In this document: one piece after another, positions 1 to 64,000 of the stretch
How the letters are laid out: the number at the start of each line of letters is the position of its first letter
Position numbering within the stretch: position 1 is the stretch's first letter
Assembly (NCBI RefSeq): GCF_028368935.1
Contig: NZ_JAQNDK010000003.1
Coordinates: 1,240,001 to 1,304,000, forward strand
From: Sorangium aterium
Lineage (GTDB): Bacteria > Myxococcota_A > Polyangia > Polyangiales > Polyangiaceae
Length of the DNA: 64,000 bases
Direction of reading: 5' to 3'
Position numbers and translations under genes: made by a program
Notes under the pieces: model-generated
Told to the model about the DNA's origin: nothing
Databases searched by the model: none
What the model saw: the letters and a program-made list of their open reading frames with translations, nothing else

Positions 1-238
1 CGCGTTGGCGCGCGTTCAGCGCGCGGCGGATGCGCCGTTGCCAGCTGTCGCGACGCCCGACCACGTCATCCAGAGCACGGGCGGCCGCGTCGTTCGTGTC
101 AGATGGGCTTCGACGAGGACGTGCTCCGCTCCGTGCTTCGCATCGTCGAGGAGGCCCGTGGATGCTCCCCGCCTGCATCGCCGTCTGTTCGCGAAGCGAT
201 CGGTCGGGTCACCCGCCCGTGCAGAAAGGCGCACCTCA
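1..238. other. Left edge, no recognisable gene
   Basis: Open frames run across this stretch on both strands, but none gives a protein I recognise and none has a convincing start with a ribosome-binding site. It precedes a run of gene fragments, so it may hold further decayed sequence. Confidence 0.4.
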
Positions 239-415
239 GGACACCGCCGACTCGGTGGCGGTCGGCTCCGCCTCGGCTTGCGGCCGGCGGCGTCGGCGCG
301 GCGGAGCGCGCCGGGCGGAGCGGGTGCGTCTCGACGCGCCAGATGCCGTCGTCCGTCAGGCGGATCGCCGCGAACCTGGCGACGCCGTCGATGGGGCCGT
401 CGGTCTCGTGGCCGC
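239..415 (-). pseudogene. Duplicated 3' end of the metallophosphoesterase gene
   Basis: On the minus strand this reads GHETDGPIDGVARFAAIRL, followed by a DGIWRVETHPLRPARSAAP-like segment. It matches the last ~60 residues of the intact metallophosphoesterase at 2448-4058. The DNA matches 2450-2625 at roughly 90% by eye. After the Ala/Pro-rich tail the frame is shifted and the original stop is no longer used. The calcineurin metal-binding motifs are absent, so this piece cannot be an enzyme. It is a displaced partial copy lying about 2.2 kb from its parent in the same orientation. Confidence 0.75.
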
Positions 416-636
416 TACCCCAACCTGGGTCGGGTGGCGCAGCGCCGCTCGGCGAGAGCTTGACGAAGGAGATATCCTGTCCTCGCTTGGAGACGAAGAG
501 CATCGCGTCATCGGTCTTGAAGACCTCGCCGACGCTACCGGCCGCGACGCACCGGCCATTCGAGATGTTCAGGTTGACCGACTGGTTCCAGAGGTACTTA
601 CCGTCGCGAGCGAACTCCGCGAGGAACGCCGCGTAG
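416..636 (-). pseudogene. Fragment of a secreted repeat-type protein
   Basis: The minus strand reads a continuous segment beginning YAAFLAEFARDGKYLWNQS and ending DISFVKLSPSG. The pattern 'AFxAxFxxDGKYLW ... FVxKLxxxG' resembles the blades of SBBP-like repeat lipoproteins common in myxobacteria (from memory of the family). It has no start, signal peptide or full set of repeats, and runs directly in frame into the duplicated metallophosphoesterase tail. I read it as one half of a chimeric remnant. The family call is tentative; the fragmentary state is clearer. Confidence 0.4.
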
Positions 637-845
637 GATGTCTGTGGCGGAGAGGCTGAGGGATCGGGAAGTCACGCGGCATCTCGCCCCACGCTGGGGT
701 AGACGTAAGATCCCATCCACTATCCTGATCAAACCCTCAGATAGGCTTATCACTTCATCGAGATAGCGAAGCACTGGGGCATTGCGCTCCGACTGCTCGT
801 TCCCACGCTCGCGAGGCGTTACCAGGGGCAGTCCGGCAGCGGCGC

Positions 846-1145
846 GTGGTATGTGCGCTCCGTGTGCTTCAGGACCGTGGCGAGGTGCTCGCGGACGATG
901 CCGTGGAGCACGGTGTCGTGTGGGCGTCGGACGGCGACCTGGACGAGCGGGTCGAGGCCGTCCTGGCAAACCTCCTCGCCGGCGGGCCGGAGGCTGTTCG
1001 CGCTGCAAAGGAACTTATGCGCGAGCGTCCCTGGGGCCAAGAGGCCGCCCGCATCGCCGCCATCCGCGAGCAAGCGCCGCAGGCCAGGACGAACTACGCG
1101 CCTTCCTGGAAGAGCGGACAACAAGCTTCGTTGAGCGCTGCCCGA
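846..1145 (+). pseudogene. Frameshifted enoyl-CoA hydratase C-terminus
   Basis: One frame reads VEHGVVWASDGDLDERVEAV followed by LANLLAGGPEAVRAAKELMRE, the usual helix after the crotonase active site. Near 1080 the similarity jumps to another frame, which reads GQDELRAFLEERTTSFV, the normal crotonase C-terminal helix. A frameshift therefore separates two halves of one ancestral C-terminus. The N-terminal two thirds, including the oxyanion-hole segments, are missing. This is a dead remnant of a fatty-acid or branched-chain acyl-CoA enzyme gene. Confidence 0.6.
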
Positions 1146-1451
1146 GGCATAGCGCTCGCGTCCGACCACGCGTTGAACCTACGCTGAGGCGCAATAACGT
1201 CTCCCACAGTATGGCCAGAGAGTCGTCTTGACCGAACGAGGTTCCTAAATCCTACAAGTCGTCCCCTTGCGCGTTCTCCGCGGTGGTGTAGTCTGGCAGC
1301 GAATTGCCGAAGGGCGCTGAAGGGACGGGGTGGACTGCGGTATCACCGTCCGTGCCCTTACCGGCTGGGGTCCGCTTCGATCGATTCGGGGCAGCGTTGA
1401 AGCGGAGCGTTCGGGCTGCTTTCGCATGCCCCTGTACCGAAGGAGTCACCC
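1146..1451. other. Intergenic, no gene seen
   Basis: About 300 bases between the hydratase remnant and the next gene. Only short open frames are present. The last bases hold the AAGGAG ribosome-binding site of the downstream gene at about 1439-1445. Confidence 0.4.
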
Positions 1452-1964
1452 ATGCGTAGTTCTTTACAGACCATCGTGGTGCGAACGGCAGCGGTTATGG
1501 CCTCGCTCGCGATGGCGACCACGGCGCTCGCCGCCAGCCCGCACTTCATCAACGCGTCAGCAGCCCTGATGGGCAGCAACCTGGTGGTTTCGTGGAAGGA
1601 GGCCGGCGTCGGCAACAATCAGCTCATCAGTTATCACGCGGACGCACTCGCAACGGCCACGTACGTGTGCGTCAACAGGGGCGGCGCTAATCCTTCGGCT
1701 TCGAACAAGACGACCTCCACAGGCCTGGTGAGCGCGACTGGCACGTTCAGCTCGGGCAAGAACGGCAATATCACCGCCTCGCTCACGATAATGCCGCCTC
1801 TTCCGCCGGCCACCTTCTCGTGCCCATCCGGGCAGTCGGAGGAGCTCGCGGAGGTAGTCTACACGAACGTGTCAATCACGGATCAGACGAACGGCGTCAT
1901 GGAGTCCATCCCGGGCACCTTCGACACTGGATGCCTCCTGCCGAACGTGCGTGGAGCCTGTTAG
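1452..1964 (+). CDS. Small secreted protein, function unknown
   Basis: A 170-residue protein with a classic Sec signal peptide (residues 1-28, hydrophobic core ending TTALA before ASPHF). The start is supported by AAGGAG just upstream. The mature domain is Ser/Thr/Gly/Asn-rich with several cysteines (including YVCVN, FSCPSG and a C-terminal GCLLPNVRGAC) that could form disulfides outside the cell. Similar secreted proteins with ASPHF followed by a 'NLVVSWKEAG' motif occur in actinobacteria and myxobacteria without known function (recalled, not searched). It is the only intact gene in the first 2.4 kb and is followed by a strong hairpin. Confidence 0.7.
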   Translation: MRSSLQTIVVRTAAVMASLAMATTALAASPHFINASAALMGSNLVVSWKEAGVGNNQLISYHADALATATYVCVNRGGANPSASNKTTSTGLVSATGTFSSGKNGNITASLTIMPPLPPATFSCPSGQSEELAEVVYTNVSITDQTNGVMESIPGTFDTGCLLPNVRGAC

Positions 1965-2005
1965 AACGCCAAATAGGTCGAACCCCGAGAAGATCAAACC
2001 GGGTA

Positions 2006-2031
2006 GCCCCGGGCGGCTGCCCGCCCGGGGC
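2006..2031 (+). terminator. GC-rich hairpin after the secreted-protein gene
   Basis: A perfect 11-bp stem (GCCCCGGGCGG pairing with CCGCCCGGGGC) with a 4-base loop, about 40 bases past the stop at 1964. It lacks the U-tract of a canonical rho-independent terminator, which is common in very GC-rich genomes. It could be a transcription stop or an mRNA 3'-end stabiliser. Confidence 0.4.
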
Positions 2032-2044
2032 CGCTACGGTTCCG

Positions 2045-2316
2045 GACGTGCGGGAGTACCGCATCCAGTTCTTCGAACTTGCGGGTTCGCCAGGTGTCAT
2101 GGAGCAGGTGGCGAGCGGCACCACATCGAGAGCCTCGCCATCGATGAAGTGAGCGTGGCCTGCCTTGCGAAGCTACCACCGCTGCACCGTGACCCCTTCG
2201 ACCGAATGCTGATCTGTCAGGCCATCCGCCACGATCTCGTATTGGCCACCGCGGACGGCGCGATGCGTGGTTACACCGTCGAGGTTCCAGGTACGCCTTG
2301 GCAGCGGCCGCGTTGA
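2045..2316 (+). pseudogene. Broken VapC-like PIN-domain toxin
   Basis: The 3' part reads HHIESLAIDEVSVACLAKLP followed by PLHRDPFDRMLICQAIRHDL and a TADGAMRGY segment. This is the diagnostic C-terminal half of VapC-type PIN RNases (HRDPFDR and the 'LATAD' strand). Upstream, a different frame reads REYRIQFFELAGSPGVME, resembling the preceding PIN segment, so a frameshift near 2120 appears to split the gene. No N-terminal metal-binding Asp segment and no antitoxin gene is visible. This is a relic of a type II toxin-antitoxin locus. Confidence 0.6.
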
Positions 2317-2447
2317 CCCGCTGCGTCCAGGCGGTGCCATCGCGGCGACGAGTCACTTACAAGGGTTCCGTCGATTTCGTGATGGAAACCTCCCGCCGGA
2401 CCTGCCGTTCACTCACACGCTCGGGCTGACCCGTCGCGCCGCGCTCC

Positions 2448-4058
2448 TCAGGACGCCGCCGCCTCGGTGGCGGTCGGCTCCGCCTCGGCCGGGGCCGGCG
2501 GCGAGGGCGCGGCAGAGCGTGCAGGGCGGAGCGGGTGCGTCTCGACACGCCAGATACCGTCCTCCGTCAGCCGGATCGCCGCGAACCTGGCGACGCCGTC
2601 GAGGTGGCCGTCGGTCTCGTGGCCGAGCGTCGACGAGGGGTGCGCGTACACGCTGACGCGGCCGCCGCTCTTCGAGCGGTAGTGGCCGAAGAACGCGAGG
2701 TGCTTGTGCCCGTGGAGCACGAGCGCGCTGTTCTTCTTCGGGTTCTTCTGCTGATACGCCGCGAGCATCTCGAGGAGGCGCGGGCCATCCATCGCGATCA
2801 TGAACGTGTCGTTGAGCGAGATCGGCCCCGCGAGGCGCGCCACGTGGTGGTGCAGGAGCACGATGACGGGCCCGGACCCCCGCCTCAGCGCGCGGGCGAG
2901 GCGCCGGAGCTGCGCGCCGCCGATCTGCCCGATCGCGTTCGACCCCACGAACCGCGAGCGGTAACGGTTGGAGTTGAGGCCGAAGATCCGGATACCCCCC
3001 TCGAGATCGAGCCGCCTCGGATACAGGCCGGCGATCGCGCGCAGCCGCCGCCGCGCGCGCTTGCGGGCCGGGACGTGAAGGGGAGGCTGGAAGGGGCCGC
3101 GCTCAACGCGGGTGAGCACCTCGATGAAGCGCTGCTCGCGCTCCGCCCGCTTCGTGAGGTACGGGTCCGGCGCCGTGCCGACGTTGATGGCGACATCGTG
3201 GTTGCCAGGCACCATGAGCACCTGCGAGGAGGCCGGTATGCCGGAGAGCGCCGCCTCGAGCTCGTCCCACTGCGCCTCTTCCCCGAGATCGGTCATGTCG
3301 CCCGTCAGCGCGACGAGCGGCGGCTTCATGGCGGCGATCTCCGCCACGAGCCGCCGGAGGCGGCCTGTCAGCTCGGCGGTGTCGGGGCGAGAGACCCCGT
3401 CCGGCCACGCGGCAGAGCCCTCCTCGATCTCGTACGGCTCGCGGCCGCCCGCCGTGATGTGGAGATCGGAGATCTGGCAGAGGACGAGCCGCCCGCCGGG
3501 GATCGCGTCGCCGGGATCGGGGAAGAGCGTCGCCGCGCCGCCATACCGCAGGATCACGCGGGTCGCCTCGCCCAGGGCAGACGCGAGCCACGCATAGAGC
3601 GAGACCCCGAGCGCGAGCGCCGCGAGCGCCGTGCACCCGGCCAGGACGAGCGCGGCCCCGCCCCCGAAGGAGAGCCGGCCGCCCGCGGGGAACAAGGACG
3701 CGAGGAAGGAGAGGAACGACCCATCCAGCCACGCGGAGAGCCAGGCGGGCACCCCGATATCGAGCAGGTGCACGGCGAGCCCGCCGGCGCCGCAGGCCGC
3801 GGCGAGGACGACGACCATCAGGATCAGGCGATCGCGGACGACGTCGATGACGTCGACGACCTCGCCGAGCCTCCCCCGGAACGACGAGCGGAAGTAGCGG
3901 CTCCCGTAGGAGATCTTCTTCCATGTCTCCGGCCGCCACACGCGGCCTTGGCTCGCGACGCTCGAGACGACGAGGACCGGGGCGACGACCAGCGCGAGCA
4001 GGACGAGCACCGGCAGGAGCGCCAGGTAGAGGACTCGGAGGGCCGCCCTTCGCGCCAT
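2448..4058 (-). CDS. Membrane-anchored calcineurin-like metallophosphoesterase
   Basis: A 536-residue protein. The first ~160 residues hold about three hydrophobic segments (near 8-30, 78-100 and 130-155). A metallophosphoesterase domain follows with the full set of metal-ligand motifs: QISDLHIT, LTGDMTDLGE, PGNHDVA, LLHHHVA and LHGHKHLAFFGH. It should be a di-metal phosphohydrolase tethered to the inner membrane; the substrate cannot be read from sequence. The C-terminus is an Ala/Pro/Glu tail. Its 3' end has a degenerate second copy at 239-415. It is transcribed divergently from the SUMF1-like gene about 115 bases away. Confidence 0.8.
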   Translation of the reverse strand: MARRAALRVLYLALLPVLVLLALVVAPVLVVSSVASQGRVWRPETWKKISYGSRYFRSSFRGRLGEVVDVIDVVRDRLILMVVVLAAACGAGGLAVHLLDIGVPAWLSAWLDGSFLSFLASLFPAGGRLSFGGGAALVLAGCTALAALALGVSLYAWLASALGEATRVILRYGGAATLFPDPGDAIPGGRLVLCQISDLHITAGGREPYEIEEGSAAWPDGVSRPDTAELTGRLRRLVAEIAAMKPPLVALTGDMTDLGEEAQWDELEAALSGIPASSQVLMVPGNHDVAINVGTAPDPYLTKRAEREQRFIEVLTRVERGPFQPPLHVPARKRARRRLRAIAGLYPRRLDLEGGIRIFGLNSNRYRSRFVGSNAIGQIGGAQLRRLARALRRGSGPVIVLLHHHVARLAGPISLNDTFMIAMDGPRLLEMLAAYQQKNPKKNSALVLHGHKHLAFFGHYRSKSGGRVSVYAHPSSTLGHETDGHLDGVARFAAIRLTEDGIWRVETHPLRPARSAAPSPPAPAEAEPTATEAAAS

Positions 4059-4173
4059 GCCTCATTTGACGTGCCCCGGGCAGGACCGTCAAGGAGCGGC
4101 TCGGTCGGCGAGCGCCCCGAAAGTTGCCGGAATCGATGGATGCTCGTAGCAGTAAGCGCGAGCTCGCGCGCCG

Positions 4174-5466
4174 ATGTCCTGCACCGAGACGCCGATAGAG
4201 CCGCCCTGCACCCCGCGATCACCCGCGTCGAGCGACCCGCCGCCGGCGCTCTCGACCGGCGCGCGCGCGGCCCCTGCGCGCCGGCGCGGCAGAGCCGCGG
4301 CCCTCGTCGTTGCGGGCGCTGCCGGCGCGGGAGCGGCCGTGTGGACCAGCGCGGCCGTGGCCGTGTGGAGCGGGGCGCCCGCGGCGGCGGCGCGCAGCGC
4401 GGCGCCGCTCGTGGCGAGCGCGGCGAGCGCGCTGCCGGAGGGCGCGCCGACAGCGCCACCAGAGCGCGTGACGCTCACGGCGGATGACGAGGACGACGAG
4501 CCCGGCACGCTGGAAGAGCAGCGCCTGCGGCTGTTCGCGCGGATGCGGCGCGAGCTCGCGCTCCCCGACGAGGCGATGCGGCAGGTCGAGGCGATCTTCG
4601 CGGCGTCGACGGTGCTCGGCCAGGGCAACCCCGCGCTGACGCGCCACCCGATGTCGCGCTCGGAGTGCCGCCGCATTCGAGCGCTCTCGGGCGTCGAGCC
4701 GGCGCGCGAGCCGGCCTGCGGCGCGCCGGGGATGGTGCCGCTCTTCGATCCCACGCGCGGTCAGACCGCGGCGGACGCCCCCGTGTGCATCGATCAGCTC
4801 GAGTTCCCGAACGTGCCCTGCGAGTACCCCGTCGTGCACGTCCGGGCGCGCGAGGCGGCGCTCCTGTGCAGGGCGGTCGGGAAACGGATCTGCGATGCGC
4901 ACGAGTGGGAGGGGGCGTGCGCCGGCGCCCTCCGGGATCCGGACGTCGAGTACGAGTGGGCGCGGCCCCGGAACGAGGCGAGCTGGCACCACAACCTCCT
5001 GCGCGAGAAGGTGTGGAGCTACGGCCCCGCAAAGAACCACGCGCTCTGCGGGACCGGGAGCTACCGCACGCCGGGCTGTCCAGGCGGCGGGTGGGACCGC
5101 TGCGGCTCCAACACGTATCCGGCCGGCGCGTTCCCCGCGTGCCGGAGCAGCCTCGGTGTCTTCGATCTGCACGGCAACGTCGCCGAGCACATGAGCCTGC
5201 CCATCCTGCCCGAGGAGCTCGCGCGGTACGGCGATCGGGGCTTCACCGAGATGAAGGGCAGCTGGTTCGCGTTCTCGTCGATGGAGGTCCACGCCGACGA
5301 CTGCCGCTTTCGCGCCCCCGACTGGCACGCGACGCGCCTCATGAGCAGGGGCAGCCACGCCAACTACCACCTTGGATTCCGCTGCTGCAAGGACATCGCG
5401 CCGCCAGACGGCGCCGAGCGAGGCGAGGGCGTCGACCACCGGGGCGCCAGCGGCGCGCAGAGATAA
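4174..5466 (+). CDS. FGE/SUMF1-like protein with N-terminal membrane anchor
   Basis: A 430-residue protein. An Ala-rich N-terminus contains a single hydrophobic segment (about residues 44-66) after an Arg-rich stretch, suggesting a membrane anchor. Residues about 190-410 resemble the formylglycine-generating-enzyme (SUMF1) fold: CIDQLEFPN, RICDAHEWEGAC, GVFDLHGNVAEH, MKGSWF and HLGFRCCKD. Bacterial members include sulfatase activators and many non-enzymatic carbohydrate- or kinase-associated domains. I cannot confirm the paired active-site cysteines of true FGEs, so activity is open. The domain is unusually Cys-rich for a cytoplasmic protein, consistent with periplasmic location. Confidence 0.7.
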   Translation: MSCTETPIEPPCTPRSPASSDPPPALSTGARAAPARRRGRAAALVVAGAAGAGAAVWTSAAVAVWSGAPAAAARSAAPLVASAASALPEGAPTAPPERVTLTADDEDDEPGTLEEQRLRLFARMRRELALPDEAMRQVEAIFAASTVLGQGNPALTRHPMSRSECRRIRALSGVEPAREPACGAPGMVPLFDPTRGQTAADAPVCIDQLEFPNVPCEYPVVHVRAREAALLCRAVGKRICDAHEWEGACAGALRDPDVEYEWARPRNEASWHHNLLREKVWSYGPAKNHALCGTGSYRTPGCPGGGWDRCGSNTYPAGAFPACRSSLGVFDLHGNVAEHMSLPILPEELARYGDRGFTEMKGSWFAFSSMEVHADDCRFRAPDWHATRLMSRGSHANYHLGFRCCKDIAPPDGAERGEGVDHRGASGAQR

Positions 5467-6331
5467 GGACATCACGAAGAGGCGGCGGCGATCAGGCCTC
5501 CCGGAGCCCATCATGGCGAGCGGAGCGCGGCCCGCGGCGTGCGCCGGGCCCTTCCGTCTCGCTCGATATGCGCACGCGCCCTCCGGAGAAAAGTCCTTCA
5601 GTTCGCCGGCCGTGGTTGGGCCGCCGGATGCGCACACGACGTGCGTACAATGAGCGGCTGGAGCCATCCACATAGATTTGACCACATGATCCCACGTGCG
5701 CGCAGTGGGTGGTCTACAGGCGCAGGATCTCGCTGACGCGGCTCGTTTCGAGCGCCCGCCGCGAAGTTACGGTGGCGGAGGCAGAAGATTACGGCCCGAG
5801 GCGATCGATTCGTGTCGTGCCTCTGTTGATGCTGATGCACAAACGGCGCAGCCTGAGCACGTCAGGCGCAGAGGGTCCGACCTCGTGCGCAGGTTGCGGC
5901 CCGGTCAGACGAGCGGCGGGGAGGCACCGCGCGCCGTCGCCAGCGGGCCTCGCGCGGGGCTCGGCGGCTCTCGTTCACGACGGCCGCGGGGCGTGCGGGA
6001 GCGCAGGTGCTCTGCTCGAAAGCCCGCGAGAGCGGCGCTCGGCGCCTGCCGCCGAGGCGTTGAGTTCGCCATCTCCAGCATGCGGCGCGCGGGCCGCGGG
6101 CGGTACGCCCTCCGATCGGGGGCCGTCCCGCCGGTCTCCGCGTTGAGAACCCGGAAAACCAAGGCCGGCGTCGATCCAGAGAATGCCTTTTTGCGGATGC
6201 GGCAAGGCCAGTGACACGAGCTCGTAGCGGCAGTGTCTGCACACGAGGGCTGAGGCACACACCCTGCTCTTCGATGAGCCCAAGGTGGCTCGGACCTTCC
6301 GGCCATCACGGGATATTGAGGAGGACGACAC
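5467..6331. other. 865-base gap, nothing supportable
   Basis: No open frame here shows a recognisable domain, signal peptide or credible ribosome-binding site. The only clear signal is the GAGGAGGA ribosome-binding site just before the next gene, so much of this may be a long leader or non-coding DNA. Confidence 0.4.
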
Positions 6332-7186
6332 ATGCTCTCGATTCATGGCAAGGTGCTGGGGCTCGCGGTGGTGATGGCGGCGCTGGGCACGGGGTGCGCC
6401 GTTGATGCGGCGAGCGACGCGGATCTCGACGAGGCCGGCATCGACGAGGTCGAGCAGGTCGATTCGACCACCGCGGCGCTCGAGGCTGGCGCGTCGGCGA
6501 GGGGCGGGTATCAGGGGCCGTATGGTGGCAAGGGCGGGCCGATCGGCGCGCAGGGCCCGATGGACCTCGGCCAGGGGCCTGTCGGCGTGCAGGGACCGGC
6601 GAGCCCTGGCCTGCAAGCGCCGGTCGGCCAGCTGGGGCAGGGGCCTGTCGGCCAGGGGCCTGTCGGCCAGGGGCCTGTCGGCCAGGGGCCTGTCGGCCAG
6701 GGGCCTATCGGCCAGGGGCCCGTGGGCGGGCCGGGCGGCGTGCCGGGCGTCGGCGGCGTGCCGGGCGTCGGCGGCGTGCCGTTCGGTGGTGGCTTCGGTG
6801 GCTTCGGCGGCTTCGGCGTGCCTGCCGCGCTCATCTCGACTTGCACCACCTTCAACACCGCGTTCGTTCCCGACTGCTTCCCGTGCAACAACTTCGGTCC
6901 CCCCTGCTGCTGCAACCGGCCCCACAACCCCTGCAATCCGGCGGGCATCGGTGGGCCGCTCAACGGCGGGTTCTCGGCCGGCCCCTGCGGTGGCGGGTGG
7001 CCGGGCCCCTGCGGCGGCGCTGGGTTCGCGGGGAGCCCCTGCGGCGGCGCTGGGTTCGCGGGGAGCCCCTGGGGCGGCGCCGGGTTCGCGGGGAGCCCCT
7101 GCGGCGGTGCCGGGTTCGCGGGGAACCCCTGGGGCGGCGCCGGGTTCTCGGGGGGCTGCGGCAACAACAACGGGTTCGGCTGGTAG
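6332..7186 (+). CDS. Gly/Pro-repeat lipoprotein
   Basis: A 284-residue protein. The start is supported by GAGGAGGA upstream. The signal peptide ends LGTGCA, a near-consensus lipobox, so it is probably a lipoprotein. After an acidic stretch comes a collagen-like run of GPVGQ pentapeptides, a PGVGG/FGG stretch, a central segment with clustered cysteines (FPCNNFGPPCCCNRP) and a C-terminal block of ~10-residue GGAGFAGSP units alternating C and W. The composition suggests an extended, possibly disulfide-crosslinked surface protein. No enzymatic domain is visible. Both repeat blocks are exact DNA-level tandems whose unit lengths keep the frame. Confidence 0.65.
   Translation: MLSIHGKVLGLAVVMAALGTGCAVDAASDADLDEAGIDEVEQVDSTTAALEAGASARGGYQGPYGGKGGPIGAQGPMDLGQGPVGVQGPASPGLQAPVGQLGQGPVGQGPVGQGPVGQGPVGQGPIGQGPVGGPGGVPGVGGVPGVGGVPFGGGFGGFGGFGVPAALISTCTTFNTAFVPDCFPCNNFGPPCCCNRPHNPCNPAGIGGPLNGGFSAGPCGGGWPGPCGGAGFAGSPCGGAGFAGSPWGGAGFAGSPCGGAGFAGNPWGGAGFSGGCGNNNGFGW
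6641..6715 (+). repeat. Five 15-bp tandem units
   Basis: GGGCCTGTCGGCCAG is repeated five times head to tail (the fifth has one change) and encodes the GPVGQ repeat. Each unit is internally near-palindromic. Confidence 0.9.
7021..7140 (+). repeat. Four 30-bp tandem units
   Basis: Four near-identical 30-bp units plus a partial fifth encode the C-terminal GGAGFAGSP-type repeats. Adjacent units alternate TGC (Cys) and TGG (Trp) at one position. Confidence 0.85.
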
Positions 7187-7579
7187 CGACGGGGCCTCGG
7201 GCCTCGGCTGCTAGCGCCGACCCCGGCGGCCAGCGGACGGCGGGGACGTGACGGCAGCGCTCGAACGGCTGCAACGGCAGAGGCTGGGCCCGCGCCGGCG
7301 GGGGCGACCCATGTGAGGTGAGGTCGTCGCCGCCAGCGCGGGTCGCGGACGCAGGGGGGACGGTGCCACACGGCCGTGCCCCAGCGGCTCGCGCGGGATG
7401 GCGGCGTGGCGAGAGGATGGATGGCCGGTGAGGGTGGTGAGGTGAGACGCGCTGCGCCGCGGGAGCGCGGCGCGGTCCGCGAAATTGCACCCGAATGCAG
7501 CGAGGCCGCGCCGGCGGCGTGCACCGCCTTCACGGGCGTTGCTACGCCGTGCGCAATCCCTTAGAGTGGCCCTAACGCT
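7187..7579. other. Intergenic, likely leader of the kinase gene
   Basis: 393 GC-rich bases with no coding frame I can support. It should contain the promoter of the Ser/Thr kinase gene, but no clear -35/-10 pair stands out. Confidence 0.4.
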
Positions 7580-9370
7580 GTGATCGGCACGATCATCGAC
7601 GGCAAATATCAGATACGCAAGCTCCTCGGCGAGGGCGCCATGGGCTCGGTTTACGAGGCCGAGCACACGGGGACCGGCCGGCGCTGCGCCGTGAAGGTGA
7701 TCAGCTCGGCCGATCTCACCCGCGACCCGAAGGTCGTGAGCCGCTTCCAGCGCGAGGCGCGCGCGGCAGGCGCGATCGACACACAGCACATCACGCAGGT
7801 GCTCGACGCCGGCGTCGATCGCGGCTCGAACCTGCCGTTCCTCGCGATGGAGTTCCTCGCGGGCGAGGATGTCCACGAGCTCATCAAGCGCGTCGGACCG
7901 CTCGCGCCCGACCTCGCGCTGCGCATCGTCGCGCAGTCGTGCATCGGGCTCCAGAAGGCGCACGAGGCGAGCGTCGTCCACCGCGACATCAAGCCGCACA
8001 ACCTGTTCCTCGCGCGCCGCGACGCCGGCGAGATCCTCGTCAAGCTGCTCGATTTCGGGATCGCCAAGGTGAAGATGGACCGGGCGAACGAGACCGAGAG
8101 CGCCGATCTGACGCGCACCGGGAACCTGATCGGCTCGCCGCTCTACATGTCGCCGGAGCAGGCGCGCGGCCAGAAGGAGATCGACCACCGCACCGACATC
8201 TGGTCGCTCGGCGCCGTGCTCTACCAGCTGCTGACCGGGCGGACGCCGTACCATCACATCACCGCGCTCGGTGAGCTGATCATCGCGATCTGCTCGGATC
8301 CTCCGCCGCAGGTGCAGGACTTCGCCCCGTGGGTGGCGCCCGAGATCGCGGCGATCGTGCACCGATGCCTCCTCCAGGCCCCCGGGCAGCGCTACCAGAG
8401 CGCGCAGGAGATGTTCGGCGCCATCCGGCCGCTCCTCCCGTACGGCTGGGGCATCCACGAGAGCATGCTCGTGCCGCTGCCGGAGGCCGTGCACCGGCAG
8501 TCCGCGCCGCGGCTCGCGGCGAACGCGCCGCAGGGTGGCGCGTACGCCGCGATCTCGCCGGCGAACCAGAGCGGCGGTTACCCCGCGATCTCGCCGGCGA
8601 ACCAGAGCGGCGGTTACCCCGCGATCTCGCCGGCGAACCAGAGCGGCGGTTACCCCGCGGTCCCGCAGGAGCACCGCGGAGGCTACTCGTCGTTCGCGCC
8701 TCCCCCGCTCCAGAACGGGCCGCCAGCGGCGATCGTTCCGGCCACCAACCATGCTGGCGCCGCGACGACGGGGGCGCTCACGCAGTCGCACCGCGGAACG
8801 CAGCCCGGGGTGCCGCGGGTGCCGGTGGTGGCCGGCGCCGCGCTCGCCGCCGCGGTCATCGCGGCCGGCGTGTACTTCATCAGCCGGCCCTCGGCGGAGC
8901 CGGTCGTGCAGCCAGAGGCGAAGGCGACCGTCGAGACGCTCCCGCCTGCGGCGGCCACGCTGACGTCGACCGCGCCGACGCCGGCCGCGACGCCGACGAC
9001 GCCGGAGGTGGTCGCGGCGGCGGTCGAGCCGCAGCCGAAGCGCGTTCAGGTCGTCATCCTGCCCGCCGACGCCTCGGTCGAGGTCGAAGGCAAGCGCGTG
9101 ACGACGCGCAACGGCATCCTCGATATCACCGGGCCGCCCGGGAGCGTGCACAGGGTGCGCGTCTTCAAGAAGGGGGGAGGCGAGGCCATGGCCGACGTCG
9201 TGGTGACCGACACCGGCGCGTTGCCGCCGAAGGTCGAGCTCACGCCGACGTCGGGGAAGGGCGGTCCTGCGGCATCGGCGAAGAGCGCCTCGGCCGCGTC
9301 GCCAGCGCCTCCGCCCGCGCCCACGACCCCCAAGGGGATCATCGACAACACCGACGAGTTCGGAAAGTAG
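7580..9370 (+). CDS. Transmembrane Ser/Thr protein kinase with PEGA-like tail
   Basis: A 596-residue protein starting at GTG. The kinase domain spans residues ~10-285: glycine loop GEGAMGSVYEA, Lys39 in CAVKV, HRDIKPHN (catalytic Asp136), LLDFGIAK (Asp158) and the SPLYMSPEQARGQ activation segment. All catalytic residues are present. A linker with three 12-residue ISPANQSGGYPA units leads to one membrane helix (~413-436). The periplasmic tail carries a PEGA-like segment (~490-565). This is the usual myxobacterial PknB-like layout, coupling an envelope signal to cytoplasmic phosphorylation. The next gene, 24 bases on, also carries PEGA-like domains and probably works with it. Confidence 0.9.
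   Translation: MIGTIIDGKYQIRKLLGEGAMGSVYEAEHTGTGRRCAVKVISSADLTRDPKVVSRFQREARAAGAIDTQHITQVLDAGVDRGSNLPFLAMEFLAGEDVHELIKRVGPLAPDLALRIVAQSCIGLQKAHEASVVHRDIKPHNLFLARRDAGEILVKLLDFGIAKVKMDRANETESADLTRTGNLIGSPLYMSPEQARGQKEIDHRTDIWSLGAVLYQLLTGRTPYHHITALGELIIAICSDPPPQVQDFAPWVAPEIAAIVHRCLLQAPGQRYQSAQEMFGAIRPLLPYGWGIHESMLVPLPEAVHRQSAPRLAANAPQGGAYAAISPANQSGGYPAISPANQSGGYPAISPANQSGGYPAVPQEHRGGYSSFAPPPLQNGPPAAIVPATNHAGAATTGALTQSHRGTQPGVPRVPVVAGAALAAAVIAAGVYFISRPSAEPVVQPEAKATVETLPPAAATLTSTAPTPAATPTTPEVVAAAVEPQPKRVQVVILPADASVEVEGKRVTTRNGILDITGPPGSVHRVRVFKKGGGEAMADVVVTDTGALPPKVELTPTSGKGGPAASAKSASAASPAPPPAPTTPKGIIDNTDEFGK
8551..8658 (+). repeat. Three 36-bp tandem units inside the kinase gene
   Basis: Three head-to-tail 36-bp copies with the same phase (8551, 8587, 8623) encode the juxtamembrane ISPANQSGGYPA repeat. 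There are no unique spacers, so this is not a CRISPR. Confidence 0.9.
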
Positions 9371-9394
9371 CAGCGGAACGACAGGCTGAGTACG

Positions 9395-11266
9395 GTGCTC
9401 GATCGAATGGATCTGCGTACGCGGCGCGGCGGCTCTCGTCCTCTCTCCCTCGCGCGGCGTCCCCGCGCGGCGCCGCGGCTGCGCGCGCTCTCGGCCGCGA
9501 TCGCGGCCGCGGTCGCCGCCGGCCCGGCGCTCGCGCAGCCGGCGCCGCCGGCCGCGGGCGCCGCGGAAGCCGGCGCGCCGGCCAGGGAGGGCGCCGCGCC
9601 GGCCACGGGCGCTGCGGTGCCGGCCGAGGAGGCGCCCGTCTCCGAGACGGACCGGCAGGTGGCGCGGCTCCACTTCGAGAAGGGGCTCACGCTGCTGCGC
9701 GAGGAGGCCTGGGGCCCTGCGCTCGCGGAGTTCCTCCTCTCGCGCAAGCTCTTCCCGACGCGCGTGGCCACGAACAACGCCGCGATCGCGCTGCGCAAGC
9801 TCCAGCGCTACGACGAGGCGCTCGAGATGTTCGAGACCTTCCTCCGCGATTTCACCATGTCGGCCGCCGAGCGCGCTGCCGCGCAGCGGGAGATCGCCGA
9901 GCTGCGGGCGCTCGTGGGGACGCTCGACATCACGAACGCGGAGCCCGGGGCGTCCATCGTGGTGAGCGGCGAGGAGCGCGGGCAGTACCCGCCCGTCAAG
10001 CCGATCCGCGTGGCGGCGGGCACGCACGTCCTCCGCGTCTTCAAGGAAGGCTACGAGCCGGTGGAGACGCGCGTCGACGTCGCCGGCGGGCAGACCGTCA
10101 CGGTCAACGCGAAGCTCCGCAGGCTGACCCGCTCCGGCCGGCTGCGCGTGGTGGAGCGCGCCGGCAAGACGGTCGACGTGCTCGTGGACAACGTGGTCGT
10201 GGGGCAGACCCCGTGGATCGGCGCGCTGTCGGTCGGCGACCACATGGTGGCGCTGCGCGGCGCGGGGAAGCTCGGGACGCAGCCGACGGCGGCGCCGGTG
10301 AAGCCTCAGGAGCTCACGACGCTGTCGCTGCTCGCCGAGGATCTCGACGCCTCGCTGCGGGTCGACCCCACGCCGCCCGGCGCGAGCGTGTGGATCAACT
10401 CGGTCAACGTGGGCAACGGCGTCTGGCTCGGCCGGCTCAAGGTCGGCACGCACCGGGTCGAGGTGAAGGCCGACGGGTTCGTCACCGGGACGCGCACGGT
10501 GACGCTGCAGAAGGGCCAGCGCCAGAGCCTCGACGTGGGGCTCGAGCGCGACGAGGACGCGGATATCTGGCGCAAGCCGCCGAAGATCACGCTCGACGTG
10601 AGCGCCTCGTTCCTGCTGGCGCCGACGCTGGGCGGCGAGATCACGGACGGCTGCGACTCGGGCTGCTCCAGCTCGCTCGGCCTCGGCGGGCTCGGGATGA
10701 TCCACGGGGGCTACGAGCTCGGCTCGGGGATCGGCGTCGGGATCGAGCTCGGCGGCCTGTTCGCGGCGCAGCAGCTCGACGAGCGCTCGGCGGCGCTCAG
10801 GCCGGTCGGCTACCGGGATCCGCTCGACGGCACGGCGAGCGACACGCTTCGCCTGGGCGGCTTCCTGGCCGGCGCGACGTTCGGATACCACTTCGGCGAG
10901 CGCTTCCCGGCGCTGCTCCGGCTGGGCGCGGGGGTGCTCGTGGGCGAGGTCCGCGACGAGCGGACCGGCAGGTTCAGGACGACCGGCGGGGAGTCGTTCA
11001 ACACGTTCCCGGTGGTCGACTTCGCCTCGGCGACCTACTTCTACGCGGATCCTGAGGTGCGCCTCGGCCTGCGGCTCGGAGAGCGGTGGGAGGTCGCCGG
11101 TAGCGTGAAGCTGCTTCTCCTGATCGGCCTCAGCAAGCCGAAGTGGGACAGGACGATCGAGCTGGCGGCGGCGAGCGACGGGATCGGCACGTACGAGCCG
11201 GAGTCGCTCATGGGCGATTTCGTCCTGATGATCGCGCCTGGGGCGAGCCTGCGTTACCAGTTCTGA
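9395..11266 (+). CDS. TPR/PEGA protein with predicted outer-membrane barrel
   Basis: A 623-residue protein. It starts at GTG 9395 or ATG 9407 (same frame). A signal peptide (to about residue 48, PALAQP) is followed by TPR-like helices (~85-150, HFEKGLTLLREEAWGPALAE and ALEMFETFLRDF), then three PEGA-like beta modules (~160-385) with the typical 'GxxxVxVxGEExG', GTHVLRVFKEGYEP and GTHRVEVKADGFV strands. The C-terminal ~230 residues alternate like a beta-barrel and end in LRYQF, with a terminal aromatic residue typical of outer-membrane barrels. It follows the kinase gene closely and is probably co-transcribed. A role linking envelope state to the kinase is inferred from that context. Confidence 0.7.
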   Translation: MLDRMDLRTRRGGSRPLSLARRPRAAPRLRALSAAIAAAVAAGPALAQPAPPAAGAAEAGAPAREGAAPATGAAVPAEEAPVSETDRQVARLHFEKGLTLLREEAWGPALAEFLLSRKLFPTRVATNNAAIALRKLQRYDEALEMFETFLRDFTMSAAERAAAQREIAELRALVGTLDITNAEPGASIVVSGEERGQYPPVKPIRVAAGTHVLRVFKEGYEPVETRVDVAGGQTVTVNAKLRRLTRSGRLRVVERAGKTVDVLVDNVVVGQTPWIGALSVGDHMVALRGAGKLGTQPTAAPVKPQELTTLSLLAEDLDASLRVDPTPPGASVWINSVNVGNGVWLGRLKVGTHRVEVKADGFVTGTRTVTLQKGQRQSLDVGLERDEDADIWRKPPKITLDVSASFLLAPTLGGEITDGCDSGCSSSLGLGGLGMIHGGYELGSGIGVGIELGGLFAAQQLDERSAALRPVGYRDPLDGTASDTLRLGGFLAGATFGYHFGERFPALLRLGAGVLVGEVRDERTGRFRTTGGESFNTFPVVDFASATYFYADPEVRLGLRLGERWEVAGSVKLLLLIGLSKPKWDRTIELAAASDGIGTYEPESLMGDFVLMIAPGASLRYQF

Positions 11267-11403
11267 CGAGACCCGAGCCGGTGCGCCGCGCGCGGTCGCG
11301 AGGCTCCGCTCCGCGTCGCGTGCTCCCGATCCCGCTCGGCGCTGCTCGTACCTGACGAGGCGTGGCACCGATGTGTGGGCGCGCCTCGTCTGCCCTTGGC
11401 AAC

Positions 11404-14400
11404 CTAGCGATGGGAGGTCCGCCGGCGGCGAAGCCCGGCCAGCGCTGCGGCGACGCCGAGGAGGAGGGAGAGGCGCGCGGCATTGCGCTCGACGGGGGCG
11501 CCGACGACGCCGCAGGAGCAGGACGGGACCTCCGACGGATCGATCTGCGGGACGCACTGGTTCGCGAGGTTGCACACCATGCCATCGACGCAGTCGGCCA
11601 CCGATCTGCACGGTGAGGCGCAGGCGCTGCCGCCCGGCGGGCAGGCGTACGGGGTGCAGTCCGTGTCGGCGCCCGGGGACCGGAGCGTGTGCGCGCCGTC
11701 GCAGCTCGGTCCGATCTCCTCGAGGTCGGCGCAGACGCCGTCGAGGCAGACGAAGTCCTGGATGCAGTCGTCGTCGGAGGCGCAGGAGGTCTTGCAGGCG
11801 GTCTCGTCCGCGCACTTGAACCCGCCGCAGCGCTCGACCACCGGATCCTTCTCGCCGCCGTCTCCAGCGCAGAAGAAGCGCGTGAGCGTCGCGGGACCCA
11901 CGATGCAGCCCTCGTCCGGGCAGGAGCACGTGAAGGTCCTCGCGACCGCCCCCTCCACGGGGAACATGCACTTGGCATCCGTGGCGCCGCCGCAGTAGCC
12001 GGCGCACGCGCCGTCACCGGGGCACGCCTCGCGCTGGAAGGTGCCGCCCTCGTTCGGGTGCGGCGATTCGTGGTCGACGGGCGTCCCGACGTTCGTGCAC
12101 CTGCCGACGTTGTTCACCACGTCGCATGCCTGACACTGGCCATCGCACGCGAAATCGCAGCAGAATCCGTCGACGCAGTGGCCGGAGATGCACTGGCGAT
12201 CGCGAGCGCACTCGGCGCCGTTGGCGAGTCGATCGAGGCACAGACCCGACCCGGGCGGTGCGCCGCCGGATCCGGCGGACGCGCCGCCTGCACCAGCGCC
12301 GCCCGATCCAGCGGACGCGCCGACTGCACCAGCGCCGCCCGATCCGGCGGACGCGCCGCCAGCGCCCGCGCCACCCGATCCAGCGGATGCGCCGACTGCA
12401 CCAGCGCCACCCGACCCAGCGGATGCGCCCCCTGCGCCACCTGCACCTCCGCCGCCTCCAGCGGATGCGCCGCCTGCACCAGCGCCACCCGATCCAGCGG
12501 ATGCGCCGCCCGCACCGCCCGACCCAGCGGACGCGCCGCCTGCGCCGCCTGCGCCCGCGCCGCCACCACCCGTCCCGGAGGATGCACCTCCGGCGCCGCC
12601 GGCCTCGCCGCAGGCGTCCGGATCGCCGACGCCGACGTCGCACCAACCGCTCTCGTCACAGCCGCAGTCGTCAAGGCAATAGAGAATGCACCTGTTGTTG
12701 CTGCCGCAGCGGCCCGGCTTGCAGTCCTTGGTGGATTCATGAGCCAGCGCGTGCCCCAGGCCATCGCAGCGGTTGTGCACTTCGATCTGGTTGACGCAGA
12801 CGATCGGGAGCTCCGTGTCGAGCTTCGCAGGACCACAGGTGCCATCGCTGCCCGTCCCCTTGCCCGACGCCGTGCACGAGAAGCACTCCTGATCGCACGC
12901 CTCGTTGCAGCAGACGTTCTCCGTATCGGAGCAATGCCCCGATGCACACTCCTGATCGTGCGCGCACGCCTCGCCGTTCGCCTTGATGAGCAGCTGCGCG
13001 CTGGCGAGCGGCTGCGTGCTCGTCGCCCCGATGCCGCCCGCGACGAGCACCGCCCGGCCTGCGACGCGGTCCGTGCCGGCGTTGACGACGACGGCGACGT
13101 GCTCACGACGAGCCTCCTGTGCAAGCGAACCGGCAGGCAGGCTGAGGGGGCTGAACTTCCTGGTCAGCGGATCGTAGATGGCGGCGCTCGAGAGCGAGGT
13201 CGTGCCGTCGAACCCGCCGGCGATGAGGACGTCGCCCGTCGGCAGCAGGCTCGCCGTGTGGTTGGCGCGCGCGTTCGCCATGGAGATCGGCGTCGGCTGC
13301 AGCTCGAAGCCCCGCTTCGTCGGATCGGTCACGCCGTCGTGGTAGATGTCGATGGTGCGGACGTAGGCGCCCGCAGAGACCCGGGTGGTACCTCCGACGA
13401 GGATCACCTCGCCTGAATCGAGCGACGTCGCCGTCTGACCGCCCAGCGCCTCCGTGCGGTCGATGAGCGTCGCCGTGTGGAAGCCGCGGAGGGCGCTCAT
13501 CTGCGCCGTCATCGGGGTCGCGGAGGGCGAGAGGACGGAGATCGGCCGGAAAACGCCCTCGTCCTCGTGGAAGATCTCGGCCGAGGTGAGCGCTGCGCCC
13601 GAGAGGACGAAGCCGCCTGCGACGAGCACATTCCCCTTCTTCAGGCGGACCGCCGTGTGGGCGTGGCGCGAGGTCGCCATGCTGCCCACGGCGGCGAGCG
13701 TGCTCGTGACGGGCGCTCCGCCGTTCGGTCCGAAGGAGCTGAACGTGTAGAGGGAAGCGGTGCTCGTGGGCTGGTTGAGCGGATCCGCGAGGCCGCCCGC
13801 GACCAGGACCTCGCCAGGAACGAGGAGGGTGGCCGAGTGATTGAACCGGCCCAGCGAGGCCCCCGCGTCCCTGACGAACTGGCCGGTGGCCGGGTTGTAG
13901 ACCTCGATGGCGGCGACCGGCGTGCCGCTCGTGCGCTGGCTGCTGCCGCCCACGACGACGACCGCCGGCGGCGGAGGCGCAGGATCCGACGGCGCGGCCG
14001 GGGCGAGCTTCGTGACCGCCGTGGCGGTGTGGGCGCCGCGCGCGACGTCCATCGCGTCGGTGCTCGCGAACGTGCGGTCGAGCGGGAAGTACAGCTCCGC
14101 CGTCGCCAGCGCGCCCCCGGACGCGTCGAACCCGCCCGCGAAGAGCACGGGGCTCGCAGGGTTCGCCGGGTCGATCACGGTGGCGGTGTGACGGGCGCGC
14201 GGCGTGATCATCTGGTTCGTCGTGGCGATCCACTGCGGGTCGAGGAGCGCCGGGTACTGAACGCCGGCGGGCTGCCATCCGACGATCACCGTGCACGCCG
14301 GCGCGCCCGGCGGGGTGACCGGCCGGCCCCACGGGGCGCGAGGGCTCGTGTCGACGGCGCAGCCCTCGACGGAGAGCGAGGCCGGAAGGCGCGCGCCGGT

Positions 14401-15051
14401 CGCGTCGACGAGGTAGGGGGGCGCGACGCGCAGGCGGGGCGAGCCGCCGGCGTCGAGGAACTCGAGCGTACGCTCCACGAGGCGGAGGCCCGAGGCGGCG
14501 GTGACATCGACCCGGTAGCGGAGCTCCTTGCGCGCTGGCTCCTGCTCGAAGACGACGAAGTCCTCGGTGCCGTTCGGGAGGACGCGGTGCAGGACGTCGC
14601 GTGCGCCGCCTTCGGCGCGCAGCGCGCCTGCGTAGAGGACGAGGCCGCTGTCGACCGCCGCCGGCACGTCGGCGGCGTCGACGAGGGAGAAGGCGATCGA
14701 GACGCGAGACGCGCCATCGGCGAGGCGCACCGGACCGGCGGCGCGCGCCGGGAGCTCGACGGACGCCGCGGCCCCCTCCGGGGCTGCCGCGCGCAGGGCG
14801 CCGGCCGGGGTCGGCGCGACGATCTTGACGGGGCTCGCCGCGATGGCGTCGGCGAAGCGCGCGCGGATCGCGGCGATGCGGGCGCGCGCTCCGGGCGGCG
14901 CAGCCTGGGGTGACGCGGCGCCGGGCTGGGGGGAGCGGCGCGAGGCGCCCTCGTCGGAGCAGCCAAGGACCTGGGGGAGAATGGCGCACGCAGAGAGCAG
15001 CGCAGCCGTTCGCAGCCTGAAGCCGAGTCGCAGCACGCGGTGGTTTCGCAA
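11404..15051 (-). CDS. Kelch/Cys-rich surface protein with MYXO-CTERM-like tail
   Basis: A 1215-residue protein. A TTG start at 15051 is taken; GTG at 15036 is an alternative. The signal peptide ends VLGC, a good lipobox. Residues ~260-680 hold kelch/galactose-oxidase-like repeats (VLFAGGFDASGGALATAELY, VLVAGGFVLSGAALTSAEIF, DVLIAGGFDGTTSLSSAAIY). Two Cys-rich modules of the CxxGHCxxxxCCxxAC type flank a ~110-residue Gly/Ala/Ser linker built from GASAGSGGAGA units. The C-terminus (CSCGVVG, hydrophobic helix, RRRR) matches the MYXO-CTERM surface-sorting signal. A large cell-surface adhesion or sugar-binding protein is likely. It is divergent from the thrombospondin-3 gene, which has the same kind of tail. 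Confidence 0.8.
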   Translation of the reverse strand: MRNHRVLRLGFRLRTAALLSACAILPQVLGCSDEGASRRSPQPGAASPQAAPPGARARIAAIRARFADAIAASPVKIVAPTPAGALRAAAPEGAAASVELPARAAGPVRLADGASRVSIAFSLVDAADVPAAVDSGLVLYAGALRAEGGARDVLHRVLPNGTEDFVVFEQEPARKELRYRVDVTAASGLRLVERTLEFLDAGGSPRLRVAPPYLVDATGARLPASLSVEGCAVDTSPRAPWGRPVTPPGAPACTVIVGWQPAGVQYPALLDPQWIATTNQMITPRARHTATVIDPANPASPVLFAGGFDASGGALATAELYFPLDRTFASTDAMDVARGAHTATAVTKLAPAAPSDPAPPPPAVVVVGGSSQRTSGTPVAAIEVYNPATGQFVRDAGASLGRFNHSATLLVPGEVLVAGGLADPLNQPTSTASLYTFSSFGPNGGAPVTSTLAAVGSMATSRHAHTAVRLKKGNVLVAGGFVLSGAALTSAEIFHEDEGVFRPISVLSPSATPMTAQMSALRGFHTATLIDRTEALGGQTATSLDSGEVILVGGTTRVSAGAYVRTIDIYHDGVTDPTKRGFELQPTPISMANARANHTASLLPTGDVLIAGGFDGTTSLSSAAIYDPLTRKFSPLSLPAGSLAQEARREHVAVVVNAGTDRVAGRAVLVAGGIGATSTQPLASAQLLIKANGEACAHDQECASGHCSDTENVCCNEACDQECFSCTASGKGTGSDGTCGPAKLDTELPIVCVNQIEVHNRCDGLGHALAHESTKDCKPGRCGSNNRCILYCLDDCGCDESGWCDVGVGDPDACGEAGGAGGASSGTGGGGAGAGGAGGASAGSGGAGGASAGSGGAGAGGASAGGGGGAGGAGGASAGSGGAGAVGASAGSGGAGAGGASAGSGGAGAVGASAGSGGAGAGGASAGSGGAPPGSGLCLDRLANGAECARDRQCISGHCVDGFCCDFACDGQCQACDVVNNVGRCTNVGTPVDHESPHPNEGGTFQREACPGDGACAGYCGGATDAKCMFPVEGAVARTFTCSCPDEGCIVGPATLTRFFCAGDGGEKDPVVERCGGFKCADETACKTSCASDDDCIQDFVCLDGVCADLEEIGPSCDGAHTLRSPGADTDCTPYACPPGGSACASPCRSVADCVDGMVCNLANQCVPQIDPSEVPSCSCGVVGAPVERNAARLSLLLGVAAALAGLRRRRTSHR
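12250..12560 (-). repeat. 36/72-bp tandem repeats coding a Gly/Ala/Ser linker
   Basis: A GC-rich array of imperfect 36-bp units, often pairing into 72-bp super-units, encodes alternating GAVGASAGSG and GAGGASAGSG. It forms a flexible spacer between the two Cys-rich modules. Confidence 0.75.
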
Positions 15052-15329
15052 GGGTCGTTCCGTGGTCGGCGCGGCGCGCGCGACGTGAGGGGGCGGATCT
15101 GGGCCATCCTAACAGAAGGCGGCCCGCAGCCGAACAGCGAGGCGGCGCGGCGCGTCGCCAGAGCGGCGCGGCGCTCCTCCGACGTGGCGTCCGACAGGGG
15201 ACGCGGCGGCGGGCCATCGCCGCTCCCTTGGGCGCGCGGCCGAGGAAAACCTCCCCAGGAGGAGGGCGAAACTGGGTAGGCTTACGGGGGCGCTGTCGCG
15301 TACGGCGCGATCTGTCTGGAGGAGCCGCG

Positions 15330-18300
15330 ATGACTTTCCCCGCCTTGCCCTGGATGTCCCGCCACCTCGCGCACGCCGGCGCCGCGCGACGCGGGATCTT
15401 GCCGCTGCTCGCGGGCCTGCTCGCGCTCGTGGCGCTCGCGCCCCGGCCGGCGAGCGCGACGCTGTGGGACACGGACAACGACGAGGTCGCGAACGCCGTC
15501 GACAACTGCCCTGGGGTCAGCAACCGAAGCCAGTACGACGGCGATGGCGACGGTCTGGGCGACGCCTGCGACGATGACGACGACAACGACGGCATCTCGG
15601 ATGACGCGGATCTCGACGACGACAACGACGGGCTAGCGGACACTGCCGACAAGTGTCCGACGATTCCCACGCCCATGGCAGCGGATCCAGACGCTGACAG
15701 CGATAACGACGGCGTGCCGAACGTCTGCGACAACTGCGACACGGACCGCAACGAGGATCAGCTCGACAGCGATAGCGACGGGCGCGGGAACATCTGCGAG
15801 ACCGACAACGACGCGGATGGCGACACCGACTTCAACGACAATTGCCTCAACGTCTCGAACGCCGACCAGCGCAATGCCGATGGCGACAACTACGGCGACG
15901 TCTGCGACAACTGCCCTGGTGCATCCAACAACGATCAGCGGGACAGAGACAACGATGGCGTCGGAGACGACTGCGATAACTGCGCAAACGCACCGAACAC
16001 CGATCAGCACAACCCTGACGGCGACCTCTTCGGCGACGTGTGCGACAACTGTCCTGACGCGGCCAATACCAACCAGAATGACAGGGATCATGACGGGATC
16101 GGCGACGCGTGCGACAACTGCCCGGACTCGGCGACGACGAACCAGGCTGACGGCGATGGCGACGGGGTCGGCGACGCGTGCGACAACTGCCCGGACACGC
16201 CCAACCGCGGCCAGGAAGACGTGGATCACGACGGGGTCGGCGACGCGTGCGACAACTGCCGAGACCGCGCGAACACGGACCAGGCGAACAGGGACGGCGA
16301 CACGGTCGGCGACGCGTGCGACAACTGCCCTGGCTCGCGCAACGACGACCAGGTTGACGACGACCGTGACGGGACGGGCGACGCGTGCGACAACTGCCTG
16401 GGCCGCCAGAACGATCAGCAAAACGAGGACGGCGACGCCTTCGGAAACGCGTGCGACCTCTGCCCGTACGTGGCAACCCTGACCCAGGTCGACACCGACG
16501 GCGACGGCTTCGGTGACGCGTGCGACAACTGCCCACGCCTCATCACCGCGAACCAGGCCGATGGCGACGGGGACAATGTCGGCAACGCGTGCGACAATTG
16601 CCCTGAGGTCGCCAACGCCGACCAGATCGACAGCGACGGCGACGGCCTCGGCAACGCGTGCGACAACTGCGCCAGCATCGCCAACGCCGGCCAGCTCGAC
16701 GATGATCACGATGGGGTCGGCAACGTCTGCGACAATTGCCCCTCGACGCCGAACAGGCCGAGCGGGACGAACGCGCAGGACGACAGCGATGGGGACCGGA
16801 TAGGCGACGCGTGCGACAACTGCCCGACCACGGCGAACGCGAGCCAGACGAACACCGACGCTGCCACCGGCGACACGCTGGGCGACGCGTGCGATGACGA
16901 CGACGACGCCGACGGCGTGCCCGACACCGCCGACAACTGCCCGACCGAGCCGAACACGAGCCAGCGCAACACGGACCGGAACCTGCCCGGCGGCGACGCG
17001 CTGGGCGACGCGTGCGACAACGACGACGACGCCGACGGCGTACCCGACGCCACCGACAACTGTCCGCTCCAGCGCAACCTCGATCAGACGAACACGGACG
17101 AGGACCTGACCGACGGCGACGGGTTCGGCGACGCGTGCGATGACGACGACGACGCCGACGGCGTGCCCGATGTGAACGACAATTGCGTCACGACGCCGAA
17201 CAGCGCCCAGGCCAACACCGATCTGCACCTGCCCGGCGGCGACGCGCTGGGCGACGCATGCGACACCGACGACGACGCCGACGGCGTACCCGACGCCGCC
17301 GACAACTGCCAGTTCGCACCGAACAGCACGCAGATCAACACCGACCAGAGCCTCGCCGGTGGCGACGCGCTGGGCGACGCGTGCGACACCGACGACGACG
17401 CCGACGGCGTGCCCGACGCCACCGACAACTGCATCACCACCCCGAACCCGGGGCAGGAGAACAACCCGAAGAACGGGCCCGAAGACGCGCTTGGCGACGC
17501 GTGCGACGATGACGACGACAACGATCGCGTCCTCGACGTCGACGACAACTGCCAGTACGACATCAACACCAACCAGGTCAACACCGACCGCGCCCATGGC
17601 GATGGCGATGACGCCGGCGACGTCTGCGACGACGACGACGACGACGATCTCCTCACGGACGCGGAGGAGGCGGCGCTCCGGACCGATCCGACGAGCGTCG
17701 ACTCCGACGGCGACACCATCGGGGACTTCGAGGAGGTGTTGAACCGCGACAATCCCGCCGATCCGGTCAACAACACCGACGATGACGCGTTCATCGACGC
17801 CGTGGACCCTGACAGCGACGGCGACGAGGTGCTCGACTCCGAAGAGGCCGGGGATGCTCTGCTGAACACGCCGGCAGTCGACACAGACGGCGATGGGACG
17901 CCGGACTACCGGGACACCGACTCGGACGACGATGGCGTGCTCGACGGCGACGACAACTGCCGCCTCATGCAGAACCCGCCGCCTGCGCCGGGCGAGCCGC
18001 AGGTCGACACCGATGGCGACGGCAAGGGCGACGTGTGCGACGGCGACTCGGACAACGACGGCAAGCTCGACGTCGACGACAACTGCCCGAGCGTGGCGAA
18101 CGCCGGGCAGGAGGACGCCGACCGCGACGGCACCGGCGACGCGTGTGATCCAGACGGCGATCCGGACGCCGACGGGGTGATCAACGACGACGACAACTGC
18201 GATTTCGCGGCGAACCCGCCGCCTGCGCCGGGCGAGCCGCAGTCCGACCTCGACAACGACGGCCTCGGCGATCCCTGCGATGATGACGCCGACGGCGACT

Positions 18301-18815
18301 CGATAGCGAACGCGGACGACAATTGCCCGCTGATCGTGAATGCCCAGCAGGAAGACGCCGACGGCGACCGCCACGGCGACGTCTGCGACAATTGCCCGCT
18401 CCTCGCGAACCCTGGGCAGGAAGACACGAACGGCGATGATCTCGGCGATGCCTGCGATCCCGACGGCGACGGTGAGGTGACCGAGACCGACAACTGCCCG
18501 AGCGTGGCGAACCCCGAGCAGACCGACACGGACAAGGACGGCGTGGGCGATGCTTGCGAGACGCCGGATACGACCAGCGGCGGCGGCGGAGGGGCCGGGG
18601 GAGCGGGCGGCGCTGGCGGCATGGGCGGCGCCGGCGGTGAGGCCGTGACGACGACGACGGCGACGAGCGGCGGCGGGACGTCGCCCGATTTCCAAGGCGG
18701 CTGCGACTGCCGCATGGGACGTACGCCGATGCCCCGGGAGGCGTGGGGGATGCTGCTGATCCTCGCCGCCGTGCTCCGGCGGGGAGGCCGGCGGCAGCCG
18801 CGACGGGCGGCGTGA
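15330..18815 (+). CDS. Giant thrombospondin type 3 repeat surface protein
   Basis: The preferred start is ATG 15330 (GGAGGAG just upstream, then a normal signal peptide ending PASA), giving 1161 residues. The mature protein is a rod of 30 Cys-containing thrombospondin type 3 units of the form 'DGDGxGDACDNCPxxxNxxQ' (about residues 45-1080). A short break (EEAALRTDPTSVDSDGD) replaces the Cys units after the 24th. Such Asp-rich repeats bind many Ca2+ ions and stiffen. After a Gly-rich linker the C-terminus reads GGCDC, a hydrophobic segment and an Arg-rich end: a MYXO-CTERM-like sorting tail. It is likely a calcium-stiffened stalk on the cell surface. Confidence 0.85.
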   Translation: MTFPALPWMSRHLAHAGAARRGILPLLAGLLALVALAPRPASATLWDTDNDEVANAVDNCPGVSNRSQYDGDGDGLGDACDDDDDNDGISDDADLDDDNDGLADTADKCPTIPTPMAADPDADSDNDGVPNVCDNCDTDRNEDQLDSDSDGRGNICETDNDADGDTDFNDNCLNVSNADQRNADGDNYGDVCDNCPGASNNDQRDRDNDGVGDDCDNCANAPNTDQHNPDGDLFGDVCDNCPDAANTNQNDRDHDGIGDACDNCPDSATTNQADGDGDGVGDACDNCPDTPNRGQEDVDHDGVGDACDNCRDRANTDQANRDGDTVGDACDNCPGSRNDDQVDDDRDGTGDACDNCLGRQNDQQNEDGDAFGNACDLCPYVATLTQVDTDGDGFGDACDNCPRLITANQADGDGDNVGNACDNCPEVANADQIDSDGDGLGNACDNCASIANAGQLDDDHDGVGNVCDNCPSTPNRPSGTNAQDDSDGDRIGDACDNCPTTANASQTNTDAATGDTLGDACDDDDDADGVPDTADNCPTEPNTSQRNTDRNLPGGDALGDACDNDDDADGVPDATDNCPLQRNLDQTNTDEDLTDGDGFGDACDDDDDADGVPDVNDNCVTTPNSAQANTDLHLPGGDALGDACDTDDDADGVPDAADNCQFAPNSTQINTDQSLAGGDALGDACDTDDDADGVPDATDNCITTPNPGQENNPKNGPEDALGDACDDDDDNDRVLDVDDNCQYDINTNQVNTDRAHGDGDDAGDVCDDDDDDDLLTDAEEAALRTDPTSVDSDGDTIGDFEEVLNRDNPADPVNNTDDDAFIDAVDPDSDGDEVLDSEEAGDALLNTPAVDTDGDGTPDYRDTDSDDDGVLDGDDNCRLMQNPPPAPGEPQVDTDGDGKGDVCDGDSDNDGKLDVDDNCPSVANAGQEDADRDGTGDACDPDGDPDADGVINDDDNCDFAANPPPAPGEPQSDLDNDGLGDPCDDDADGDSIANADDNCPLIVNAQQEDADGDRHGDVCDNCPLLANPGQEDTNGDDLGDACDPDGDGEVTETDNCPSVANPEQTDTDKDGVGDACETPDTTSGGGGGAGGAGGAGGMGGAGGEAVTTTTATSGGGTSPDFQGGCDCRMGRTPMPREAWGMLLILAAVLRRGGRRQPRRAA
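15480..18560 (+). repeat. DNA-level repeat array of the type 3 units
   Basis: The coding DNA is itself a long degenerate tandem array. The core GGCGACGCGTGCGACAACTG recurs with small changes, mostly 60-100 bases apart. The uniform codon choice suggests recent internal duplication. Confidence 0.8.
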
Positions 18816-18935
18816 TTCCACGCCGCGGAAACTGGGCTCTGGCGATCAGCTGAGATATACGCCCGGCGAGGCGCGGCGGCTCCTCGTCGACGCAGCCGTC
18901 CGATATCGTCAATCTTGGTTAGCGAGGCGCAGCTC

Positions 18936-19053
18936 CGTGTGATACGGGCTCAGCCGCCATTCAGGCGAATGAGGCGTACGAAAGTACGCCGCAGCCGCCC
19001 AACGAGGCGGATGAGCCCGCAGCGCACGAAGATGCGCCCCGTTAACTACGGAG
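18936..19053 (+). repeat. Structured repeat, copy 1 (putative RNA element)
   Basis: A 118-nt element between the thrombospondin-3 gene and a lipoprotein gene, with a second 118-nt copy at 24473-24590. The copies share long blocks, including GGGCTCAGCCGCC and GATGAGCCCGCAGCGCACGA. A closing stem pairs CGGGCTCA (18945-18952) with TGAGCCCG (19012-19019). Inside it is a perfect 7-bp hairpin GGCGTAC/GTACGCC with a GAAA tetraloop (18973-18990). A second hairpin GCGCA/TGCGC (19022-19037) follows. It ends 17 nt before the start codon of the next gene. It could be a cis-regulatory leader, small RNA or palindromic mobile repeat. Confidence 0.6.
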
Positions 19054-19070
19054 CTTCAAGGAGGACCCTC

Positions 19071-19706
19071 ATGCAGGCATCTCGGTGGATCGCGGTGTGG
19101 ATGGCGATGGGCGCATTCGTCATCGCCGGTACGGGCGCGGGATGCGGCGATGACGAGACCACGGGGGGCGCGACGACCTCGAGCTCGACGACGACCACCA
19201 CCACGGGTGACGGCAGCACGAGCAGCGCGGGAACAGGCGGCTCCGGCGGCGCGGGAACAGGCGGCTCCGGCGGCGCGGGAACAGGCGGCTCCGGCGGCAC
19301 GGGAACGGGCGGCTCCGGCGGTGCGGAAACAGGCGGCGCGGGAGCGGGCGGCTCCGGCGGCGCCGGCGGCACATCGGCCGAGAGCTTCAACTTCACCCTC
19401 CGCGGCACCGGTTACGTTCCCGCCTACACCGCTGGCGACATGGTCTACGTGGCCGTCGTCGCCGCCGGGGACGCCGCGCCGGCCCTGAGCGCTTCGGACG
19501 CGATCGAGGCCGACGGCACGTTCACCGTGACGGGGCAGATACCCGGCGACAAAGCGTACAAGATGCACTGGTACGTGGACCTTTCCCAGAATGGGACTTG
19601 CGACGCAGCTCCCACGGATCACGTCTGGACACAGGACATCCCCACCGTCACGGCGGATATCACGCGCAGCGTCGTACCCAACAGCGCCTTCGGCGACTGT
19701 CCGTGA
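19071..19706 (+). CDS. Small lipoprotein with Gly-rich linker
   Basis: The start at ATG 19071 is fixed by AAGGAGG at 19058-19064, giving 211 residues. The signal peptide ends GTGAGC, a lipobox-like site. A Thr/Ser tract is followed by repeats of GTGGSGGA (tandem 24-bp DNA units) as a spacer. The C-terminal ~105 residues form a compact domain (FNFTLRGTGYVPAYTAGDMV through PNSAFGDCP) with two cysteines, probably all-beta. I do not recognise the family. The layout suggests a lipid-anchored domain held away from the membrane. The structured repeat copy 1 lies immediately upstream in its probable leader. Confidence 0.65.
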   Translation: MQASRWIAVWMAMGAFVIAGTGAGCGDDETTGGATTSSSTTTTTTGDGSTSSAGTGGSGGAGTGGSGGAGTGGSGGTGTGGSGGAETGGAGAGGSGGAGGTSAESFNFTLRGTGYVPAYTAGDMVYVAVVAAGDAAPALSASDAIEADGTFTVTGQIPGDKAYKMHWYVDLSQNGTCDAAPTDHVWTQDIPTVTADITRSVVPNSAFGDCP

Positions 19707-19918
19707 GGCGCCGCGCGCGGCGATCCCATAGCCGTTGAATCTCCCTGGCGCGTCGCGCGCCCTCTGCGCACCGTCGTCCCGTGGCCACCCCGGTGGCAAA
19801 GTCAAACGCGGCGAGAGCGCGGGGCGCTGACCGCCACCTGGACCTCGCCCAGGATCGCCGCGGCCAGGGAAGGCGGATGTTGCCCGCCGCCTCACCCGCC
19901 CGCTATCGTGCCCGGCCG

Positions 19919-21757
19919 ATGAGGCCTTCCTCCGTCGCAGCAGTCGCGTCCACGGCCGTCCTCATGACGCTCGCCGGCGCCTCGCGCGGTCAATCCACCG
20001 GCGGGTTCTCCCTCGACCGGTTCGAGCCGGCGCCCGCTGGAGACGCCTTCTTCGGCGTGCCCTCTCCGGCCGCTCCCGGCCACCTCGCGCCGCGCGCGTA
20101 CGTGATGCTCGATTACGCCCACCGCCCCATCCACACCAGCGGCGACACCCCCGTCGACCTCGTCTCCTCGCAGACGTTCCTCCGCCTCGACGCCTCGCTC
20201 GCGCTGTGGGATCGCCTGCTGCTCTCGATCGACGCCCCCCTCGCCGTCGCGCAAGGGGGCGACGATCCAGGCATCCCCGGCGTCGAGTTCACCGAGCTGA
20301 CGGCCCCCGAGCTCGGCGACCTCCGCTTCGGCGCGCGCCTCCGCGTGCTCGGGAAAGACGCAGGCCCGTTCCAGCTCGGCATCGGCGGCTACCTGTTCGC
20401 GCCCACCGGCTCGCCGGCGCAGTACACCGGCGACGCCGAGGCCCGCGGCGCCGTCCACGCGAGCCTCGGCGGGCGCGTCGGCTCGGCGGAGTCGTCGCTC
20501 GGCTTCCTGTGGAGCGCGAGCGGCGGCGTCGAGCTCGGTGGCGGCCCCAACCGGCCGCAGCGGCTCACGTTCGGCGGCGCCGCGGGGCTCCTGATCGGCG
20601 GCGATCTCCTCCAGCTCGGCGCCGAGGCGTACGGCGGGGCGCCGCTCGGCGAGGAGCTCCTGCTCTCGAGCACGCCGGTGCAGCGCGACCAGGCGAGCGT
20701 CAACGCCGAGCTGCTCTTCGGCGCCAAGCTGCGCGTCCTCGACGGCCTCACGTTCGGCGCCGCGGTCGGGCCGGGCCTGACGAACGCCATCGGCACACCG
20801 CCGGTCCGCGCGGTCGGCATGGTCGGCTGGACGCCGCTGCCGAAGCCGGCCCCGGAGCGCGCTCAGACCGCCGCCGTCGCGGGCGACAAGGACGACGACG
20901 GCATCAACGACGACATCGACGCCTGCCCCGACGTGAAGGGCGATCCGTCGCCCGATCGCGCGAAGGACGGATGTCCTCCGGCGGATCGCGACGGGGACAC
21001 GGTGCTCGACATCGACGACGCGTGCCCGACCACCCCGGGCGCCCGCAGCGCCGACGCCACGCAGAACGGCTGCCCCGAAGACTCGGACGACGATGGCTTC
21101 CACGACGGCATCGACGCCTGCCCCACCGTGCGCGGCGGGGCGAGCGACGACCCGAAGAAGGTCGGCTGCCCTGGCGACGCGGACGGCGATGGCATCGCCG
21201 ACGCCTCGGACGCCTGCCCCAAGGTCAAGGGACCGGCGAACCGGGACCCGAAGCAGAACGGCTGCCCCGACGATCCGGATGGAGACGGCGTCCGCGGCGC
21301 CGCGGACGCCTGCCCGAACGAGCGGGGGCCCTCCGACCCCGATCCACGACAGAACGGCTGCCCCAGGTTCGTTCGCGTCAACACCGACGAGATCAAGACG
21401 TCCAAGCCGGTGCAGTTCGTCGTCTACGGCAAGACGCGCACGGAGACGGTCGATCCCATCTCCGACGAGATCCTGTACGAGGTGCGCGACGCCATCCAGC
21501 AGAGCCCGGACATCGAGCTCATCGAGGTGCAAGGCCACACCGACGACAACGGGACCGAGGAGTACAACCTCCGCCTGTCGCAGCAGCGCGCGGACGCGGT
21601 CCTCTCGTGGCTCGTGGCCGCCGGGGTGCCCCGGGAGAAGCTCGTCGCCAAGGGCTACGGCTTCGAGCAGCCGCTCGGGGACAACCGCGTCAAGACAGGG
21701 CGCCAGAAGAACCGCCGCGTGCAGTTCGTGATCGTCAAGCGCAAGGGAAAGCCCTAG
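19919..21757 (+). CDS. OmpA-family outer-membrane protein with type 3 repeats
   Basis: ATG 19919 gives 612 residues and a clean signal peptide (VLMTLAGASRGQS). Residues ~30-310 look like an outer-membrane beta-barrel. Residues ~320-490 hold five thrombospondin type 3-like units (DKDDDGINDDIDACPDVKGD and similar, each ending NGCP). Residues ~495-612 form an OmpA/MotB peptidoglycan-binding domain: VQGHTDDNGTEEYNLRLSQQ, RADAVLSWLV and NRRVQFVIV. Family knowledge says the OmpA domain grips peptidoglycan and the Ca2+-binding repeats act as a periplasmic spacer. It is probably a structural link between outer membrane and cell wall. Confidence 0.85.
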   Translation: MRPSSVAAVASTAVLMTLAGASRGQSTGGFSLDRFEPAPAGDAFFGVPSPAAPGHLAPRAYVMLDYAHRPIHTSGDTPVDLVSSQTFLRLDASLALWDRLLLSIDAPLAVAQGGDDPGIPGVEFTELTAPELGDLRFGARLRVLGKDAGPFQLGIGGYLFAPTGSPAQYTGDAEARGAVHASLGGRVGSAESSLGFLWSASGGVELGGGPNRPQRLTFGGAAGLLIGGDLLQLGAEAYGGAPLGEELLLSSTPVQRDQASVNAELLFGAKLRVLDGLTFGAAVGPGLTNAIGTPPVRAVGMVGWTPLPKPAPERAQTAAVAGDKDDDGINDDIDACPDVKGDPSPDRAKDGCPPADRDGDTVLDIDDACPTTPGARSADATQNGCPEDSDDDGFHDGIDACPTVRGGASDDPKKVGCPGDADGDGIADASDACPKVKGPANRDPKQNGCPDDPDGDGVRGAADACPNERGPSDPDPRQNGCPRFVRVNTDEIKTSKPVQFVVYGKTRTETVDPISDEILYEVRDAIQQSPDIELIEVQGHTDDNGTEEYNLRLSQQRADAVLSWLVAAGVPREKLVAKGYGFEQPLGDNRVKTGRQKNRRVQFVIVKRKGKP

Positions 21758-21988
21758 CGGGCAAGCGGCGGCGGGCGGCGGTGTGGTGCAACGACCACGA
21801 CAACGAGCGACACAACGCCCAAGACACCACAAATCCCGACAGCCGCCCAGACGCGCAGACGCCGATACCTCGCAGTCCAGGGCGATCGCAGCGTCGCGGC
21901 ACGTCATGCTGCGCCGCGCCCGCAGGCGCCTCCGCCATCACCCGACCCCCGGCCGTGACCGTTCCCTGACGGCCATGGACGGGCGCGT

Positions 21989-23521
21989 GTGTCACCTTAT
22001 CGAATGCTCCATACGGTGGCGATCTCAGATATCCATCTTTGCGAGCTCGAGCCGGGTGACGGCCTGTGGATGCGCTACCGCCAGGCTCCTTACTCCCCCG
22101 ACAGCGAGGTCGCGGCGATGCTGGACGCGCTCCGGGACGAGATGAGGCAGGGCACGGCGCGCGGCGCCGGGCGCGATGAGCTCACGCTCGTGCTCAACGG
22201 CGACGTCTTCGACTTCGATGCGCCGCGCGTGATCGATCAGCAGAGCGTCTTTCACGATCTCCCCCGCAGCGCCGAGCACGCGGTCCCTGCGATGGCGGCG
22301 ATCCTCGCGGATCACCCGGTGTTCATCGAGGCGCTCGGCCGCGTCGTCGCGGACGGGCACACCGTCGTGTTCATCTCCGGCAACCACGACGTCCAGCTCA
22401 CGTTGCCCGAGGTGCGCGACCTGGTCCGGGCCCGCGTCGTCGAGGCGGCGCTCGCGGCGCTGGGCGACGCGTCGCTCTCCGGCGCCCCGCACGCGCGCGC
22501 GGCGCTGGGCGCGCGCGTCGTGTTTCGCGCGTGGTTCCACAAGACGCCCGACGGCATCATCGTGGAGCACGGCAACCAGTACGACGCCTATTGCAGCTAC
22601 CGGTACCCCATGGTCCCGTTCGGGCGGAAACCGGGCGAGATCCAGCCCACCATGGGCTCGCTCGTGTGCCGGCTGCTCGTGTCGCGGATGGGCTACTTCA
22701 ACCCGCACGTGGACTCCTCGTTCATGCTGTCCGCGTTCGGGTACCTCGCGCACTGGGCGCGTTACTACATGTTCTCCGGCCGCTCGCTCGCGGGGGCGTG
22801 GGCGCTCGGCGCGCTCCGCACGCTCGTCGAGCTCGTGCGCCGGCGCGAGCCGGAGCGGCGCGCTCGCCTGCGCGAGAGCCTCGCCGCCGCGGCGCAGGAG
22901 ACGGGCGCCCCGCTCCGCGCCGTGGCCCGTCACGCCCGCCTGTTCGCGCCCCCGGCCGAGGATCGGCTGGGGCTCGTCGCGCGCGAGCTGTGGCTCGATC
23001 GGGCCGCGCTGGGGCTGCTCGCGGTCGCGGTGGCGCTCGTGTGGCTGCTGCTCGCCCCGCTCTGGCTCGCGCCGGCGGCGCTCGTCGCGCCGGCGGCGCT
23101 CATCGTCTATGAGCGCCTCGTGCCGAAGCTCCCGCTCGACGCGACGTGGCAGCGCGTCAGTCGCGCCGCGCGCCAGGTCGCCCGCGCCCATCGCGCCAGA
23201 GCGGTCGTCTTCGGTCACACGCACACGCCCGAGGGCACCTGGGAGGGCGGGCTGTTCTTCGGCAACACCGGCTCATGGTCCGCCGCCTTCGAGGACGTGG
23301 CCTGCACGAAGCCGGTCTTCGCCGCGCGCCCCCTGGTCTGGCTGAGATCCGAGCCGGGGGCGGGCAGCGCCGCGCGCCTCTCGGGAGGCCTCGTGACCTG
23401 GAAGAACGGCCGCTTCGAGGCCCTCGCGGCCAGCGTACCGCCCCCTGCCGGGCAGCGCAGCGAGCCGCAGGGCGCCCATCCGGCTCTCCAGTCGCCCGCG
23501 ACCGCTGCGCTGCGCACCTGA
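21989..23521 (+). CDS. Metallophosphoesterase with C-terminal membrane segments
   Basis: A 510-residue protein starting at GTG 21989 (ATG 22004 is also in frame). Calcineurin-like motifs are in order: AISDIHLCE near the N-terminus, LVLNGDVFDFD, FISGNHDVQL, VEHGNQYD and a late VVFGHTHTPEG at about residue 410. The last two metal-binding motifs are separated by an insert of ~210 residues holding two adjacent hydrophobic segments (~340-380), so the active-site half is interrupted by a membrane hairpin. This is unlike the phosphoesterase at 2448-4058, whose membrane segments are N-terminal. Substrate unknown; UDP-diacylglucosamine-type hydrolases share the fold but are shorter. Confidence 0.75.
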   Translation: MSPYRMLHTVAISDIHLCELEPGDGLWMRYRQAPYSPDSEVAAMLDALRDEMRQGTARGAGRDELTLVLNGDVFDFDAPRVIDQQSVFHDLPRSAEHAVPAMAAILADHPVFIEALGRVVADGHTVVFISGNHDVQLTLPEVRDLVRARVVEAALAALGDASLSGAPHARAALGARVVFRAWFHKTPDGIIVEHGNQYDAYCSYRYPMVPFGRKPGEIQPTMGSLVCRLLVSRMGYFNPHVDSSFMLSAFGYLAHWARYYMFSGRSLAGAWALGALRTLVELVRRREPERRARLRESLAAAAQETGAPLRAVARHARLFAPPAEDRLGLVARELWLDRAALGLLAVAVALVWLLLAPLWLAPAALVAPAALIVYERLVPKLPLDATWQRVSRAARQVARAHRARAVVFGHTHTPEGTWEGGLFFGNTGSWSAAFEDVACTKPVFAARPLVWLRSEPGAGSAARLSGGLVTWKNGRFEALAASVPPPAGQRSEPQGAHPALQSPATAALRT

Positions 23522-23660
23522 CGCGCGTAACGCGGATGACGCACGCGCCCAAGCAGGCCGGCGCTCTTCGCCCGAATTGAGCGCCTTCCTGACTTGCGCG
23601 AGGCGTCCCGCCGCTGGATGCTCCGGGCATCGACACGCGTCCCGCTGACGAGGAAGCTCT

Positions 23661-24434
23661 GTGAACCCCCCGCTCCATATCGAAGCCGCCGGTGAAAGCG
23701 ACGTTGGCCACCAGCGCGAGCACAACGAGGACAGCTTCGCGGTCGATCTGGATCTCGGCCTCTTCGTCGTCGCGGACGGCATCGGCGGCGCCGCCGGTGG
23801 GGAGGTCGCGTCGCGGATGGCGGTCGACATCGTGCGCTCGTACTGCAAGGACGGCGAGGGCGAGATCACCCAGCCGACGGGGTACGACGAGGAGGTGACG
23901 CCCCTCGAGCTGCGCCTGGTCTCGTCCATCTGGCGCGCCAACGAGCGCATCTTCGAGGTCGGGCAGCGCGACCCGCTCTGCTACGGCATGGGGACGACGT
24001 TCGCGGGCGTCTACGTCGACGGGAGCTCGGCGTGCATCGCGCACGTCGGCGACAGCCGCGTCTACCGCTACCGAAAGCACAGGCTGGAGCGGCTGACCGA
24101 GGATCACTCGCTCTGGAACGAGCACCTGCACAGCGGCGAGCAGCTGCCGGACGATGTGGATCCTCTGCTCGCCCGCAACGTCGTGACGCGCGCGCTCGGG
24201 ATGGGGAAGACCGTCGACGTGGCCACGCGCGTCGAGCGGCCCGAGGCCGGAGATCTGCTGCTGATCTGCTCCGACGGGCTCTCCGGCCCGGTCTCCGAGC
24301 CGGAGATCGCCGAGCTGCTCGCGCAGGAGAGCGACCTCGCCGCGACGGCGCGGTCCCTCATCGACCGCGCCAACCAGCACGGCGGCCCCGACAACGTCAC
24401 GTGCGTGCTCGTGCGGTGGAACGCCGGCGGCTGA
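23661..24434 (+). CDS. PP2C-family Ser/Thr protein phosphatase
   Basis: A 257-residue protein starting at GTG with GAGGAAG upstream. It contains the PPM signature motifs: HQREHNEDSF, LFVVADGIGGAAGGEVAS, GMGTTFAGVY, HVGDSRVYRYR, LTEDHS, LLICSDGLSG and GGPDNVT, with the metal-binding Asp residues present. Length and motif order match stand-alone bacterial PP2C enzymes (Stp/PrpC type). These dephosphorylate targets of Hanks-type kinases, so it is a plausible partner for the kinases at 7580 and 49422, though it is not next to either. It is followed by the second structured repeat copy. Confidence 0.92.
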   Translation: MNPPLHIEAAGESDVGHQREHNEDSFAVDLDLGLFVVADGIGGAAGGEVASRMAVDIVRSYCKDGEGEITQPTGYDEEVTPLELRLVSSIWRANERIFEVGQRDPLCYGMGTTFAGVYVDGSSACIAHVGDSRVYRYRKHRLERLTEDHSLWNEHLHSGEQLPDDVDPLLARNVVTRALGMGKTVDVATRVERPEAGDLLLICSDGLSGPVSEPEIAELLAQESDLAATARSLIDRANQHGGPDNVTCVLVRWNAGG

Positions 24435-24472
24435 CGCGGCAGACAGCGCCGCGCCAGAGCGGGATGCAGGCT

Positions 24473-24590
24473 CGTGTGAACCGGGCTCAGCCGCCGGGCA
24501 AGCGAGTGAGGCGCGCGAAGGTAGGCCTCGACGAGCCGAACGACGGGGATGAGCCCGCAGCGCACGACGATGCGCCCTGCTCTACGGGAG
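24473..24590 (+). repeat. Structured repeat, copy 2 (putative RNA element)
   Basis: A second 118-nt copy of the element at 18936-19053, same strand. The closing stem CGGGCTCA (24482-24489) with TGAGCCCG (24550-24557) and the 3' hairpin GCGCA/TGCGC (24560-24575, six-base loop) are conserved exactly. The inner hairpin differs: GAGGC (24508-24512) pairs with GCCTC (24525-24529), so an inner stem persists with different sequence. It sits between convergent genes and overlaps the last 9 bases of the imelysin gene, so here it would lie in a 3' untranslated region. Confidence 0.6.
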
Positions 24591-25643
24591 CGTCTTGAGC
24601 CGGAGCAGATCGGCGGACCTCGTCATGTCGCTGGCGAGCGTGCCCGGGGTCGCGTCGTCGCTCTCGTGCTCCACGAGCGAGAACAGCCTCCCGAACGGCG
24701 TCGCGAGCTGCTCGTCGGTCGGCTCCGCCTCGCTCCACCCCTCCGGAAGCGGCGGCAGCGCGTCGCCTTCGATCGCGTCGTACGCGCTCGACAGCCGCTC
24801 GAAGCCGTCGAGCACCGCCTTGTCGACCTCCGCGCCTTCGGCGCCCTTGGTCAGGATCCACGGCTGGAAGGCCTCGTAGGTCGCCACGCCGGCCGCGACG
24901 TTCGCGCGCATGTCGGCGAGCGTGTACTGCGCGTAGCGCGACTCCTCCTCTCCGGTCGCCGCCTTGCTTGTCTTCTCCACCTGCTCCGCGATCGAGGCGA
25001 TGACCCCGCGGTAGGCCGACGGCGCGTCGAGCGCCAGCGAGCGGAAATCCGATTGCATCTTCGCCGCGTCGGCCGCGAGGCGCGCGCAGAGCTCGTCCTT
25101 GAACGAGGCGGCCTCGGCCTCGGTGGCAGGGAAGGCGGCCTCGCTGTAGTTGTCGAGCTCGGACTCGAAGGCGAGGACGGGCTCCGGGATCGCGTCGGCC
25201 CAGAGGATGCGCTCGATGGCGTGCACGCCGGTCACCCCCTCACCGTCGAAGAGGTCGTCGTCGGCCTCGACCTCGATGAACGCGTCGTAGCGGGCATCCG
25301 TCGAGTAGTCGAGATCCGGAAAGACGACCGCGATGGCTCCTTCGATGCTCTCGTAGGCTTGCCGTGCCTTCTTCCACTCGGCCTTCATGGCATCGACGGC
25401 CTCCTTGTCGCTCGTCGCGCTCCACCCGTCGGCATCTGGCGCGGGCGCGGCCGCCTGAAGCGCAGCCGTGGCGGCGGCGAACTGGTCGATGTTGCCCTGG
25501 ATGAAGGTCTTCACGTCGGACACGGCCTGCTGCTCGTACTCCGCGTCGGTGAGCAGCGTCTCGTTGTCGCTTCCACACGCAGGAAGCGAGAGGGCGGCGG
25601 CGGCGATGGCCAGACCGGACCGCAAGCGGGCGGGGATGTGCAT
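24582..25643 (-). CDS. Imelysin-family (M75) iron-linked lipoprotein
   Basis: The start at ATG 25643 has AAGGAG ten bases upstream, giving 353 residues. The signal peptide ends SLPACGS, a lipobox. The mature domain carries the imelysin GxHxxE signature in GVTGVHAIERILWADA (about residue 135) and the long helical bundle of the family. Imelysin proteins (IrpA, EfeO-type) are periplasmic or outer-membrane factors of iron or metal uptake; no protease activity is established for most. The di-heme oxidoreductase gene lies just upstream on the same strand, a known pairing, so the two probably form an operon. Confidence 0.85.
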   Translation of the reverse strand: MHIPARLRSGLAIAAAALSLPACGSDNETLLTDAEYEQQAVSDVKTFIQGNIDQFAAATAALQAAAPAPDADGWSATSDKEAVDAMKAEWKKARQAYESIEGAIAVVFPDLDYSTDARYDAFIEVEADDDLFDGEGVTGVHAIERILWADAIPEPVLAFESELDNYSEAAFPATEAEAASFKDELCARLAADAAKMQSDFRSLALDAPSAYRGVIASIAEQVEKTSKAATGEEESRYAQYTLADMRANVAAGVATYEAFQPWILTKGAEGAEVDKAVLDGFERLSSAYDAIEGDALPPLPEGWSEAEPTDEQLATPFGRLFSLVEHESDDATPGTLASDMTRSADLLRLKTLP

Positions 25644-25724
25644 GATGTTCGAGCTCCTTGTCACCGCTCGCGCGGGGCGAGCGCGCGATGTGGATTGGTG
25701 CGCGTGCGTCGCGGTGGACGTCGA

Positions 25725-26957
25725 TCAGAGCGAGCGCACGAAGTCGATGAGCGCCCCGCGATCCTCGTAGGAGAGCGCGCGGAACGCGGCGACCGAAGCC
25801 GCGGCCTCCGAGCCGGGGCCGTCGTGGAGCAAGATGGCCTGCTCGATGGTCCTGGCGCGGCCGTCGTGGAGGTACGCGGTGCTGTGGCGCACGCCGATGA
25901 GCGGCGCCGTCCGCCAGGCGACGGAGCTGGCCGACTCGTCGGCCAGCCCGTCGGCGAGATCGGGGCCGAGGTCGTGCAGGAGGAAATCCGTGTAGACGGG
26001 AGCGTCGATGTCCGCGAGCTGCGCGATCGGGTAATCGGCGCGCGTCCTCAGCGAGGGGACATGGCAAGCGGCGCAGTCGGCCTCGACGAAGAGCGCCTGG
26101 CCGCGCGCGTCGGCGGGCGCGCGCCTCGGGATCTCGAGCAAGCGCATGTAGTCGGCGACGGCGTTCACCGTGTCGATGACCACGTCCTCGCCCGGCTTGG
26201 CGTCGTCCGTGAGCCCGTCCGGGTTCGGCAGCTCGTCCGGCCGGAGCGGCGAGGTGATGCCCATGTCGCCCTGGTAGGCGTCGGCCGTGAAGTCGTCGAG
26301 CGTGGCGACGCGCGCCTTGAACCCGAAGCGGCCGATGAGGTTCTCGTCGCCCTCGACGAAGGCGCTGAACGACTCGTCCCCGCTCTTCTTCGAGTGGAAC
26401 ACCACGCGGTTGATGCGCCCGTGGATGGCGTCGCCGCGCGCGGCCTGCTCGGCCGCGACCCGCTCGATCTCGGCGTCGTCGACCGCCTCCATGTAGCCGC
26501 GCCCGAACACCGGCGGGCCGAGGCGCTTCGAGACCTTGATCGTCGCCTCGCTCTCGGGCTCCGAGAGCGTCGTCGCCCCCCCGACGGCGTAGGGCCGCAA
26601 CGTGTGGCCGTAGGGGAGCCCCCCCTGATCCGCCGCCGGCGTCACGCCGTCGTCCTCGACGAGCGCCATCTTCTGGACCGCGCCCGGGCCGCGCGAGGCG
26701 CCGTCGTGGCAGCCGGCGCACGCCGCGCGGATGTAGAGCGGCCCGAGGCCGTCGCGCTCGCGAAAGACGAAATCGAAGAGCGCGTCGCCGTCCTTGAACC
26801 GAGCCACCTGCTCCGCAGAAGCGTCGTGCAGCGGGACGTCGGTGAGGTCATCGCCGATCAGCTCGATGCCAGCCAGAGGATCGTCGGGGGCGGGCTCCGA
26901 ACCGCAACCCATGTTGAAGACCAGCGGGAGCGCGAGAAACAGGGCAAATCGTGACAT
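25725..26957 (-). CDS. Di-heme cytochrome c oxidoreductase-like protein (DUF1111/DHOR)
   Basis: A 410-residue lipoprotein-like protein (signal peptide ending NMGCGS). Two c-type heme sites are visible: CAGCHDG (~residue 85) and CAACHVP (~300). The C-terminal block SVAWRTAPLIGVRHSTAYLH followed by DGRARTIEQAILLHDGPGSE is the hallmark of the di-heme oxidoreductase family related to bacterial cytochrome c peroxidases. It is periplasmic and heme-loaded by the Ccm pathway. In many Gram-negatives it is encoded beside imelysin-type proteins in Fur-controlled iron loci, as here. Gene order is this gene first, imelysin second, 81 bases apart. Confidence 0.85.
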   Translation of the reverse strand: MSRFALFLALPLVFNMGCGSEPAPDDPLAGIELIGDDLTDVPLHDASAEQVARFKDGDALFDFVFRERDGLGPLYIRAACAGCHDGASRGPGAVQKMALVEDDGVTPAADQGGLPYGHTLRPYAVGGATTLSEPESEATIKVSKRLGPPVFGRGYMEAVDDAEIERVAAEQAARGDAIHGRINRVVFHSKKSGDESFSAFVEGDENLIGRFGFKARVATLDDFTADAYQGDMGITSPLRPDELPNPDGLTDDAKPGEDVVIDTVNAVADYMRLLEIPRRAPADARGQALFVEADCAACHVPSLRTRADYPIAQLADIDAPVYTDFLLHDLGPDLADGLADESASSVAWRTAPLIGVRHSTAYLHDGRARTIEQAILLHDGPGSEAAASVAAFRALSYEDRGALIDFVRSL

Positions 26958-26984
26958 GTCGTCGCCCGGAACCGTAGCCGTAAA

Positions 26985-26999
26985 TGAAAGTCAGTGTCA
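26985..26999 (-). promoter_or_regulatory. Fur-like dyad before the di-heme/imelysin pair
   Basis: Reading toward the gene, TGACACTGACTTTCA matches the 15-bp Fur core TGATAATnATTATCA at 10 of 14 defined positions and is an imperfect 7-1-7 dyad. It lies 28 bases before the start codon. A TTGACA hexamer (26995-27000) overlaps it, so a bound repressor would cover the likely -35 element. The AT-rich sequence stands out here. Confidence 0.4.
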
Positions 27000-27138
27000 A
27001 TAACCACGGCGGCGCGCTCGCCGTGCTGGTGTGCAGGATCGCGCACGGGCGGATCCCTCCTCCTTGCGAAGCGTGGCGGAGGCTCGGGCGTTACATTGCC
27101 CGAGCCGGCGCGGACGGGCTCACGCTGGAGGGCAGCGG

Positions 27139-27927
27139 ATGAAGCAGCGAGATGACGAGCGGCGCGCGGCCTTGAAGGCCCTCCGGGACGGATTGCGGGA
27201 GATCGAGCGGAACGAGGAGCGCCGCGCGGCGCACAAGGAGCTCAGCGCCAGCTGGCTCCGGTACATGGGTCCCGGCTATGGCAACGACGTCTGCTCGATG
27301 TGCGGCGCGCTGCTCGAGCGGGGCACGGCCTACATGCACTGCGCGCCCTGCCTGGCGACGCGCGGGATCGACGAGCAGGCGCTGCTCGGCGTGTGCGCGC
27401 AGGCGATGGCGGAGGACTGGCCGTTCGAGGATCGCCGGCTCGACGGCGGGCGCTGGGCGCGCGCGCTGATCGCATTCTGGCGGAACCACGTCGATCCGAT
27501 GGAGTCGAAGGCGATCCCGTACCGGAACAACACGCTCCAGTCTGCCTTCTACTACATGAAGCGGCGCCTCGCAGAGGCGGGGGTCGCGGAGATCTGGACC
27601 GTGCCTGACGAGAGCCAGCGCGGGCTCGATCCTGCGATGGTCGTGCGGGCCCGCAGCGGGGCGCTGGCGATCGGCGTCGCCACCCAGCGGCGCATCGCGA
27701 CGGCCGACGATGGCGCGCGCGGCGCGCACATCGCGCTGTTCGACGAGTTCCTCCGCCTCGCGGGCGCGCGGGAGGGCTTCCTGGTGGTCGAGAAGCTGAG
27801 CCGACGCGCGCGGCGCGACACGCCCGTTCGGGAGATCGCGGTGACCACCGCGGAGGGAAGGCGCGTGACGCAGCTCCGCTGCATGCAGGAGGATCGGAGC
27901 TGGCCCGCGCCGGCGGCGCCGGGTTAG
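27139..27927 (+). CDS. Zinc-ribbon-containing protein of unknown function
   Basis: ATG 27139 is preceded by GGAGGG, giving 262 residues. A charged N-terminal helix (KALRDGLREIERNEERRAAH) is followed by a zinc-ribbon-like CSMCGALLERGTAYMHCAPC at about residues 53-72. The rest is alpha/beta with a late strand-rich region (FLVVEKLSRRARRDTPVREI). No catalytic motif is recognised. It could be a nucleic-acid- or protein-binding factor, from the zinc knuckle alone. It is convergent with the PGRS-like lipoprotein gene, 18 bases apart. Confidence 0.6.
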   Translation: MKQRDDERRAALKALRDGLREIERNEERRAAHKELSASWLRYMGPGYGNDVCSMCGALLERGTAYMHCAPCLATRGIDEQALLGVCAQAMAEDWPFEDRRLDGGRWARALIAFWRNHVDPMESKAIPYRNNTLQSAFYYMKRRLAEAGVAEIWTVPDESQRGLDPAMVVRARSGALAIGVATQRRIATADDGARGAHIALFDEFLRLAGAREGFLVVEKLSRRARRDTPVREIAVTTAEGRRVTQLRCMQEDRSWPAPAAPG

Positions 27928-27945
27928 CGCGGGCCTCACGCCGCG

Positions 27946-29487
27946 TTACTGCCTGAATTGCTCCTCGATATCGTAGATCTCCGCCGCCACGCCGTCGGCG
28001 CCGTCATACGTCCGGCTGGCCCCGCGCCCTCCGATCCCGGCCTCACCGATCTCGATGGTCGTGTTCGTGAGCGAAGGCTTGAAGCCCACGTACGCGACGG
28101 CGATCGAGTGGCCGCCGAGCCCGCCGCCGCCGCGGCCGCCATGACCGCCCCGGCCACCACGACCGCCGGGGCAGGCGGCGTTCAGCCCCGTGGCCTCGCC
28201 TCGGGTCCCGGCTGCCCCGTGGTCGCCGCCCTCGCCGCCCGCCTGGCCCTCACCCCCGGCGCCGCCATTGCCGCCGCGACCGGTCTTCAGGACCACGTCG
28301 TTCAAGTCGACGACCGCGCTCCCCACGAAGAGGGCGATGCTCACCCCGCCGGCGCCTCCGCCGCGGCCGCCGAGCCCCCCGCACCCGCCCGCGCCCCCGG
28401 AGCCGCCGCCGGCGCCGGCCGCAGAGGCCTCGAATGGACACATCTGCGCGCCGGTGCCGCCCTTCGCGCCGCCGCCTCCTCCGCCGCCCTGGCCCCGCGC
28501 GCCCGGCGCTCCGTCGCCGGCGAGCGGACCGGTATACCCATCCAGGAACAGATCACCGAAGCCCGTCGCACCGGCGCCCGGACTCCCGTCGACCCCGTCC
28601 GCGCCATCCTGCCCCGCGGTGCAGCGCCGGGTGCTGGTCTCGCCCTTGCCGCCGTTCATCACAGTGGTCGGAACCCCGCTGGTTCCATCACCCCCGGACG
28701 CCAAGCCACCCGTCCCGCCCGTGCCGCCGCGCGAGTCGTCCGACCGATCGTCGGGCGTACCGCAGCTGTTGTTCACGGGGAGTCCGCCGGAGACCGTCGT
28801 GGCCGAGCACGCGGCGTTGCCGAAGTTGCCGATCATCCCCTTCTCGGCAGCGCCGTCCACGAACGCCCCATCGCTCGCCCCCGGCGCCCCGTCGCCCGCC
28901 TCGAGGATGCACCGCGTGAAATCGACAGGGACCCCGGAGCTGTTCGCGGCGATCGCCGATCTGCCTGCCAGCTCGGTGTGGGTCGCCGGGATCGAGCGCG
29001 CGATCACGTGGAGATCCTCGATCACCGCCACGCCGTCGCCATTGTCGAACGAGAGCGGCGTCTCGCCCTCGGGAGCGGTGAGGGTGGTCTTCTGCTTGTC
29101 GCCTGTCCAGCGCCAGCCGTTGTCGCAGTCGAGCCCGCCGAAGAGCGCGTGTCCTCCCGGCACGATCACCGCCTCATCGAACGTCTGGGCGCATATATAG
29201 ATGCGCCTTCCCCTGTCCGGGGAGAGCTGGAGCGCCTTCGAGATCGTCTTCAGGGGCGCCGTCGAGGTCCCCGCGTTGCTGTCGTGCCCCAGGGTGCTCG
29301 AGACCCACACCCCGCAGTCCGAGGGGACCTTCGCGTGCTTGCTCGGAGTGCAGGCCTCGTCGGACACCTCGTCTTCGATGTCTCCGATCCCGATGATATC
29401 TGCTGGCTCCTCGAAGCAGCCGCTCAGCGCCATCGCGACCGGAATGAACCCCACTACCCGTGCATCAACCTTGAATCGAATCCTCAT
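27946..29487 (-). CDS. Glycine-rich PGRS-like lipoprotein
   Basis: A 513-residue protein. The signal peptide ends ALSGC, a good lipobox. Residues ~60-200 resemble a right-handed beta-helix region (VWVSSTLGHDSNAGTSTAPL, TISKAL, IYICAQTFDEAV) as in secreted pectate-lyase-like proteins. The rest is Gly/Ala-rich (GGTGGTGGLASGG, GGAGGCGGLGGRGGGAGG), like PGRS proteins. Such proteins are common in Polyangiales and probably exposed on the cell surface; function unknown. The glycine codons vary, so the DNA is not a simple tandem repeat. Confidence 0.75.
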   Translation of the reverse strand: MRIRFKVDARVVGFIPVAMALSGCFEEPADIIGIGDIEDEVSDEACTPSKHAKVPSDCGVWVSSTLGHDSNAGTSTAPLKTISKALQLSPDRGRRIYICAQTFDEAVIVPGGHALFGGLDCDNGWRWTGDKQKTTLTAPEGETPLSFDNGDGVAVIEDLHVIARSIPATHTELAGRSAIAANSSGVPVDFTRCILEAGDGAPGASDGAFVDGAAEKGMIGNFGNAACSATTVSGGLPVNNSCGTPDDRSDDSRGGTGGTGGLASGGDGTSGVPTTVMNGGKGETSTRRCTAGQDGADGVDGSPGAGATGFGDLFLDGYTGPLAGDGAPGARGQGGGGGGGAKGGTGAQMCPFEASAAGAGGGSGGAGGCGGLGGRGGGAGGVSIALFVGSAVVDLNDVVLKTGRGGNGGAGGEGQAGGEGGDHGAAGTRGEATGLNAACPGGRGGRGGHGGRGGGGLGGHSIAVAYVGFKPSLTNTTIEIGEAGIGGRGASRTYDGADGVAAEIYDIEEQFRQ

Positions 29488-29732
29488 ACTATTCCTATTC
29501 CGGTCAGCCCTGCGCGTTTTCCAAGCAAAGCGACCTGCGCGTGCCGCCGGGCGCGATCGCTACGCCTGACCGGTCCCGTGCGCGCTCGCCGGGGGGCGCC
29601 GCCCGGATGGAGGAGGGGCCGCCGGAGTGGTGAGCGCGGGGAGCGCGTGAGCACGCAACCGCCCCGCGCTGCCGGCGCAGGGCGCGTCGGCCCAGTTGCC
29701 CATCGCCGGGTATTCCGTGCGAACATCCGCCC

Positions 29733-30218
29733 ATGAGCGCGAACCTGAGGGACCTCGTGCGCGAGCTGATCGAGGGCGGCGGCGGCGAGCCGATCGAAGG
29801 CGGTCGCTTCCTGCCGCTCGTCACGCTGGAGTCCGGCGCCCGGGTGGGGCTGGACGGCTCGGGCGCCTGGATCTTCGCGCCCGAAGGCGGCGGGGCGGCT
29901 CAGGTCATCGCGCCGGAGCGCGGGCGGGCCTTCTTCGAGGTGCTGGAAACGAAGCGGGACGACTTCGACGCGAGCATCGAGGCGGCGGCGACGGCCGCGG
30001 GCCTGCCCCCCGAGGAGGTGGCCTTCTCGTTCCCGGCGGCGGACGTCGTCCGCGCGGTGCTCGCGAGGGGCCTGCCGAGCATGACGCGGCTCGCGCTCTC
30101 GTGGCTCCGGTTGACGGAGGTGCGCGCGCTCCGCGCCGAGATCATGGCCGTCTCGCGCGACCCGACGATGCCCGTGCCCGTCCGGGACCTGGCGGAGCGG
30201 CTCACCGTCCCCGAGTGA
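29733..30218 (+). CDS. Conserved-looking cytosolic protein, unknown
   Basis: A 161-residue protein with no signal peptide or membrane segment. An N-terminal mixed region (LRDLVRELIEGGGGEPIEGG, then short strands LLVTLESGARVGLDGSGAWIF-like) precedes a helical half ending in RDPTMPVPVRDLAERLTVPE. I recognise no family. The region upstream (29488-29732) is non-coding and should hold promoters for this gene and for the divergent PGRS-like gene. Confidence 0.55.
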   Translation: MSANLRDLVRELIEGGGGEPIEGGRFLPLVTLESGARVGLDGSGAWIFAPEGGGAAQVIAPERGRAFFEVLETKRDDFDASIEAAATAAGLPPEEVAFSFPAADVVRAVLARGLPSMTRLALSWLRLTEVRALRAEIMAVSRDPTMPVPVRDLAERLTVPE

Positions 30219-30275
30219 GCCCGCGCCGCGCGGCCGGGCCCCTGCCCGGAGGCGGGGCCGGCGCGGGGAGGGGGG

Positions 30276-32135
30276 TCAGACGGTCGCGAACGCGTCGGCC
30301 GGGATGTCGAGCGCGGACGAGTCCTCGCGCCCGAGGATCTCGGCGGAGAGCTTCGCGTGCGGCAGCACGTTGGCCGCGAAGTAGAGGGCAGCGTGCTTCT
30401 TGCCCTCGTAGAAGGCGCGGTCCTTCGCGCCGGCGTCGCCGGCCGGGAGGCCCTCCATCGCCTTGAGCGCGATGACCGCGCCGTCGAGCAGGAGCCAGCC
30501 GATCGCGAGCTCGCTCATCATCTCGAGGAAGCGGTTCGCCGCGAGCGGCACCATCGGCATCTTGCCCATCTGGAACCACGAGAGCAGCCGCATCGCGGTG
30601 CCGGCGACGGCCTCGTGCGCCTCGCGGAGCTCCTTGATGCTCGCGGCGAGGACGGGGTGCTTCTCGTTGGCCTTCACGAACTCGGCCACGTCGTTCAGGA
30701 AGGCCTGCAGGTTGACCCCGCCGCCCTGGCCGAGCTTCCGCCCGACCAGGTCCATCGCCTGGATGTGGTTCGTGCCCTCGTAGATCGAGAAGACCTTCGC
30801 GTCGCGGCAGTACTGCTCGACCGGGTAATCCTTCGTGTACCCGGCGCCGCCGAAGGTCTGGATCGCCGTCTCGCAGACGCGGAACGCCTGGTCGGACGAG
30901 TAGGCCTTCACGAGCGGCACGAGCAGGTCGACCTGGCCCTGGTTGTAGGCGGCCGCGCGGTCGTCCTTGCCCTGGTAGACGGCGACGGCGTCCTGGTGGC
31001 GCGCGAGCTTGATGATGAGCGCGCGGATGCCCTCCACGCGGCTCTTCATGTCGAGCAGCATCCGCCGCACGTCCGGGTGATCGATGACCGGCACGCGCGG
31101 CGCGGTCGCGTCCTTCCACTGGAGGATCGACGAGCCCTGCTTGCGATCCTTCGCGTACTCGAGCGCGTTCAGGTACGCCGAGGACGCGACCGACACGCCC
31201 TGCAGGCCCACGGAGATGCGCGCGCCGTTCATCATCCGGAACATCTGCGGCATGCCCTGGTGCTCGACGGTGCCGACGAGCTCCCCGAGGCACGCGTCGC
31301 TCTCGCCGAAGTTGAGCACGCACGTCGACGACCCGTTGATGCCCATCTTGTGCTCGATGTTGCCGACGACGACGTCGTTCGACCCGCCGAGCGAGCCGTC
31401 GTCGTTCACCCGGATCTTGGGCACGACGAAGAGGCTGAGCCCCTTCGTGCCGGGGGGCGCGCCCTCGACGCGGGCGAGCACGAGGTGCACGACGTTCTCG
31501 GTGAGGTCCTGATCGCCGCCGGAGATGAAGATCTTCGTGCCGCGGATGAGGTACTTGCCGTCCTTCTGCTTCACCGCGCTCGTCCGCGAGGAGCCGACGT
31601 CCGACCCGGCCTGGGGCTCGGTCAGGCACATCGTCCCGCTCCACTGCCCGCCGTACATCCGCTTCAAGAAGAGGTCGCGCTGCCTCGGCGTCCCGAAGTG
31701 CTCGATCACCTCGGCCGCGCCGTACGTCAGCCCGGGATACATGTTGAGCGCCGCGTTGGCGCCGCAGAGGAACTCCTCCACCACCGTGTAGAGCGTGAAG
31801 GGACCGCCCTGGCCGTCGTAGGTGGGCGAGACCGAGACCGACTTCCACCCGGCCTCATACAGCTTGTCCCACGCGTCCTTGAACCCCGGCGGGGTCTTGA
31901 CCTGCCCCCCCTCGATGCGACAGCCGACCCGATCGCCGACCGCGTTGAGCGGGCCGAAGACATCGCACGCGAACTTGTACGCCTCGTCGACGACCATCCC
32001 GACCTCGTCTCGCCCCCACGCGTCGTAGGGCGCGCTGCCGAGCAGCTCGTCCAGGCGGAATTGCTCGAAGAGGAGGAAGCGGATCTCGCGGAGGTCGGCC
32101 TTGTAACGGTTCTGGTGGGTTTGAGCGTTCGACAT
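30276..32135 (-). CDS. Acyl-CoA dehydrogenase, long (~620-residue) class
   Basis: ATG 32135 is preceded by AGGAGG, giving 619 residues. An N-terminal cap (FLLFEQFRLDELLGSAPYDA) precedes the flavoprotein core: MCLTEPQAGSDVG (substrate/FAD loop), FISGGDQDLTEN, ARISVGLQGV and TFGGAGYTKDYPVEQYCRDA. The expected catalytic Glu is in SIYEGTNHIQAMDL. About 150 extra C-terminal residues distinguish this class (FadE/DmdC-like, with AcylCoA_DH_N and C-terminal extension domains) from ~380-residue enzymes. It oxidises an acyl-CoA to the enoyl-CoA with FAD, passing electrons to ETF; chain preference cannot be read. Divergent from greB. Confidence 0.9.
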   Translation of the reverse strand: MSNAQTHQNRYKADLREIRFLLFEQFRLDELLGSAPYDAWGRDEVGMVVDEAYKFACDVFGPLNAVGDRVGCRIEGGQVKTPPGFKDAWDKLYEAGWKSVSVSPTYDGQGGPFTLYTVVEEFLCGANAALNMYPGLTYGAAEVIEHFGTPRQRDLFLKRMYGGQWSGTMCLTEPQAGSDVGSSRTSAVKQKDGKYLIRGTKIFISGGDQDLTENVVHLVLARVEGAPPGTKGLSLFVVPKIRVNDDGSLGGSNDVVVGNIEHKMGINGSSTCVLNFGESDACLGELVGTVEHQGMPQMFRMMNGARISVGLQGVSVASSAYLNALEYAKDRKQGSSILQWKDATAPRVPVIDHPDVRRMLLDMKSRVEGIRALIIKLARHQDAVAVYQGKDDRAAAYNQGQVDLLVPLVKAYSSDQAFRVCETAIQTFGGAGYTKDYPVEQYCRDAKVFSIYEGTNHIQAMDLVGRKLGQGGGVNLQAFLNDVAEFVKANEKHPVLAASIKELREAHEAVAGTAMRLLSWFQMGKMPMVPLAANRFLEMMSELAIGWLLLDGAVIALKAMEGLPAGDAGAKDRAFYEGKKHAALYFAANVLPHAKLSAEILGREDSSALDIPADAFATV

Positions 32136-32394
32136 GGGAGACCTCCTCGTTGCCGCGGCAGGGAGGCGCTGGCAGCCGGTTCCCTTCCCGGTCTTCCGCG
32201 CAGCTGCGGCACAGTTCTGCATTCGCCTAGCATGTCGCCGCGGCGCGTCAACAACCGTCCGCAACATGTGGGGAATCTCGTGGAGATCCGTGAAGATCGG
32301 GGCATCCGAGGCGGGTCCTCGGCGGGGCTGCCGCGCCGGGATCCATGGCGTTGAACTGGCGAGCGGCGCGGCGTAGGCTCGCTCGCGCTCGACC

Positions 32395-32868
32395 ATGTCC
32401 GACCCGGCTTACATCACGCCCAGCGGGGCCAGGAGGCTGTCCGAAGAGCTCGCGCGGCTCCGCTCCGTGGAGCGGCCTCGCATCGTCCAGGAGGTCGCCG
32501 ACGCGGCGGCGCAGGGCGATCGCTCCGAGAACGCCGAGTACATCTACGGCAAGAAGAAGCTGCGCGAGATCGACCGGCGGATGCACTACCTGACCAAGCG
32601 GCTGGAGAAGGCCGTCGTGGTCGATCCGTCCGAGCAGCGCGGCGACAAGGTCTTCTTCGGCGCGACGGTCGAGATCGAGGACGAGGACGGCGCGCGCCGC
32701 ACGTACCAGATCGTGGGCGAGGACGAGATCGACAGCGCGGCAGGGCGCATCAGCTGGCGCTCTCCGGTCGGTCGATCGCTCCTCGGCAAGCGCGCGGGGG
32801 ACGTGATCACGGTGCGCCGCCCGGCGGGCGAGGCGGAGATGGAGCTCATCTCGGTGCGTTACGGCTGA
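32395..32868 (+). CDS. greB: Transcription elongation factor GreB
   Basis: A 157-residue protein. The N-terminal coiled coil ([49 protein letters not shown]) carries acidic tip residues in [15 protein letters not shown]-like C-terminal domain ([14 protein letters not shown] ... [18 protein letters not shown]) follows. The GreB-typical '[16 protein letters not shown]' signature separates it from GreA, which is at 60322-60798 in this window. It reactivates backtracked RNA polymerase by stimulating transcript cleavage. A separate glyoxalase gene follows by 44 bases and may be co-transcribed. Confidence 0.93.
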
Positions 32869-32912
32869 GCGCCGCGCTGGCGCCAGGGCCGGAGAAGGAG
32901 ACGGGAATCGGC

Positions 32913-33308
32913 ATGAGGATCTTGCACACGATGCTTCGGGTCGGCGATCTCGAGCGCTCGATCGGCTTCTACAGGGACGTGCTCGGGATGGAGCTCCTGT
33001 CGCGGCAGGACTACCCGGAGGGCAAGTTCACGCTCTGCTTCCTCGGCTACGGGAAGAACCCCGAGCACGCCGAGCTCGAGCTCACGTACAACTGGGGCGT
33101 GGACAAGTACGAGCTCGGCACGGCGTACGGGCACATCGCGCTCGGGGTCGACGACATCCGCGGGGCCTGCGACCGCATCCGGGCGGCGGGCGGGAAGATC
33201 ACGCGCGAGCCGGGCCCGATGAAGCACGGCAAGACCGTGATCGCGTTCGTCGAGGATCCGGACGGCTACAAGGTCGAGCTCATCGAGGAGTCGAGCCGGA
33301 GCCGGTAG
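32913..33308 (+). CDS. gloA: Lactoylglutathione lyase (glyoxalase I)
   Basis: A 131-residue protein. Metal ligands fall at the positions expected for E. coli GloA: His5, Glu56, His74 and Glu122, in [30 protein letters not shown] and GYKVELIE. It isomerises the methylglyoxal-glutathione hemithioacetal to S-lactoylglutathione in the cytosol. The length matches the bacterial Ni-dependent class. It follows greB on the same strand. Confidence 0.95.
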
Positions 33309-33455
33309 CCGGAGCTCGAGGCCGGCAGATCGAGGTCGTCGAGGCGCGTCGACGCAGGGGAGGGCGCGGAGCGGCCGGAGGCCCAGAGGAGCCTCCGCGC
33401 TGCCCGCGCCTCGTCGCTGCTGCGCGCTCGCTTCGAGTCCGCGAGGCGCGGACGA

Positions 33456-34373
33456 TCAGGCGCTCACGACCGGCGCGGCGTCGTTCGCCGGCTCGGGGGA
33501 CGAGAGCTCGCCGCCCTCTGCCGCGGACGCCTCCTCGTCGGGCGCCTTGGCCGGCGCCTCGGACGATGCGCTGCTCGCGGCCGCCGCGGCCTTCTCGGCG
33601 TTCGGGCGTCGGCCGCGCGGCTTCTGCAGCAGCGACGGGGCGAGATCGCCGTCGCCGCCCTCGTGCCAGCGCAGGTACGCGACGGCGCGGCGGCACTCCT
33701 CGTACGCCTTCGCGACCAGCGAGATCGCGCGGGCGCGGCGATCGCCGGCGTCGGTGATCTTCGGCGCCGCGGACGTGCCCTTGCCGGGCTTCGCGGCGAG
33801 CGCGGCGAGGAGGCGCACGCCGAGATCCGCTGCGCGCTCGAGCTCCTCGTCCTCGACCGCCGTCTTGGCGCGGACCTTGTCCCAGGAGCCGCGGAAGAGC
33901 TCGGCCAGGGCGATGAGATCGCTCGCAAGATCCGCGTGTCCCTTGCCCTTGCGGATGTCGGCGACGCGCTGCTTGTCGAGGAGGTTCCTGTGACCGAGCG
34001 CCTCGGCGGCGACGAGGAGCGCCTCGCGCAGCGTGCCGGCCTCTTCGGTGAGCTTCTTCGTGTCGAGCTCGCTCGCGGGCGTGCTGTAGAGCAGATCGGC
34101 GTACCAGGCCGCGAGGGCGTAGTCCTCGAGCTCGTCCAGCATCGCGATCGGGTGGTTCGGTAGATCCCGGACGATCTCGTCGCGGAGCTCGCGCAGGTGG
34201 GGCAGGGCGGAGAGCACGGAGCTCACGGCCCTGGGGACCTCGACGTAGACGGTCACGAGATCGTCGGGGCCGAGCTCGAGGAGCTTCGGCTCAACGCGGC
34301 CGTACGCAGCGAGCGCGGCGGCCGGCGAGGACGGGAGAACGGGAGCAGGTGCTGCTTTCGGGGGTCTCGCCAT
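33456..34373 (-). CDS. Helical protein of unknown function
   Basis: ATG 34373 (MARPPKAAPA) with GGAGA seven bases upstream gives 305 residues. The protein is predicted almost entirely helical, with charged repeats such as DEIVRDLPNHPIAMLDELED, AGTLREALLVAAEALGHRN and EDEELERAADLGVRLLAALA. A low-complexity Ala/Glu/Pro tail begins near residue 255 after a basic RGRRPNAEK patch. No enzymatic motif, signal peptide or membrane segment is present. I do not recognise the family; an adaptor or structural role is possible. Confidence 0.55.
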   Translation of the reverse strand: MARPPKAAPAPVLPSSPAAALAAYGRVEPKLLELGPDDLVTVYVEVPRAVSSVLSALPHLRELRDEIVRDLPNHPIAMLDELEDYALAAWYADLLYSTPASELDTKKLTEEAGTLREALLVAAEALGHRNLLDKQRVADIRKGKGHADLASDLIALAELFRGSWDKVRAKTAVEDEELERAADLGVRLLAALAAKPGKGTSAAPKITDAGDRRARAISLVAKAYEECRRAVAYLRWHEGGDGDLAPSLLQKPRGRRPNAEKAAAAASSASSEAPAKAPDEEASAAEGGELSSPEPANDAAPVVSA

Positions 34374-34543
34374 ACAGGTGTCTCCAGCGGAGGGCGCGCA
34401 CACTGCCAGACGGACGCGCGAAGGGAAAGGGGGACCGCGCGATTGCCGCCGGAGGCTCGGCCGGAGGGCGCCCTGGCGCGAACAGACTCTCCGGCCGGGC
34501 GCGCTGTGCTCTGGTAGATTGCGGCGCGAGGACTCACGACATC

Positions 34544-34852
34544 ATGTACGCGATTGCGATCATTCGTTACAGGCGACCGCTCGACGAGGTGCTCCCGGCC
34601 GTCGACGCCCACCGCGCCTATCTGAAGGGGCTCATCGAGCAGGGACTCGTGCTCGCGTCAGGGCCGCTCGATCCCCGCTACGGCGGCGCGCTCCTGCTCC
34701 GGGTGCCCGACGAGGCGGCCGGGGCGACGCTGGATCGGATCCGGGACGGCGATCCCTTCACGGAGAAGGGGCTGGCGCAGTACGAGCTCTTGCCGTGGGC
34801 GCCGGTGTTCGGAAAGGAGGAGCTCGACCGGGCCTTCGCCCCGAAGCCCTGA
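34544..34852 (+). CDS. YCII-family small protein
   Basis: A 102-residue protein starting at ATG 34544. It matches the YciI fold: an initial strand (MYAIAIIRYRRPLDE), a helix with the family's AHRAYLKGLIEQGLVLASGP pattern (His in the place of the proposed active-site His), then a strand and helix with DGDPFTEKGLAQYELLPW. YCII proteins are small dimeric alpha/beta-barrel enzymes or ligand-binding proteins; most have no known substrate. It is divergent from the helical unknown and convergent with the heparinase-like gene. Confidence 0.8.
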   Translation: MYAIAIIRYRRPLDEVLPAVDAHRAYLKGLIEQGLVLASGPLDPRYGGALLLRVPDEAAGATLDRIRDGDPFTEKGLAQYELLPWAPVFGKEELDRAFAPKP

Positions 34853-34912
34853 AGGGGGCGCCGGGCTGTTCATCGCCCCGGCGCCGTCCGCGCGGCCGCA
34901 GCGCGCCGCGCG

Positions 34913-37444
34913 CTACGGCGTGTCGAACGAGAGCACGCCCGCGTCGTCCGTCGTGGTGCGCCCGCCCGGCGTGATGCGCATCGCGAGCTCCGGCTCCCGG
35001 GAGACGACGGCCACGTCGTAGCCGGTCTTCGGCAGGAGGCCGGTGATCACATGCCTGCGCGTCGCGCGAGGCACCTGATAGGACAGCGGCGCCGAGCTCG
35101 GTTGCGGGTCCGAGCGCAGATCCGAGCGGAAGAGGACGACCGTGCCTGCCACGAGCGCGCCGTCGAAGCCGGAGCCCTGCGCGCTGTCGATCCGCGTCGC
35201 CGTATCCATCGCCGCGCCCGCGTCGGCCCCTTGGAGCACGTGCAGGAAGCGGACGTCCGTCGGAGCGGTCGGATCCTCCACGACGAGGCGGTGGGTCGTC
35301 GGCTCCATGGCCGCCGGCTTGTCGACGTTCTCGATCGGCACGGCCGTCATGCGGGCGTTCCGCGGCAAGAGGCTCTGGATGAACAGCGTCTGCCCCCGCG
35401 GGGTCACGGAGCTGGCCGTCCGGCCGGCGATCCGCGGCGCCGAGGTGGTCATCAGGTTGAACCGCTTGAACCGGCCGGCGGTGCGCGACGTCGCGCGGTC
35501 GTAGAGGACCACGTGATCCGGCTGCAGCCAGACGACCGACCGGCTCGCGTGGACCATGTCGCGGGCGGCGTCCGTCGGCGCCCAGACGTTCTCGCGGGTG
35601 TTGTACAGATCCGTCGCTATCCCCTCGGCGAACACGTAGCCGGCGCCCCGGGTCATGCGGGTGATCGGATCGCCGGCGGCGCGCCCCTCGCGCCACTGGC
35701 CGCCTCGCGCGACGATCTCCTTCTCGAACCAGCGAATGTTCGACGGCTTGTCGTTCTGCAGGGAGAGGGTGTTGTGGTAATCGGTCGTGGACCCGATCAG
35801 GTTGTTCGAGTAACTCGTGTGCTCCTTCGTCAGCCACTCTCCCTTCCGGTAGAGCTCGATCTGATTGCAATCGCCGATCTGGTGGTTGATGGTGACCCAG
35901 CCGCACCGCCAGGTGAACCACGTCGCGCCCGCCGTCCAGTCCGAGCGCGCGCGGAGGGAGCCGCGCCCCGGCGCCCGCTCGAAGAAGGCAGTGGGCATCG
36001 CCGGGCGAGGATCCGGCGGGAGCGGCGCGGCCGGGTCGAAGAGCATGAAGCTCAGGATCGCCCGGCTCGGGGCGGGTGAGCCCCAGATCTTGGACGTGCG
36101 CGCGTAGAGCTCGGGCGCGCCGCCCGCGATCGTGTTGGCCACGATCCAGCGCGACCTCTGCAAGCGCGCCGTGTTGCCCGTGAGCTGGTCGTAGACGCCC
36201 AGCGAGCCGAACAGCTCCGCGAAGCGCGGCTCGACCCAGCCCTGCAGCGTGTCGCCGTAGTTCGCCACCTCGTAGACCGGCCCGAGGTCGCTCCTCGACG
36301 GGTAGGTGATCGGGCCCGGCGCGATCGAGTGCAGGAACCCGTCCGTGAAGCGGTCCCAGGTTCCGCTGCGCAGCAGCCCGATCTGAGGTCCTGACTGGGC
36401 CTGGGCGCCGTAGCCGGCCGTATAGAGCCCGAGCAGCGCCTGGTGGAGGGTCGCGACGCCGCCGCTGCCGTAGAGAAAGCCCTCCACGGGCATGCCGCCG
36501 CTGGCCACGCCGAGCCCGTCGGACGGGACCCCGAGCTGCTTGGCCGCGGTCTCGGAGGCCTCGAAGACGGCGAAGGCCTGGTAGAGCCACGCCCCGGTCG
36601 CGTCCGCGCGGTAGCTGCGCAGCGTGTTGCCGAGCGCCCCCGCCGGCGCGCTCGGATCGAGCGGAGGGTCGTCCGCGTCGTCCATCGAGAGCGACATCAG
36701 CGTGACGCTGCGCAGATGGCCGAGATAGTAATTGTTCGCAGCCCACCTGAGCTGGAGCGGATCGCGGAGGAGCGCCGGATCGTTCATGACGCCGACCGGG
36801 TGGGGGTGCTCGTTGCCCGCCGTCGAGGCGTGGAGGTTGTCGTCAATCCACCTGAGAAAGACCTGCCGTATCTTGGCCTTGTCCCCGGCGGAGAGCACCG
36901 GACGGCCGCCGCTGTCGGTCGCGCCGTAGATCCAGTCGACCGTCAGCGGGAAGCCTTCACCCCACCAGCGCGAGCGGTCGCCGGTCGCGAACCCCGGGCG
37001 GCGGAAGGGCTGGCCGTCGGCCCTGCCCTTGCTCGCCTCCTCGATGGCATGCATCAGGAGGTTGCGCGCCCTGACAGCGTGGGTGGGGCGGGCCGCTGCG
37101 TCGGGATCGATGAGCGACATGAACGCGAAAAACTCGGCATACGCCTCGGTCGGATACTGCTCGTAGGCGTTGGTGCCGCCGTCCGGCCACGTCGGGTTTG
37201 GCCGGCCATTCGGATAGAACCGGCCTTCGTAAGCTGCGATCGCGCCCCGAAGCGCGGGCACCATGGCTTCCGTGTACATGCGGTTTCGGCCGTCCGCGGC
37301 CCACCCGCGCAGCCTGGGGAGGTGTTCGTTCGTGAGCCAGAGTCGCGGGTGACCGGCGACAGGCTGCGCGGCGGCGCGCCCCTGCGCCCCGACAAGGCCC
37401 AGAGAGAGCACCGCGGCGGTGAGGATGTGGTGAATCGGTCGCAT
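34913..37444 (-). CDS. Secreted heparinase II/III-like polysaccharide-active protein
   Basis: ATG 37444 gives 843 residues and a signal peptide ending RAAAQP. The N-terminal half (~30-450) is an (alpha/alpha) toroid-like helical region typical of alginate lyase/heparinase-like proteins, starting with GHPRLWLTNEHLPRLRGWA. The C-terminal half (~470-830) is beta-rich, as in heparinase II/III-like sandwich domains (WTAGATWFTWRCGWVTINHQ, GDCNQIELYRKGEWLTKEHT, DYHNTLSLQND). It probably cleaves or binds an acidic polysaccharide outside the cell. The exact lyase family is not certain. It lies beside glycosyltransferase and sugar-transferase genes. Confidence 0.7.
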   Translation of the reverse strand: MRPIHHILTAAVLSLGLVGAQGRAAAQPVAGHPRLWLTNEHLPRLRGWAADGRNRMYTEAMVPALRGAIAAYEGRFYPNGRPNPTWPDGGTNAYEQYPTEAYAEFFAFMSLIDPDAAARPTHAVRARNLLMHAIEEASKGRADGQPFRRPGFATGDRSRWWGEGFPLTVDWIYGATDSGGRPVLSAGDKAKIRQVFLRWIDDNLHASTAGNEHPHPVGVMNDPALLRDPLQLRWAANNYYLGHLRSVTLMSLSMDDADDPPLDPSAPAGALGNTLRSYRADATGAWLYQAFAVFEASETAAKQLGVPSDGLGVASGGMPVEGFLYGSGGVATLHQALLGLYTAGYGAQAQSGPQIGLLRSGTWDRFTDGFLHSIAPGPITYPSRSDLGPVYEVANYGDTLQGWVEPRFAELFGSLGVYDQLTGNTARLQRSRWIVANTIAGGAPELYARTSKIWGSPAPSRAILSFMLFDPAAPLPPDPRPAMPTAFFERAPGRGSLRARSDWTAGATWFTWRCGWVTINHQIGDCNQIELYRKGEWLTKEHTSYSNNLIGSTTDYHNTLSLQNDKPSNIRWFEKEIVARGGQWREGRAAGDPITRMTRGAGYVFAEGIATDLYNTRENVWAPTDAARDMVHASRSVVWLQPDHVVLYDRATSRTAGRFKRFNLMTTSAPRIAGRTASSVTPRGQTLFIQSLLPRNARMTAVPIENVDKPAAMEPTTHRLVVEDPTAPTDVRFLHVLQGADAGAAMDTATRIDSAQGSGFDGALVAGTVVLFRSDLRSDPQPSSAPLSYQVPRATRRHVITGLLPKTGYDVAVVSREPELAMRITPGGRTTTDDAGVLSFDTP

Positions 37445-38010
37445 GCTGGTTCTCGGTATCGCTGGGCGCGAACAGCCGCGCCGGCCAGCGTTGACCCACG
37501 CTGAACAGCACGCGTCGTGCCGAGTATCTGCGTGCGCGCCGCGCGTCGCCAAGGAAGGAGCAGTGCGCGTCCGTGTCACATGGCCAACATCGACGGCGCC
37601 GCCGAGCGGCTCGCGCGCGGCGACCTCATCAGCCCTCGGGCCGAGACGCGCGCATCATCCCTGTGGTCGAGCGGCGGAGGACGGCGCCGCGCACCTCGCG
37701 TCGGTGGTAATGTTGCATACCATTCATCTGATAAGGAGACGCCATCCCGGATGAGGTGGCGCTCGCGCATCGTGGGGCAGGACGGCGACGACGTCGAGCG
37801 GCGTAGAGCGACGTAGAAATAGCGAGCGCAATCGAAATATCGAGCGGGGTGAGCCCTCGCCTCCGCGCCCCTCCGCGGCCCCGGAAGGCGCGGACACCTC
37901 GGAACCTCGGAGGACACGCGCACGGCGGACCGAGGGCACATGACGCGAATCCGCCACACCTCCGCGCGGATCTGTCGCTATACTCGGCGAAGATAGGAGC
38001 GCTCCGCAGT
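37445..38010. other. Divergent intergenic region with an AT-rich motif
   Basis: About 570 bases between divergent genes, without a supportable coding frame. It contains GGTAATGTTGCATACC (37706-37721), with GGTA/TACC arms, whose core GTAATGTTGCA also occurs at 40293-40303 in the other divergent promoter region of this neighbourhood. Confidence 0.4.
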
Positions 38011-38619
38011 ATGCCGACGCCAGACTCCTCCCAGTTCCTTGGCGATCCTCGGATCCTCCGCGAGGGGAACCTCGTGAAGGGCACCCTGATCAGCTCCCGC
38101 GCCGAGGCCCTGAGGCAGAGCTATGGCGAGCGGGTCGTGGCGGATCTGAGCCGCCAGCTCTCGCCGCAGGCGGCCCGCTACCTCGACGATCCGCCGATGC
38201 CGCTGGCCTGGCACGACATGGCGCCGCTCCTCGAGATCGACTGCGCGCTCCTGCATGGGCTCTTCGGCGGCAGGATGGAGAAGATGCGCTTCTTCGGCGC
38301 GGAGATCGCCCGGAAGGACCTGACGACGACCTACAAGACGATGGCGGCGGTGGGCTCGCCGTCGGTACTCTTCAAGCGCTTCGGCCTAGTGTACAAGACC
38401 TATTTCAGGTACGGCGACTTCAGCGCGACGGCCATCAGCGACGCCGCGGGGAGGGCCACCCTCTCGGGCGGCGGTCTGCCGCTCTACATGTGCAGCCATG
38501 GTATCTCGGGCTGGGTCGAGGCGGGCCTCGCGCTCCTCGGCAGCCGGCGCAGCTCGGTCGAGCATACGTCCTGCAGGCACCGCGGCGCGCCGCGGTGCAC
38601 CTGGTCGATCTCGTGGTGA
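38011..38619 (+). CDS. V4R/heme-NO-binding-fold-like protein
   Basis: ATG 38011 gives 202 residues. It has no signal peptide or membrane segment. The end, SSVEHTSCRHRGAPRCTWSI plus SW, matches the 'CxHRGxxxCxWxIxW' closing motif of V4R-like small-molecule-binding domains and related myxobacterial families. The middle (FGGRMEKMRFFGAEIARKDL, TMAAVGSPSVLFKRFGLVYK) fits the helical part of that fold. Such proteins often sense ligands or partner with signalling proteins. Family call moderate; role unknown. The gene ends 12 bases before the nested inverted repeat. Confidence 0.5.
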   Translation: MPTPDSSQFLGDPRILREGNLVKGTLISSRAEALRQSYGERVVADLSRQLSPQAARYLDDPPMPLAWHDMAPLLEIDCALLHGLFGGRMEKMRFFGAEIARKDLTTTYKTMAAVGSPSVLFKRFGLVYKTYFRYGDFSATAISDAAGRATLSGGGLPLYMCSHGISGWVEAGLALLGSRRSSVEHTSCRHRGAPRCTWSISW

Positions 38620-38630
38620 TCGGCCCTTGG

Positions 38631-38799
38631 CTCTGCTGCGGGAAGTCGGCCGGGGAAGCGAACCGCCAAGCCGCCAAGGGCGCCAACAAAACCGGGGAAT
38701 AGGGGGGATGCCCGGACGGCCCCTTTTCCCCTCTCCCCTTGGCGTCCTTGGCGGCTTGGCGGTTTTTCTGCTGATCCGGGGCAAATTCCCGCAGTAGAG
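38631..38799. repeat. MITE-like nested inverted repeat
   Basis: A 169-bp element between two convergent genes. The outer arms (38631-38644 and 38786-38799) match at 13 of 14 positions. The inner arms are a perfect 19-bp inverted pair: AACCGCCAAGCCGCCAAGG at 38661-38679 and its complement at 38746-38764, with a 66-base spacer. The 'CGCCAAGG' motif is a recurrent intergenic repeat in many bacterial genomes (recalled). It has no coding capacity. It could be a miniature mobile repeat now serving as a bidirectional terminator. Confidence 0.65.
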
Positions 38800-40113
38800 C
38801 TACGCGGCGGCCCGCCCGTCGTCCCCGAACGCCGCGCGCGCGAGCAGCCGCCGCAGCGCCTCGGCGCTCTCCTCCCACGACGGCGGCGCCGCCTCGGCGA
38901 ACGCGTCCTCGTCCCAGGCGCGCGCGAGCGCCTCGCGGAGCGCCCGGCCGAGCGCCCCCGCATCGCGCGGCGGGACGAGCAAGCCGGTGCGCCCCGGCGT
39001 CACCACGTCCGGGATGCCCCCGACGCGCGTGGCCACCACAGGACGCGCGGCCGCGAGCGCCTCGAGCACCACGTTCGGGGTTCCCTCCGCCCAGCTCGGA
39101 AGCACCAGCAGATCCGTCGCGGCCATGTGGCGGGCAACCGCGGAGAGCGGCCGCGCCCCGACGGCGAGGATCCGGCCGCGCCCCTCGCGCAGATCGGCCG
39201 GCGCGCGCTCGCGATCGCGCCGCGCGGCGGCCTGCTCGACCGCAGCCCGCTCCGGGCCGTCGCCGACGATCACGAGATGGACAGGCTCGCTGCCGTCGCT
39301 GCCGAGCGCCTCGAACGCGCGCAGCAGCTCGTGGATCCCTTTCTCCCGGCTGACGTGCCCGACGAAGGTGACGATGCGCCCGTGCGCCGGGAGCCCGAGC
39401 TCGCGCCGGGCCGCGCCCCGGTCGGCAGGGCGGAAGAGCGCGCGATCGACCCCGTTGCGGACGAGGACCGCGCGTTCCTTCGGCGCGCCGAGCGCCACGA
39501 GCGCCTCGACCATCGGCCGGCTCACGCCGATCGCGCAGGCGGCGGACCGGAGCGCGCTGCCGACGAGCGGCCGCACCGAGCGCCAGCGGGCCACGACGTT
39601 CACGTCCGTGCCGTGGGCCTTCACAGCGTAAGGGAGGCCGAGCATCCGGGCGAGCAGCGCCGCGGCGCAGGCGTCGGGGTAGAGCCACGCCCCCAGCACG
39701 ACATCGAACCGCCCCCGCAGCCGCGGGATGTACGGCAGGAGCCCCGCCAGGTAGAGCGGCGCGTTCACGGGCGCCAGCACCCGACCCGCCCCCGGGAGGT
39801 ACGGCGCGCGCGCGTGGACCACCGGGACGCCATCGATCTCGTCGCGCGCAGGCACCGCCACCAGCCGGCCCGGACGCGTGCGCTCGCCCAGGAGCGATAC
39901 GCCCGGGTGGTACGGGATCGCCGCGAGCACCTCCACCGCACAGCGGCGTGACAGCGCCGCGAGCTGCTGCCGCTGGAATGCGCACGACAGCGGCTCAACC
40001 CGGTTCGGAAAGATGCGCGTCACCCAGAGGACGCGCGGCTGCCTCAGCCAGCCCGCCTCCTTCATGCCCACGTTCACGCCAGGCTTCATGGTGTAACATT
40101 TGTTACATTCCAT
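38800..40113 (-). CDS. GT4-type glycosyltransferase
   Basis: ATG 40113 is chosen because GAGGG lies seven bases upstream; ATGs at 40089 and 40065 are alternatives. It gives 437 residues. The GT-B fold is clear: an N-terminal PRVLWVTRIFPNRVEPLSCA and HGTDVNVVARW, then a C-terminal donor-site domain with VTFVGHVSREKGIHELLRAF, LVIVGDGPER and LPSWAEGTPNVVLEALAAARP (EX7E-type motif) and GGIPDVVTPGRTGLLVPPRD. It is a retaining, nucleotide-sugar-using transferase, probably acting on a lipid-linked or polysaccharide acceptor at the cytoplasmic face. It sits in the polysaccharide region. Confidence 0.9.
   Translation of the reverse strand: MECNKCYTMKPGVNVGMKEAGWLRQPRVLWVTRIFPNRVEPLSCAFQRQQLAALSRRCAVEVLAAIPYHPGVSLLGERTRPGRLVAVPARDEIDGVPVVHARAPYLPGAGRVLAPVNAPLYLAGLLPYIPRLRGRFDVVLGAWLYPDACAAALLARMLGLPYAVKAHGTDVNVVARWRSVRPLVGSALRSAACAIGVSRPMVEALVALGAPKERAVLVRNGVDRALFRPADRGAARRELGLPAHGRIVTFVGHVSREKGIHELLRAFEALGSDGSEPVHLVIVGDGPERAAVEQAAARRDRERAPADLREGRGRILAVGARPLSAVARHMAATDLLVLPSWAEGTPNVVLEALAAARPVVATRVGGIPDVVTPGRTGLLVPPRDAGALGRALREALARAWDEDAFAEAAPPSWEESAEALRRLLARAAFGDDGRAAA
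40092..40107. promoter_or_regulatory. AT-rich palindrome at the glycosyltransferase start
   Basis: TGTAACATTTGTTACA is a 7-2-7 perfect inverted repeat in an otherwise GC-rich setting. With the chosen start it covers codons 3-8 of the glycosyltransferase gene; with the alternative ATG at 40089 it lies just before the start. It is operator-like. Confidence 0.4.
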
Positions 40114-40288
40114 CGGTCCGCCCTCAGCGGGGCAGCGATGGACTCCGAGGTACGTCCTGCCCTGTCGGCGCACGTCCACACCGCGAGCGCGCGCCTCGCA
40201 CGACCTGGCCCGCTCTCCGGAGCGTCCCTGGCAGCGCCGCGCAAGCCCGGCGCGGCGCGCTCCCGTGAGACGCGCATGCCGAGGCCAG

Positions 40289-40309
40289 ATTTGTAATGTT
40301 GCAAACATC
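40289..40309. promoter_or_regulatory. Imperfect palindrome in the divergent promoter region
   Basis: GATTTGTAATGTTGCAAACA followed by TC forms an imperfect dyad around a central TG. Its core GTAATGTTGCA repeats at 37707-37717. It lies between the divergent glycosyltransferase and barrel genes. Confidence 0.35.
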
Positions 40310-40419
40310 ATCGAACGTGGGACGCTCCGGGCGCCGGGCGTGCCTGCCGGGGAGGGGAGGGGCGGCCGATTCGGGTCGCTTCGTGCCGCGGGGCTTGCCG
40401 CTCGACAGCGAGGGGGCGC

Positions 40420-41892
40420 GTGTTCTCGTTCGTCTTGCCGATGTGGGACTCCGACGTGACGGCACGGGCGGCGGTGGAGCAGAGCGTGGCGTCGAACGTC
40501 GGGGACGTGGGCTCGGGAGCGCTGATGGCTGGCGTCGTGGGCTCGCTCGAGGGCTCTCTCCGGGGCGAGGTGTCGCGTTATGGACTGAGCGTCGATGGGA
40601 GCTACGAGCGGGTGTTTCAGGTCTCGCTCGACTCGGCTCGACTCACGCCCTCCGACAGCGCCTCGGCGCGGCTCGGCGGGGGAGCGGGCTGGGCGCTCTC
40701 GCCGCTCGCGGACCTCTCCATGGCTGCGGCCGGCTACCTCGCGACCCGCCTCGGCGTGCGCGCCGATGACGCGCTCGCCGCGCGCGATCCCTTCCTGTCC
40801 GGCGATCGCCTGCAATACACGCTCTCCGCCGGGCCGGCCCTCTCCATCACGGCGTCGCGGCGGTCCTCGGTGCGCCTCGGCGCCGGCTACGAGCAGGCGG
40901 GCGCGCTCTCGGCCGACGACCCTGCCGCGGTCGGGATCGACGCGCACACGGGGCGCGCCGAGGTGAGCACCTCGTTCGACCTCGGCGCGCTGGACACGCT
41001 GACACCCGAGCTCCGGTACGAGGTCACCCAGTACCGTCACGCGCTGCTCGACACCGATCTCACGCGCGGCGCGGCCCGCGTCCACGCCGGCGCCGCGCTC
41101 CTCTCCGAGTCCCACGAGCTCACGCGGAACGTCTCGACGCGCGTCGCCGGCGGCGTGACCGTCGCGAGCCCGCCGCCCGTGCTGTCGTCGCGCGACGCGG
41201 TGATCGCGCCGGCGGCGCGGATCGGGCTCACCTATGTCGAGCAGCGCTATCGGCTGACAGCAGGCTACGCCTATGCCTACACGTCGCTCGGGCCGAGGAT
41301 CGGATTCGGGCACGAGCACGAGGCGTCCCTCGAAGCGAGCTTTCGGCCCGCCCGGGGCGGCGCGACCCGCGACCTCATCGTCACCGGAGTCGCCCGCTTC
41401 TCGATCGGCAGCGCCCCCGTCGCCGCCAATCCGCCGCTCCACCTCACCCCCGGCGCGCCGGCGCCCTCCAGGGAAGGGTCGCTGTCCACGACCACGGCGC
41501 TCGCCGGCGCGCAGATCTCCTATCCCCTCTGGCGCGGGATCGCGCTGAGCGGCGGCGTCGATCTCGAGTACATGCGCGCCGCGCTCGATCCGGCGCCGAG
41601 CACAGGCGAGGCCGGCGGCTCGCTGAGGAGCATCGTCAGCGCCGGGATCTCGGGGACGCTCTCGACGGATCGACACCGGACGCTCCGCCGCGATCCCGAC
41701 GGCGCATGGGACGACGAGCGCCGCAGCGCGATGATCCAGGGGATGCCCTCGGGCCGCTGGCAGGCGCCCGAGCCAGGCCGCGAGCTCGACGATGGCGGCG
41801 ACGCTTCCGGCGAGACCCCAGGCGCCTCCGGCGAGACCCAGCCCGCGCGCGCCGCGCAAGCCGGCCCGCGCGCGACGCGCGACGCGCGATAA
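40420..41892 (+). CDS. Outer-membrane beta-barrel-like protein lacking a visible signal peptide
   Basis: A 490-residue protein from GTG 40420 with GAGGGG upstream. Most of the chain alternates polar and hydrophobic residues with frequent aromatic girdle positions (LTPELRYEVTQYRHALLDTD, RYRLTAGYAYAYTSLGPRIG, HEHEASLEASFRPARGG), typical of a large outer-membrane barrel as found beside exopolysaccharide clusters. No signal peptide is seen at this start and no in-frame upstream extension provides one. The 5' end may therefore be truncated or shifted. The last ~60 residues are a low-complexity Asp/Glu/Ala tail. Confidence 0.5.
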   Translation: MFSFVLPMWDSDVTARAAVEQSVASNVGDVGSGALMAGVVGSLEGSLRGEVSRYGLSVDGSYERVFQVSLDSARLTPSDSASARLGGGAGWALSPLADLSMAAAGYLATRLGVRADDALAARDPFLSGDRLQYTLSAGPALSITASRRSSVRLGAGYEQAGALSADDPAAVGIDAHTGRAEVSTSFDLGALDTLTPELRYEVTQYRHALLDTDLTRGAARVHAGAALLSESHELTRNVSTRVAGGVTVASPPPVLSSRDAVIAPAARIGLTYVEQRYRLTAGYAYAYTSLGPRIGFGHEHEASLEASFRPARGGATRDLIVTGVARFSIGSAPVAANPPLHLTPGAPAPSREGSLSTTTALAGAQISYPLWRGIALSGGVDLEYMRAALDPAPSTGEAGGSLRSIVSAGISGTLSTDRHRTLRRDPDGAWDDERRSAMIQGMPSGRWQAPEPGRELDDGGDASGETPGASGETQPARAAQAGPRATRDAR

Positions 41893-42343
41893 CCCCCCTC
41901 GACACGCCAATCGCTCTCCCGGCCGGGAGCGGCGCGACGGCTCAGCCGCCGGAGAGCCGCCGAGACTACAGCGCGCCGAGCGGCGCACCCCTGACGTGGC
42001 GCGCAGCGGCTCAGCCTCGGTCCACGTGACGCAGCGGCTCAGCCTCGGTCCACGTGACGCTAAGGACTCGACGTATGCAATCCGTCGACGGCGTTACTCG
42101 TGCCGCGACTCCCCACGACAGCCCGCACGTCATCGGCGCAATCCGGCCGCGAAATCGCCAATTTCGCCGGGCCCGGCCCCGCGTGCGGCGGATCAGTCCG
42201 CCGTCGTGAAATGAGATTCGTCGGAGGCATCTGGCGATCTGCCCCGGTCTGCTCTAGTGTGGGTTCAACTACAACCGTATGTGCCCCGTCAGAGGCGACG
42301 CGCCGTGACGTGCGACCGCCCGGGGCCGACGAGTGGAGGGACG
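41893..42343. other. Intergenic before the sugar-transferase gene
   Basis: About 450 bases without a supportable gene. The notable content is the 28-bp tandem duplication at 42003-42058. The GGAGGG ribosome-binding site of the next gene is at about 42335-42340. Confidence 0.4.
42003..42058. repeat. Perfect 28-bp tandem duplication carrying CACGTG
   Basis: Two identical, abutting 28-bp units (42003-42030 and 42031-42058). Each contains the palindrome CACGTG (42023-42028 and 42051-42056) and the phrase CGGCTCAGCCTCGG. It lies about 290 bases upstream of the sugar-transferase start and may be a doubled protein-binding site. Confidence 0.9.
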
Positions 42344-43705
42344 ATGCTGGAGCTGTTCCGGTCGCCGCGCCGGGCCATGGTGTGGTTTGTCGAGGCCAGC
42401 TTGCTCTCGCTCCTGGTGTGCTGCGCGCCGGGCGTGCTCGTGGGCTGGGAGCACACGCTCGATGGGGAGCGCTTCGGACGGACGGCGAGCATCTCGTTGG
42501 TGGCGCTGGCGTCGCTCTATTATCACGGCCTGTACGGGCCCGAGCCTCCCAGGGCGCGGGCGCTGGTCCTGACGACGTTCCGGGCGCTCGGCCTGGCGGC
42601 GGCGGTGCTGTGGCTCGCGTTCTGGCTCGTGCCGGACGCGCAGATCAGCGATCGGGTGATCCTGACGTCGCTCGGGGCGGCGGCGCTCGTGCTCCCCGCG
42701 TGGCGCGCGGCGTGTGATCGGGTGATGAGGAGCGAGAGCTTCTCGAAGCTCGCGGTCGTGCTGGGCTCGGGCGAGCTCGCCCGCTCGTGCGCGGCCCTCA
42801 TCCGGAAGGATGGACAGGTCCTCGGGCTGCGCCTCGCCGGCCGGCTCGTCCGCGACGAGGAGCCGATCGACGAGGTCGAGATCGCGGGGAGGTACCGAGA
42901 CCTCCGGCGCCTCGTCGAGCAGCGCGGCGTCGGGGCGGTGATCGTGGCGACGTCCGAGCGCCGCGCCGCCTTCCCGCTGGAAGAGCTGCTCGATCTGAAG
43001 CTCCGCGGCGTCGAGATCGAGGAGGGCATGGATTTCTACGAGCGGGTGACCGGCAAGATCTGCGTGCGCGAGCTGAAGCCGAGCCAGATCATCTTCTCTC
43101 ACGGGTTCAACGTGCGGCGGCGGACGCTTTTGGCGAAGCGGATCTTCGACGTCGTGTGCGCGACCGCCGGGCTCGTCCTCGCGCTGCCGCTGATGGCGCT
43201 CACGGCCGCCCTGGTGAAGCTCGACTCCAGGGGGCCGGCGCTCTATTCGCAGATCCGGACAGGCGCTCTCGGGAAGCCGTTCAGGATCCACAAGTTCCGC
43301 TCGATGAGGACCGACGCCGAGAAGGACGGGGCGGCGTGGGCCACCGAGAACGATCCGCGCGTGACCCGCGTCGGGCGGTTCATCCGGAAGACGCGGCTCG
43401 ACGAGCTGCCGCAGCTCTGGAACGTGCTGGTCGGCGAGATGAGCATGGTGGGGCCGCGGCCGGAGCGCCCCGAGTTCATCGACGCTCTGGAGAAGCAAAT
43501 CCCCTTCTTCCGGCAGCGGCTCTTCGTGAAGCCGGGAGTGACGGGACACGCACAGGTGCGCTGCCGTTACGGCGCGTCCGCCGAGGACGCGCTGGAGAAG
43601 CTCCAGTATGATCTCTACTATATGAAGAGCTTCTCGCTCTGGTTCGATATCTCCATCCTCATCGACACCGTGAAGGTCGTGCTCTGGCGCATCGGCGCAC
43701 GGTGA
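42344..43705 (+). CDS. Undecaprenyl-phosphate sugar transferase (bacterial sugar transferase family)
   Basis: ATG 42344 follows GGAGGG closely, giving 453 residues. The N-terminal half has membrane helices (~12-35, ~50-70, ~88-105, ~115-135) and a CoA-binding-like Rossmann segment (LAVVLGSGELARSCAALI). The C-terminal catalytic domain shows KRIFDVVCATAGLVLALPLM (membrane anchor), HKFRSMRTDAEKDG, RVTRVGRFIRKTRLDELPQL, GEMSMVGPRPERPEF and PGVTGHAQV. It initiates repeat-unit assembly by moving a sugar-1-phosphate from a nucleotide sugar to undecaprenyl phosphate. It resembles the EpsB/TIGR03013 group of myxobacterial and exosortase-linked clusters. Confidence 0.92.
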   Translation: MLELFRSPRRAMVWFVEASLLSLLVCCAPGVLVGWEHTLDGERFGRTASISLVALASLYYHGLYGPEPPRARALVLTTFRALGLAAAVLWLAFWLVPDAQISDRVILTSLGAAALVLPAWRAACDRVMRSESFSKLAVVLGSGELARSCAALIRKDGQVLGLRLAGRLVRDEEPIDEVEIAGRYRDLRRLVEQRGVGAVIVATSERRAAFPLEELLDLKLRGVEIEEGMDFYERVTGKICVRELKPSQIIFSHGFNVRRRTLLAKRIFDVVCATAGLVLALPLMALTAALVKLDSRGPALYSQIRTGALGKPFRIHKFRSMRTDAEKDGAAWATENDPRVTRVGRFIRKTRLDELPQLWNVLVGEMSMVGPRPERPEFIDALEKQIPFFRQRLFVKPGVTGHAQVRCRYGASAEDALEKLQYDLYYMKSFSLWFDISILIDTVKVVLWRIGAR

Positions 43706-43824
43706 AATGATCCGGCTGCCGCGCCGTGCAATGGCTGCGCTCTTTAACGCCGGGCCCGGTGGCGCGCCCTCTGCAGAGCACGCGCCAGAGATCGGCGGGC
43801 GTCGGTCTCCGGGGGGATTCGGCG

Positions 43825-45363
43825 ATGAAGACGTGGAGATGGGCGAGCGTCGTGAGCTCGGTGCTTCTGGTGCAGGGCTGTGCGGAGCTCGACCCGGCGC
43901 CGGGAGAGAGCGTCGCCGTCGCGGAGAGCAGCCTGAACGTCTCGACCTTCCGCTTCATGGAAGGCGGAGAGTTGCCCTATGTGCTCGGCTTCTCGCCCGA
44001 GACCGGCCAGATCCTCGGCGGCGCGCACCAGCTCCTCATCCCTCGAACCGGCGGCCGCGAGGCGATCGACGGCGCCAACCTGCCCTCGCAGCTGCACCCC
44101 GACCTCCGGGGCTCCCTGCTCCAGCTCAACTCGACGCTCCGGGAAGGCGAGGCGCAGTCGACCGCGTTCGCCTCGAACTGGTGGCCGCAGCGGCAGAACG
44201 GGATCGCCGATCGCTGGAACTCGGCCAACAAGAACTACTCCGATCGGACCTCCGACCCGGACAACCTCTCTCCCGCCGAGAAATACGATGTCCTCTTCCA
44301 CCCGGGGCAGATGGAGAGGCTCGGGGGCATCGCCGCGTGGAGCATGGACGACCTCAGGCGGCCTCCGTACCTGCGCAATCCTCCCTATATCCAGCCGGCG
44401 GTGGTCGTGGCCGGCCCGGTCACGCGCTGGGAGCTACAGCATCACGGGCTCTACCAGGGTGTCTATCCGGAGTACTGGTGGGGGCATTGCAACGGGTGGT
44501 CGGCCTATGTCGCCGCCGAGGGGGCCGGGCCGCGCCGCGACGTCCGGGTGAAGCTCTCCGGCTCGACCGTGACCGAGTGCGCCGCGGCGGAGACCGGCTG
44601 CGTGCTGTTCCGCATGGCAGACATCGAGGCGCTCATGAGCGAGCTCTACTTCAGCGACTCGGTGACCTTCTCGGGGCGCCGCTGCGAGACGCGGGCGGAT
44701 CGGACGATGCGCGACGTCTACGGCAGGCCCGTCGACCCCGCCTGCCGCGACCTCAACCCGGCCACGATGCACGTGGCCATGACCGGGCTGCTCGCGGTCG
44801 GAGCCAAGCCGCTCCACGGCGACTCGACCGAGCGACAGAAGCTCATGTTCATCGTCGACCACACCTGGGACGTCGAGGTGTGGAGCTTCCCCGTCAAGCA
44901 GTTCTCGATCGATGTCATCGAGGAGGTGGACGCCCAGCAGGCCGCGCGGCTCCTGTGCGGCGGCGCGTACATGGGCGCCGACTGCTACAATTACCGGTTC
45001 AACCCGAGCGCGACGCGCTTCGTCCGCGTCGCCGCGCGCTTCTGGATGATCTCCGATTCGGTCACCGGCGAGACGCTGCTCACGCCGCCCGAGCAGCGCA
45101 CCGTCCCGCTCTCCGTGTCGGAGCTGCACTATGTGCTCGAGCTCGACGACAACCTCACCATCCTGGGCGGCGAGTGGATCAAGAACCCCTCGATCGTCAA
45201 CGGGATCAACGGCAAGGAGCTCCACCCGGATTATCTCTGGATCCCGGTGCGGGCCCAGGGCACGGGCGAGGACGCCGACGATCTCGGGGGCAGCGAGGAC
45301 AACCCCTACATCTCGTACGCGAAGGTCAAGGCGTTGCTCACGCTCTCGCGGCGGGACGACTGA
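43825..45363 (+). CDS. Secreted lipoprotein, transglutaminase-elicitor-like
   Basis: ATG 43825 gives 512 residues. The signal peptide ends LLVQGCAEL, a probable lipobox. The core resembles the transglutaminase-elicitor family known from Phytophthora cell-wall enzymes and some bacteria: WWGHCNGWSAYVAAEG supplies the likely catalytic Cys in 'GxCxGWS', and MFIVDHTWDVEVWSFPVKQF supplies a His/Asp-type segment with 'EVWxxPV'. If correct it would cross-link proteins or cleave isopeptide-like bonds outside the cell. The match is by remembered motif, so moderate. It follows the sugar-transferase gene by 119 bases on the same strand. Confidence 0.55.
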   Translation: MKTWRWASVVSSVLLVQGCAELDPAPGESVAVAESSLNVSTFRFMEGGELPYVLGFSPETGQILGGAHQLLIPRTGGREAIDGANLPSQLHPDLRGSLLQLNSTLREGEAQSTAFASNWWPQRQNGIADRWNSANKNYSDRTSDPDNLSPAEKYDVLFHPGQMERLGGIAAWSMDDLRRPPYLRNPPYIQPAVVVAGPVTRWELQHHGLYQGVYPEYWWGHCNGWSAYVAAEGAGPRRDVRVKLSGSTVTECAAAETGCVLFRMADIEALMSELYFSDSVTFSGRRCETRADRTMRDVYGRPVDPACRDLNPATMHVAMTGLLAVGAKPLHGDSTERQKLMFIVDHTWDVEVWSFPVKQFSIDVIEEVDAQQAARLLCGGAYMGADCYNYRFNPSATRFVRVAARFWMISDSVTGETLLTPPEQRTVPLSVSELHYVLELDDNLTILGGEWIKNPSIVNGINGKELHPDYLWIPVRAQGTGEDADDLGGSEDNPYISYAKVKALLTLSRRDD

Positions 45364-45458
45364 GGCGCAGCGCCTTACGCGCCACGCCAGAAGCGCCCGG
45401 TCCCGCCAGGAGCGGCGGGCGACCGCGGACGGCGGCGCGGCGGAGATTCAAGAAGCGT

Positions 45459-45535
<77 letters not shown>

Positions 45536-45701
45536 AGACGTCAGCGATACGATCGCTCGGCGAGCGCCGAGCCTGCTTGGCTTTCCTTCCCATGAGCAAG
45601 CTCGCCACGAGCCAGACCTCCTCGCCTGGCCTGCACCGAGCGATGCAAGCCAACCGAGGGAGGCTCAGGCGAGCATCGGCTCAGATGACAGGGAAGAAAG
45701 C

Positions 45702-45778
<77 letters not shown>

Positions 45779-45823
45779 AGACTGACATCACTACAGATCA
45801 CCCAGGCCCCTAAACCCAGGAAG

Positions 45824-45895
45824 TGGGCGGGACAGGGGTCGAACCTGCGACCATCGGCTTGTAAGGCCGACGCTCTGCCGCTGAGCTACCCGCCC
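45824..45895 (-). tRNA. tRNA-Val (TAC)
   Basis: A cloverleaf with acceptor GGGCGGG/CCCGCCC, anticodon loop CTTACAA (TAC), T-arm GCAGG/CCTGT with loop TTCGACC, and discriminator A. The CCA end is not encoded, unlike the two tRNA-Asp genes. It is the first gene of the tRNA operon. Confidence 0.95.
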
Positions 45896-45912
45896 CGTCG
45901 GAGAGGTGCGCG

Positions 45913-45940
45913 ACTGTACTCGCCGAACGGAGTCCGTCAA
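45913..45940 (-). promoter_or_regulatory. Sigma-70-type promoter of the tRNA operon
   Basis: TTGACG and TACAGT are separated by 16 bases on the minus strand, ending 17 bases before the tRNA-Val 5' end. It is the clearest housekeeping promoter in the window and should drive Val-Asp-Asp as one transcript. Confidence 0.7.
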
Positions 45941-46260
45941 GATTTATTTCTCGCGGCCTCCGTCCCTGGCTGATCGAGCCCGCGCCTGCCCCTGGATCTC
46001 CTTGGCTTTCGCCACGCGCCGCGCGCCTGCCGCGCGCCCGTCGCCACGCTCGCGATCCGCGTCCAGGCCTCGCGTCGCTCGTTTGCTGCGATGGCAAGCG
46101 CCGTCACGAACGCCGAACGGACGTGCGAACAGAGCTGCTGAACCGTGTGACAACCTGATTCATCGATACACTTCTGGCGCAAAATTCCCGTGTGTCCGCG
46201 CTACGCTGTGCGTCAGCGGCGCCAGCCGCGCGTAGGCGTAGTGGGAGGAGCAAGCAACGT

Positions 46261-47244
46261 ATGGCGGAGAAGATCGGCATCCTCGTCGGCTGGGAACAGT
46301 CGTTCCCTCAGGCGTTCCTCGAGAGGTGCAACAAGGTGCCCGGCGTCCGGGCGGAGATCGCGAAGCTCGGCGGGACGCCCGAGCGGTTCGAGAGCCCGTA
46401 CCGGGTGCTCATCGACCGGATCAGCCAGGAGGTGAAGCACTACCGCTTCTACCTGAAGGCCGCCGCGCTCGGCGGGGCGTTCGTGATCAACGACCCGTTC
46501 TGGTGGAGCGCGGACGACAAGTTCTTCGGCTACTCGCTGGCGTCGCAGATCGGCATCGCGACGCCGCGCACCGTCATGCTGCCCCAGCGCGACTACATCC
46601 CGGCGATCGTCAAGGAGCGCAGCCTCCGCAACCTCGAGTATCCGCTCAACTGGGAGGCGATCGTCGACTATGTGCGCTTCCCGGCCATCCTCAAGCCCGC
46701 GGACGGCGGCGGGTGGAAGGACGTGTCGGTGGTGCGGAGCCAGGAGGAGCTGCTCGCCGCCTACAACGCCTCGGGGCAGAACGTCATGACCCTGCAGGAG
46801 TTCATCGACTTCGACGACTACGTCCGCTGCATCTGCGTCGGCAAGGATCGCGTCCTCCCGATCCAGTACGACCCCAGGGCGATCGGCCCCACGGGGCTCC
46901 GCGGCTGCTACGTGCAGCACGACAGCGAGCGGTGGCTCCCGAAGGCGCTGCACGACCGCGTCATCGAGGACGCGATCAAGATCAACAAGGCGCTCGGCTA
47001 CGACATGAACTCGATCGAGTTCGCGATCCGCGACGGCGTCCCGTACGCGATCGATTTCACGAACCCGGCGCCGGACATGCACATCGAGCACCTGCGGGAG
47101 CGGTACTTCAACATCGCCGTCGACTGGATGGTCGCGTTCGCCGTGGAGTGCTCGCGGGGCGACCGGCGGACGCGGGACGGCTACGCGTGGTCGAGGCTCG
47201 TCCGGCCCTCCGTGGGCAAAGTTCGGCTCGGGGCCTCGTCATGA
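46261..47244 (+). CDS. ATP-grasp carboxylate ligase-like protein
   Basis: ATG 46261 has GGAGGAG upstream, giving 327 residues. The ATP-grasp fold (RimK-like) is visible in the strand YVRFPAILKPADGGGWKDVS (Lys and Gly-rich ATP loop), LQEFIDFDDYVRCICVG and the metal-site segment DMNSIEFAIRDGVPYAIDFT with NPAPD. These enzymes join a carboxylate to an amine through an acyl-phosphate. Its stop overlaps the start of the GCS2-family gene (ATGA, 47241-47244), so translation is likely coupled and the two may act in one pathway. Confidence 0.85.
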   Translation: MAEKIGILVGWEQSFPQAFLERCNKVPGVRAEIAKLGGTPERFESPYRVLIDRISQEVKHYRFYLKAAALGGAFVINDPFWWSADDKFFGYSLASQIGIATPRTVMLPQRDYIPAIVKERSLRNLEYPLNWEAIVDYVRFPAILKPADGGGWKDVSVVRSQEELLAAYNASGQNVMTLQEFIDFDDYVRCICVGKDRVLPIQYDPRAIGPTGLRGCYVQHDSERWLPKALHDRVIEDAIKINKALGYDMNSIEFAIRDGVPYAIDFTNPAPDMHIEHLRERYFNIAVDWMVAFAVECSRGDRRTRDGYAWSRLVRPSVGKVRLGASS

Positions 47245-48368
47245 CCGACGTCGAGGGGCTCCTCGACGGCCAGTTCACGCTGGGCATCGAGGAGGAGTTC
47301 CAGATCGTCGACGCGGAGACGCGCGAGCTGCGGTCGTACGTGAGCCAGCTGCTCGAGGGGGGGCCGGGCCACGAGCTGCTGCGCGGCCGGGCCCGCCCCG
47401 AGATGCACCAGTCGGTCGTGGAGACGGGCACGGGCGTCTGCCGGGACATCCGGCAGGCGAGGGGAGAGCTCGCCGAGCTGCGCGGCAGCCTGAACACGCT
47501 CGCGCGGCGAGGGGGGATGCGGATCGTCGCGGCCGGGACGCACCCGTTCAGCGACTGGAAGAAGCAGGACATCACCGACGGCGAGCGCTACCGGTGCATC
47601 GTGGAGGACCTGCAGGACGTCGCCCGCGCCAACCTCATCTTCGGGCTGCACGTCCACGTCGGCGTCAAGGACCGCGAGGTGGCGATGGCCCTCGCGAACC
47701 AGATCCGCTACTTCCTGCCGCACATCCTCGCGCTCTCCACGAGCTCGCCGTTCTGGCTCGGCCGCCCCTCGGGGCTGAAGAGCACGCGCAGCGAGATCTT
47801 CAAGCGCTTCCCGCGTACCGGGATCCCGGGGCCCTTCGAGTCGTACGGCCACTTCCAGCGCTTCGTCGACCTGCTCGTGAAGACGGGCTGCATCGACAAC
47901 GCGAAGAAGATCTGGTGGGACGTCCGCACGCACCCGTTCTTCGACACGGTCGAGGTCAGGATCTGCGACATGACCACGCGCCTCGACGACACCGTGGCGC
48001 TGGCCGCGCTCGTCCAGGCGGTCATGGGCAAGCTCTATCTGCTCTACCGGCGCAACCTCGGGTTCCGCGAGTACCGGCAGGAGCTCATCGAGGAGAACAA
48101 GTGGCGCGCCGTGCGCTACGGCCTCGACGGGCAGCTCATCGACTTCGGGAAGCAGGAGCAGGTCCCCGTCCGCCACCTCGTCGGCGAGCTCCTCGAGTTC
48201 GTGCAAGAGTCGGCGGAGATCTTCGGGTCGCAGGGCGAGCTCGAGCGGATCCGGGCGATCCTCCGCGACGGGACGAGCGCGGATCGCCAGCTCACGGTCT
48301 ACGCCAGGACGAAGAGCTTCCACGCCGTGGTCGACGACCTGATCGAGCAGTCGAGCCTCGGGCTGTAA
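47241..48368 (+). CDS. GCS2-family carboxylate-amine ligase (YbdK-like)
   Basis: A 375-residue protein. The glutamate-cysteine ligase family 2 motifs are present: LGIEEEFQIVDAETREL, PEMHQSVVETGTGVC, AAGTHPFSDW, LHVHVGVKDRE, FKRFPRTGIPGPF and VEVRICDMTTRLDDTVA. The length equals E. coli YbdK, which has weak glutamate-cysteine ligase activity. The acceptor amine is unknown here. It starts inside the stop of the ATP-grasp gene. Together they could build a small peptide-like metabolite or modify a carrier. A glutathione-type role is possible, but no glutathione synthetase is visible nearby. Confidence 0.9.
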   Translation: MTDVEGLLDGQFTLGIEEEFQIVDAETRELRSYVSQLLEGGPGHELLRGRARPEMHQSVVETGTGVCRDIRQARGELAELRGSLNTLARRGGMRIVAAGTHPFSDWKKQDITDGERYRCIVEDLQDVARANLIFGLHVHVGVKDREVAMALANQIRYFLPHILALSTSSPFWLGRPSGLKSTRSEIFKRFPRTGIPGPFESYGHFQRFVDLLVKTGCIDNAKKIWWDVRTHPFFDTVEVRICDMTTRLDDTVALAALVQAVMGKLYLLYRRNLGFREYRQELIEENKWRAVRYGLDGQLIDFGKQEQVPVRHLVGELLEFVQESAEIFGSQGELERIRAILRDGTSADRQLTVYARTKSFHAVVDDLIEQSSLGL

Positions 48369-48521
48369 GGCCCCGAGCGGCCCGGCGGCGGAGGCCGCCG
48401 CGGGGATGCCGCGCGCCGGGGGGAGCCATCCTCCCGGCCGCGGGCGGCTCCGGCGGAGGCGCTCGGCGGGGCAGGGGCGGCGGGACGCACCGCCAGGCGG
48501 CCGCCGGCCGAGGCGGCCGCC

Positions 48522-49370
48522 GTGCGAGAATTTCTGCTCGCGCGCCGGCTCTGCTACCGTGCGGCCGTGGGAAACGCTCCGCATCGCTGCGTCGCAGCTC
48601 TCTCGGTGGGCTGTCTGCTCGCGCTGTCCGCCGCCGCGGGCGCCGCGGGTTGCGCGTCGACCGAGTACGTCAACGAAGGTCCTGGGCAGCCGACGCCGCG
48701 GGCCTCCGGCTCGCTGCCTCCCGGATCGGTGGGCGCCTGCAAGCAGCCGTTCACGAAGCGGCCGCCCATCGTGAGCGAGGAGCTCTGGGCGCACGCGAAG
48801 CCGTGCACGCCGCGCACGCCGCCCTCGACCATCCGGCTCGGCTACGCGAAGGACGGCTCCGCGGGCGCCGATCCGGAGGCGGAGCAGCTGGTCGAGAAGG
48901 TGCTGGCGGCGCTCGCCGAAGGGACGAAGCCCGACGGCGGCAACAACCAGGTCACGAGCGCGATCCGCGCGGTGCGGTCCTACGCGGCGAGGAAGGACGA
49001 GCTGCGCGCCCGGATCGCGCGGGACTCCGCCTCGGATCAGGCGTGCGACGTGACCTACCTGCTCAACACGATGTCCGCCGCGCGGAGCAAGCTGTCCGGA
49101 GGCGACGCCTGCACCGCGGAGGTGTTCGACCCGGAGACGCGCGCCGACGCGTGCCTCTTCGACGCGAAGCGGCCCGAGGGGCTCTGGCTGTCGAGCGGCT
49201 GGTCCTGCATGACGTTCACCGGGGAGCTCGGGAACGAGGCGTCCTGCCATCAGCTCTGCGGTTACGACGACTACTGCGCGCGGCAGGTGTACTGCGCGGC
49301 GGGCGACGTCAACCTGCTGCTCTGCGCGCTCGGCGTCTGCCTGCCGGAGCCGTCCGCCGGCATCAAGTGA
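48522..49370 (+). CDS. Cys-rich lipoprotein, unknown
   Basis: A GTG start at 48522 gives 282 residues. The signal peptide ends AAGCAS, a good lipobox. The mature region begins with a Pro/Gly/Ser linker, then a predominantly helical part with about a dozen cysteines (KPCTPRTP, DQACDVTYLL, ADACLFDAK, LCGYDDYCARQVYCAAG) that may be disulfide-bonded. No family is recognised. It follows the ligase pair but has its own non-coding leader of about 150 bases. Confidence 0.6.
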   Translation: MREFLLARRLCYRAAVGNAPHRCVAALSVGCLLALSAAAGAAGCASTEYVNEGPGQPTPRASGSLPPGSVGACKQPFTKRPPIVSEELWAHAKPCTPRTPPSTIRLGYAKDGSAGADPEAEQLVEKVLAALAEGTKPDGGNNQVTSAIRAVRSYAARKDELRARIARDSASDQACDVTYLLNTMSAARSKLSGGDACTAEVFDPETRADACLFDAKRPEGLWLSSGWSCMTFTGELGNEASCHQLCGYDDYCARQVYCAAGDVNLLLCALGVCLPEPSAGIK

Positions 49371-49421
49371 CGGTCGCGCGGCCGTGCGGAGCTGGTCGGC
49401 GCTAGTCCGCGCTAATCGGCG

Positions 49422-50858
49422 CTAATCGGCCAGCAGCGCGCTCAGCCGCTCGAGGATGCCGCGGAGCAGCTCGCGCGCGCCGCGGAGCAGCGCGCGCACG
49501 TCGCGAAGGGCGTCGTGGACCTCGCCGGGCACGGGCAGGAGGCCCGCGCGGGCGGCGAGCGCCGCCCCCGAGACGAGCAGCAGGACCACCACCAAGGCCA
49601 GGAAGATGCGTCGGGGCCACCGCCGCCGTCGGCGGGGCGCCGGCGTCATCAGGGCCGGAGGCGCGGACTTGACCGGCAGCTTGCGGCTGGACGGTGGCGG
49701 CGGGAAGGAGGACTTGGGCGGCGGCTCGTCGAGAGAGACGGGGAGGATGCCGGCGAACGTGGCGGGGAGCGGCGTGTTCCCGGCGGGCGGCCGCTTGCTG
49801 CTGCGCGGCTCGCCTCGCCGCCCGGACGTGGAGCGGGGCTCCCCCCGCGCCGACAAGCGGCTGTCCGCGAGCTGGATCGCCGTCGCGAGCTTCTTCCGGC
49901 GCTCGGCCACGGCGTCCCCGAGCGCCTCGCGGACGAAGCGGCCGACGTCGCCCTCCGTCACCGGGGCGCCGAGAGAGATCGCGATCTGGTCGAGCGTTCG
50001 CTGGAACGACGCGCAGTCGCTCCAGCGGTCCGCCGGATCCTTGGCCAGCGCGCGCTCGATCGCCAGCGCGAGATCGAAGGGGATGTCCGGCACGAGCTCG
50101 CGGATGGGGACGGGGGCGAAGCGAATGATGTTCTCCATCGTCTTCGCGTCCGTCTTGCCGCGGAACGGGTGGTAGCCGCTGAGGGTCGTGTAGAGGAGGA
50201 CCCCGAGCGAGAAGATGTCGGCGCGCCGATCGACCTTGCCCGACGTGAGCTGCTCCGGCGAGAGGTACGGGATCTTGCCCTTGAGCTGGCCGGCGACGTG
50301 CGTCTCGTGCAGGCGGCCCGTGGCCTTGGCGACGCCGAAGTCGACGATCTTCACGATGCCGTCGAACGACACCATCACGTTCTGCGGGGAGATGTCGCGG
50401 TGCACGAGGTCGACGAGCCTGCCCTCGTCGTCGCGCAGCTCGTGCGCGGCGTGCAGGCCGGCGCAGATGCTCGAGGCGATGCGCAGGAGGATCGGCAGGG
50501 GGACGCCGACGCCCCCGGTCGATTTCACCTGCTTGTTCAGCGTGGCGATCGTGTCCCCGTCGACCCACTCCATCACGATGTAGAGCACGCCGTTCTCGTC
50601 GCCGAGCTCGACGATCTCGACCGCGTGGGGGTGCCGGATGCGGGACGCGAGGCGCGCCTCGTCGAGGAACATCGCCTCGAAGGCGGGGTCGTCGCCGAAC
50701 TCCGGCAGCATCGTCTTGATGGCGACGATCTTCTGGAAGCCGCGGGATCCTACGAGGCGCGCCGCCCAGACGGCCGCCATCCCTCCGCGGGCGACCGGCA
50801 TGAGGAGCTCGTAGCGGCCCAGCGTGTCTCCAGGCTTGAGGTCCGACAGGATCTGCAC
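49422..50858 (-). CDS. Transmembrane Ser/Thr protein kinase
   Basis: A 478-residue protein starting at GTG 50858. Kinase motifs are complete: MPVARGGMAAVWAA loop, Lys48 in VAIKTM, HRDISPQN (Asp155), IVDFGVAK (Asp173) and KIPYLSPEQLTSGKVDRRAD. A basic Pro/Ser-rich linker (~320-420) leads to one membrane helix (RRIFLALVVVLLLVSGAALA, ~430-450) and a short helical tail outside. HRDIS rather than HRDIK is common in myxobacterial kinases and keeps the catalytic Asp. No extracellular sensor domain is present, so signals may come through partner proteins. Divergent from the TPR-like gene at 51348 across a repeat-bearing region. Confidence 0.9.
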   Translation of the reverse strand: MQILSDLKPGDTLGRYELLMPVARGGMAAVWAARLVGSRGFQKIVAIKTMLPEFGDDPAFEAMFLDEARLASRIRHPHAVEIVELGDENGVLYIVMEWVDGDTIATLNKQVKSTGGVGVPLPILLRIASSICAGLHAAHELRDDEGRLVDLVHRDISPQNVMVSFDGIVKIVDFGVAKATGRLHETHVAGQLKGKIPYLSPEQLTSGKVDRRADIFSLGVLLYTTLSGYHPFRGKTDAKTMENIIRFAPVPIRELVPDIPFDLALAIERALAKDPADRWSDCASFQRTLDQIAISLGAPVTEGDVGRFVREALGDAVAERRKKLATAIQLADSRLSARGEPRSTSGRRGEPRSSKRPPAGNTPLPATFAGILPVSLDEPPPKSSFPPPPSSRKLPVKSAPPALMTPAPRRRRRWPRRIFLALVVVLLLVSGAALAARAGLLPVPGEVHDALRDVRALLRGARELLRGILERLSALLAD

Positions 50859-51156
50859 GCGGTGGTCGTCCTACTGGATGGGGAGGCGGAGTTTGGAGGG
50901 GTAGGGATCGAGTGCCGCCGTTACGTTCGTGGAGGCCCGTAGCCTCGACGTCTGCCGGAGCGACGCAGCGCCATCGCGCCTGCACGTCACGAAGGAGGTC
51001 CCGCAAAGCCAGGGTGCCACGAAGCGTATACGGACCTCAAGCTCGGGGGCGAAGGCGCATCGGATGGACGCATCGCAGCGGAGGGTAGGCGAGCGCGGCC
51101 CGAAGAGAGAGCGCGGCGAGCGCGGCCAGGGCGATCGATGTGACGCGCGAGGAGAT

Positions 51157-51206
51157 CGGAACGGATGCGAAGCGGTGCGAAGCGATGGGAACCGATGGGA
51201 ACCGAG
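51157..51206. repeat. Five 10-bp periodic units
   Basis: Abutting 10-bp units CGGAACGGAT, GCGAAGCGGT, GCGAAGCGAT, GGGAACCGAT and GGGAACCGAG. The period is close to one DNA helical turn, so all units face the same side. It lies in the divergent promoter region between the kinase gene (49422-50858) and the gene at 51348. Confidence 0.7.
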
Positions 51207-51230
51207 CGCCGCGAAAGGGAATGATTCGTT

Positions 51231-51278
51231 GCGTGTAAAGACGCGTGTAAAAGTGCGCGTAAAGGTGCGAAAAGTGCG
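51231..51278. repeat. Three to four 12-bp periodic units
   Basis: GCGTGTAAAGAC, GCGTGTAAAAGT, GCGCGTAAAGGT and a diverged fourth unit follow one another. They are more AT-rich than the surroundings and end about 70 bases before the start codon at 51348. Confidence 0.7.
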
Positions 51279-51347
51279 CCAGCTCGCGTTGAAGACGCGG
51301 GCGCTGGAGTCGTGATACACGGTGAGCGACCTGCTCGACGAGGCCTC

Positions 51348-53039
51348 ATGGAAGCCAATTTGCGCCCGATCCCGCCGCCGCACGACGAAGACAACGAAGA
51401 CGTGCACTGGGCGCTGTCGACCGCGACCGCGCTGTGGGGGCGCGGGGAGCGTGACGAGGCCCTGAAATGGCTGCGCCGCGCCGCGGAGCAGGCCTCGGAT
51501 GCCAACGCCGACCTGCGCGCCCTCGAGCTCTTCAAGGCCGCCGCGGAGGTAGCGCAGAAGATCGCGGCGCTCGACGCGGACACGGCCACGGCCTCGCAGC
51601 CCCCGACCGCGAGCGCGCCGCCGAACGCGGCCTTGAGCGCGCCTCCCCAGGGGTCCGGCGCTCCTGCCGCAACGGCGAGCGCGCCGCCGCCCAGGCCGAG
51701 CGCGCCGGGGGCACCGGCGAGACCGTCGCGTCCGCCGGGCGCGGAGGCAGGGCGAGCCGAGCGCGGCGGCGCGGGCACGAGCGCGCCGCCCGCCGCGATG
51801 CGGGCGCCTTCGGTCCGCGCGCCTGCCGGCGATGCGCCGACAGGGCCGCTCGCCTCCGCGGTGGCGACGTTCCGCGACGGAGCCGTGCCCAGGCCCGCGG
51901 CGGGGGTGGGCCGGCCGTCGTCGGTGGTGCCGGGGCGCGCCCCTGCGCCGGTGAGCGCAGCGGCGCTGCGCGAGGTGACCCCGACGCAGCTGTCGCCCGC
52001 GGCCCGCGCGCCCAGCCACGCGCCAGGGCTCCCTGCGCGCCCCGGCGCGGCGACGAAGACCGGCGCCCCGCCGGGTGCAGCTGCCTCGACGGCCGCATCG
52101 CCGGGCCGCGCTGTCCCGGCGAACGCGCGTGCGATCACCGGCTTCGCGGCGTCGCCCCACGGGAGGGTGTCGTCGACGACCGCGGTGACCGAGGAGGTCC
52201 CGGTGGTCAGGCTCCCGGCCGCGGGCGCGTTCGCTGGCCAGGAGCCAGGGCAGGGCGCGTCGGAAGCGGCGCGCGAGAGTGACAGTGGGGAGCAGCCGGC
52301 CGACGCGGATCCTCCGGCCGATCAGCGCGCCACGGTGCCGACGCCGACGGCCATGGCCGCGGCGCTGGCGCGGCGGCCGGCGGTCCCGCTCGGCGCGGGC
52401 TCTTCGCAGGAGGCGACCGAGCGGCGCCCGGGGCTCTGGCCGAGCACGGACGAGGAGGGCACCGCGCGCCGCCCCCTGACCCCGCAGGAGCAGCGGGTGC
52501 TGATGGAGCTCCGGATCGAGGACCTGGACGAGGAGACGCCGATGCTCGCCCTGGAGCAGCTGGCGGGCGACGGCAAGGCGCCCGCTGCCGCACCGGAGGC
52601 GGGTCCCGCGTCCGATGACCGCGCCGACTGGACCGAGGCCGAGCCGGATGAAGCCGACGCTGGCATCGCGTCTGCGGATCAGCAGGGAGACGGGGAGCCC
52701 TCGGACGCGGTGCAGGGCCGGGGCGCGGAGGGGGCGGCGTCCTGGTCGCAGGGAGCTCCGACGGACGATCGTGGGGGCTCGTCGGAGGACTCGTCGTGGA
52801 GCGATCCGCCGTACGAAGGGGAATGGCAGGCACCGCCGCCGCGGCTGCCCGCGTCGCAGATCGAGCCGCTGCCGGCGCTGCGGATCGCGGTGATCGGCAT
52901 CTCGAGCGCCGGGGAGCTCCGGCTCGTTCCGATGGACGGAAGGAACGCTCCGCCACGGGGCGCGGCGCTCGGGATCCTCGTCCCGTTGAGCCCCGGGGAC
53001 GGCGAGACGATCGCGCGGCTGCTCCAGCTGCGCAGCTGA
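51348..53039 (+). CDS. Large Pro/Ala-rich protein with N-terminal TPR-like helices
   Basis: ATG 51348 gives 563 residues. Residues ~15-75 form TPR-like helices (VHWALSTATALWGRGERDEA, LKWLRRAAEQASDANADLRA, LELFKAAAEVAQKI). About 350 residues of Ala/Pro/Gly-rich disordered sequence with acidic patches follow. A compact C-terminal segment (LRIAVIGISSAGELRLVPMD ... ARLLQLRS) ends the protein. No signal peptide. The layout suggests a scaffold. Its position opposite a Ser/Thr kinase, with many Ser/Thr residues in the linker, makes a kinase-substrate role plausible, but that is inference. Confidence 0.55.
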   Translation: MEANLRPIPPPHDEDNEDVHWALSTATALWGRGERDEALKWLRRAAEQASDANADLRALELFKAAAEVAQKIAALDADTATASQPPTASAPPNAALSAPPQGSGAPAATASAPPPRPSAPGAPARPSRPPGAEAGRAERGGAGTSAPPAAMRAPSVRAPAGDAPTGPLASAVATFRDGAVPRPAAGVGRPSSVVPGRAPAPVSAAALREVTPTQLSPAARAPSHAPGLPARPGAATKTGAPPGAAASTAASPGRAVPANARAITGFAASPHGRVSSTTAVTEEVPVVRLPAAGAFAGQEPGQGASEAARESDSGEQPADADPPADQRATVPTPTAMAAALARRPAVPLGAGSSQEATERRPGLWPSTDEEGTARRPLTPQEQRVLMELRIEDLDEETPMLALEQLAGDGKAPAAAPEAGPASDDRADWTEAEPDEADAGIASADQQGDGEPSDAVQGRGAEGAASWSQGAPTDDRGGSSEDSSWSDPPYEGEWQAPPPRLPASQIEPLPALRIAVIGISSAGELRLVPMDGRNAPPRGAALGILVPLSPGDGETIARLLQLRS

Positions 53040-53111
53040 GCTGCCGCGGCGCCGCGCGTGCACGTTCGGCAAGAAGTGGGGCATCCCGCGCATCGGCGAT
53101 AGCCTCGGGGG

Positions 53112-53708
53112 ATGCATGACGAACGGACGGCCCCGAAGCGGATCCGCGTGACAGGACTGCAAGAGGCCCAGCTGCCGGCGCTCGTGGCGCTGGAGCAGGC
53201 CTGTACGGCGATGCACCGCGAGGCTGGCCCTGGGGTGGCGGAGGTCGAGGCGCGGACGCTCGCCGATCTCGCCGCGCTGACGCGGCGGCACGACGTGCGC
53301 GTGGCAGAGGCGGACGACGAGGTAGCCGGTTACCTGGCGTGGCGCGACGAGGCGCCTGGGGTCGCAGTCCTGGAGGAGCTCTCGGTGCACCCGGACCACC
53401 AGCGATGCGGCATCGGCACGCGGCTGCTCGCGGAGCTCCAGGGGCGAGCGCGCGAGCTCGGCCTGAAGCAGGTCGTGGTGCGCTCCAGGGAGAAGGCGAG
53501 CTGGGCCCGGGCTTTCTACGAGAAGAAGGGCTTCGAGCCGCTCGGCGACGACGCGCCGGCGGAGGTCCGGGCGTGGTGGAGCGAGCAGGAGGCCTCCGGG
53601 AGCCCGCTGACCCGAGCCGGCGAGGTCGTCCTGTGGGCGGCCATCCCGCCGCAACGCCCTGAAGCGTTGGACGAGGGCGACGCGGGCGACGAGCGCGGCG
53701 AGAGCTGA
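53112..53708 (+). CDS. GNAT-family N-acetyltransferase
   Basis: A 198-residue protein from ATG 53112. The acetyl-CoA-binding motif A is clear in VLEELSVHPDHQRCGIGTRL ('QRCGIG', the Q/RxxGxG/A loop), followed by KQVVVRSREKASWARAFYEK and KGFEPLGDD (motif B and the 'FYEKxGF' element). It transfers an acetyl group from acetyl-CoA to an unknown amine, small molecule or protein. The C-terminal ~40 residues are acidic and low complexity, beyond the normal GNAT end. It is cytosolic. Confidence 0.88.
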   Translation: MHDERTAPKRIRVTGLQEAQLPALVALEQACTAMHREAGPGVAEVEARTLADLAALTRRHDVRVAEADDEVAGYLAWRDEAPGVAVLEELSVHPDHQRCGIGTRLLAELQGRARELGLKQVVVRSREKASWARAFYEKKGFEPLGDDAPAEVRAWWSEQEASGSPLTRAGEVVLWAAIPPQRPEALDEGDAGDERGES

Positions 53709-53865
53709 ACCCAGCCGGGCGGACCGTTCGCTCGGGGCCGTCCCGAGCCGACGGGCGCCCGGACGAAGGCGCGCGGCTGCAGAAGCGCGCGGACGACTCG
53801 GCCAGGGTTCGCCTGGCTGCGCTCGGACCAGCCGTGGGGCCTGGAACCCCGCCCGGGCGCGCGAG

Positions 53866-53886
53866 TTGACATAATGTTTCTTATGC
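53866..53886 (+). promoter_or_regulatory. AT-rich TTGACA with operator-like dyad
   Basis: TTGACATAATGTTTCTTATG contains a consensus -35 hexamer and an inverted repeat CATAA/TTATG around TGTTTC. No good -10 box follows at the right distance and no recognised gene starts downstream, so this may be an orphan promoter, a small-RNA start or a binding site. Confidence 0.3.
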
Positions 53887-53978
53887 GATCCAATGCCGGT
53901 GCGGCGGGCAGGGGAGCTCGGCTCGATTTCGCGAGCAAATTCATGCATCTGGGGCCGATGCGGGCCGCATCCCGCGGC

Positions 53979-54087
53979 GGTCGCCGCCGTTGCCGCAACC
54001 CCGGTCGGCCTCGCTCACGGCAACCTGGGTCCGCCGCACCGGTCGCCGCCGTTGCCGCAACCTGGGTCGGCCTCGCCCACGGCCACC
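53979..54087. repeat. 62-bp tandem repeat (about 1.75 copies)
   Basis: The first unit (53979-54040) is followed by a second from 54041 that matches nearly base for base over about 47 bases, starting GGTCGCCGCCGTTGCCGCAA. It includes CAACCTGGGTCGG, a 13-mer also found at 421-433 beside the junction of the duplicated phosphoesterase fragment. Confidence 0.7.
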
Positions 54088-54236
54088 GCCCCGCCGGTGC
54101 TGCCCGCCACGAGACCTGGCCGGAGGCCCCCCGTCCAGCGTCCCCCCGAAGCACGCCTCAAGGCGTCGGCAGCGATGCCCTGCGCGCCCCTCGGCCCGCC
54201 GGCATCAAGCCGCCGCGCCTCAACCTGTGCGTGTGT

Positions 54237-55508
54237 TCAGCCCTTCGGAACCGGGGGCGTCTCGACGTCCAGGCTCAGCAGCGAGCCGCCGTTCGTCAGG
54301 ACGAACGCGCGCCGGCCGTACGCCGCCGGCGTCATCGCGATCCCGCCGCCGGTCTCGATGCCGTCGATCACGGCCCCGTCCAGCGGAGAGAACAGGAAGA
54401 TCCCGTAGCGCGTGGTCGTCACCAGCAACGCCCCCGAGAACGGCACGGGGGCCGAGATGCCGCCGTCTGGCAGATCCCGGCGCCAGATCGTGCGGCCATC
54501 CTCCGGATCGAGCGCCCACAGGCCGGTCATGCCGGAGGACGCGAGCAGCACCTTCCGCGCGGGCACGATCGGACCGCCTCCGCTCCGAGGCTGGTGCGCA
54601 GGCTGCTCCCACAGGAGAAGCTCGGTCACGCCGACCGCCGCCTCGTTCACCCAGGCCCGGGTCCCGTTCTCGGCGTCGAGCGCGAAGACCCCGCCCGCGT
54701 AACCCGCCACGAAGACCACATCGCCCGAGGCGATCTTCCCGAGGACCGGCGTGGTGTCCGTGTCGAGGTACTTCGGCGTCTGGCCGCCAGCGCTCTGCTC
54801 GGCCTCGGCGGCCAGGTCGACGAGCGCCCACTGCTCGGACCCGTCCTTGAGGTCGTAGGCCATCACGACCCCGTCCGAGAACGCGGTGTAGACCTTGTCC
54901 CGGCCGAGCGCCGGCCCCGCGTACCCGGCGATCTCCATCCCGCCCGCCGGCGTCCGGTGCTGGTGCCAGCGCATCGCCCCCGTCGCCGCGTCGAGCGCGA
55001 TCAACGTGTCGTTCGCGTTCGTCACGTAGAGAACGCCGTCGCGCAGCACCGGCCGCCGCGCGACCTTCGCGTTGGTCATGAAGCGGTAGAGCAGCGTGCC
55101 GTCCGACGCGCGCACCTTGTAGAGCGCGCCGTCGTCCGAGCCGAAATAGACCGTGTCCGACGCGGCGTCGTAGAGCGGCTCGCACTGCACCGGGCCGAGC
55201 GTCTCGAAGCGCCACAGGACGTCGCTCGTGTCCGCACGCACCGCGTACAGGCCGTGATCGCTCGATCCGACGAAGACGCGCCGGTGCGCCACGTCGATCT
55301 CGGGGCGGCCGCGCTCGTAGGCCTCGCCGACCTTGCGCGTCTCGGCGGTGATCTCGCGGCGCATGGTGATGCCGAGCGCGCCGCCTGGATGGTGCAGCCA
55401 GAGCGGCGCATCGGGCGCCGCAGCGACGCCCAGGTTGCCGCAGCCGCTCAGCGGCGCGAGCCCCAGCCAGACGAGCGCGACGCCCGCTGCGCGGCTAGTG
55501 CGGCGCAT
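54237..55508 (-). CDS. BamB-like PQQ-repeat beta-propeller lipoprotein
   Basis: ATG 55508 (overlapping the upstream gene's stop by 14 bases) gives 423 residues. The signal peptide ends PLSGCGN, a lipobox. The body is a series of PQQ-type propeller blades: RRVFVGSSDHGLYAVRADTS, DTVYFGSDDGALYKVRASDG, GVLYVTNANDTLIALDAATG, DVVFVAGYAGGVFALDAENG and KVLLASSGMTGLWALDPEDG. In E. coli BamB assists outer-membrane protein assembly and lies directly downstream of yfgM; the same order is seen here. Assignment to the Bam complex rests on that synteny plus fold. Confidence 0.8.
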   Translation of the reverse strand: MRRTSRAAGVALVWLGLAPLSGCGNLGVAAAPDAPLWLHHPGGALGITMRREITAETRKVGEAYERGRPEIDVAHRRVFVGSSDHGLYAVRADTSDVLWRFETLGPVQCEPLYDAASDTVYFGSDDGALYKVRASDGTLLYRFMTNAKVARRPVLRDGVLYVTNANDTLIALDAATGAMRWHQHRTPAGGMEIAGYAGPALGRDKVYTAFSDGVVMAYDLKDGSEQWALVDLAAEAEQSAGGQTPKYLDTDTTPVLGKIASGDVVFVAGYAGGVFALDAENGTRAWVNEAAVGVTELLLWEQPAHQPRSGGGPIVPARKVLLASSGMTGLWALDPEDGRTIWRRDLPDGGISAPVPFSGALLVTTTRYGIFLFSPLDGAVIDGIETGGGIAMTPAAYGRRAFVLTNGGSLLSLDVETPPVPKG

Positions 55509-56790
55509 CGCCCGCCTTCTTCTCCGCGTTCTCACGCGCCCGGCGGAGCAGCTGCTCGATCTCCTCCGGCGTCATCGACTGGCCCTTCGGACCGCCGAAC
55601 GCGGCGCGAGGCGGCACGGCGGCCGGATCGATCTTGCGCAGCATCTCCTCGACGACCGCCTCGAGGAACTGGAACGGGCGGCCCTCCGTCGACGGCGCCT
55701 GGAGCTTCTCGTGCGCGCTCTTGAGCAGCTCCTTCGCCTTGTCGGTGTCGCCCTTGGCCAGGTAGAGCCGCGCTTGGTGGTACAGCGCGAGCTCCTTGTA
55801 GCCCTTCATGTCGATCGCCTCGAGCTCCTTGAACGACGCGAGCGCGCCGTCGAGATCACCCTTGCCCTCCCGGGCGAAGGCGATGCCCTCGATGGCGCGC
55901 CCCTTCACGTCGGGATCGGCCCCGGCCAGCGGCGACGAGACCACGACGCTGTACGCGTCCAGCGCGTGAGCGTAGTCCTTCTTGTCGAGCAGCACCCCGG
56001 CCTGCCCGAGCTTCGCCAGGGTCGCCGCGCCGGTGCCGGCGTGCTCGTCGATGACCTTGTTGTACTCGGCGAGCGCGGTGGCCGACCGCTCGTCCGCGGT
56101 CTTGAAGGTCCTCGTGACGTCGAGCTCCTTCTCCTCGTCGGTGCGCGTGTCCTCGGCGAGCACCCTGCCCCGATCCGCGGCGACGGCCGCGACGAGCGCC
56201 GACGTGGACGCGGCGTCCTTCTTCTCGGCCCGCGACAGGTAGAACAGGACGCCGCCGGTCGCGACGATCGCCGCCACCACGCCCCACTGGACGATGTGGA
56301 AGTTCGCCTTGATCCACCGGCCAGCGCCGCTGGTCATCCGGCTGAGCGCGTCCTCGACCATCTCGCCCGGCAGCAGCTGGACCGGGCGGCGCCCCTCGGC
56401 CTGCTCCCTGCGGCGAGCGAGCAGCTCCTTCGCGCGGGCGTTCTTGTCCTTGGGCAGCTCCTCGCCTGTCGCCTTCTTCTTGCGGCGGCGCGCGGTGGCC
56501 TCGTCGCGGCGGCGGGATGCGCGGTTCGGCGCTGCCTCGACCGCCTCCTCGCTCGCCGCCTCCGGCGCGGGGGCCTCTTCGGCCTCGCCGACGCCGAGCG
56601 CGTCGGCCACGCGCTGCGCGGCCTCGTCGTCGCCATCGCCGCCGGCGTCCTTCACCGGAGCGCCGCGCGGCGGCCTCGCCGGGGCCGCCTCCGCGGCCCC
56701 GTCCTCGTCGCCATCGCTCCGCGTGGCAGCGACATCGCCGTCGCTCTGCGCGGATTTCTCTTCGGCCTGCTCTCGGTCCTTGTCCGACAC
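55495..56790 (-). CDS. YfgM-like TPR membrane protein
   Basis: A 431-residue protein from GTG 56790. A long acidic/Ala-rich N-terminus with a basic RRRDEATARRRKKK patch precedes a single membrane helix (FHIVQWGVVAAIVATGGVLF, ~166-188). Periplasmic TPR-like helices follow (EYNKVIDEHAGTGAATLAKL, DKKDYAHALDAYSVVV, LDGALASFKELEAI, YLAKGDTDKAKELLKSAHEK). This is the layout of YfgM, which binds the SecYEG/PpiD translocon and hands proteins to periplasmic chaperones. The cytoplasmic extension is much longer than in E. coli. The BamB-like gene overlaps its 3' end. Confidence 0.75.
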   Translation of the reverse strand: MSDKDREQAEEKSAQSDGDVAATRSDGDEDGAAEAAPARPPRGAPVKDAGGDGDDEAAQRVADALGVGEAEEAPAPEAASEEAVEAAPNRASRRRDEATARRRKKKATGEELPKDKNARAKELLARRREQAEGRRPVQLLPGEMVEDALSRMTSGAGRWIKANFHIVQWGVVAAIVATGGVLFYLSRAEKKDAASTSALVAAVAADRGRVLAEDTRTDEEKELDVTRTFKTADERSATALAEYNKVIDEHAGTGAATLAKLGQAGVLLDKKDYAHALDAYSVVVSSPLAGADPDVKGRAIEGIAFAREGKGDLDGALASFKELEAIDMKGYKELALYHQARLYLAKGDTDKAKELLKSAHEKLQAPSTEGRPFQFLEAVVEEMLRKIDPAAVPPRAAFGGPKGQSMTPEEIEQLLRRARENAEKKAGDAPH

Positions 56791-56821
56791 GCGGCGGACT
56801 CTAGTCTCGCGGCCTGCGGCG

Positions 56822-59800
56822 TCAATCTGGCCGGTGAGCGGCGGGTGCTTCGTCGTCCGAGCGCGCCGGCGCCCCGGCCTCGTCGGGCGACCAGGGCGCA
56901 GGCGGCGGGGGCGGGATCTCGTCGGCGAGCGGGACGACCGCGCACGCGGACACCTCGACGTTCTGGGTCGCGTACACCACGAAATCGCCGTAATTGCCGG
57001 CCTGCGCGCCCGCGGCGGGCGGCAGCGTCGCGAACGCCTCGGTCGGCTCGCTCCCCGGCGGGATCGCGAGCGTGACCGCGCGCTCCGCGTCGAGCTCCGG
57101 CGCGCTGGCCGGGACGAGCGACGCGCCGTCCCGCTTCGGCGGGCGCCAGCTGCGCGTGGGCCTGCCGAACCGCACCTCGCCGGGGCGGCCGTCGTCGGTC
57201 CGCGCGCGGCAGATGACGCGCACGCCCTTGCCGTTGCCGGCCTTCGGGATCACGACGCCGAGGCCCACCCCGCTCTTCGCGAAGCGGCGCAGGCGGCCGA
57301 GATCGCGCTCGCGCGGCCCGCCGAGCAGGTCGAGGATGTCGGCCCGGAGCGCGAGCCCGAGCCCCCCCGGAAGCGGATCGGGCGTGCCGAGCATGCGCAG
57401 GAGCGGCGCCCGGAGCTCGGGGCCGGCGCCGAGCTTCACGAGGGCCTCCGCGATCGCGACCCGCGCGGTCTGGTACGGCTCCTGGCTCAGCCGCTCCGCG
57501 AGCGCCGGCCGCGCGGCGTCCTCGCCGATGGCCGCGAGCGCGGCCGCGGCGTACGGGCGGAGCCGCACGTCGCCGAGCGCCGCGATGAGCGGCGGCAGCG
57601 CCGCCTTCACCCGGATCTTGGCGAGCGCGTCCACGATCTCGCGCGCCCGCTCGAACGAGGTCACCTCGCCCGCGTCGGCGCCGCCGTCCTGCTCGGGGCC
57701 GCGGACCACCTGCCGCAGCCACGCCACGAGGACGTCGTCGCCGCGGCGATCGCCCGACTCCGCCAGCGCGAGCGCCGCGAGGCGCCGCCACTTGCGGTCG
57801 CGATCGACGACGAGATCGCGGGTGAGCGGCGCGCCCTCGCCGAGCCGCGTGAGGGTCAGCGCCGCCCAGCGCCGCACCTCGTCGTCCTCGTCGCGCACGA
57901 GCGCGAGGCGCAGCGAGGGCGCCGCCTCGGAGCGGCGCAGATCGAACAGCACCTCGCCCGCCTTGCGCCGGATGGCGACGTCCGCGTCGTCGAGCAGCGC
58001 CGCGACCTCGACGACGGCGTCGGCGTCGCCCGCGATGCCGCGGCGGAGCGCGTCGGGCCATCCCTTGCCCTCCTGCCGGAGGCCGCGGACCTCGTAACGC
58101 CCGTGCGACGCCTCGATCGCGCGAAGCTCCGACCGCATCGCGCCGAGCTCCGCCGGGCGCAGCGCGGAGACGTCCTCCTGCTGGCGCGGATCGGTCGCCA
58201 CGTCGTAGAGCGCGCACGCGCCGATCTTGCGCGCGCAGACGAGCCGCAGCGTGCCCTTGGCGAGCAGCGTCTGCGCGTCCGTCTCGGCGAAGGCGAAGCC
58301 CGGGAGCGAGGGCGGCCCGCCCGGCGGGGCCGCCTTGCCCTGCTCCGCCGCCTCGTCGCCCGAGGCGAGCAGCGGCCCGAGGTCGGCGCCGCGCACGCGC
58401 GCCGGCCTCGGGATGCCGAGCCCCGCGAGCACCGTCGGCAGGAGATCGACGAGCTGCACCGGCGCCCGGACCACGCGGGGCGAGAGCAGGCCGGGCGCGC
58501 TCACGACGAGCGGCACGCGCGCCTGCTCCTCGTACACGGTCGTGCCGTGGTAGCGGCCGCCGTGCTCGCCGAACTCCTCGCCGTGATCGGCCGTGACGAT
58601 CACGACGGCGTCCGGGCGCCCCTTGCGGACCTCGTCCACGATCGCCCCTACCCCCGCGTCCGCCATGGCGATCTCCGCGTCGTAGCGGTCGATGTCGCGG
58701 TCGCCGAGCGGGTGCTCCGGGTGCGCCTCGTACGGCTCGTGCGGCTCGAAGAGGTGCACCCACATGAACGCGCGCTGCTCCGGCCCGAGCCCGGCGAGGT
58801 AGCTCCGCACCTGCTCCAGACGGAGCTGGGCGCTCGCGAACTCGACCTTCCGGTACTCGAAATCGAGCGCCCGGTCGCGCAACGCGCCGAAGCGCTCGCC
58901 GTCGATGAAGAACACCGCCGGCGGGTAGAAGCCCGCCGTCTTGTAGCCGTAGCGGCGGAGGTGCTGCGCGAAGGTCTCGGAGTCGTCCCCGAGCCCTTGC
59001 AGCACGAGCGGGCGGATGTACTTGCCCGTCATGAGCGACGACACGGCGTACGACGTGTGCGGCGTCGGCGTGTACGCCGCGTCGAACCGCACGCCCTCGG
59101 CCGCGAGGCGATCGAGGTTCGGGGTGATCTTCCTGTCGTAGCCGTACGCCCCCACGTGGTCGGCGCGCAGGGCGTCGACGCTGATCAGCACGATGTCGCG
59201 CCCCCGCAGATCGATGGCGTGCCCGCTTGCGCGCTCGTCGAGCGGCGCGGCGTCGAGCGCCTCGGGCGGCGACAGCACGGCGGCGAGCTCGACCACGTGG
59301 CCGAGCAGCGGGCTGTGCGTCGCGTAGATCAGCCGGATGTTGTCCGCCAGCGCGAGCCTGTCCGCCGCGCCGGGCGCGAGCGCCGCGCCGAACGCGAAGA
59401 GGACGAGCGCGAGCGCCGCGCGCACCAGCCTGGGCGAGCGCCGCCCGTGCGCGTCCTCCAGGCGAGCCGCGCGCGCGGGCAGCGCCGGCGTCGCGAAGGT
59501 CGCCGCCGCGAGCGTGAGCGCCGCGAGCCCCAGGTGGAAGGCGGCGTAGAGGCGCGGCAAGACGCGCACGTTCGCGACCTCGAGCAGCACGATCGCGCAG
59601 ATCGCCGCGAGGAGGAGCCACCTGCCGGCGGCCGCGGCGCGCGCCCGCTTCAAGGCGCGCGCCGCGCGCGGCGCCGCGGCGAACGTCGCCGCGGCGGCGA
59701 AGAGCGCGAGCGCCGCGATGAAGGGCGCGCGCCGGCCGCCCTCGAGCATGCGCCCCGTCGAGACGCCGAAGGCCACCGCGCCGCCGAACGCGCCCGCGAT

Positions 59801-60325
59801 CAGCGCTGCCGCGGCGCGGAACGCCTTGCGCTCGGCGCGCATGACGATCTCGAGCACCGCGCCGAGGACGGCGGCGCACGGCGCCGCGGCCGAGAGCGCG
59901 AGCGGCAGGAGGTCGCGCAGGGCGCGGCCGAGCTCGTAGGGCCCGAGCAGCTCTCGCCACCGCCACGCGCCGACGACCAGGAGCTCGGCGAGCGCGAGCG
60001 CCGTGATCGCGAGGTAGGCGTCCGCCATGCGCCACCCGATCTCCGTCTCCAGCTTCCGCGGAGGCGCGTCGGAGTTCCCGCTCGGGAACGTGGCGCGGCT
60101 CGGCGCGGGCGCCGGCGTGGACGGGCGCGCCGGCCCGGTCTGCGGACGCGGCGCCGCCGGGGCCCGGTGGCCGGCAGGCCCCGGCACGACGCCCTCCCCG
60201 GCGGCCGTCGTGTCAGGCCGGCTCCCCAGCAGGGGCCGCCCGGAGGGCACGGGCCCCCCGGGAGGCCGGCCGGCGCCCCCATGGCCCCGCGGGCGCATCG
60301 GAGCGGCCCCGTTGCGCTCGGTCAT
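56822..60325 (-). CDS. Alkaline-phosphatase-superfamily membrane protein with HEAT repeats
   Basis: A 1167-residue protein. A Pro-rich N-terminus is followed by several membrane helices (~105-300). A sulfatase-like domain (~375-640) shows DIVLISVDALRADHVGAYGY, PHTSYAVSSLMTGKY and VIVTADHGEEFGEHGGRYHG. The nucleophile position holds Thr (TSYAV) instead of the CxPxR of formylglycine sulfatases, so a phosphotransferase or phosphodiesterase of the LtaS/EptA type is more likely. Residues ~770-1000 are HEAT-like repeats. It begins inside the greA stop codon (ATGA), so it is coupled to greA. The yfgM-like gene follows by 31 bases. Substrate unknown. Confidence 0.75.
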   Translation of the reverse strand: MTERNGAAPMRPRGHGGAGRPPGGPVPSGRPLLGSRPDTTAAGEGVVPGPAGHRAPAAPRPQTGPARPSTPAPAPSRATFPSGNSDAPPRKLETEIGWRMADAYLAITALALAELLVVGAWRWRELLGPYELGRALRDLLPLALSAAAPCAAVLGAVLEIVMRAERKAFRAAAALIAGAFGGAVAFGVSTGRMLEGGRRAPFIAALALFAAAATFAAAPRAARALKRARAAAAGRWLLLAAICAIVLLEVANVRVLPRLYAAFHLGLAALTLAAATFATPALPARAARLEDAHGRRSPRLVRAALALVLFAFGAALAPGAADRLALADNIRLIYATHSPLLGHVVELAAVLSPPEALDAAPLDERASGHAIDLRGRDIVLISVDALRADHVGAYGYDRKITPNLDRLAAEGVRFDAAYTPTPHTSYAVSSLMTGKYIRPLVLQGLGDDSETFAQHLRRYGYKTAGFYPPAVFFIDGERFGALRDRALDFEYRKVEFASAQLRLEQVRSYLAGLGPEQRAFMWVHLFEPHEPYEAHPEHPLGDRDIDRYDAEIAMADAGVGAIVDEVRKGRPDAVVIVTADHGEEFGEHGGRYHGTTVYEEQARVPLVVSAPGLLSPRVVRAPVQLVDLLPTVLAGLGIPRPARVRGADLGPLLASGDEAAEQGKAAPPGGPPSLPGFAFAETDAQTLLAKGTLRLVCARKIGACALYDVATDPRQQEDVSALRPAELGAMRSELRAIEASHGRYEVRGLRQEGKGWPDALRRGIAGDADAVVEVAALLDDADVAIRRKAGEVLFDLRRSEAAPSLRLALVRDEDDEVRRWAALTLTRLGEGAPLTRDLVVDRDRKWRRLAALALAESGDRRGDDVLVAWLRQVVRGPEQDGGADAGEVTSFERAREIVDALAKIRVKAALPPLIAALGDVRLRPYAAAALAAIGEDAARPALAERLSQEPYQTARVAIAEALVKLGAGPELRAPLLRMLGTPDPLPGGLGLALRADILDLLGGPRERDLGRLRRFAKSGVGLGVVIPKAGNGKGVRVICRARTDDGRPGEVRFGRPTRSWRPPKRDGASLVPASAPELDAERAVTLAIPPGSEPTEAFATLPPAAGAQAGNYGDFVVYATQNVEVSACAVVPLADEIPPPPPAPWSPDEAGAPARSDDEAPAAHRPD

Positions 60326-60798
60326 GCGAAGGAGACTTCGAGGATCTCGTACGTGCGCGGCCCGGCCGGCATGTTCACGCGGACCTCCTCGCCGACCTCA
60401 TGGCCGAGCAGCGCGCGCGCGAGCGGCGACGCGATGGAGATGCGCCCGACCTTGAGATCGGCCTCCTCGGGCCCGACGATCTGGAAGCTCTGCTCCTCGT
60501 CCGTGTCCACGTTCGCGAGCTTGACCTTGGCGCCGAACTGGACCTTGCTGCCGCTCAGCTTCGACGGATCGATCACCTCGGCGCGCGAGAGCGTCTGCTC
60601 GAGGTAGCTGATGCGGGCGACGATCATGCCCTGCCGCTCCTTGGCGGCGTGGTACTCGGCGTTCTCGGAGAGATCGCCGTGCTCCCGGGCCGTGCCGATG
60701 TCCTTGACGACCTGCGGCAGGTCGATCTCTTTCAGCCGTCGCATCTCTTCGCGGAGCCGCGCTTGCCCCTCGGGCGTCATCGGTACTTTCTCGGACAT
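60322..60798 (-). CDS. greA: Transcription elongation factor GreA
   Basis: A 158-residue protein. The N-terminal coiled coil (GQARLREEMRRLKEIDLPQV, REHGDLSENAEYHAAKERQG) has the invariant acidic tip in GDLSENAEY. The FKBP-like C-terminal domain includes VQFGAKVKLANVDT, ISIASPLARALLGHEVGEEV. The 'AEYHAAKERQGMI' signature marks GreA as opposed to GreB. It rescues stalled RNA polymerase by promoting cleavage of backtracked RNA. It heads the apparent greA, HEAT-phosphatase, yfgM-like, bamB-like operon, with its stop overlapping the next start. Confidence 0.95.
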   Translation of the reverse strand: MSEKVPMTPEGQARLREEMRRLKEIDLPQVVKDIGTAREHGDLSENAEYHAAKERQGMIVARISYLEQTLSRAEVIDPSKLSGSKVQFGAKVKLANVDTDEEQSFQIVGPEEADLKVGRISIASPLARALLGHEVGEEVRVNMPAGPRTYEILEVSFA

Positions 60799-60909
60799 GG
60801 TGGGACGCTTTTAGCATGGCTCCCGGCCGGGAGACGACGGCCCTGGGCGCGCCGATCGCCCGAGGCGCCAGGCGCCCGGACCGCAGCGCGGGCTCCGCGC
60901 CGCCGTCGC

Positions 60910-61224
60910 CTAGCCGCGCCAGCGGACGATCTTCCGCGGCAGCCGCCGCGCATGGGCGTCCGCTGACTTGGTCGCGCTCCGAACGAGGGCCGCCGCCGTC
61001 TTGGAGAGCTCCTCGGGATGCGGTCCGCCGTGCGGGACGGCCGCGGCGTCCACCGTCGCCGTGGCCGCGCCGGTCGCCTCGGCGATCCGCACCTCGACCG
61101 GGACGTCCGCGGCCGGGAGCCGCACGAGGCCCCGGTACACGAACTCCCCTGGCGTATCTCCGGCGTCGGCCTGCTCCAGCACGTAGCGCGCGCCGGAGGA
61201 CGGCCGCCCGACAGCCTGCGTCAC
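60910..61224 (-). CDS. Small protein overlapping bamD, unknown
   Basis: A 104-residue protein from GTG 61224, which overlaps the bamD stop (CTGTGA context), implying translational coupling. An initial strand-rich half (GARYVLEQADAGDTPGEFVY, RGLVRLPAADVPVEVRI) precedes a helical, basic C-terminus (EELSKTAAALVRSATKSADA, HARRLPRKIVRW). No signal peptide. I recognise no family. Its coupling to bamD suggests a related role, but cytosolic location argues against direct membership of the Bam complex. Confidence 0.6.
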   Translation of the reverse strand: MTQAVGRPSSGARYVLEQADAGDTPGEFVYRGLVRLPAADVPVEVRIAEATGAATATVDAAAVPHGGPHPEELSKTAAALVRSATKSADAHARRLPRKIVRWRG

Positions 61225-62078
61225 AGCTGCGGCCCCGCGGGGGCGCGGCCCGACGCCGCCTTCTTGGCAGGCGCGCCGCGCGGCCCGCCCATCTCGTCGA
61301 GGAACCGGCGCGCGGTCACGGCGAACGGGCCACCCCAGTCCCGGATGACGGACTCGAACACGGCGCGCGCCTCGTCGGGCTTCTTCATCTTGAGGAGCGT
61401 CTCGCCCTTGAGGACGAGCGCCTCCGGATCGAGCCCGGAGCCCGGGAAGGTCCGCAGCGCGTAGTCGATCCGCGCGAGGGCCGCGTCGAACGCGTCTTCC
61501 TTGAGGTAGTAGCGCGCGACGTAGAGCTCGTGGCGCACGAGCCGCCCCGTCACGACCTCGAGCATGTAGGCCGCGTCGTCGCGGTACCGGCTGCGCGGGT
61601 ACTGCCGGAGGAACGTCCGGATCTCCTTGTAGGCCTCGAGCGTGGTCGCCTGATCGCGCTCCTCGGCCGGCGGCAGGAACACCGTGTCGTCGATGTCCAG
61701 GTAGAGCGCCTTCGCCATCCGGTACTTCGCGTACTCGACGTTCCGGTCCGTCCGGTGCTCCTGGATGAACGCGCGGTACTCCGAGATCGCCTCCGGGTAC
61801 TTTCCCTGCTCGAAATCGAGATCCGCGATCCTGAGATCGGCGAGCCGGGCGTAGCGGCTGTAAGCGAAGAGCCGCTTCACCTCGCCGAAGAGGGCGCGCG
61901 CGTCCTCCCAGTCCTTGGCCTGGAAGGCGGCCATCGCCTCGTTGTACGCGGCGCGCGCGTCCTCGGTGTACGTGAGGGTCGCGGTGCGGCCGTCGTTGAG
62001 CTCGAAATCGCAGCCCACGAGCCCGCCGAGGGCAGCGAGGCACCCGGCGAGGGCGAGGACAGCGGCGGAGGGTCTCAT
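61221..62078 (-). CDS. bamD: Outer-membrane assembly lipoprotein BamD
   Basis: A 285-residue protein. The signal peptide ends GGLVGCD, a good lipobox. TPR-like repeats fill the rest in BamD spacing: EDARAAYNEAMAAFQAKDWE, GKYPEAISEYRAFIQEHRTD, AYKEIRTFLRQYPRSRYRDD, LVRHELYVARYYLKEDAFDA, ALARIDYALRTFPGSG. BamD is the essential TPR lipoprotein of the Bam complex that binds BamA and recognises outer-membrane protein signals. The length is slightly above the ~245 of E. coli because of an Ala/Lys/Pro tail. Proximity to the BamB-like gene supports the call. Confidence 0.9.
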   Translation of the reverse strand: MRPSAAVLALAGCLAALGGLVGCDFELNDGRTATLTYTEDARAAYNEAMAAFQAKDWEDARALFGEVKRLFAYSRYARLADLRIADLDFEQGKYPEAISEYRAFIQEHRTDRNVEYAKYRMAKALYLDIDDTVFLPPAEERDQATTLEAYKEIRTFLRQYPRSRYRDDAAYMLEVVTGRLVRHELYVARYYLKEDAFDAALARIDYALRTFPGSGLDPEALVLKGETLLKMKKPDEARAVFESVIRDWGGPFAVTARRFLDEMGGPRGAPAKKAASGRAPAGPQL

Positions 62079-62197
62079 CGAGCAGGCCTCGTACCCAATC
62101 CGGCGCCGGCGCGCCAGGGCTTCCGCCGCGGGGCCGGGCCTGTGCTCCCTCGCTCCCCGCGTCGTGGCGCACGGCTGAGCTGGGGTATGGTCGACCC

Positions 62198-63691
<1,494 letters not shown>

Positions 63692-63711
63692 GCACGGCCT
63701 GCGCGTCCCGC

Positions 63712-64000
63712 CTACGCGGCCCCCTCGAGCGCCCTGCGGACGGCGCGGAGGAGCGACTCGGCCGTGAAGGGCTTCCCGAGCACCGCGGCGCCTGGCCGGA
63801 CGGCGAACGGGCCGTCGAGGGCGTCGCCCGTGTAGCCGGACATGAAGAGCACCTTCATGTCCGGCCTGAGCTTCACGAGGCGAGCGGCGAGCTCGCCTCC
63901 GGACATCTCGGGCATCAGCACGTCGGTGAGCAGGAGGTCGACGCGCCCGCGCTGCGCCTCGCAGACGCGCAGCGCCTCGCGCGGCCCGCGCGCCGTCAGC
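63712..64000 (-). CDS. C-terminal receiver domain of a signalling protein (cut by window end)
   Basis: The 3' end of a gene running in from the right edge. It encodes ~95 residues of a receiver domain: VDLLLTDVLMPEMSGGELAA (phospho-acceptor Asp in LLTDV), MKVLFMSGYTGDAL and VLGKPFTAESLLRAVRRALE. Receiver domains of this form at the very C-terminus are typical of hybrid histidine kinases. It is convergent with the NtrC-type regulator gene, only 20 bases apart, and could be its partner; the missing 5' part decides. Confidence 0.85.
   Translation of the reverse strand, partial: LTARGPREALRVCEAQRGRVDLLLTDVLMPEMSGGELAARLVKLRPDMKVLFMSGYTGDALDGPFAVRPGAAVLGKPFTAESLLRAVRRALEGAA

Follow-up and report, generated by a model that had tools for sequence, protein, structure and literature searches.

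Two non-coding segments, lying 5.5 kb apart on the same strand of the window (the whole stretch of 64,000 nucleotides of Sorangium aterium DNA that was analysed), had been predicted from their letters to belong to a structured RNA or a palindromic repeat family. The question raised by this locus is which of these the two segments are, and whether they serve the host or move within its genome. Both segments, here termed W1 and W2, were present as claimed.

Fold and position of the two copies

W1 and W2 were each found to form one long hairpin, in which an outer stem with mismatches (approximately 37 nt per arm) is followed by an inner stem and a tip, with folding energies of -84.3 (W1) and -70.2 (W2) kcal/mol. 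The full W1 element lies at 18921-19043 on the plus strand (its fold reaching about 18917-19046), with the 5’ arm at 18921-18957, the tip hairpin at 18973-18990 and the 3’ arm at 19007-19043. W2, which is more decayed than W1, occupies 24458-24581 on the same strand, with arms at 24458-24494 (5’) and 24545-24581 (3’) and a tip with a partly broken stem at 24510-24527. The boundaries in the original prediction were shifted, as both hairpins begin some 15 nt beyond the 5’ limit then given. Its closing stem CGGGCTCA/TGAGCCCG was located in W1 (18945-18952/19012-19019, interior 59 nt) and in W2 (24482-24489/24550-24557, interior 60 nt). The pair GCGCA/TGCGC likewise occurs in both copies (W1 19022-19026/19033-19037; W2 24560-24564/24571-24575); it is not the separate 3’ hairpin that had been proposed, being the 3’ half of the outer arm, with its partner lying to the left of the start then given. 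The tip GGCGTAC-NNNN-GTACGCC, common across phyla, is whole in W1, where the perfect inner stem capped by GAAA proved correct (GGCGTAC-GAAA-GTACGCC), and is damaged in W2, whose inner stem (GGCGCGC/GTAGGCC) was found to be decayed and not re-paired with another sequence as had been supposed.

W1 is flanked by an ORF with thrombospondin-3 repeats (15228-18815, plus strand) and an ORF without a Pfam match starting at 19071 (plus strand). W2 lies between an ORF for a PP2C phosphatase (23661-24434, plus strand) and a convergent ORF for an imelysin (M75; 24582-25664, minus strand), the stop codon of which (TAG, minus strand, 24582-24584) is touched by the 3’ arm of W2. A different long inverted repeat, as far as seen outside the W family, was identified at 38661-38764 (45-nt arms, 82% complementary, with AACCGCCAAGCCGCCAAGG at its end), and three consecutive tRNA genes are situated on the minus strand at 45462-45895.

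Copies in the Sorangium genome and empty sites in congeners

A search of the genome assembly containing the window (G000; 13.47 Mb, 7 contigs) with W1 as query identified at least 26 places with a W element, 17 of them near full length and the other 9 partial, with some copies consisting of left or right halves only. This number was derived from 28 rows, two being the reverse reading of palindromic copies, and is a minimum, with 40 of 75 first-look candidates scored. The terminal pattern (up to one mismatch) gave 13 forward and 19 reverse matches, compared with 0 and 1, respectively, for its reversed version, and a model built from 16 copies including W1 and W2 gave bit scores of 128.5 (W1) and 95.6 (W2) in the window. 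The likeness of W1 and W2 is not due to chance given these model scores, the number of places and the excess of the terminal pattern over its reversed control, and the further copies that a repeat family would possess do exist. Among the best-preserved copies, L014 and L015, the arms are complementary at 36 of 37 positions. The W version was found with a significant match in 4 of 39 sampled genomes of relatives, including G000, and in many copies only in G000.

For 10 of the 15 copies prepared, the flanks were joined without the element and searched for in five congeners. Matches spanning the junction were obtained for 8 of the 10 (W2, L009, L010, L011, L012, L013, L014 and L016; 74-91% identity), whose flanks are therefore continuous DNA in congeners, identifying these copies as insertions. 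The joined flanks of W1 gave a 72% match in one congener genome only, and those of L015 were matched only in pieces. Inspection of the flank alignments of seven copies showed the cleanest case to be L014, in which the relative (L275) reads GGGGCC-TGA-CGG and G000 reads GGGGCC-TGA-TAGC....GCTA-TGA-CGG. Exact junctions were rarely clear, since the intergenic DNA of Sorangium has diverged in these relatives. Target-site duplications were found to be inconsistent: TGA is repeated at L014, and elsewhere YA..YA occurs with mismatches, the other W flanks tending towards a left YA and a right YAG and often being unequal.

A second Sorangium subfamily (S2) was also observed (L384-L388, L356, L357, L358, L360, L366, L377 and L389-L393). 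The inner part of S2 copies is near-constant, and the outermost 10-15 bp vary between copies yet mostly remain complementary. One compensated pair was identified at an orthologous S2 site between G000 and G004 (L385 and L423), and the alignments bearing on a possible snap-back origin of the outer arms from the target were strongly diverged. In strain So0157-2 (L428; G190:C1:8123800-8127600), a group II intron splits an S2 hairpin right after the tip (RF02001 match; 523-aa ORF with an RVT_1 match), the other half of the hairpin lying beyond it on the minus strand (L428:611-632), which suggests that the intron used the tip hairpin as its landing site. A further reverse-transcriptase ORF (RVT_1; L026:2342-3970), which we take to be retron-like from its motif, terminates with TGA immediately ahead of a half W element, and this adjacency is probably a coincidence.

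Tip, loops and pairing across bacteria

Within the order, the tip (up to one mismatch) was identified in 13 of 183 genomes, with 35 matches compared to 5 for the reversed pattern. Most of the matches outside the W family were tips of long hairpins with arms unrelated to those of W. The part common across phyla is GRCGTA..TACGYC, and a cross-species scan with the pattern GGAGGCGTACNNNNGTACGYCGA, using one genome per species, gave at least 120 stretches. Among the matches listed, 80 stretches were titled and 75 of these had enough flank for a test of the 45-nt arms beyond the tip, which lay outside the search pattern. The arms beat all 100 mononucleotide shuffles in 61 of the 75 and failed to do so in 14. 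By group, again among the matches listed, this applied to Planctomycetota (21/26), Myxococcota (10/12), Bacillota (11/13), deltaproteobacterial groups (8/11), Nitrospira (3/3), unspecified Proteobacteria (4/4), other Actinobacteria (0/2), and Bifidobacterium, Helicobacteraceae, Gemmatimonadaceae and Acidobacteria (1/1 each). The phylum labels are those of record titles, mostly of metagenome-assembled genomes (MAGs), which may carry foreign contigs; several stretches share one MAG and so are not independent, and the breadth across phyla is a lower bound. Twenty-five genomes picked for having a match were found to carry between 1 and 29 tips each (up to one mismatch) and none of the reversed pattern. 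A model (R1; 11 of 25 genomes) was left out of copy numbers, as it may reward any long hairpin.

Once grouped at less than 60% identity, the arms of 72 clusters gave a score of 30.2, compared to 10.7 for dinucleotide shuffles, with 46 clusters beating all 100 shuffles and 26 not. Of the two arm-swap controls, the first suffered from contamination with related copies, 20 pairs being reached by 94 of 342 controls as well, and in the second only 32 of the 72 clusters lay above its 99th percentile. Shuffles took the place of these controls, being dinucleotide for the 72 clusters and for the 62 families described below and mononucleotide for the 75 stretches.

Alignment of ten members from different groups, hand-picked for canonical layout, revealed invariant AGGC, GGAGGCGTAC, GTACGTCGA and AAC, separated by stems that are unrelated in sequence; of these parts, the tip was in the search pattern and the loops were not. 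The loops were then scored in all 62 families (less than 70% alike, hairpin score of at least 25) against dinucleotide shuffles, the motifs themselves having been spotted beforehand in a portion of these data. NAGGC was found 9-34 nt before the tip in 42 of the 62 families, compared with 13.1 in shuffles (at most 23), and AACG followed 9-32 nt beyond the tip in 37, compared with 15.5 (at most 25); on swapped sides these fell to 4 and 2 families, respectively, as in shuffles. The W family was found to possess the same parts on shorter inner stems, with GCTAGGCA on the 5’ side and GAACGACGC on the 3’ side. The same tip and loops thus recur across phyla on arms that are complementary within each hairpin and unrelated between families.

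Mismatches within the stems were scored on the strand that carries GGA ahead of the tip. If neither strand matters, transitions in Watson-Crick pairs should yield G-U and A-C equally often. Among isolated stem mismatches of 51 hairpin-forming clusters (less than 60% alike), G-U outnumbered A-C by 46 to 16, with 26 clusters favouring G-U, 9 favouring A-C and 16 ties (p=0.006). With a less strict redundancy cut, an initial count over 62 clusters gave 53:19, and a separate set of 19 Geobacteraceae elements gave 27:4 (12:0 by element). This preference between families indicates that selection acts on the fold of a single strand with defined polarity, although a G-U bias would also be expected from an RNA function. 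No such bias was found among the landed W copies, 16 of which in G000 gave 21:23 without ancestral mismatches (45:25 with them). Other within-family counts were mixed, ranging from 9:1 to 5:6, with a sum of 34:18 over six families of at least five copies each (p=0.036), one of these sets being a W subset and one a Geobacter set (21 rows, three of them more diverged). The unbiased W count fits landed, unselected copies with moderate strength, as the other families do not all follow.

Covarying pairs, as expected for conserved pairing, were also identified (12 pairs, with 22 cells changed on both sides; the shuffle means were 7.1 and 10.9, respectively). With the ancestral state of each arm set to its majority base, diagnostic blocks of the other arm were found in the 5’ arm of L010, L018 and L019, in the 3’ arm of L013 and L017, and in both arms of L014 and L015. 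Blocks of this kind are characteristic of a known mutational process, quasi-palindrome correction, and due to such arm-to-arm copying, part of the W covariation arose without selection. The copying leaves the conserved loop motifs unexplained.

A variant tip, GGCGTAGCNNNGCTACGYC, was identified in 20 of 39 Geobacteraceae genomes, with 120 matches in one of these (G208), both strands being counted and palindromic sites therefore twice. This variant includes the reverse complement of a palindrome described from Geobacter metallireducens, for which 24 intergenic, multicopy ‘predicted short RNA elements’ with the central palindrome GRCGTAGCGCTGCTACGCC are reported (PMC2700814); the passages of that paper covered here describe them for Geobacteraceae and Desulfotalea. 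The reverse complement of GRCGTAGCGCTGCTACGCC is the tip of the G208 hairpin family (at least 18 close copies in the stretches of that genome examined), and the layout is the same. W1 differs in the interior of the tip, carrying the variant GGCGTACGAAAGTACGCC, a comparison made through the legend text of that paper. Judged by sequence, W1 appears to belong with the Geobacter elements at superfamily level. One lineage is accordingly already published, in the passages covered, as an unexplained multicopy sequence (PMC2700814), and these passages draw no link to myxobacteria, Clostridia, Planctomycetes or the long fold. No description of the hairpin superfamily, and none linking the Geobacter lineage to others, was found in the open-access literature searched. 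The suggestion that no named family has this layout was borne out by Rfam 15, which gave no match over the elements at gathering score (15 loci; 6 loci with E up to 0.05); matches for L015 were far below gathering, for example to microRNA precursors (best 53 bits, cut-off 168).

Other carriers of the tip were observed. Six viral contigs carry it, five of them without convincing arms, and searches returned no match among plasmids and phages for one W copy and none among plasmids for one Geobacter copy. In Bifidobacterium catulorum (L234-L240), hairpin tips are arranged in tandem 79-169 bp apart, with units that repeat the 5’ arm, the tip and the inner 3’ arm, an arrangement that replication slippage at a hairpin would produce. 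In a Clostridia MAG (L189), several hairpins, apparently nested, lie in the spacers of a single ribosomal protein operon.

Proposed mobility and its alternatives

Considering the insertions, the recurrence of tip and loops and the polarity of pairing, W1 and W2 are probably landed, decaying copies of a non-autonomous mobile hairpin that is moved via a folded single strand. The element, about 123 bp in length, would be a single long hairpin in which the tip and the internal loops are conserved; it would be propagated in trans as a folded single strand of one polarity (ssDNA or RNA), recognised by a protein at the tip stem and at the mismatched loops, and would land mainly in intergenic DNA 3’ of genes. 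We infer a dedicated enzyme, a single-stranded intermediate and the lack of a host function for W copies.

Candidate mobilisers were sought both beside the hairpins and in carrier genomes. Clustering of proteins from 126 scan loci for an autonomous partner gave small groups only, the largest being ribosomal proteins (3-5 loci) and an ABC transporter (5), and the commonest Pfam families were present in only 2 of 99 neighbouring proteins (99 of at least 113 neighbours listed). The Y1 family of RAYT type (PF01797) was present in 31 of 40 genomes tested, with no match in the Sorangium-group carriers G000, G003, G190 and G191 or in the carriers G194, G186 and G196, which rules out a RAYT as mobiliser in G000. 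Y2_Tnp was found in 5 and RVT_1 in 8 of 14 carrier genomes, and both were absent from G194, G196, G186, G183, G216 and G227, some of these being drafts or MAGs; a Y2 (Helitron/IS91-like) or reverse transcriptase as common mobiliser is ruled out by these absences. None of the three families was detected in G194 (main scaffold 3.68 Mb), G196 (a draft Bifidobacterium) or G186 (a partial MAG). The lack of a mobiliser among these candidates, the inconsistent target-site duplications and the mixed within-family G-U counts are against the mobile reading.

The genomic context of 138 elements was examined using simple ORF calls, 32 lying inside a predicted ORF, 18 being dropped and 88 lying between ORFs within 500 bp. 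Of these 88, 33 were situated between convergent genes, 52 between tandem genes (20 sense, 32 antisense) and 3 between divergent genes, as raw counts without a background rate. The scarcity in divergent spacers could reflect a 3’-UTR function. Several Clostridia copies were identified in ribosomal-protein operons, where they could be functional, and copies occur in grpE-dnaK operons too. This placement, along with the strand-specific G-U tolerance, the loop motifs conserved across families and the interpretation of the Geobacter elements as short RNAs (PMC2700814, passages covered), would fit a structured regulatory RNA (3’-UTR or operon-internal) that is selected at each locus and dispersed incidentally. 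Such an RNA is considered unlikely, as sense and antisense placements are both common, neighbouring genes are not common to the copies, congeners possess empty sites, truncated halves and tandem duplications occur, and W copies have no G-U bias outside ancestral mismatches. The original prediction therefore stands with regard to a palindromic repeat family with further copies and covarying pairs; a host RNA at W1 and W2 is not supported, because of block copying and the unbiased W counts, and a fold-dependent mobile element fits these loci better than a host RNA gene.

Some properties are those of a classical MITE, a derivative of a larger insertion sequence that is moved by a transposase recognising its terminal inverted repeats: the elements are non-autonomous, intergenic and dispersed, have CTAG-like flanks and carry long inverted repeats at their ends, which in L014 and L015 are near perfect. 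This origin is improbable, since arms vary between families around a conserved centre (the reverse of a MITE), the target-site duplication is inconsistent and no parent element was found in G000. There, no two of the 32 terminal matches lie 0.5-10 kb apart on a contig, as would the ends of a longer element bearing a transposase; of three new unpaired matches, two were truncated ends and one lay inside a reading frame. A reading as inert palindromes, whose complementarity would be maintained by quasi-palindrome correction (template switching) in the absence of selection, is very improbable; it agrees with the exchanged blocks in the W copies above and the compensated S2 pair (L385, L423) but leaves the insertions, the strand-specific G-U bias and the tip and loop motifs conserved across phyla unexplained; such correction probably acts in addition to mobility.

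The mobile hairpin was further compared with known dispersed palindromes. REPINs and REPs moved by RAYTs are likewise short, non-coding, dispersed hairpins located 3’ of genes and presumed to be moved in trans; they have GTAG-tagged ends, whereas the hairpins here have a conserved centre and a length of about 120-150 nt, and G000 is without a Y1 transposase. Many W copies carry GTAG before GCGCA in the 3’ arm (W1 and W2 read GCAG); by eye, GTAG is no general feature of the other families, and GTAG beside a palindrome of 20-40 bp, as in REPIN/RAYT systems, was not found. CGTC-tagged REPs are also cross-phylum palindromes without a dedicated transposase, described in the passages covered as 20-40 bp long with an 8-9 bp stem starting with AT and a CCA tail (PMC3733652). 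Compared by eye with that description, the tip here differs in starting with GG, the hairpin is several times longer, and the tag, AT stem and CCA tail are lacking (PMC3733652, passages covered). By these tests the hairpin works like a REPIN or a MITE, yet is a member of neither.

More tentatively, the hairpins may constitute an ancient mobile superfamily spread over many phyla and inherited as a folded single strand, with a constant tip and loops, arms free to change while they remain paired, and an enzyme outside Y1, Y2 and reverse transcriptases. The hairpins look like a class of mobile elements that has received little recognition. If this is true, one hairpin would account for ‘multicopy intergenic sequences’ and ‘predicted short RNAs’ scattered over Geobacter, Sorangium, Clostridia, Planctomycetes and further groups; the tip and loops would provide a search handle where Rfam 15 is without a model, and the search for a mobiliser would become directly testable. 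It would also caution that covariation seen in intergenic hairpins of bacteria may stem from mobility and arm-to-arm copying, and not from a host RNA.
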